Part shown: positions 1 to 23,286 of the stretch, piece by piece
How positions within the stretch are numbered: position 1 is the stretch's first letter
Layout: the number at the start of each line of letters is the position of its first letter
Virus record (IMG/VR): IMGVR_UViG_3300010299_000066
Location: 1-23,286 of that record
Source: a virus
Strand: one strand, 5' to 3'
Length of the DNA stretch: 23,286 bases
Program-made: the position numbers and the translations under genes
Notes under the pieces: generated by a model
What the model was told of the DNA's origin: nothing
The model's input: the letters and a program-made list of their open reading frames with translations, nothing else
Database searches by the model: none

Positions 1-5
1 TGATG

Positions 6-105
6 ACGTCTCTACGCTCTTTCACTCTCGGAGATGAAAGTCCTAAGAGGGATACCGATGGTTCTTTGAACCTTCAACTGCCTAGCAGAAAGGGTAATCC
101 CTGAC
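6..105. ncRNA. Candidate structured RNA or folded DNA element
   Basis: No convincing reading frame covers this stretch, but it folds well. CTTTCA (19-24) pairs with TGAAAG (35-40). AGGGAT (48-53) pairs with ATCCCT (97-102) and encloses two hairpins, GGTTC/GAACC (60-64, 68-72) and CTGC/GCAG (78-81, 85-88), giving a three-way junction. A small CGT/ACG hairpin lies at 7-16. The strand is not settled. A TATA-like box at 131-138 sits about 25 bases from position 110 and would suit a leftward transcript starting near there, but the same box could serve the other strand, and upstream sequence on the plus strand is missing. No family is recognised. Confidence 0.4.
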
Positions 106-179
106 GGACAATTTTATTTGACTAATGGGTTATATATACTTTATCTGTAAATGTCGAATTTTTTGATGTCGCAATATAC

Positions 180-305
180 TTAACAGATTTTTGTACCTGC
201 AATTATACGTAGTGGACAATCTGTCTGTGGAATGTCCACCGTTGATACCAAATAAAATGCTAAAAAAGCAAGTGCTATTGATGTTATTATTAGTAACTTA
301 TTCAT
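180..305 (-). CDS. Small membrane-anchored or exported protein, 41 aa
   Basis: A 41-residue frame with ATG at 305-303 and TAA at 182-180. Residues 4-20 are strongly hydrophobic after an N-terminal Lys, like a signal peptide or single membrane anchor. The remaining half is polar and has two cysteines (C30 and C41) that could form a disulphide outside the cell. The start overlaps the end of the 57-residue gene upstream by 8 bases, the arrangement expected for translational coupling in an operon running right to left. Function is not known. The call rests on composition, overlap and the leftward gene set; the frame is short enough that chance cannot be excluded. Confidence 0.45.
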   Translation of the reverse strand: MNKLLIITSIALAFLAFYLVSTVDIPQTDCPLRIIAGTKIC

Positions 306-471
306 CTTTTTTGAAGAGTTTCTCTTCCTCGATTAAATCTTCGCACAGAAATGTAATCTTCCAGAACGTTCTTCTATCTTCTAATGAAATCTTCTCAACA
401 GGAATTTTTGCGAACGCTAATTCCCACCACTTTATTATTGTACTAAAATCTTTTAATGTTAACTCTACCAT
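298..471 (-). CDS. Small hypothetical protein, 57 aa
   Basis: A 57-residue frame with ATG at 471-469 and TAA at 300-298. It has an ordinary soluble-protein composition with aromatic residues (a WW pair at 15-16) and a charged, probably helical C-terminal half rich in Glu and Lys. A TATA-like AT-rich stretch at about 490-500 lies 20-29 bases upstream, consistent with a leaderless start, although the gene could also be read from the zinc-ribbon gene just upstream. It is more protein-like than the overlapping rightward frame (191-589), which is Phe/Ser/Leu-rich in the manner of an antisense shadow. No family is recognised. Confidence 0.5.
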   Translation of the reverse strand: MVELTLKDFSTIIKWWELAFAKIPVEKISLEDRRTFWKITFLCEDLIEEEKLFKKDE

Positions 472-494
472 ACAAAAAGGTATAAAAAGGATAT

Positions 495-686
495 TTAAAT
501 TCTTTTGTATTCTACTGATTTCTTTCTTGTACGTACATTATAACGTAACACGTATTTACAGCAAGGACAATGTATATCATCTGTCTTGATAAATACATTG
601 CAAAGTGAACATCTTTTTGATACCTGATAATTCTTTTCGCCCTTTTTTGCTTGTATTCTCAAGCATAGGTTTTTACATGTATGCAT
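495..686 (-). CDS. Small Cys-rich zinc-binding protein, 63 aa
   Basis: The protein contains a treble-clef or zinc-ribbon-like cluster: C26-x2-C29, then C40-x-C42-C43, followed by a basic segment rich in Arg. This CxxC...CPCC pattern plus basic tail is frequent in very small thaumarchaeal proteins and often marks nucleic-acid-binding zinc fingers. Two more cysteines (C4, C8) are near the N-terminus. A TATA-like box at about 707-716 lies about 25 bases upstream of the ATG at 686, fitting a leaderless mRNA. It would be the first of three leftward genes. A regulatory DNA-binding role is an inference from the fold type only. Confidence 0.6.
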   Translation of the reverse strand: MHTCKNLCLRIQAKKGEKNYQVSKRCSLCNVFIKTDDIHCPCCKYVLRYNVRTRKKSVEYKRI

Positions 687-706
687 AAATACTAAAAGTA
701 TATTCC

Positions 707-716
707 TAATATAAAC
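707..716 (-). promoter_or_regulatory. TATA box for the leftward gene set
   Basis: On the minus strand this reads as GTTTATATTA and its centre is about 25 bases before the ATG at 686, the spacing expected for an archaeal TATA box with a leaderless start. Confidence 0.45.
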
Positions 717-792
717 CTAGCTGATTCGCTACGTCAGTCCTCTCCCTCAACGTAAAGCATCATAGGAGTATGCAATCGCTCACACCACTAGG
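716..792. other. Possible folded element in divergent intergenic region
   Basis: The 687-835 gap has no gene. Its central part is bounded by an inverted repeat, CCTAG (716-720) and CTAGG (788-792). Inside are CTGA/TCAG (721-724, 734-737) and TCCT/AGGA (738-741, 764-767). It is less AT-rich than the flanking promoter sequences. It could be a small RNA, an operator region or the shared control region of the divergent genes at 686 and 836. The helices are short, so this is a weak call. Confidence 0.25.
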
Positions 793-804
793 TATTTATA
801 ATAA

Positions 805-814
805 TATTTATATG
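805..814 (+). promoter_or_regulatory. TATA box for the 46-aa gene
   Basis: TATTTATATG, centred 26 bases before the ATG at 836. No Shine-Dalgarno sequence lies before that ATG, so a leaderless transcript is likely. Confidence 0.5.
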
Positions 815-835
815 CTTTAAAAATATTATTTTTGT

Positions 836-976
836 ATGTCTAAATCAGATAAAAATGAGATAGTAGAGAAAGAAGTAGTCATATCAAAACCAGTTACCAA
901 GTGTACTTGTAACGGTGATATAGGTAGAAATATTAGATGTCCTAATCACGGTGATTCTGACAAAAAAGGACAATAA
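836..976 (+). CDS. Tiny Cys-rich protein, 46 aa
   Basis: An ATG-started frame of 46 residues ending at TAA 974-976. The N-terminal half is charged (Lys/Glu) and the C-terminal half has C23-x-C25 and C35-x2-H38, a possible single zinc knuckle. Its own TATA box lies 26 bases upstream. It precedes the portal gene with a 50-base gap. No family is recognised; a nucleic-acid or protein-binding zinc knuckle is the simplest reading. Confidence 0.5.
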   Translation: MSKSDKNEIVEKEVVISKPVTKCTCNGDIGRNIRCPNHGDSDKKGQ

Positions 977-1026
977 ATGACAATTTTTGACAAAGTTTAT
1001 TAGTCACTAATATATGACATATACTA

Positions 1027-2904
1027 ATGGGTATTAAGGATACTTTTGGTAAAATAGGTAATTTATTCACAGTTAACAAATCCTATAGTGAGACTACCTC
1101 AAGACCATCTATTGCTCAACCCTATATGAGTACCGACACAGGTGCTAAACTTCCAATTTTCCCATTCCCATTGATTATGATTTATGAGTTAGCAGAAAAC
1201 ATTGATGCTTTACGTATTCCTATTGAGACTATTAACAGAGAGATGTTTAAGAACGGATTTGAGATTGTAGAGAGATTCAAATACAAATGTAATAATTGTT
1301 CTAAAGAATTTCAATATGCACCAAACATTAACGTTGAGAGAGAAAGTGCAGAAAAATCAAAGATGTTACAGTGTGATTCATGTCAAAGTTATGATTTAGT
1401 AAGACCTATTCCAGAACATAGAAAGATACTTGAAAAACTAATGTCTAATCCTATTAATGGAAACAACCAAACACTTGAAGATGTTGCAAGACAGTTAGAA
1501 AGAGATTTGGAAATTGCAGATAATGCATACTTGTTGATGTTAAAGAATTATTGGATAGATGATTCTACTGGTGATATTGATTATGATAAAACTGAGATCA
1601 AAGAACTGTTGAGAGTTGACCCACCACAAGTTGCAATGATTGCAGATAGTGATGGTAGAATTGGTTATGATGATAAAAAACAAAAGATTTGGGTATGCCC
1701 TAGATTTGAACATAGAGACAAGAGATTGTATTCTGAAAGATGTGATAGATGTAATGCACAGGGTATAAAAGCAATCATGGAAGTAAACTCTGTATATTCT
1801 GTTGGTGTACCACACCCAAAAAGAGTCATCTATGGTGAAGGTGAAGTAATTTGGAAAGCAGGAAAGTATAGACCTTCACTGATTTATGGCTATTCTCCTA
1901 TCTATGCAGTATGGTCAAAGGCTATGTCATTGTCTCACATGGACGAATATGTAAGAAAATACTTTGATAAGATGAGACCACCAAGAGGATTGCTAGTTAT
2001 TGCATCAAGAAATTATGAAACATTCAGAAAATCATGGGATGCTCTTGAGCAGAAGGCTATTGAAGATCCTTACATGATTCACCCATTGATGGTAGAATCA
2101 GACAAAGGTGGAAAGAATATGGCAAATTGGATAGACTTTACTGGTTCATTACAGGAATTACAATTCATTGAAGTTAGAAAAGAACTAAGACAAATAATTG
2201 GTGCAGTGTTTGGTGTGCTTCCATTGTACTATGGTGAGATGGTAGGTGGTTGGTCACAAGAAGGATTACAAGTTACAATTACAAACAGAGCAGTAAAATG
2301 GGGACAAGACATATTATACAAAGCATTTTTCAAGAAATTCACTGAAGTTATGGGTGTAGATGATTGGGATCTTAAACTTGTAGCAGGTGAAGAGAATGAT
2401 AAACTATCAGAATTACAAAGAGATGGTGTAGAGATTCAAAACATGGCTATGTTACAACAAATGGGATTTAAAGTAACAAGAACACATACGGGTGAGTTTA
2501 ATGTATCAAAAGAATCATCTATTGATGGACAAAATGAAAATATGGATAACAGTGGAATTGATGGAAGAGGTAGAAGTACAGCAGCACCAGTAGAAAACAG
2601 ACAAAACTTTGAAGGACAACCAATGCAAACAAGACCATCAGATATGGGTGGTATTTCACAAGGAAGTCCTTCATCTGGTAGTGGTACAACTCTAAGTCAA
2701 AAGAATTATCATGATGGAATTACTCCTGCAAACTTTGAAGTTGTAAAGAAAACATTACAAACTGCAATGGATTATGGGTGGAAAAAAACAAAAACAGTAG
2801 ATGAACTTAGAAAATATGGAGGTATGACAGTTAGACAAGCAAGAGAAATTGTAAAGCATGAATTAGGAATGACAAGGAGATGGGAAGATGATGATGAAGA
2901 GTAA
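1027..2904 (+). CDS. Portal protein with two zinc-binding insertions
   Basis: This 625-residue protein is the likely portal, the dodecameric ring at the capsid vertex through which DNA is packaged and to which the tail attaches. Support comes from its size, its place at the head of a morphogenesis module with protease, scaffold and capsid genes downstream, and portal-like segments: an N-terminal region with a 'NIDALRIPIETINREMF' stretch, a central helical part (about residues 375-455) with 'GVLPLYYGEMVGGWSQEGLQ', and a flexible Gln/Ser/Gly-rich C-terminal region. Two Cys clusters are unusual: C88-x2-C91 with C116-x2-C119 (a full zinc ribbon), and C224 with H229, C239-x2-C242. The last 50 residues look like a small helical domain. 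An AT-rich TATA-like element lies at 994-1003. No terminase gene is visible next to it. Confidence 0.8.
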   Translation: MGIKDTFGKIGNLFTVNKSYSETTSRPSIAQPYMSTDTGAKLPIFPFPLIMIYELAENIDALRIPIETINREMFKNGFEIVERFKYKCNNCSKEFQYAPNINVERESAEKSKMLQCDSCQSYDLVRPIPEHRKILEKLMSNPINGNNQTLEDVARQLERDLEIADNAYLLMLKNYWIDDSTGDIDYDKTEIKELLRVDPPQVAMIADSDGRIGYDDKKQKIWVCPRFEHRDKRLYSERCDRCNAQGIKAIMEVNSVYSVGVPHPKRVIYGEGEVIWKAGKYRPSLIYGYSPIYAVWSKAMSLSHMDEYVRKYFDKMRPPRGLLVIASRNYETFRKSWDALEQKAIEDPYMIHPLMVESDKGGKNMANWIDFTGSLQELQFIEVRKELRQIIGAVFGVLPLYYGEMVGGWSQEGLQVTITNRAVKWGQDILYKAFFKKFTEVMGVDDWDLKLVAGEENDKLSELQRDGVEIQNMAMLQQMGFKVTRTHTGEFNVSKESSIDGQNENMDNSGIDGRGRSTAAPVENRQNFEGQPMQTRPSDMGGISQGSPSSGSGTTLSQKNYHDGITPANFEVVKKTLQTAMDYGWKKTKTVDELRKYGGMTVRQAREIVKHELGMTRRWEDDDEE

Positions 2905-3094
2905 AAAGAAATTAGAAAAACCAGTACAAATCAAAGTACCTAAAGAAAAGGTTACTAAAAGTAAAGATAAAATAGATAATACCATATCTGAAATACAATT
3001 ACAGATAAAAACATTTAAAAATGAAGAAGTATTTGTATGTTTAGAAGATTGTTTAAAGAAGATTAAAAACATAAAAAGAGATCATGGCAACTAA
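2888..3094 (+). CDS. Small Lys-rich hypothetical protein, 68 aa
   Basis: The frame starts inside the last codons of the portal gene and ends inside the first codons of the next gene, so three genes overlap as a tightly packed operon. Three consecutive ATG codons (2888, 2891, 2894) make the exact start uncertain. The protein is very basic, with a Lys/Val/Pro-rich N-terminus and a C-terminal helix containing C51 and C55 ('VCLEDCLKKI'). No family is recognised. The overlap at both ends and the sensible composition favour a real gene. Confidence 0.6.
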   Translation: MMMKSKKKLEKPVQIKVPKEKVTKSKDKIDNTISEIQLQIKTFKNEEVFVCLEDCLKKIKNIKRDHGN

Positions 3095-3530
3095 ATTAGA
3101 CGTTAATATAGGAAATACAGATTTAGGAAAGAAAATCTGGGACATTCATCAGAATAATGAATATACCAAAGTCAATAATTACAAGGAAGGTATGTGTTAC
3201 AACTGTTTTGAAAATAACGCAGTTGCAGCATTAGTGCTTGATATTTGTGGAGATTGTGCAGGAAAAAGAGGTAGAGAGACAATTTTAGTGCCAATTAAGC
3301 AAATTTATTATGGTATGTGCTACTTTTGTGGTGATTACAAGTTCAATTTAGAACAGATTAATGGTAGATTATGTACTAAATGTCATAGAAGATGTGCAAC
3401 TCACATCAAAGATTACAACAAAAAAGGTGGTCAATTTGGTGCAGATCCATTCTGGAAGTCAGTAAAACGAAGACATGGACAAGATTGGAAGTTAATTATG
3501 AATGATCCGTCACAATCCTATAGACGTTAA
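3084..3530 (+). CDS. Double zinc-ribbon protein, 148 aa
   Basis: Two four-cysteine zinc sites are clear: C38-x2-C41 with C55-x2-C58, and C79-x2-C82 with C97-x2-C100. The C-terminal third is basic and ends with 'FWKSVKRRHGQDWK' followed by a short tail. Such proteins usually bind nucleic acid or protein; here it lies within the head genes and may act in packaging or late transcription, which is inference. It starts 11 bases inside the preceding gene and its TAA overlaps the stop codon of the convergent gene at 3527 in the sequence TTAA, leaving no spacer for a terminator. Confidence 0.7.
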   Translation: MATKLDVNIGNTDLGKKIWDIHQNNEYTKVNNYKEGMCYNCFENNAVAALVLDICGDCAGKRGRETILVPIKQIYYGMCYFCGDYKFNLEQINGRLCTKCHRRCATHIKDYNKKGGQFGADPFWKSVKRRHGQDWKLIMNDPSQSYRR

Positions 3531-3967
3531 TCATTTTTTAAAATAAAATTAATTCTATCCATTTCATAATCATAAAATTTCATATCATAATCTATGATTT
3601 TGTTTTTGTTAGGAATGGTTGATTCAAAATATCTATCAACTCTCCAAGACAGCATTGGTTTTCTTAAAAATCTTGGGAAAAATTCTAATTGCATTTTTTT
3701 CTTGTTAAATTTTATTTTATCATGCAATACTAGAACTGTTTTATCATTTTGATAACCATATATGTTACCGTTTCTAAAATGAACTAATGATTTTTGTAAT
3801 GTAGGTCTTTCTTTTTCTTGATTTGTGTTTGTAACTACCCATAATTTTGATTTGTCATTGATATACATGTCAACAATGTTAATTTTTTTCATTGGTTCTG
3901 TTAGAAATCCTTTGTAAAATCTTTCAAATTCTTTCATATTATCGTAAATATATATCGAAGAAGCCAT
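3527..3967 (-). CDS. Hypothetical protein, leftward, 146 aa
   Basis: The only mid-sized leftward gene in the head module. The product is basic and aromatic-rich, with beta-strand-like alternation in the middle and a repeated-looking 'DYDMKFYDYEMDR' stretch near the end. No domain is recognised. An in-frame ATG exists at 3982, but the ATG at 3967 is preferred: it lies 23-24 bases from a palindromic TATA box at 3986-3995, the usual leaderless spacing, and the longer form would put the TATA box almost on the start codon. Its opposite direction and separate promoter suggest control independent of the structural genes. Confidence 0.7.
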   Translation of the reverse strand: MASSIYIYDNMKEFERFYKGFLTEPMKKINIVDMYINDKSKLWVVTNTNQEKERPTLQKSLVHFRNGNIYGYQNDKTVLVLHDKIKFNKKKMQLEFFPRFLRKPMLSWRVDRYFESTIPNKNKIIDYDMKFYDYEMDRINFILKND

Positions 3968-3985
3968 ACGTTTTATTAACAATAC

Positions 3986-3995
3986 TTATTAATAA
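3986..3995. promoter_or_regulatory. Shared palindromic TATA box for divergent genes
   Basis: TTATTAATAA is a perfect 10-base palindrome. Its centre (3990.5) is 23.5 bases from the leftward ATG at 3967 and 23.5 bases from the rightward ATG at 4014. No second TATA box is seen in the 46-base gap, so one symmetric element may recruit TBP for both leaderless genes. Confidence 0.6.
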
Positions 3996-4013
3996 ACCCT
4001 TTTTTCCTATATT

Positions 4014-4241
4014 ATGGCAGTTTATTCAAAAATCAAAGCCAAAAACATAGAAAAATGTAATGTTTGTAAAAGTAAAATTTACAAATACGGTAGAAAAGAT
4101 TTTGAAATTGAATTATGTTACAAATGTGGAAAGTTTTCATGTAATTCAAATGTTTCATTAGGTGATCTTACGTTCATCATAGCAGAAGAACCAATGATTA
4201 TACCATATTTGATTAAAATGGAATATCTAAAACCAATATAA
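4014..4241 (+). CDS. Small zinc-ribbon protein, 75 aa
   Basis: A single zinc ribbon is visible: C15-x2-C18 and C35-x2-C38, with a further C43. Basic residues between the knuckles suggest nucleic-acid binding. The C-terminal half is hydrophobic but does not form an obvious membrane helix. It is divergent from the leftward gene at 3967 and probably shares its TATA box. Function is unknown; a small transcriptional regulator is possible. Confidence 0.65.
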   Translation: MAVYSKIKAKNIEKCNVCKSKIYKYGRKDFEIELCYKCGKFSCNSNVSLGDLTFIIAEEPMIIPYLIKMEYLKPI

Positions 4242-4242
4242 A

Positions 4243-4250
4243 TATAAATA
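4243..4250 (+). promoter_or_regulatory. TATA box for the 81-aa membrane protein
   Basis: TATAAATA, centred about 26 bases before the ATG at 4272. Confidence 0.5.
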
Positions 4251-4271
4251 GTTGTAAGACTTTTATACTAC

Positions 4272-4517
4272 ATGTTAGAAATTCTTGACACAATATATCA
4301 GGAAGCTGTAATTGCAATCGCATTAGGTACAGGTTCAGGTGTTTTGGCATACTTTAGAAAAATTTCAAAAACACAAAAGAATTTATGCGAAACTGTAGAA
4401 AGATTGCAAAAAACTATTATTATTTTAGCAAAAGCTGTTGATAAACAATCAAATAGATTACACCCAGAAGCAAATTCTGATTTTGATGACCTAGTAAAAG
4501 AACTACTAGATAAATAA
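4272..4517 (+). CDS. Small membrane protein with coiled-coil tail, holin-like
   Basis: The 81-residue product has one hydrophobic segment (about residues 9-27, rich in Ala, Ile and Gly) followed by a basic stretch and an amphipathic, probably coiled-coil region (about 30-60) and an acidic end. This layout, short N-terminus, one membrane helix and a charged helical tail, resembles some small phage holins or membrane-anchored structural accessories. There is no adjacent lysis enzyme, so a lysis role is only a suggestion. It has its own TATA box. Confidence 0.6.
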   Translation: MLEILDTIYQEAVIAIALGTGSGVLAYFRKISKTQKNLCETVERLQKTIIILAKAVDKQSNRLHPEANSDFDDLVKELLDK

Positions 4518-4536
4518 TGTGAATGAATCGTTCACA
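4518..4536. repeat. Inverted repeat between two membrane-protein genes
   Basis: TGTGAA and TTCACA flank a 7-base loop. It begins one base after the stop codon of the preceding gene and lies about 15 bases before the TATA-like GTTAAATAGG at 4551-4560. It could be an operator for the next gene or a hairpin at the 3' end of the previous mRNA. Confidence 0.35.
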
Positions 4537-4550
4537 AGGTTTAAGTAAGA

Positions 4551-4560
4551 GTTAAATAGG
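4551..4560 (+). promoter_or_regulatory. TATA box for the 88-aa membrane protein
   Basis: GTTAAATAGG, centred about 25 bases before the ATG at 4580. Confidence 0.4.
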
Positions 4561-4579
4561 TCGATACTATACAATTTTC

Positions 4580-4846
4580 ATGGCAGATCCGTTACTGATC
4601 GCAGTAATTGCAACCGTAGTTGGTGCAGGATTAAATACCGTAAGAGGTTACTTAGGAAGTGAAGAATCATATTCTGCTAAGAAACTTATTGGTGCTTTGA
4701 TCGTTGCAGTATTTACTGGTGTTGCTATTGCTCAAACAATCGCCATAGACGGTATGAGTCTATTAGGTGTAGCCTTGATTGGTCTAACAGCAGGTTTTTC
4801 TGTTGATTATGCAGTCACAAAGGCAAAAACTACTCCAATCGAGTAG
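4580..4846 (+). CDS. Three-helix small membrane protein, holin-like
   Basis: An 88-residue, Ala/Gly/Val-rich protein with three hydrophobic segments at about residues 4-20, 36-53 and 60-77 and short charged ends. This is the size and topology of several holin families, so a role in lysis or membrane permeabilisation is plausible but unproven. Its codon choice, with many C-ending codons (ATC, ACC), resembles the major capsid and amoC genes more than its neighbours, which may mean high expression; an abundant membrane component of the virion or the infected cell is the alternative. It has its own promoter and is followed by an oligo-T stretch. Confidence 0.6.
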   Translation: MADPLLIAVIATVVGAGLNTVRGYLGSEESYSAKKLIGALIVAVFTGVAIAQTIAIDGMSLLGVALIGLTAGFSVDYAVTKAKTTPIE

Positions 4847-4855
4847 TAAAACTCC

Positions 4856-4861
4856 TTTTTT
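4856..4861 (+). terminator. Oligo-T terminator
   Basis: A run of six T ten bases after the stop codon of the three-helix membrane protein and before the promoter of the protease gene. Archaeal termination is commonly at such oligo-T runs without a strong hairpin. Confidence 0.4.
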
Positions 4862-4901
4862 ATCAAAATATTTATTAGTCTTTACCGAACTTCATTTATA
4901 T

Positions 4902-6599
4902 ATGGAAGATAAAGTGTTCTTTAACGGTTTTGAATCTACTTTAAAGAGTATGGAGAACATAAACTCAGATGAAAGATATTTTGAAGGTCTATTAACAGTA
5001 CAAATGAAAGATAAACAAGGTGAAGTTACCATTGTTGATGAGTTATACAAGGTTTTACCTGTATGGATTGACAGAGGAGCACCAATTTCTGACACACATT
5101 CTAACAGAATTGTAGGTAGAGGTATCAATTATTCAAGAACTGTAGTAAAAAATGATAAAGGTGAAGAACTTCCTGCAATCAAAATCACTGGTAAAATATT
5201 CAAAAATTATGAATTAGACAATGTTATTTGGGATAAAATCAAGAAAGGAGAGTATAAAGGACTATCATTTGGTGGTGCAACTAGAACAAATAGAGCACCA
5301 ATCGTTATGAAAGACGGTTCTATTGCTTATGCACTCAAAGATTTAGAACATTATGAGGTTGCAGTATGTAAAGATCCTGCTGTACCAATGGCATTAATAA
5401 CTGATTTTAATCCTATTGCAAAAGCAGATCATGATGCAACTGAAAGAGGTGATGGTAAGATGGTAATTCAATGCAGTAAAATGGGTTGTTATGTTGAAAA
5501 AGCAGAAGATCCATGTTGGGAAGGATATGAACAAGTTGGAATGAAAGAAAAAGATGGTAAACAAGTTCCAAACTGTGTTCCAAAAGGAGATACAAAAAAA
5601 GCAGAACAATTAGATCCAGATCCAGAAAATGCTGATCCAGAACAAATAATGAATAGAGCAAAAGTTGTAGGCAGAAAACAAGAAATGTACAAAGCAGAAC
5701 CAGATCCAGAACAATTAAAGATGGGAATCAAAGTTGAAATGGAACATACTGATGATAAAGAAGTTGCAGAAAAAATAGCAAGAGATCATCTAAATGAAGT
5801 TGCAGATTATTATACTAAATTAAAAGAAGTTGAAAAAGCAGATGAAGATAAACCATTAAACAAACCAATGAGAGATGATGGTGATAAAAAATTCAAAGTA
5901 TATGTTAAAGATCCAAGTACAGGTAACGTAGTTACTGTAAGATTTGGTGATCCAAATATGGAAATTAAACGTGATGATCCTGAAAGAAGAGCATCATTTA
6001 GAGCAAGACATGATTGTGATAATGCTAAAGATATTACTTCAGCACAATACTGGTCATGTAAGATGTGGGAAAAAGAAACATCTGTTACTGAATACACAGA
6101 AAAAAACATTGAAGATGTAGCAAAAGCAGATTTAGGTAAATATAGTACATTCCAAGGTAAAGTTCAAGCACTAATGGATGAAGGTTATCCAGAGGAAAAT
6201 GCAAAGAAAATAGTAGGAGCATTTGTTAAAGGTGAGAAAAAGAAAGATGGTGATGGTGGTGGAATGTCAACATCTACTGATGGAACATTTAATGCTGTTC
6301 ATGGTGGAGAAGGTAAAAAGAAAAAGAAAAATGATGAAAACGAAAAAGAAAGTGGGGATCATTCCAATTCTGACGGTGAATTACATGGTATGTACAATCA
6401 AAATGGCTCTGATTTAAAGAAAGAATATTATGGTGGAATAAGAGAAAACTATGATGGAACTATAAAACAAGGTGGTATGGATATATCAGAAACAGGTGGT
6501 ATTAATGTAAAAAGAACAAAGAAATTAAAAGATATTAAACGTTCATTAGAATGGAATGAAAAAATTATACAATTAAAAGAATTGAACAGAAACTTATAA
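4902..6599 (+). CDS. Prohead maturation protease with modular C-terminal extension
   Basis: Residues 1-170 match the HK97-type prohead serine protease pattern (peptidase family S78/U35): H66 in 'SDTHSNRIVGRG', S122 in 'YKGLSFGGA', and E152 in 'EHYEVAV' fit the catalytic positions. The enzyme trims scaffold and capsid N-termini during head maturation. At 565 residues it is far longer than a usual protease of about 200. The extension is a chain of modules: a Cys segment (185-228, 'PCWEGYEQVG' to 'VPNCVP'), a DUF5661-like segment (267-311, 'VEMEHTDDKEVA'), an 'RFGDPNMEIKRDDPERRASF' segment ending 'YWSCKMW' (347-390), a 'TFQGKVQALMDEGYPEENA' segment (416-434), and a Gly/Lys-rich tail. K-A-[D/E] motifs fall between them (174, 200, 233, 264, 312, 408). 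The ATG at 4902 is chosen because a TATA-like box is centred near 4875; an upstream in-frame ATG at 4803 would run through the previous gene. Confidence 0.8.
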   Translation: MEDKVFFNGFESTLKSMENINSDERYFEGLLTVQMKDKQGEVTIVDELYKVLPVWIDRGAPISDTHSNRIVGRGINYSRTVVKNDKGEELPAIKITGKIFKNYELDNVIWDKIKKGEYKGLSFGGATRTNRAPIVMKDGSIAYALKDLEHYEVAVCKDPAVPMALITDFNPIAKADHDATERGDGKMVIQCSKMGCYVEKAEDPCWEGYEQVGMKEKDGKQVPNCVPKGDTKKAEQLDPDPENADPEQIMNRAKVVGRKQEMYKAEPDPEQLKMGIKVEMEHTDDKEVAEKIARDHLNEVADYYTKLKEVEKADEDKPLNKPMRDDGDKKFKVYVKDPSTGNVVTVRFGDPNMEIKRDDPERRASFRARHDCDNAKDITSAQYWSCKMWEKETSVTEYTEKNIEDVAKADLGKYSTFQGKVQALMDEGYPEENAKKIVGAFVKGEKKKDGDGGGMSTSTDGTFNAVHGGEGKKKKKNDENEKESGDHSNSDGELHGMYNQNGSDLKKEYYGGIRENYDGTIKQGGMDISETGGINVKRTKKLKDIKRSLEWNEKIIQLKELNRNL

Positions 6600-6609
6600 A
6601 TTTCAGTAA

Positions 6610-6633
6610 TATATATATACTCAATATATTTAA
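6610..6633 (+). promoter_or_regulatory. AT-rich promoter region for scaffold-capsid genes
   Basis: Alternating AT sequence (about 6610-6620) and AATATATTTAAAT (about 6622-6634) precede the ATG at 6647. One of them is at the usual TATA distance of about 26. This would drive scaffold and, by read-through, the major capsid gene three bases downstream. Confidence 0.45.
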
Positions 6634-6646
6634 ATCCAGTAATAAC

Positions 6647-7234
6647 ATGACTCTGGAAGAACTTCGTAAAGAAGACCATGAAGATGAAGAAAAAGTTTCT
6701 GAAGAAAAAGAAGACGAGTCAGAAGAGGAGAACACAAACAAATCTTTTGATGAAGCCTTACTCGAAACTCTATCTAGTCTCACAGAGCACGTAAAAGCAC
6801 TTTCAGAATCTCAAGCTGATTTAGAATCAAGACTTAATAAAGCTCTTGAGGAAAAACCAGAAACCCAACTCGAACTCCAACCTGCAACTTCTGATAAAGA
6901 AGACATTGGAGCTGAAGTCGTAGTTCCTGAAGCTTATCAATCCGATTCTGTTCAAGCAGGATTAGATGATGATAAATCTGGTGATGATAAACCAGAAAAA
7001 GATCAAAAAGGATTATCTATGCAACAAAAAGCACAGAAAGTCAACTTTGATTTTACTACAGAAACTCCAAGACCAAGTGCAGCAATCGAATCTGTTAACA
7101 AATCAGAAATGTCTGATTTTAGCATGATTTTGAAAGATGCAAGAGATGTTGGTTATGAAGGTTTATCAACAATCGCACAGAAGATTCAAAAAGGTGATTA
7201 TTACACTCCTTCTGAAGAGGAGAGGTTGTTCTAA
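6647..7234 (+). CDS. Probable capsid scaffold protein
   Basis: A 195-residue, highly acidic, Lys/Glu/Ser-rich protein placed between the prohead protease and the major capsid protein, the standard place of the scaffold gene in HK97-like modules. The N-terminal half (residues 1-75) is strongly charged and predicted by eye to be coiled coil ('LLETLSSLTEHVKALSESQ'). The middle is a low-complexity acidic linker (about 95-125). The C-terminal 60 residues are more ordinary and may bind capsid subunits. No sequence family is recognised; the assignment is from composition and position. It lacks the K-A-[D/E] motif seen in the protease and capsid proteins. Confidence 0.65.
   Translation: MTLEELRKEDHEDEEKVSEEKEDESEEENTNKSFDEALLETLSSLTEHVKALSESQADLESRLNKALEEKPETQLELQPATSDKEDIGAEVVVPEAYQSDSVQAGLDDDKSGDDKPEKDQKGLSMQQKAQKVNFDFTTETPRPSAAIESVNKSEMSDFSMILKDARDVGYEGLSTIAQKIQKGDYYTPSEEERLF
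7217..7225 (+). promoter_or_regulatory. Shine-Dalgarno-like sequence for the capsid gene
   Basis: GAGGAGAGG lies within the last codons of the scaffold gene, 11 bases before the capsid ATG. The capsid gene has no TATA box of its own at the usual distance, so re-initiation on a scaffold-capsid mRNA is likely. Confidence 0.4.
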
Positions 7235-7236
7235 AA

Positions 7237-8457
7237 ATGGCTCAAATACGAACAATAGACGAACTAGAAGCACTCTATTATGGACATAATAGAAACCTCA
7301 TTAGAAAAGCAGATGCTCCAATCACAACATCAACTACTGGTGTTTTTAACGCAGTATTTGGTGCTTATGCATGGGCTCAGCTTAACTTAGAAGCAAATGC
7401 TTTTGGTATTTTGCCAAAAGTTCCATGGGATAAATCTGGTTGGCGTACCATTACGGCTAAACCAACTATGACTACAACCAATGGTAATACCACATTAGGT
7501 GGTACTGCTGAGGGTGGATCTATTGCCGAAACTGTCAAACCAACTTTACAAGAGATTGACATCAGACCAAAAACTGCTCAGTTAGCATTTAGTGCATCTG
7601 AGGTTATGGAATGGTTGGCAACTCACAGTAAAGATGACATCTGGGGTGGACTTGGTTCACTTAGATTGTATATGGCAGTTCAGCACAAAGAATTCATTAA
7701 TAGAATGTTGCTAGCAGATGTTGAAAATGAAGCAGCAAACGCAAGTGCCAATAACAGTGGTACAACAAACTTCGAGACACTCGACAGAATCATTTCAAGT
7801 GATGCTGAAGAAGATGCTCTAGGTGGTTCGTACAACGGTTATTACGATTGTTGGGCAGCAAACGCTACCATTGATCGTGACTCAAGCACTACGTATGACT
7901 GTACTGTCGAATCTGCTTCTGGTACAATCGGTACTAATGGTGTCCTAACTGATGATACTCTGAGAACTTTCCTAAGAAAGATCAGAATCGCAGCAGGAAA
8001 AGATCCAAACGTCTTCCTCGGATCACATGAGGTATACTCAGAAATCCAAGGACTTTACATGCCTTCTGTCAGGATTCCAAATCCTTACGGTGAAGCACTT
8101 GTACAAGTTGACGTTAATGGTATCCAAACTTTCAAAGGTACTGGTGTCGGAATTCACGTTGATTCTATCTATGGAATCCCATTCATTCCATCAAAAGATG
8201 CTCCAAGCAACTCTGCTGACTCATCAGAGATCGGTAGATTGTTCGCTTTAGACACTTCTGATGCTGAAGGATATGGTTATCCAAGAATCGGAATGGCAAT
8301 TGCAATTCCAACAGAATACTATGAAGCAACTCGAAGAACACCAGCTTATCCATTCGTAAATGATGCTTTCGTTGAGAAAGGCATTTACAGAACTATGGGT
8401 GAGACTGTATGTCGTCATTTCAAATCTCAAGGTAAGATTAGAGATATTAAACTCTAA
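7237..8457 (+). CDS. Major capsid protein, HK97 fold
   Basis: A 406-residue protein directly after the scaffold gene. Its size, position and sequence character (an N-terminal arm, then 'TTGVFNAVFGAYAWAQLN' and 'AFGILPKVPWDKSGWRTI', and a long domain ending in 'GIYRTMGETVCRHFKSQGKI') fit an HK97-fold major capsid protein as in tailed viruses of marine Thaumarchaeota. The first 26 residues end in K24-A25-D26, the same motif that divides the modules of the prohead protease, so this N-terminal arm may be removed on maturation. The gene uses many C-ending codons (TTC, GAC, ATC, AAC), consistent with high expression. It is followed by a long T-rich stretch. Confidence 0.85.
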   Translation: MAQIRTIDELEALYYGHNRNLIRKADAPITTSTTGVFNAVFGAYAWAQLNLEANAFGILPKVPWDKSGWRTITAKPTMTTTNGNTTLGGTAEGGSIAETVKPTLQEIDIRPKTAQLAFSASEVMEWLATHSKDDIWGGLGSLRLYMAVQHKEFINRMLLADVENEAANASANNSGTTNFETLDRIISSDAEEDALGGSYNGYYDCWAANATIDRDSSTTYDCTVESASGTIGTNGVLTDDTLRTFLRKIRIAAGKDPNVFLGSHEVYSEIQGLYMPSVRIPNPYGEALVQVDVNGIQTFKGTGVGIHVDSIYGIPFIPSKDAPSNSADSSEIGRLFALDTSDAEGYGYPRIGMAIAIPTEYYEATRRTPAYPFVNDAFVEKGIYRTMGETVCRHFKSQGKIRDIKL

Positions 8458-8472
8458 ATTGCCAAAATCCAA

Positions 8473-8491
8473 TTTTTTCTTTTTTATTTTT
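8473..8491 (+). terminator. T-rich terminator after major capsid gene
   Basis: Seventeen of the 19 bases are T, just 15 bases after the capsid stop codon and immediately before the next gene. It is the strongest oligo-T signal in the window and probably ends the capsid mRNA. Confidence 0.55.
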
Positions 8492-8499
8492 GATGGTCT

Positions 8500-8817
8500 A
8501 TGGTAACGCTACCAGTTTACATTTTTTCAATGTGTGCAGTATTAGCAGGTGGAAGTGTTGATTGTAATGAACATTGGGCAGTTTATGTTTATGAAGATAT
8601 AGATGTTTTCAAATATTGTTATCCAGATGTGAAGAAATTTCATCATAAAGTAGCAGGTTGTGCAGTTTATGATGATGAACGTGGACATAAAATGATATTA
8701 GGTAATCTAGGTAAAGGTAAATCACATACTGGAGAATCATTATTTGCACATGAAATACATCATTTACAATGTTTGTGTAATCATCATGCTAATCCACCTG
8801 AAGAACCTAGAAGATGA
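8500..8817 (+). CDS. Small HEIHH protein, possible exported metallopeptidase
   Basis: A 105-residue protein with an HExxH zinc motif: H84-E85-I86-H87-H88, followed by H95 and H96 as possible third ligands. In HExxH metallopeptidases the two His bind zinc and Glu activates water. The N-terminus (residues 4-17) is hydrophobic and followed by a cysteine-containing segment ('LAGGSVDC'), suggesting export or membrane attachment. Six cysteines (12, 22, 40, 54, 91, 93) would suit an extracytoplasmic protein with disulphides. I believe related small proteins occur in Nitrosopumilus, but that is from memory. It lies with amoC in the island between capsid and tail genes. It is small for a peptidase and lacks the metzincin spacing (HExxHxxGxxH), so activity is uncertain. 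Confidence 0.6.
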   Translation: MVTLPVYIFSMCAVLAGGSVDCNEHWAVYVYEDIDVFKYCYPDVKKFHHKVAGCAVYDDERGHKMILGNLGKGKSHTGESLFAHEIHHLQCLCNHHANPPEEPRR

Positions 8818-8833
8818 TAATCATTGATGATTA
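8818..8833. repeat. Palindrome between HEIHH gene and amoC
   Basis: TAATCAT and ATGATTA are perfect inverted arms around a 2-base centre, placed immediately after the TGA of the HEIHH gene. It may be a 3'-end hairpin or an operator for the amoC promoter some 40 bases downstream. Confidence 0.4.
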
Positions 8834-8872
8834 ACATAGGCTTTTATTTATATACTTTCTAGGCACGTTCAA

Positions 8873-8881
8873 AATATATAT
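8873..8881 (+). promoter_or_regulatory. TATA box for amoC
   Basis: AATATATAT, centred about 27 bases before the amoC ATG at 8904. No Shine-Dalgarno sequence is present, so viral amoC is probably transcribed alone as a leaderless mRNA. Confidence 0.5.
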
Positions 8882-8903
8882 TGATGAAAATTAATATATA
8901 TTT

Positions 8904-9467
8904 ATGGCACAAATGCCAGCATTAATTCCAAAAGAAGTTGAAATACAACGACTAAAGAAAATTTGGCTCATTGTGATCGCAATGGGTTCAGTTGCAGCAT
9001 CAGTAGAAGTTGACAATTTTGTCGATGGTTCACTTCATCAAACATCCATTAGAGATAGTGCATTTACACCAGCTCATTGGTGGTTATATAGTCACTTTGT
9101 GGCACTACCAATAGGTTGGGGTACGGTTGCAATCTATGACAGAAAAGTTCCAGTTCTCAGAGGTGTAAATAATTCAATGAACACTGGTTTGAAAATGACC
9201 ATTCTTGGTTACTTAGCAACAATGTTTACAATTGGTGTAAACGAGATGTGGCACTTCTGGTTTGTAGAGGAAATCTTTGCAGTTCCTAATCACTGGATGT
9301 TTAACATGGGAGTTGTAGTTGCCTTTATGGGAGCATTAGCTTATGTCGTAAGAGTATATGCTAGATTGGTAGAACTTGGTGCAGAAACTCCAAGTGAAAA
9401 CCCATACGTTGCAGAAATGTACAAGATGGCTCTGGAAGGTAAATTATACAGCAGATCAATCCCATAA
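8904..9467 (+). CDS. amoC: Ammonia monooxygenase subunit C, virus-encoded
   Basis: The 187-residue product is an archaeal-type AmoC, an integral membrane subunit of the copper enzyme that oxidises ammonia to hydroxylamine. It is full length, without frameshift. The conserved copper ligands of the AmoC/PmoC family are visible as D41-x3-H45-x12-H58, and a second set N113-x3-H117 with H130 is compatible with the neighbouring copper site. Hydrophobic helices lie at about 18-34, 60-80, 97-113 and 133-152. There is no amoA or amoB here, so the protein must join host-encoded subunits; it is an auxiliary metabolic gene that could sustain or alter ammonia oxidation during infection. It has its own TATA box and an oligo-T terminator, and C-ending codons are common. 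Viral amoC is known from marine thaumarchaeal viruses. Confidence 0.95.
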   Translation: MAQMPALIPKEVEIQRLKKIWLIVIAMGSVAASVEVDNFVDGSLHQTSIRDSAFTPAHWWLYSHFVALPIGWGTVAIYDRKVPVLRGVNNSMNTGLKMTILGYLATMFTIGVNEMWHFWFVEEIFAVPNHWMFNMGVVVAFMGALAYVVRVYARLVELGAETPSENPYVAEMYKMALEGKLYSRSIP

Positions 9468-9471
9468 TCTC

Positions 9472-9478
9472 TTTTTTT
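9472..9478 (+). terminator. Oligo-T terminator after amoC
   Basis: Seven consecutive T beginning five bases after the amoC stop codon. Confidence 0.5.
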
Positions 9479-9492
9479 ATATTATACCAAAC

Positions 9493-9552
9493 TTAATTAA
9501 CTTAGCTTAATTAAGCTAGCTAAGTCGTATGCGTTAGCTAATGTTTAATTAA
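9493..9552. repeat. Cluster of palindromes at convergent gene ends
   Basis: TTAATTAA occurs three times (9493-9500, 9507-9514, 9545-9552). The middle copy is the core of a perfect 16-base palindrome, TAGCTTAATTAAGCTA (9503-9518). Overlapping it, TAGCTAA (9517-9523) and TTAGCTA (9534-9540) form a hairpin with a 10-base loop. The cluster separates the ends of amoC and the leftward zinc-ribbon gene. It could be a two-way terminator, a protein-binding site or a scar from insertion of the amoC island. Confidence 0.55.
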
Positions 9553-9689
9553 CCTATATTTTTTCCAAACTTTACACAAAAAGGATTTTGACAATAATAT
9601 AATGTCTTATCACTATTTTCACTTTTTGTAGAATATGTTAAAAGATAACAATCATCACAAATTTTTAATGGAATGTTAAATTTTAGCAC
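9549..9689 (-). CDS. Tiny zinc-ribbon protein, 46 aa, leftward
   Basis: A leftward frame of 46 residues starting with GTG at 9689-9687 and ending with TAA at 9551-9549. It has C11-x2-C14 and C33-x4-C38 spaced like a zinc ribbon, with aromatic and basic residues between. A TATA-like AAATATTTAAA at 9709-9719 is about 25 bases upstream of the GTG. The GTG start and small size lower certainty, but the paired cysteines, correct promoter spacing and otherwise empty 250-base gap support it. Function is not known. Confidence 0.5.
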   Translation of the reverse strand: MLKFNIPLKICDDCYLLTYSTKSENSDKTLYYCQNPFCVKFGKNIG

Positions 9690-9695
9690 AACATA

Positions 9696-9719
9696 TTTAT
9701 ATATAACCAAATATTTAAA
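9696..9719. promoter_or_regulatory. Interleaved divergent TATA boxes
   Basis: TTTATATATAA (9696-9706) is centred about 24 bases before the rightward ATG at 9725. AAATATTTAAA (9709-9719) is centred about 25 bases before the leftward GTG at 9689. Each TATA box lies between the other box and the gene it does not serve, so the two promoters overlap and may exclude each other. Confidence 0.45.
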
Positions 9720-9724
9720 GATTT

Positions 9725-10078
9725 ATGGCTATTACCACATCTGTAAGTGATTGGACAGCAGCTAACGTGGCAAAAACTTTGTCCGTACAATCTGCTTTGA
9801 CATCTAAATTAAGATGTTACAAGATCAAATGCACAGCAGGGGGAAGCGATACTTATGCAACAAACGGTGTTTCTGCCAACGTAAAGGAAGGTAGAATTTC
9901 AACCCTAGTAGCAGTAATTCCAGAATACAGTAGCACTGACTATATCGTAAAATATGATAAAGTCAATGAGAAAATCATACTACTCACTCATCCACAATCT
10001 GGAAATGCTTTCGTTGAAGTAACTAATGCAACTTCTATCGCAAGTGCAACATTTGAGTTCCTAGTATTCGGCTACTAG
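9725..10078 (+). CDS. Probable small virion protein, 117 aa
   Basis: A Ser/Thr/Ala/Val-rich protein with beta-strand alternation throughout ('STLVAVIPEYSSTDYIVKYD', 'KIILLTHPQSG') and no signal peptide or membrane helix. Such composition, and the place between the capsid gene and the connector, suggest a capsid decoration or head-associated protein. Codon use is rich in C-ending codons, like the major capsid gene, hinting at a high-copy product. No family is recognised with certainty. It has its own TATA box and is followed by an oligo-T terminator. Confidence 0.6.
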   Translation: MAITTSVSDWTAANVAKTLSVQSALTSKLRCYKIKCTAGGSDTYATNGVSANVKEGRISTLVAVIPEYSSTDYIVKYDKVNEKIILLTHPQSGNAFVEVTNATSIASATFEFLVFGY

Positions 10079-10091
10079 AGTCCAAAAAGCC

Positions 10092-10104
10092 TTTCTTTTT
10101 TCTT
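10092..10104 (+). terminator. Oligo-T terminator
   Basis: A pyrimidine run, TTTCTTTTTTCTT, 14 bases after the stop codon of the 117-residue gene and just before the next TATA box. Confidence 0.45.
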
Positions 10105-10108
10105 AAAC

Positions 10109-10118
10109 TTTATATATT
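10109..10118 (+). promoter_or_regulatory. TATA box for the 91-aa gene
   Basis: Sequence around TTTATATATT, centred about 25 bases before the ATG at 10138. Confidence 0.5.
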
Positions 10119-10137
10119 TCGATTAGTACAAATATAC

Positions 10138-10413
10138 ATGGTCGAATATAATCATAATGCAATAACAGTCGGTTCAGCAGATGCCACTATTAAAGCAAGT
10201 CATGGTGTAGTAGTTGCAGTTCATGTCACATTAAAAGGAGGAGCAGGAGATAAACTCGTATTAAGAAATGGAACAAGTAATAGTGATCCTATCGAATTTG
10301 AAGTATATGGAGAAGATGTTCAAAATGTCATCGAAATAAACAGAAGATTTGAAGACGGTATTAGAGCAGATTTTACTGGCAGTACAGCACGTTATATAGT
10401 AGTTTACAAGTAG
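10138..10413 (+). CDS. Small beta-rich protein, possible head decoration protein
   Basis: A 91-residue protein with alternating hydrophobic and polar residues and the segments 'VVVAVHVTLKGGAGDKLVLR' and 'DPIEFEVYGEDVQNVIEIN', suggesting a compact beta sandwich or barrel. It ends in 'ARYIVVYK'. This pattern resembles small decoration or head-fibre proteins of tailed phages, but I cannot name a family. It has its own TATA box and sits before the connector gene. Confidence 0.55.
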   Translation: MVEYNHNAITVGSADATIKASHGVVVAVHVTLKGGAGDKLVLRNGTSNSDPIEFEVYGEDVQNVIEINRRFEDGIRADFTGSTARYIVVYK

Positions 10414-10415
10414 TA

Positions 10416-10425
10416 AATTTAAATA
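10416..10425 (+). promoter_or_regulatory. TATA box for the connector gene
   Basis: AATTTAAATA, centred about 27 bases before the ATG at 10448. Confidence 0.45.
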
Positions 10426-10447
10426 GTTAGCATACTTTTATATATTG

Positions 10448-11071
10448 ATGGCTACTACATATTGTACTGTTGCAGATGTCGCAGATTTTCTACGTGTTCC
10501 AATCACTGCTACTACTACTCCAAATAAGACTCAGGTCGAGAAGATTATCAATAGAAAAGAAGAGGAACTCGACAGAAGAATAGGTCATACATTTGGCAGA
10601 AATAAGACTGTTACAAAGGAAGTTCATGATTTACCATTACTTTATACTTATGGGTGGGGTACACCAATATTTCTAAAACATAGAAATTGTAGAGATTTAG
10701 ATTCTGCCGAGGGTGATAAAATAGAAATTTGGCAAGGTGCAGATTCTACTTATACTGATATTCTAAGTAACACACAATGGTATGATTTTGAACCAGTTTA
10801 CGGTAGATTATTTTTAAGAGGATATATTTTTACTATTTTAAGAAAAAACAGAGTTAGAGTTACTTACCGTTATGGTGATGCAACAGTTCCTTATGACATT
10901 CAAGATGCCTGTGTTAAGTTAACTGCAATAGACATTTTGAACTCTAGTTTTAGAATGGACGTATTACCTATGGGTGGAAGTGGTATGGATATTCAAGCTG
11001 CAAAAGCAGATTGGAGAGCAGATATAGAAAACTGTGTTGAGAATCGACAAGAAGTATTCTTCATACCATAA
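10448..11071 (+). CDS. Head-tail connector (adaptor) protein
   Basis: The 207-residue protein begins 'MATTYCTVADVADFLRVPI' and continues with a helix 'TQVEKIINRKEEELDRRIG', the usual start of gp6/adaptor-type connectors that dock under the portal. The middle is beta-rich (hydrophobic 'YGRLFLRGYIFTIL' and 'NRVRVTYRYG'), followed by 'PYDIQDACVKLTAIDIL', a helix typical of the same family. The ATG at 10448 is chosen over an in-frame TTG one codon earlier. The stop codon TAA overlaps the ATG of the next gene by one base (TAATG), so the two are translationally coupled. Confidence 0.75.
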   Translation: MATTYCTVADVADFLRVPITATTTPNKTQVEKIINRKEEELDRRIGHTFGRNKTVTKEVHDLPLLYTYGWGTPIFLKHRNCRDLDSAEGDKIEIWQGADSTYTDILSNTQWYDFEPVYGRLFLRGYIFTILRKNRVRVTYRYGDATVPYDIQDACVKLTAIDILNSSFRMDVLPMGGSGMDIQAAKADWRADIENCVENRQEVFFIP

Positions 11072-12249
11072 TGGAAAAATCTCAAAAGTCTTCTATACCA
11101 GATGATATAGAAATAGTTTTACATGATGCAAAAGATATACCAAAACAACAAAAATCACTTTATACTAGACACATGACTATGTTGGCAAGAAAAGCTAATC
11201 AAGAACTTTATGATAGATTTAAAAACACAGCAGATATAGATTTTATACCAATGTATGTTTATTATGATGTTATGAATAAATCTATAAAATTAAAATGTAG
11301 AAAAGAATTTTTAGACAAGTATTTAGAAGTGGAAATTGATTTTGCAAAATGGTTGAGAAGTAAAGGTATGTTTAAAAAAGCAGGTAAATGGGAACAATAT
11401 AAACAGAATGAATTTGCTAAAAAAAGTCCACATTTAAAAGACCAAAAAAAACAATACATAAAAGAAATGAGAGAACAGGGAAAAATAAGTGAATTTGGTA
11501 AAACTATTAAAAAGGATTCAAAGGTATCACAATCAAGTACAGTAATGTATTCTAGGAAAGCAGAGTATTTACCAAAAACTCAAAGAACAGATAAAACTAT
11601 TGAGGTTACACAACAGCAGTATAATAAACCCATAAAGGGAGCTGATATGTTAAAATTATTTAATCCAGAAAATGAAGAATTAATTTGGGGTGGTAGTAAT
11701 TTTAAATCTTATGTTATAGGAAGAGGTGTAAACCCTAAAATATACAATAAAATAATGAAAGAAGTATTAGCATTATTATGGAAAGAGTTTGAAAAAGTAA
11801 ATGTTTTAGAACTTACAGAAGAAGGTGTTGCAGAATTTCAAGAATCATATCTTTCAAGATTTCCTAATATTGAAAGAGTAAGAGATTGGTTTGTAAATAA
11901 AGGTATTTACAATACATCATCAGGTCATTATTATACATTAGAAAGATTCATGAATTTAAAATCAAACAAAGCTAGGGCAAATTTCATAGATAGGGCAGTA
12001 TTTATAATATCCAACTCAATATACATGAAAGCAAATAATATTAATCCTTTAACAGTAAGAGGAAAACCAAGATTAAACGCAGGTATGAAAACCAGTATAA
12101 AAAGAGCACAAAAATTCAAGAAAATATCTGCCGAAAGAAAGAAATATTCTACTGAAAGAACAAAGAAATATGATGAGTGGAGATTAGATGATAGAAAAAT
12201 TGCTGCTAATCTTAAACGTAAAGTGACTAGGAGTAAAAGGGAAAGATAA
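11071..12249 (+). CDS. Large basic protein of unknown role in neck gene position
   Basis: A 392-residue protein with very high Lys and Arg content. Residues 1-50 contain a helix 'KSLYTRHMTMLARKANQEL'; the centre (about 190-330) looks globular and mixed; the last 60 residues are almost entirely basic helix ('KRAQKFKKISAERKKY', 'NLKRKVTRSKRER'). No domain is recognised. It is coupled to the connector gene and precedes the tail terminator, where phages often encode neck or minor head proteins. A DNA-binding virion protein ejected with the genome, or a neck component contacting DNA, would suit the charge. Base composition is particularly AT-rich here. Confidence 0.6.
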   Translation: MEKSQKSSIPDDIEIVLHDAKDIPKQQKSLYTRHMTMLARKANQELYDRFKNTADIDFIPMYVYYDVMNKSIKLKCRKEFLDKYLEVEIDFAKWLRSKGMFKKAGKWEQYKQNEFAKKSPHLKDQKKQYIKEMREQGKISEFGKTIKKDSKVSQSSTVMYSRKAEYLPKTQRTDKTIEVTQQQYNKPIKGADMLKLFNPENEELIWGGSNFKSYVIGRGVNPKIYNKIMKEVLALLWKEFEKVNVLELTEEGVAEFQESYLSRFPNIERVRDWFVNKGIYNTSSGHYYTLERFMNLKSNKARANFIDRAVFIISNSIYMKANNINPLTVRGKPRLNAGMKTSIKRAQKFKKISAERKKYSTERTKKYDEWRLDDRKIAANLKRKVTRSKRER

Positions 12250-12280
12250 ACTTAATAATCTAGTATTTATATAATTAATC

Positions 12281-12700
12281 ATGACCACTAACTCTACAAT
12301 GTATGATACAGCAAAGGATCTAAAAAACCTTATATCTGATAATTGGACATTATCGACAAAACCTGACATCACTTTTGTATGGGAAGAGAAGGCAACAGGA
12401 TTTATGGACGATAGGCGTGACTTTATTATAATAAATCCTACTAATGAAAATCCTCAGTATTTTAGCCTTTATGGACAGGATTTCTTTCATGAGATTTATT
12501 TGAATGTAGATATACACACATTTCAAAATATGGATCATAATCAGAATATAGTTAATGAAGTATTCTCAATAATTAAAACGAACATAAGAGGTACTAACTA
12601 TGTAGACTTGATGCTCATAAACTCTAGTCATAATAACGACTTATATAGGAACATATACCGTCACAATATAACAGTTAGATTCAGAAAAATTAATCCATAA
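12281..12700 (+). CDS. Probable tail terminator (tail completion) protein
   Basis: A 139-residue protein with an N-terminal helix, a beta-rich centre with 'RRDFIIINPTNENPQYFSLYG', then 'FHEIYLNVDIHTFQNMD' followed by a helix 'NIVNEVFSIIKTNIRG' and a terminal strand 'HNITVRFRKIN'. This matches the alpha/beta plan of tail terminators, which cap the growing tail tube and join it to the neck: a strand with a hydrophilic loop after 'VDIH', then the helix that lines the ring. Its place just before the tail tube gene agrees. An AT-rich element (12263-12275) is close to the start; a TATA at the usual distance is weak. Confidence 0.65.
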   Translation: MTTNSTMYDTAKDLKNLISDNWTLSTKPDITFVWEEKATGFMDDRRDFIIINPTNENPQYFSLYGQDFFHEIYLNVDIHTFQNMDHNQNIVNEVFSIIKTNIRGTNYVDLMLINSSHNNDLYRNIYRHNITVRFRKINP

Positions 12701-12710
12701 TATTTATATG
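12701..12710 (+). promoter_or_regulatory. TATA box for tail tube gene
   Basis: TATTTATATG, centred about 26 bases before the ATG at 12732. The same core, TATTTATATG, is found at the same distance before the gene at 836. Confidence 0.55.
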
Positions 12711-12731
12711 TTAAATATTTAAATATCATTC

Positions 12732-13709
12732 ATGGTACGAACAGGTGCTCATGGCTATCTAAAGTATGATTTTGAAACATCTTACGCTAGTGGTGGCACA
12801 GCAAACAAAAAATTTGGTCTACAAGATAGATTAACTAGCCTTTCATTAACTAACAATAGAATTAATTTACCTTCACTTAATCAAAATACTTTACATTCAT
12901 TTGCTTATGGTCAACAACAAGGAACTGCTTCAGTTTCATTTGTTCTTTCTAATCCTTGGGTTTTTGGTGCAATTTTAGGAGAACCTTCAACTACTGGTTC
13001 AAGTCCTTATGTTCATGTTTATCCTCATGCATCAAACGGATTAAATAAAACTCCTAGAACAATAGTAACAGAAGTAGGATTTGATGGAGCTTCTGCTGAT
13101 GTAGTCAGAACTCTTAAAGGTGGATTAATGAATTCGTTATCATTATCAACATCTGTTGGTGGTTTAGTAGAATGTACTGCTGATATTACTTATGGTAAAG
13201 AAACAGCACCAAGTACAACATTAGGAACTGCTCCAACAGCACCATCACAAGAATTTCCTTATACTTTTGCACATGCTGAATTAACATTTGGTGGAAATGT
13301 AGTTGCACAATGTCAAGATGCAAGTATTAGTTTATCACAAAACAGTGAGTTACTTTATGGATTAAATTCTCATCATGCTGTAGATTCTTATAGAAGAGTT
13401 TTAGATATTACAGGATCATTTAAAGCATCTTTCATTAACAAGACTTTATTAGAAGAAGTATTAGAACAAGTTAAAGCAGGTACAAGTTCTGGAACATACA
13501 GTGAGACAGTAGGTGGTTCACCAGAATTCCAATTCACATTTATTAAAGATAATACTAATGAGAAAATAGTTATCACTGGATCTGGACTATCAATTTCTGA
13601 TCTAGGAATTACTGGATTTGAACCAGTAGAACCAATCTTTGAAGAAATTAATTGGCAAATGAAGACTGTTACAGTCACAGCAACAAATACAACTTCAGCA
13701 GAAGAATAG
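12732..13709 (+). CDS. Tail tube (major tail) protein
   Basis: A 325-residue, Ser/Thr/Gly-rich, beta-strand-dominated protein placed between the tail terminator and the tail-assembly chaperones, the fixed place of the major tail protein. Features fit a tube subunit that stacks in hexamers: 'LTSLSLTNNRINLPSLNQ' and 'GQQQGTASVSFVLSNPWVF' near the N-terminus, and 'LDITGSFKASFINKTLLEEVLEQV', resembling the strand-helix part of tube folds, later on. No tail-sheath gene follows, so the tail is probably non-contractile. Confidence 0.75.
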   Translation: MVRTGAHGYLKYDFETSYASGGTANKKFGLQDRLTSLSLTNNRINLPSLNQNTLHSFAYGQQQGTASVSFVLSNPWVFGAILGEPSTTGSSPYVHVYPHASNGLNKTPRTIVTEVGFDGASADVVRTLKGGLMNSLSLSTSVGGLVECTADITYGKETAPSTTLGTAPTAPSQEFPYTFAHAELTFGGNVVAQCQDASISLSQNSELLYGLNSHHAVDSYRRVLDITGSFKASFINKTLLEEVLEQVKAGTSSGTYSETVGGSPEFQFTFIKDNTNEKIVITGSGLSISDLGITGFEPVEPIFEEINWQMKTVTVTATNTTSAEE

Positions 13710-13715
13710 AAACCC

Positions 13716-13725
13716 TTTTATATAA
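13716..13725 (+). promoter_or_regulatory. TATA box for tail chaperone genes
   Basis: TTTTATATAA, centred about 24 bases before the GTG at 13744. Confidence 0.45.
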
Positions 13726-13743
13726 TTTATCTTTATTACTTTT

Positions 13744-14136
13744 GTGGCAATAAAATCTTTTCAAATAGATTGGAACGGTACACCAGAAACAGTAGAATAT
13801 GAAGATGATATTACTTTTGGTGAATTAGAAAATATTCTAAACAAGTGTTTAGATATGACAAAAGTAAATGAACCTAAAGTTAACATTCCACTTTACAGAC
13901 AATTAATCACAAGTACGGTTATTGTTAAAGCACCTTTTGCGATTAAAGATGTCACTGCTATTAGAAATCTTAAAGCAAGTGTTGCTAAAAAAATCATGCA
14001 GGAGGTCATGAAGGATTACCCTTTAATGAAGTATTTGGAAGAGTGGGTGGAGACATTCGTGGGAGAAGAAATAGATACCTCTCAAGCATATACTACTTCT
14101 TTGCAAGAGAGTTCGGGTGGACAAAAGAGCAAGTAG
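13744..14136 (+). CDS. Tail assembly chaperone, short (G-like) product
   Basis: A 130-residue protein from a GTG start, between tail tube and tape measure genes, where lambda-like phages encode chaperones G and GT that bind the tape measure during tail assembly. N-terminal beta strands ('IKSFQIDWNGTPETVEYED') and a following helix-rich part fit this family. A slippery heptamer CCCTTTA (14019-14025), in the correct frame, lies at codons 93-94, and the -1 frame stays open to 14231, so a fraction of ribosomes should make a 162-residue fusion. The GTG start fits the TATA box about 24 bases upstream. Confidence 0.75.
   Translation: MAIKSFQIDWNGTPETVEYEDDITFGELENILNKCLDMTKVNEPKVNIPLYRQLITSTVIVKAPFAIKDVTAIRNLKASVAKKIMQEVMKDYPLMKYLEEWVETFVGEEIDTSQAYTTSLQESSGGQKSK
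14019..14025 (+). promoter_or_regulatory. Programmed -1 ribosomal frameshift site
   Basis: The heptamer C CCT TTA follows the X XXY YYZ rule in the zero frame of the 13744 gene (codons CCT 14020-14022, TTA 14023-14025). After a -1 slip the next codon is AAT at 14025. The -1 frame is closed by TAA at 13986-13988 and then open until 14231, so the site lies in the only window where it can work. Confidence 0.65.
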
Positions 14137-14231
14137 ATGCTCAACCATCACTATATTTAGACTCTTTAATATATGAATACAGAGAAGAAGCACGAAGAGA
14201 AAGAGCAAATTTAAATAGAAATAAACGTTAG
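14025..14231 (+). CDS. Tail assembly chaperone, frameshift-made C-terminal (T-like) domain
   Basis: The -1 frame encodes 68 residues that would be fused to the first 94 residues of the 13744 product. The region contains 'EFGWTKEQVDAQPSLYLDSL' and a basic helical end, typical of the T part of GT proteins. It has no ATG: the only in-frame start codon candidate within the overlap is GTG at 14043, without a Shine-Dalgarno sequence, so independent translation is unlikely. The tape measure gene follows after 21 bases. Confidence 0.65.
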   Translation, partial: NEVFGRVGGDIRGRRNRYLSSIYYFFAREFGWTKEQVDAQPSLYLDSLIYEYREEARRERANLNRNKR

Positions 14232-14240
14232 GACTTATAT

Positions 14241-14246
14241 GAGGTG
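14241..14246 (+). promoter_or_regulatory. Shine-Dalgarno sequence for tape measure gene
   Basis: GAGGTG, six bases before the ATG at 14253. This is a leadered internal gene, in contrast to the many leaderless genes of the window. Confidence 0.5.
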
Positions 14247-14252
14247 TATTAA

Positions 14253-15638
14253 ATGAGTGCAGAAGATGACGTATTTACTCAAGAAATGCAAAATGCAATA
14301 AAAATACATAAAAAACGATTACAGTTAACTACAGAAGAATACAAGAAAAGATTAGACTATGAGAATAAATTAGTTAAAATGAGAAGAATGGAGCAAATTT
14401 TAACCAGAGCTGCTCCTATGGGTGGTCTAGGTGGTATGGCTTTTGGTATGCTTCAAAACATAGGACAAGCAAAAATGGCAGGTTTTCAAAGATTAAAAGA
14501 ATTAGAAGGTAAAAACAAATTAACACCAGAAGAAAAAGAAGAAAAATCAATGTTAGAACAATCTGCTGGAACTAATAAATTATTTGGAAAATTAGATAAA
14601 TCATTTGAAAAACATTTTGGTGGTAATAGTAAATGGAATAAATTCTTTGCAGGTCAAGGTAAAACAGCAGCAATGGGAATGGGATTAGGAGCAATAGGTG
14701 GTGGTATGGCATTAGGAAAGATGATTATTGATTCATCACCAATGTTTCAACAAATGTTAAAATTACTTAACTTTGGTATTATGATGGTACTTAGACCTAT
14801 AGGTGATTTCTTTGGATTCTTAATGAGACCTATACTGTTAATGTTACTTAGAAAGTTTATCATACCATTTTATCAAACAGCATTGCCTGTATTACAAGAG
14901 ATGGGAACAATACTAGGTGAACAAATTGCAGGTGGTATAGAGAATTTACTTAACCTATTAGATGGTGTTGGTAAGATTATCTACGGTGCTTTAACATTTA
15001 ATTCTGCACTACAAAAAGAAGGATTTGATAAAATAAATGGTGTATTTAATAAAGATATTAAAGTCAATGAACAAAACCCAGAAGTAAGAGATGCAGGAAC
15101 TAAAATTTCAGATAAATTAGGAGCTGTTGGAGAAACAATAACTGCTAAATTCCAAAGAACAGCAACAGCTTTAGAAGCATTAAAAGATGCACCTAAAACA
15201 CAAGCAGCACAAGAAGCATCAATAGAGATGGCTAAAAGAGTAGATCAATGGACAGTTGCAATGTCAAAAGTATTGCAAACAGAAGGAATGATGAAATTAG
15301 GAACAATAAGAACTGAAGCTGAAGCAGGATTAAGACAAGGTAGATTTGAATCAGTAGATGATGCTATGCTCTGGTTTTCACAACAAATGTATAAGGGTGG
15401 AATAAATAAAATGGCAAATGGTGGAATAATCAATGAACCTGTAATGGGTATAGGAAGATCAGGTCAAGGATATTTGATAGGAGAATCAGGAGCAGAAAGA
15501 GTTACACCAATGTCAGGTGGTAGTTCTAGTCCAGTAATCATTAACGTGTATGGAGATGTTAATGAAAAAACAATGGATAGTTTTGAAAGAAAAGTATTAG
15601 ACGTACTTAATCGTTCTAACTCAAGGAGAGGATTGTAG
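14253..15638 (+). CDS. Tape measure protein, short
   Basis: A 461-residue protein directly after the chaperone pair. The N-terminal third is charged helix; residues 135-250 contain a Gly/Met-rich segment and several hydrophobic helices ('FGIMMVLRPIGDFFGFLMRP', 'ILLMLLRKFIIPF') as in tape measure proteins that enter the host membrane at DNA ejection. The C-terminus carries the well-known tape-measure ending 'NGGIINEPVMGIG...YLIGESGAERVTPM' (about 387-421). Tape measure length sets tail length; with the usual ratio of about 0.15 nm per residue this predicts a tail of roughly 70 nm, short for a siphovirus. Confidence 0.85.
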   Translation: MSAEDDVFTQEMQNAIKIHKKRLQLTTEEYKKRLDYENKLVKMRRMEQILTRAAPMGGLGGMAFGMLQNIGQAKMAGFQRLKELEGKNKLTPEEKEEKSMLEQSAGTNKLFGKLDKSFEKHFGGNSKWNKFFAGQGKTAAMGMGLGAIGGGMALGKMIIDSSPMFQQMLKLLNFGIMMVLRPIGDFFGFLMRPILLMLLRKFIIPFYQTALPVLQEMGTILGEQIAGGIENLLNLLDGVGKIIYGALTFNSALQKEGFDKINGVFNKDIKVNEQNPEVRDAGTKISDKLGAVGETITAKFQRTATALEALKDAPKTQAAQEASIEMAKRVDQWTVAMSKVLQTEGMMKLGTIRTEAEAGLRQGRFESVDDAMLWFSQQMYKGGINKMANGGIINEPVMGIGRSGQGYLIGESGAERVTPMSGGSSSPVIINVYGDVNEKTMDSFERKVLDVLNRSNSRRGL

Positions 15639-16444
15639 TGGGAACTATTTATATTAGAAGATTTGATGAAAGTGGTGGATCTACTTATATTTCATATTGG
15701 TATAAAATTCCAATATTTGATGATGTAAGTATAGATTACAATTCACCTGCATCACCAATGCCATTACCAGAAGAAGATGATGAAGAACAAATCATAGTAA
15801 AAATGGAAGGTAACTCTGCTACAATAAGTGTTAGTTGGTTAATTAAAGAAGAAACAAGTAATATGGGTACAGCAAATACGCCTACATTTACATGGGGTAC
15901 AGATATTCAAAAAGTGTGGGAACAAGTAAGTTTTCTACAATCTAAATTTGTACCAAAATCAGTAAATGATAATTTTGAATTTTGTATTGATGCAGATGAT
16001 GACGTATTAGGATTATTATCTCAAAACGCAGAATTTGATTTTAAAAAGGCAGGAACTATTACAAGATTAAGTTTTAGAATACCAAGTAATGAACCTGCAA
16101 CTATAAGAGCATCATTACAATTTATGGTAGGTAACGTAGTAACTGCTTATGCATTAGATGTACCCTCATCACCAAAAGACTTTGCAGTAACTTCTGGTGC
16201 AGCAAATAGATTAGATGCAAGTTGGACTGCTCCAAGAACAACGAATGGTTCTGTAACATATACTGTTTATTATAAAAAACGTGGAACTAATGTATGGTTT
16301 GAAGAATCACTTGTATCTTCTACATCTGTTCAAATTAATTTAGGCAGTGGAAACTCATCTACAATTTGGGACGTATACGTAAGAGCAGTTAATTCTAATG
16401 GTAAAGGAGAAAAATCACCTACATTAGAGGTGACGATACAGTGA
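15638..16444 (+). CDS. Distal tail-like protein with C-terminal fibronectin type III domain
   Basis: A 268-residue protein beginning at a GTG whose G is the last base of the tape measure stop codon (TAGTG). The first 170 residues are in the place of the distal tail protein at the tail tip and have suitable beta-rich content ('NSATISVSWLIKEE', 'FKKAGTITRLSFRIP'). Residues about 175-268 form a fibronectin type III domain: 'SSPKDFAVTSGAANRLDASW', 'YTVYYKKRGTNVWFEE' and a final 'WDVYVRAVNSNGKGEKSP'. FN3 domains are common in tail-tip proteins and may help contact the cell surface. The assignment of the N-terminal part is by position. Confidence 0.65.
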   Translation: MGTIYIRRFDESGGSTYISYWYKIPIFDDVSIDYNSPASPMPLPEEDDEEQIIVKMEGNSATISVSWLIKEETSNMGTANTPTFTWGTDIQKVWEQVSFLQSKFVPKSVNDNFEFCIDADDDVLGLLSQNAEFDFKKAGTITRLSFRIPSNEPATIRASLQFMVGNVVTAYALDVPSSPKDFAVTSGAANRLDASWTAPRTTNGSVTYTVYYKKRGTNVWFEESLVSSTSVQINLGSGNSSTIWDVYVRAVNSNGKGEKSPTLEVTIQ

Positions 16445-18612
16445 CCAAAAAATTAGCAAAAGTAATTATTACCAACACATCTGGAACACATGAAGTAAAA
16501 ATACTTAGTGCTATAATAAGAAAAGAAGGAACAAGAACAGTAGATACTGCTGAACTTGTATTACCTGCAAATACAAAAGCAGATGAAAATGATAGAGTTA
16601 GATACATACAAGATATTAATGATGTCACAAATCTAACAGCAGTTTATAATTTTCAAGGAAGTACAGTAGATGAAGGTGGTTATGATTTAGATGGTGATGA
16701 TTCTTATGATTCAGTTATTAATCCATCTAGTACAAAAACTATAAGCACTAAAACATATAAAAATACAGATTTAACATCTCCAAGATATTATATGAATTAT
16801 GGCATAATATATGCAGGAACAAAAACAACTGTATCACATGATACTAAATTTGATTTTTCAAAACAATTTGATATTGTATGTGCAGGTTCTTCAATAGATG
16901 TATCTGGTGCTTCAGGTGGCTCTGTTGGTGATAAAAGAATATTTTTTAGTAAGATGGATTCATCTGGTAACGGAATAGAAGTAGGAATAACAAAAAATTC
17001 ACAAACTATTGGTTTTATAACAGATGATTTTTGGACAGGTTATGCAAGAGTTAGGTTTAATTCTATAGAAAGAGAATATAAACAGGAATGGAAATACACA
17101 TCAAGTAATACTGCTTACGGAAAAGTTAATGTAGATAAACCATTTATTTTACGATTATGGAGAGAAGGAGATAATCTTTTAAGATTTAGTTTTGATGGGG
17201 AAGAAAGTGGATCTTGGTATAATGGTGCTACATCATTAAGTAGTTTAACATTAGACACATCAGATACAGGATCATCTGATTCACCACAACCACCATATAC
17301 ATTAGCAAATACATCAGATATTTGGATAGGTGCAGGAAGAGATGGATCAAACAACGCTGCTAATACTTGGAAAGGAATAGCATTTCAATTAAAAATATAC
17401 ACAGGTGGTTATTTGGATCAAAATGATGCTGAATTGTTACAAATGAGTTCATCTACTCCAACAACAATGAAGTTTAACGGTAGGATTTTTAATATAAAAG
17501 ATAGTGTAAAGAATAAAACTTTATCATGTAAAGGTGATGGAGATGTTATTTTAAATTATTCATTCAACTCTAATCAATTTGATAACACAACACCAAATGA
17601 TTCTTCATTTATTACTAGAGTTTCAATAGGTGGAACTAAAAAGAACATATATGATGATGGTTCTACAACAGATGATATAATGAAATCACTTATACTTTTA
17701 GCAGATTCATCTTATTCTGTAATAATAGGAACTGGTTACAGTCCACATACATTAGTAGGTAATTATGTGGCAGAAGGTTCATTTTTGGTTAATGTCAGAA
17801 CTGTTTTAAACGGTTTAGCTGATTCTGCTTTCTGGTCTAATGGAAGAAAGATATTTTATTTAGAAAAAGATGAAGGTATTGCAACAGGTTTAGAATACAA
17901 AAGTAATCAAGGCGAAGAAAGTAGAGGAGTTAGAATTTTAGATATGGGTAAAGCTGATAACTATATGGTAAATTCTGTAGAGTTAATAGGCAGACAATTT
18001 CTTAAACACAGGAGTCAAGGACTTGGAGCTGTGTCAATAGGAACTGTAAAAGATTTAACATATTTTCCAAACAACTTAACATTAACTGATTCTTCTTCAG
18101 GAATATTAGTACAAGATACAGATTATACAGTTAATTATGATGAAAGAAAAGTTACATTTTTAGTTGCACATAACAGTGTAACCGCAGATTATGATTATGA
18201 AGACACATCTGGTTCATCTGATTCTTATTTTCTTGATTCTGATTCTACATCAATATCTACTTATGGTGAATATTATAGAAGATTATTTGTACCTCAATTA
18301 ACTAAAAGAGCAGATTTCCAAAGATTAGCACAAAAATTAATATCTCATAATAAAGATACTAGAGATAGATACCAAATAGAATTACCATACTTGGCAAATA
18401 ACATAAGAGAAAATCATAAAGTCAAGGTAATTAACAGAAAAACAGGTGTTTCAGGAACAGAATTAACAGTTAAACAAATAGAATGGCATTACCCTGAATC
18501 AAAAACAATTATACAAGTAGGAGAAAACTTAATAGATGGCTTTGATCTTGACCAAAACGATTCGTTAACTTTATCTACTACTGTATCTTCGATTCAAAAA
18601 TCAAAGGTATAA
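16441..18612 (+). CDS. Tail hub/tip protein with inserted lectin-like domain
   Basis: A 723-residue protein starting at GTG in a GTGA overlap with the previous stop. The N-terminal 55 residues ('TRTVDTAELVLPANTKADEN') and the C-terminal 370 residues ('DNYMVNSVELIG', 'RADFQRLAQKLISHNKDTRD', 'VKQIEWHYPESKTIIQVGEN') resemble the hub domains of tail-tip proteins related to T4 gp27. Between them, about residues 60-325, lies a LamG/concanavalin-like jelly roll ('NLTAVYNFQGSTVDEGGYDL', 'PFILRLWREGDNLLRFSFDG', 'DIWIGAGRDGSN', 'GIAFQLKIYTGGYLDQNDAE'), a probable carbohydrate-binding insertion. The product likely closes the tail tube and helps bind the host S-layer or glycans. Confidence 0.7.
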   Translation: MTKKLAKVIITNTSGTHEVKILSAIIRKEGTRTVDTAELVLPANTKADENDRVRYIQDINDVTNLTAVYNFQGSTVDEGGYDLDGDDSYDSVINPSSTKTISTKTYKNTDLTSPRYYMNYGIIYAGTKTTVSHDTKFDFSKQFDIVCAGSSIDVSGASGGSVGDKRIFFSKMDSSGNGIEVGITKNSQTIGFITDDFWTGYARVRFNSIEREYKQEWKYTSSNTAYGKVNVDKPFILRLWREGDNLLRFSFDGEESGSWYNGATSLSSLTLDTSDTGSSDSPQPPYTLANTSDIWIGAGRDGSNNAANTWKGIAFQLKIYTGGYLDQNDAELLQMSSSTPTTMKFNGRIFNIKDSVKNKTLSCKGDGDVILNYSFNSNQFDNTTPNDSSFITRVSIGGTKKNIYDDGSTTDDIMKSLILLADSSYSVIIGTGYSPHTLVGNYVAEGSFLVNVRTVLNGLADSAFWSNGRKIFYLEKDEGIATGLEYKSNQGEESRGVRILDMGKADNYMVNSVELIGRQFLKHRSQGLGAVSIGTVKDLTYFPNNLTLTDSSSGILVQDTDYTVNYDERKVTFLVAHNSVTADYDYEDTSGSSDSYFLDSDSTSISTYGEYYRRLFVPQLTKRADFQRLAQKLISHNKDTRDRYQIELPYLANNIRENHKVKVINRKTGVSGTELTVKQIEWHYPESKTIIQVGENLIDGFDLDQNDSLTLSTTVSSIQKSKV

Positions 18613-18620
18613 TAATAATC

Positions 18621-18630
18621 TTTAAATATA
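18621..18630 (+). promoter_or_regulatory. TATA box for the 193-aa gene
   Basis: TTTAAATATA, centred 26 bases before the ATG at 18651; first promoter after the tail operon. Confidence 0.5.
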
Positions 18631-18650
18631 TCAAAATCTTAGGGTATAAC

Positions 18651-19232
18651 ATGATGTTAATTAAAGGAAACGGACAATCACTCCCAACAGAAATCGATCC
18701 AAAAAATAATATTTGTTTAGTAGTTACCCACCAAGATGGAAGCAAAGAATGGTGGTACGGTGCAAACATTGTAACCAATGACGGTGATATTTATTATGCA
18801 AAGAAAGCAGCAGGTGAAACCCCAGCTACAAACGAAGACTTTGGTGCTTCAGCATGTGTTTTGCAGAATCCATCTTCAGCAGATACACTAGCAAAGACCG
18901 ATACCTATGGTAGCGTAAACTCACCAATTACCACAACTGGTGCTGTTCAAGGCTTATATGCAGGTTATCCAAAAACCAATGACCAAGATTCAGATAATAC
19001 AGGTGCTTCAGCAGATGCAGTATCTTACAGATTTGACTGGACAACAAGCCAAATCGATACATCAGCAGGAAACCCAATCACAGGTGGAGCAATTTATGAT
19101 GTTGGACAAACAAGCCCAGTATCAGGTACTAAAATCCTAACACACTGGAATTTTAGCAGTCCTGCAAGTTTCCACAAGACAAGCACAGATACACTCAAAC
19201 TATTCGTGAATCATACATTCAACGGAGTATAA
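18651..19232 (+). CDS. Probable virion or fibre-associated protein, 193 aa
   Basis: A soluble Ser/Thr/Gly/Asn-rich protein at the junction of tail-tip and fibre genes. The N-terminal part is charged with 'SKEWWYGANIVTNDGDIYYA'; the remainder looks like beta structure with 'TGAVQGLYAGYPKTND' and 'KILTHWNFSSPASFHKTSTD', reminiscent of a compact viral structural protein. Codon use is markedly C-ending (ACC, ATC, AGC), like the major capsid protein, which suggests high copy number. It has its own TATA box. No family is recognised, so a role as tail fibre base, tail decoration or head protein cannot be decided. A second ATG three bases downstream is an alternative start. Confidence 0.55.
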   Translation: MMLIKGNGQSLPTEIDPKNNICLVVTHQDGSKEWWYGANIVTNDGDIYYAKKAAGETPATNEDFGASACVLQNPSSADTLAKTDTYGSVNSPITTTGAVQGLYAGYPKTNDQDSDNTGASADAVSYRFDWTTSQIDTSAGNPITGGAIYDVGQTSPVSGTKILTHWNFSSPASFHKTSTDTLKLFVNHTFNGV

Positions 19233-19233
19233 C

Positions 19234-19283
19234 CACACCATGTTTAATTCATGGGGTGTGTTCAATCTTTTAGAACGATTGAA
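19234..19283 (+). promoter_or_regulatory. Two adjacent hairpins over the start of a small gene
   Basis: CACACCATG (19234-19242) pairs with the sequence CATGGGGTGTG (19250-19260), nine pairs with a 2-base bulge and a loop of seven. Directly following, TTCAATC (19261-19267) pairs with GATTGAA (19277-19283) around a nine-base loop. The first stem includes the ATG at 19240. They could end the upstream mRNA, or control access to the start codon. Confidence 0.5.
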
Positions 19284-19395
19284 TATGAAATTTCCAAAAG
19301 CCACTGGTGGTCTTGATGATAAAGTTAGATACGAAGAAAAAGTAAACTTTGTATTAAAGAAAGCAGACAATAAAGAAATAAGAGGTCATAGTTAA
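19240..19395 (+). CDS. Tiny hypothetical protein before tail fibre gene, 51 aa
   Basis: A 51-residue frame with ATG at 19240 and TAA at 19393-19395; the last base of the stop is the first base of the fibre ATG (TAATG), an overlap typical of coupled genes. The composition is normal for a small helical protein ('FNLLERLNMKFPKATGG', 'YEEKVNFVLKKADNKE'). No family is recognised. A fibre chaperone would be a reasonable guess from its place just before a fibre gene, but nothing in the sequence proves it. Confidence 0.6.
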   Translation: MFNSWGVFNLLERLNMKFPKATGGLDDKVRYEEKVNFVLKKADNKEIRGHS

Positions 19396-20765
19396 TGGCA
19401 CGTAAAGCAATCTATAAACACGCAACTCAGGTAGATACTAATACCTATCCTGATGATGGTTCTTCTCCAGTCGGTTCTAATGAATGGAATGAAGCACCAG
19501 ATGCAGAGGGAATGTTGGGATTCTCTCCACAAACAGCAACAATTACAATTTCTTCAGGAGCATTAACAGTTACCGATTCTGTTACAATTGCAGCAGCAGA
19601 AACAGGTACAACAGATACTATTGATACTATAGCAATTACAAACACAAGTGAATACGATTTACTTTATCTCTTTGCAGATGCAGGAGATACAATTACATTA
19701 ACAAATACAAGTTCACCATCAGTAAGTGGACAAATTAGGACAGTTTCTAACGCAAATGAGACACTATCAACAACAAGTCCTACAATCCTTATTCGTAAGG
19801 GTAACTATTGGTATGGCTATGGTGGTGGTGTAGTCAACGCATTAAACGATGTTGGAGATGTCACAATTACAAGTGCTTCACAATATCAAACTCTAGTCTA
19901 TAACGGTTCAGCTTGGATTAATAATTCTCCAGATAAATTATTTTATCTATGTAAAAACGCTGGTGCTTCAACTATTGAAAAAGGCAAATTTGTTTACATT
20001 AGTGGTTATAATACATTAAATTCTTACATTGAAGTTTCTCTAGCAGATAACACAAGTGCTTCAACAATGCCAGCTTTCGGTATTACAATGGAAGCAATTT
20101 CAGCAGGTTCAACTGGTAAAGTCTTACAACAAGGTAAGATGACAGGTCTTAACACTGATGGTATTGCAGAAGGTACAATACTTTACGTTGGAACTTCTGG
20201 TGATTGGGTAACAACAAAACCAACAGGAACCGCATTAATTCAAAATGTCGGTCTAGTGTTAAAAGATAATGCTTCTGATGGACATATACATGTTGGTGGT
20301 TCAGGTAGATCAAACGATATTCCAAACATTCCAGATGGAAAGATTTGGATTGGTAACGCAAGTGCAGTACCAACAGCAGTAACTCCAAGTGGAGACGTAA
20401 CAATATCTAATGCAGGTGTAACAACTGTAACTGACTTGACAATTTCAAGTGAAGCACAGGGAGATATTTTATACTTTAATGGAACTAATTGGGTTAGATT
20501 ACCAGCAGGAACTTCAGGTAAAGTTTTACAAACCAATGGTACAGGTGCAAACCCATCATGGGAAACAGCATCAGGTGGTGGAGCAACAATCGTTCACACA
20601 TATACAAATACTACAAACACATCATACACAGGAACAGCATCAAGTTTCGGAACTGTCGGTGTAGGTGACAGAGATATTTACATTAAAAAGATTGATGCTA
20701 ACAATGAGGGAGTCTTTACAAAGATTTGGAAGAACGGATCAGCAGTAGAGGTTCAAATTGCATAG
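19395..20765 (+). CDS. Tail fibre protein
   Basis: A 456-residue, Thr/Ser/Ala-rich protein. Residues about 180-306 hold a fibre domain common in marine phages: 'FYLCKNAGASTIEKGKFVYI', 'LADNTSASTMPAFGITMEAI', 'GTILYVGTSGDWVTTKPTG' and 'GRSNDIPN'. This is followed by fibre repeats, 'PSGDVTISNAGVTTVTDLTI', 'GDILYFNGTNWVRLPAGTSG' and 'KVLQTNGTGANPSWE', and a short C-terminal beta domain. The product probably forms a trimeric fibre for host recognition. The ATG overlaps the stop codon of the preceding small gene. Confidence 0.8.
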   Translation: MARKAIYKHATQVDTNTYPDDGSSPVGSNEWNEAPDAEGMLGFSPQTATITISSGALTVTDSVTIAAAETGTTDTIDTIAITNTSEYDLLYLFADAGDTITLTNTSSPSVSGQIRTVSNANETLSTTSPTILIRKGNYWYGYGGGVVNALNDVGDVTITSASQYQTLVYNGSAWINNSPDKLFYLCKNAGASTIEKGKFVYISGYNTLNSYIEVSLADNTSASTMPAFGITMEAISAGSTGKVLQQGKMTGLNTDGIAEGTILYVGTSGDWVTTKPTGTALIQNVGLVLKDNASDGHIHVGGSGRSNDIPNIPDGKIWIGNASAVPTAVTPSGDVTISNAGVTTVTDLTISSEAQGDILYFNGTNWVRLPAGTSGKVLQTNGTGANPSWETASGGGATIVHTYTNTTNTSYTGTASSFGTVGVGDRDIYIKKIDANNEGVFTKIWKNGSAVEVQIA

Positions 20766-20783
20766 ATGTGGTGATGATGGAAA

Positions 20784-21854
20784 ATGACTGTCACTTATCA
20801 TGCAGGTAGAAGAATACAAGGTTTAGATTCTGATAGAACAGGAACACAACTTCCATTAGGTTCAGTAGGCGGTTGGGTAGAACTAGGAAGAACTACTTTA
20901 GGTAGTGCAGGAGATAATATTGATGTTACAGGTTTATCAGATAAGAGATATTATATGGTTTTAGCTGATGCTCAATTAGACGGTGCTGCTATGGATATGC
21001 AGTTTAGACTTAATGGCGATACAGGTTCAAATTATTCATCTAGATATTCATCTAATGGTGGATCAGATGGAACAACAACATCTGGATCTTCTTTGGTAGT
21101 AAATAGTCCTGATGATTCATCAGATAAATTTATTGTTGGTTATTTAGCAAACCGTTCAGCAAATGAAAAATTGGGAATTTGGCATAGTGCGGATACTAAT
21201 GCAGCAGGAGCAACAAATGCTCCAAATCGTAGAGAAGCTGTTAATAAACACGCACAAACAAGTAATCCAATATCAAGTATATTAGGATTCAATGCTCAAT
21301 CTGGTTCTTATGCTACTGGTTCAGAATGTGTCGTACTTGGTTGGGATCCAGCAGATACACATACTAACAACTTTTGGGAAGAATTGGATGAAGTTACAGC
21401 TTCAGGTTCTCCATCAACATTAGATACAAATACATTTACAGCAAAAAAATATCTCTGGATTCAAATGTTCACTGATAATAACGGAGCAGGTTATGCTGAT
21501 TGGAGAATTAGATTCAATTCTGATACTGGTTCTAACTATTCAATGAGACAATCATCAAACGGTGGAACAGATGGCACATTTACTTCATTAGGTTATTTTG
21601 GTTCGTATATTCAATCAACAGGTAATACTTTTTGGAACGCATTTATTATTAATAACCAATCAAATGAAAAACTAGTCTTAGGTCATACAATGGGAAATGA
21701 TACAGCAGGTGCAACAGATGCAGGTAATAGAATTGAATTTGCAGCTAAATGGGCAAATACATCATCCCAGATAACCCAAATGAATATCTATAGAGATAGT
21801 GGAACAGGAACTTTTGGTGATAATACTATAATAAAGGTATGGGGTGCTGACTAG
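20784..21854 (+). CDS. Receptor-binding fibre protein with internal repeat
   Basis: A 356-residue, Gly/Ser/Thr/Asn-rich protein made of two related halves. Each has a 'lead' strand set, then a 'FRLNGDTGSNYSSRYSSNGG' (first half) or 'FNSDTGSNYSMRQSSNGG' (second half) motif, then 'NEKLGIWHSADTNAAGATNA' or 'NEKLVLGHTMGNDTAGATDA', ending in an Asn-Arg motif. The same module recurs in the next gene and, at its start, in the truncated gene at the right edge. Likely a surface-glycan or S-layer binding protein; the exact fold is not known to me. Confidence 0.65.
   Translation: MTVTYHAGRRIQGLDSDRTGTQLPLGSVGGWVELGRTTLGSAGDNIDVTGLSDKRYYMVLADAQLDGAAMDMQFRLNGDTGSNYSSRYSSNGGSDGTTTSGSSLVVNSPDDSSDKFIVGYLANRSANEKLGIWHSADTNAAGATNAPNRREAVNKHAQTSNPISSILGFNAQSGSYATGSECVVLGWDPADTHTNNFWEELDEVTASGSPSTLDTNTFTAKKYLWIQMFTDNNGAGYADWRIRFNSDTGSNYSMRQSSNGGTDGTFTSLGYFGSYIQSTGNTFWNAFIINNQSNEKLVLGHTMGNDTAGATDAGNRIEFAAKWANTSSQITQMNIYRDSGTGTFGDNTIIKVWGAD
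20871..20921 (+). repeat. Repeat copy 1 shared by fibre genes
   Basis: 51 bases within the 20784 fibre gene that recur at 23218-23268 with four mismatches, in the same reading frame and same place relative to the gene start. Confidence 0.7.
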
Positions 21855-21890
21855 AATGACTATAAAAGAAATGGAGAATGAGGAATAGAA

Positions 21891-23111
21891 ATGGCATGGG
21901 CTAAGAATGGAACACCTGATACGTTGGGAAGTGCAGGAGGAGCAGTAACAATATCAGATTTAACAGCAACTAAATTTAATGTTATAATGTGCCATTTACT
22001 TCAAAATGGTGCAATAGACCAAAAATTCATCATAGATGGATTAACAACATCAACATACGCACAAAGAAAATCAAACAATGGAGGATCAGATACTACAAGC
22101 GTTAGTAGAGCTAACATAGATTGGGGACATGGTGGAGTAGCAAACGACCAATTCTATATTGCCTATGGAATTAACATATCATCAGAAGAAAAACTATTCA
22201 TGGCTTGGTCTATGGGAGCAAACACAGCTGGAGCATCTAACGCACCTGTAAGAACAGAGGGAACAGGAAAACAATCTGGAACATCATCAGCATTTACTCA
22301 AATAGAAACAAATGATAATGGGGGTTCTGGAACAGATATTGGGACTTCGTCTAATCTTTCAGCATTAGGTGCAGATGTAACAGAAGAAGCAATTCTAGGA
22401 AACAATGTTCAATCAGGTTCAAGATTTGAAGCTACTGATACACGAAAGATTTATTATAGAGTATTAGCAAGTGTGACCTTTGAAGAAGAATACACATCTA
22501 ACACAGGTTGGACACAAGTTGGATCGTTAGTTACAGTAAATAGTCATGTAACAGGAAAAGTTGCAGTAAATAATGCAGGAACAAATGCAGAACATCGTGT
22601 TTACAAATCTATTGGAACTACACTGAATGATACAAAATGGTTTTGTGATTTTGATTTATGGGTTGACAGTGGAACATCAACATCATTTCCATTAGCTTTG
22701 ACCTCTGGAACAGGTGGAACTCCTGAAAATTCAGGTGTAAATGAAGATGTAATTGCAGTAGCAATAGATGGTAATAAACTTGGTATAATGCATAGAAATG
22801 GATCAACTGCAAGTTATACAGCATTTACATCAATTTCTACATCAACTAATTATTATTGTAGATTAATTCGTGATTCTGCAACACAAGCTACATTAAAAGT
22901 TTGGACTAATTCTAACAGAACAGGAGCTACAGCTATTTCAGATATAGTTAAAACAAACATACCATCAGATGTAGTGAATTTGGCTTATTTACAACATTCA
23001 ACATACTCACAAGGTGGTGGATCATCAGGTGTTTCATGGGAAGTTGATAATGTTGACATTTACAACGGAGCAACATCTACTACTGACCTTGTATGGACAG
23101 AGGAAGTTTAA
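21891..23111 (+). CDS. Receptor-binding fibre protein, paralogue with lectin-like C-terminus
   Basis: A 406-residue protein. The N-terminal 130 residues are one copy of the repeat seen in the previous gene ('TYAQRKSNNGGSD', 'SEEKLFMAWSMGANTAGASN', 'APVRTEGTGK'). Residues about 200-395 look like a different jelly-roll or LamG-type domain ('DTKWFCDFDLWVDSGTSTSF', 'VIAVAIDGNKLGIMHRNG', 'YYCRLIRDSATQATLKVWTN', 'SWEVDNVDIYNG'). The combination of a shared N-terminal module and a different end is how phages vary host range. A GAGG Shine-Dalgarno lies at 21880-21883, seven bases before the ATG. Confidence 0.65.
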   Translation: MAWAKNGTPDTLGSAGGAVTISDLTATKFNVIMCHLLQNGAIDQKFIIDGLTTSTYAQRKSNNGGSDTTSVSRANIDWGHGGVANDQFYIAYGINISSEEKLFMAWSMGANTAGASNAPVRTEGTGKQSGTSSAFTQIETNDNGGSGTDIGTSSNLSALGADVTEEAILGNNVQSGSRFEATDTRKIYYRVLASVTFEEEYTSNTGWTQVGSLVTVNSHVTGKVAVNNAGTNAEHRVYKSIGTTLNDTKWFCDFDLWVDSGTSTSFPLALTSGTGGTPENSGVNEDVIAVAIDGNKLGIMHRNGSTASYTAFTSISTSTNYYCRLIRDSATQATLKVWTNSNRTGATAISDIVKTNIPSDVVNLAYLQHSTYSQGGGSSGVSWEVDNVDIYNGATSTTDLVWTEEV

Positions 23112-23136
23112 ATATGACGGAGTTGTATGAATAAAC

Positions 23137-23286
23137 ATGGTTAACTATCTAGACAGCAGAAGAATTATGGGAACAACAGCAGAAAGAAGTTCTATTCCTG
23201 TTCCTGCAACAACAGGTGGTTGGGTAGAATTAGGAAGAACTACTTTGGGAAGTGCAGGAGATACTATTACAGTTTCAAGTTTAGCA
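23137..23286 (+). CDS. Third fibre paralogue, truncated by window edge
   Basis: Fifty codons are visible, without a stop. The product contains 'GGWVELGRTTLGSAGDTITV', nearly the same as residues 29-48 of the 20784 product ('GGWVELGRTTLGSAGDNIDV'). The underlying DNA (23218-23268) matches 20871-20921 at 47 of 51 positions, so this is a recent duplicate or recombinant. The start codon is chosen as the ATG two bases after a short minicistron stop. Confidence 0.65.
   Translation, partial: MVNYLDSRRIMGTTAERSSIPVPATTGGWVELGRTTLGSAGDTITVSSLA
23218..23268 (+). repeat. Repeat copy 2 shared by fibre genes
   Basis: Second copy of the 51-base repeat at 20871-20921. It lies near the start of the truncated fibre gene and could be a site of homologous exchange between fibre genes. 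Confidence 0.7.

Follow-up and report, generated by a model that had tools for sequence, protein, structure and literature searches.

Positions 4902 to 6599 of the window, i.e. the whole stretch of 23,286 bases analysed here (IMG/VR virus record IMGVR_UViG_3300010299_000066), probably encode a precursor protein for capsid maturation, in which an N-terminal protease is followed by exchangeable modules and would cut itself at K-[A/S] tags shared with the major capsid protein (MCP) and the scaffold. We put the probability of this reading at about two in three. The precursor is best read as a protease or protease-scaffold polyprotein comparable to gpO of phage P2 and UL26 of herpesviruses, expanded by a hypervariable array of modules. 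Cleavage at these tags, its position at the bond next to Ala/Ser and the fate of the freed modules, which would stay in the head or be ejected, are predicted from sequence.

The source seems to be a tailed virus of marine ammonia-oxidising archaea, since an AmoC-like gene is encoded and the MCP is related to those of archaeal viruses. The AmoC-like gene (8904-9467; PF04896, E 4e-14), an auxiliary metabolic gene of ammonia oxidisers, is located directly downstream of the capsid genes, and amoC-carrying viruses of marine ammonia-oxidising archaea are known (Ahlgren et al. 2019, as cited in PMC8651126). The portal (1027-2904), protease (4902-6599), scaffold-like (6647-7234) and MCP (7237-8457) genes follow the S78/HK97-like order portal-protease-scaffold-MCP.

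Translation of 4902-6599 gives an acidic protease of 565 aa with 13% Lys, composed of the following parts:

4902..5420, + strand: catalytic core of the prohead protease, residues 1-173; relatives are 69-100% identical
5421..5429, + strand: K-A-D, residues 174-176, core end and candidate release site; K174 is invariant
5430..5498, + strand: conserved Cys segment C-x3-G-C-x-V, within residues 177-199
5499..5507, + strand: K-A-E, residues 200-202, start of the Cys/Trp module
5508..5597, + strand: DPCWEGYEQVGMK...PNCVPK (Cys/Trp) module, residues 203-232; phrog_9737/36547 match at residues 199-230
5598..5606, + strand: K-A-E, residues 233-235
5607..5690, + strand: QLDPDPENADPEQIM segment (QLDPDP segment), residues 236-263; absent in L083
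5691..5699, + strand: K-A-E, residues 264-266, start of the DUF5661 segment; K-A-E in 6/6 copies
5700..5834, + strand: DUF5661-like module, residues 267-311; Pfam PF18905
5835..5843, + strand: K-A-D, residues 312-314; K-A-[DE] in 5/6 copies
5844..6122, + strand: phrog_7595 / HVA1-like module (PLNKPMR...YWSCKMW, core 319-389) plus the segment after it
6123..6131, + strand: K-A-D, residues 408-410, start of the TFQGK module
6132..6236, + strand: TFQGKVQALMDEG...IVGAFVKG (TFQGK) module, residues 411-445; commonest module among relatives
6237..6596, + strand: Lys/Glu-rich low-complexity segment and C-terminal helix, residues 446-565; helix 532-564 (low-confidence model)

In the core, H66 and S122 (GLSFGG) are invariant in 24 sequences and are the candidate catalytic residues. 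The core of the window protein matches Pfam S78 (PF04586) only weakly (E 0.012, 16.2 bits, below the cut-off of 21), and a relative (L122) matches the phrog_80 head maturation protease profile (E 5e-7). In the tail, residues 253-312 match PF18905 (DUF5661) with an E value of 2.4e-14 and 53.8 bits, above the curated cut-off of 27, and the DPCWEGYEQVGMK...PNCVPK module is present too in cyanophages, haloviruses and other phages. The AlphaFold2 model of the protease has a mean pLDDT of 47, too weak for assignment of a herpes-protease fold, and a Foldseek search of the PDB with this weak model gave no match at E <= 0.001. All six K-A-[D/E] sites lie in segments with pLDDT below 50, as does about 69% of the tail; the low pLDDT at the tags was left out as evidence, since most of the tail is equally low.

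A sequence-only reading of this DNA had placed six K-A-[D/E] motifs at residues 174, 200, 233, 264, 312 and 408, all after the catalytic domain. The translation agrees, and residues 1-173 contain none. Five of the six had been assigned to module borders, which was mostly right, and the sixth (residue 200) proved to be a border as well, that of the Cys/Trp module. Indeed, each tag starts a segment that recurs elsewhere (post-core, Cys/Trp, QLDPDP, DUF5661, phrog_7595/HVA1-like and TFQGK, respectively). The six copies in the tail are about ten times the 0.63 expected from composition, and none of 20,000 shuffles of the tail reached six (maximum 5). The 23 other genes of the window together encode five K-A-[D/E] sites against 3.1 expected: four are spread over three genes, and the fifth is K24-A25-D26 of the MCP, correctly noted earlier and the sole such site in that protein.

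More than 100 relatives of the protease core were found in IMG/VR, with complete proteins of about 360 to 1,047 aa and differing module sets behind these conserved cores. L083, with a core 99% identical, lacks exactly one KAE-to-KAE unit, the QLDPDPENADPEQIM segment. Compared with shuffles, 56 non-redundant tails show a 2.2-fold enrichment of K-A-[D/E] but none of [^K]A[DE]. An abrupt onset of local similarity between two tails was taken as a module start; K-A-[D/E] adjoins 57 of 392 starts defined in this way, where 10.7 would be expected by chance. As border residues must match, this unmasked test partly favours K, and it was replaced by a version in which the motif was masked while borders were defined; there, 34 of 400 module starts adjoin the motif against 10.7 (z 7.8), the tails being related, so that counts are inflated and z values are not probabilities. 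In the masked test, K-S-[DE] alone behaved similarly (12 against 3.9, ratio 3.1), with 16 other control tripeptide classes at ratios of 0.4-2.0. The expectation that K-A-[D/E] is kept at the borders thus holds in that its frequency there is far above chance, but not as regards position, which is unfixed as modules come and go: the tags travel with the modules.

The rule itself had to be revised. At the core end, K174 is invariant, and of 72 proteins 61 have A and 11 have S next to it, but the third residue is free, being D/E in 4/72, which does not fit the K-A-[D/E] rule of the sequence-only reading. The conserved element is K-[A/S], and D/E mostly follows between modules and in the MCP. Because K-[A/S] is constant and the third residue free, a bond next to Ala/Ser appears likelier than one after D/E. 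K-A-[D/E] also occurs within 9/72 cores (11 copies altogether, most of which adjoin the catalytic Ser) and in three other window genes, and therefore cannot suffice for cutting by itself. In cores with SFGGATKAEREP, e.g. L043 and L095, the K-A-[D/E] beside the catalytic Ser is possibly buried or an internal cut; an internal cut has been reported for some herpes proteases (PMC4498786).

Two further proteins encoded downstream of the protease carry the tag:

6647..7234, + strand: gene of the probable scaffold protein, 195 aa; about a third of relatives have it joined in frame to the protease gene
7100..7108, + strand: K-S-E, residues 152-154 of the scaffold, just before the conserved LKDAR C-terminal domain
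7237..8457, + strand: MCP, 406 aa; phrog_24667, E 6e-27, residues 17-405 (nearly the whole protein)
7306..7314, + strand: K24-A25-D26 in the N-terminal arm of the MCP; conserved in relatives

The 195-aa protein is acidic and probably coiled-coil. The window encodes it separately from the protease; at 24 loci, a single ORF was matched by both the protease and the scaffold queries, the protease tail being continued by the scaffold (L250 is one further fusion; the others include L043, L046, L064 and about 20 more). These fusions support the identification of 6647-7234 as the scaffold gene. A V-x-K-S sequence precedes LKDAR in nearly all scaffolds, and K-[A/S] is present there in 47/50 against 20% expected, with a variable third residue. 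K-[A/S] also recurs densely in the coiled-coil-like scaffold.

In the MCP, K-A-[DE] is found at residue 24 in 134/135 close relatives and nowhere else in those proteins. Since this region is well conserved throughout the close relatives, distant haloviruses are the better test. Halovirus MCPs match that of the window with E values of 1e-18 to 1e-21 and about 26-32% identity, and the K-A-D of the HCTV-1, HVTV-1 and HCTV-5 proteins aligns with K24-A25-D26, so that the tag earlier seen in the capsid arm is kept at the homologous position in distant viruses. In the alignment of marine viruses and haloviruses (29-32% identity), K24 and D26 are invariant, and among the residues before K24 only T6, Y14 and Y15 are. 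Several haloviruses have K-Q-D or K-A-N at the tag position, Ala being sometimes replaced by Gln, and the more distant methanogen virus vir519 has N-A-D. Right after the protease core, HVTV-1 and HCTV-5 have K-A-D and HCTV-1 has K-A-K. Like the window virus, these three Druskaviridae have a protease gene directly before the MCP gene, and their homologous MCPs carry K-A-D at the corresponding place, but their long acidic protease tails are devoid of the marine modules and their MCPs have an N-terminal extension. This extra domain of about 70 residues ends in a second K-A-D (residues 71-73 in L235, 70-72 in L236), near the start of the marine MCP. The AlphaFold2 model of the MCP was useless (pLDDT 29); no relatives were found in a PDB search with the MCPs, and a scan of genome contigs for the MCP gave no match.

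The phrog_7595 module is found on other head proteases as well. On S78_2-type proteases (e.g. gp55 of roseophage CRP-6), it is preceded by K-A-[D/E] in 24/24 distinct contexts; among 18 other distinct contexts, K-A-[D/E] precedes it only in two marine-archaeal copies and in a short one of the S78_2 kind. Roseophage-like proteins also have K-[A/T]-D ahead of the S78_2 domain; this did not enter the counts, as it may be part of the protease fold. On a third protease type (L262, L285, L329-L343), A-A or E-A precedes the module and K does so in 0/7. The flank of the shared module therefore tracks the protease (K-A on the K-type, no K on the V-E-A type), although it may in part have been inherited together with the fusion. 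The third type, which is unrelated to the window protease, belongs to a separate marine phage group, in which V-E-A stands between modules (33 against 5.8 expected), Ala being the last common residue before each module. Most MCPs of this group begin with a short arm, L-E-[EQ]-I-L-[NTQ]-V-E-A, with V-G-A or V-S-A in a few, and the tag of this arm stands in the context NVEA-x-x-GPFG. In two groups with different proteases, then, the inter-module tag is repeated in the N-terminal arm of the MCP, and the flank of a shared module goes with the protease type; of all the sequence data, this is the strongest argument for a cleavage tag, with the reservation that flanks may be inherited.

The following pathway is proposed. 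The precursor protease would enter the prohead via its own tail, a fused scaffold or contact with the separate scaffold; after prohead assembly, it would cut itself at K-[A/S] tags, which between modules mostly read K-A-[D/E], and in the same step cut at K24-A25-D26 of the MCP and at the V-x-K-S before the C-terminal domain of the scaffold. Loss of the MCP arm would permit expansion, and the cut pieces would leave or remain in the head. Self-cutting prohead proteases, protease-scaffold fusions and the use of one short motif by one protease are already known; the variant here would be the presence of many tags inside the protease's own exchangeable tail. P2 gpO comprises a protease plus a scaffold, and the P2 MCP loses 31 N-terminal residues (PMC7552001). 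The window system shares with P2 the N-terminal protease and a short MCP N-arm (about 30 residues) whose removal is predicted here. A scaffold carried on the protease chain is common to both as well, but here in some of the relatives only; gpO, however, has no module array, the scaffold of the window is a separate gene and cleavage is a prediction here. Herpesvirus UL26 (assemblin) has a release site after the protease domain and a maturation site, the second site, near the scaffold C-terminus, and for the protease of pseudorabies virus the most likely cut is behind Ala (YLQA-T) (PMC4498786). UL26 differs in having two sites rather than many and no swappable modules, and any homology of its catalytic domain to the window protease is putative. 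Finally, gp245 of the giant phage SPN3US processes many head proteins by cutting behind A-X-E and also trims off its own C-terminal part (PMC5694885, PMC10052503), i.e. it likewise combines one short motif common to many head proteins with C-terminal self-processing, but its motif ends in an acidic residue and its substrates are separate proteins rather than modules of the protease. No description of a hypervariable, exchangeable module array on a protease with a capsid-shared tag was found in a literature search, most subscription papers being outside its scope.

Concerning the bond, the sequence-only reading had placed the cut after the acidic residue (K-A-[D/E]|), with a capsid protein starting at A27. 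The A-X-E rule of gp245 and the invariance of D26 in the MCP down to the haloviruses suit this proposal, which is nonetheless doubtful: K-[A/S] is kept at the core end and in the scaffold with a varying third residue, so that the acidic P1 of the T4/phiKZ/SPN3US type is not found there, and both the common Ala of the V-E-A group and the likely cut of the pseudorabies virus protease point to Ala. It is unlikely, too, that the tags are linkers or recombination seams whose shared DNA lets modules swap in frame with no cutting. All six protease tags are spelled AAAGCAGA[A/T], all seven window copies including that of the MCP share AAAGCAGA, and the loss of one exact KAE-to-KAE unit in L083 would be expected from repeat slippage. 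However, the spelling is mostly explained by codon bias (at tags across tails, AAA 88% against 78% in the background and GCA 79% against 72%). As the junction codons roughly follow ordinary codon bias, the constraint is mainly on the protein, and a seam purely at the DNA level is disfavoured. Furthermore, the core end, the scaffold and the MCP arm all have the tag without being evident exchange points, and the V-E-A group repeats the pattern with a different tripeptide in polyprotein and MCP.

It is very improbable that the motif is a functionless by-product of Lys/Glu/Asp-rich composition or of shared ancestry. The protein is indeed rich in Lys and acidic, and relatives share modules, so that counts are not independent, but the shuffles, which kept composition, never reached six, and neither [^K]A[DE] nor substituted triplets are enriched at borders. 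A more credible alternative, a little short of even odds, is that the tail serves as scaffold or spacer only and is wholly degraded during maturation, the modules being assembly or portal-binding elements rather than intact cargo. It is compatible with cleavage and differs solely in the fate of the pieces. The precedents of P2 gpO and herpes UL26 as protease-scaffold fusions (PMC7552001, PMC4498786), the 24 loci with a joined scaffold and the dense K-[A/S] of that coiled-coil-like protein are in line with it. Against this, modules such as phrog_7595 and the Cys/Trp segment occur also in proteins other than head proteases, which better suits folded units with a role of their own; a role beyond spacing is plausible because the modules are widespread in other phages, where they also form part of unrelated proteins.

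A wider generalisation can be put forward tentatively, at rather less than an even chance: in several unrelated groups of tailed viruses, maturation proteases could be cargo-bearing polyproteins, in which mobile micro-domains are gained or lost at tags of the virus's own protease (K-A-x here, V-E-A in the other group). Cleavage in the prohead would free them along with the MCP arm, and they would remain in the virion as internal proteins that may enter the host. If the reading of the module array and its capsid-shared tag is right, the cleavage motifs of uncultured viruses could be recognised from sequence, as a tag common to polyprotein and MCP, and many small domains without annotation would find their place inside the heads of abundant marine viruses. 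Cultured relatives for a test exist in the HVTV-1 group.

Elsewhere in the window, a Lys-rich (15%) protein of 392 aa (11071-12249) with one K-A-E at residue 163 is encoded, which had no match in PHROG or Pfam. The portal-like protein (1027-2904) has a possible zinc-ribbon insertion at residues 77-126, according to weak Pfam matches.
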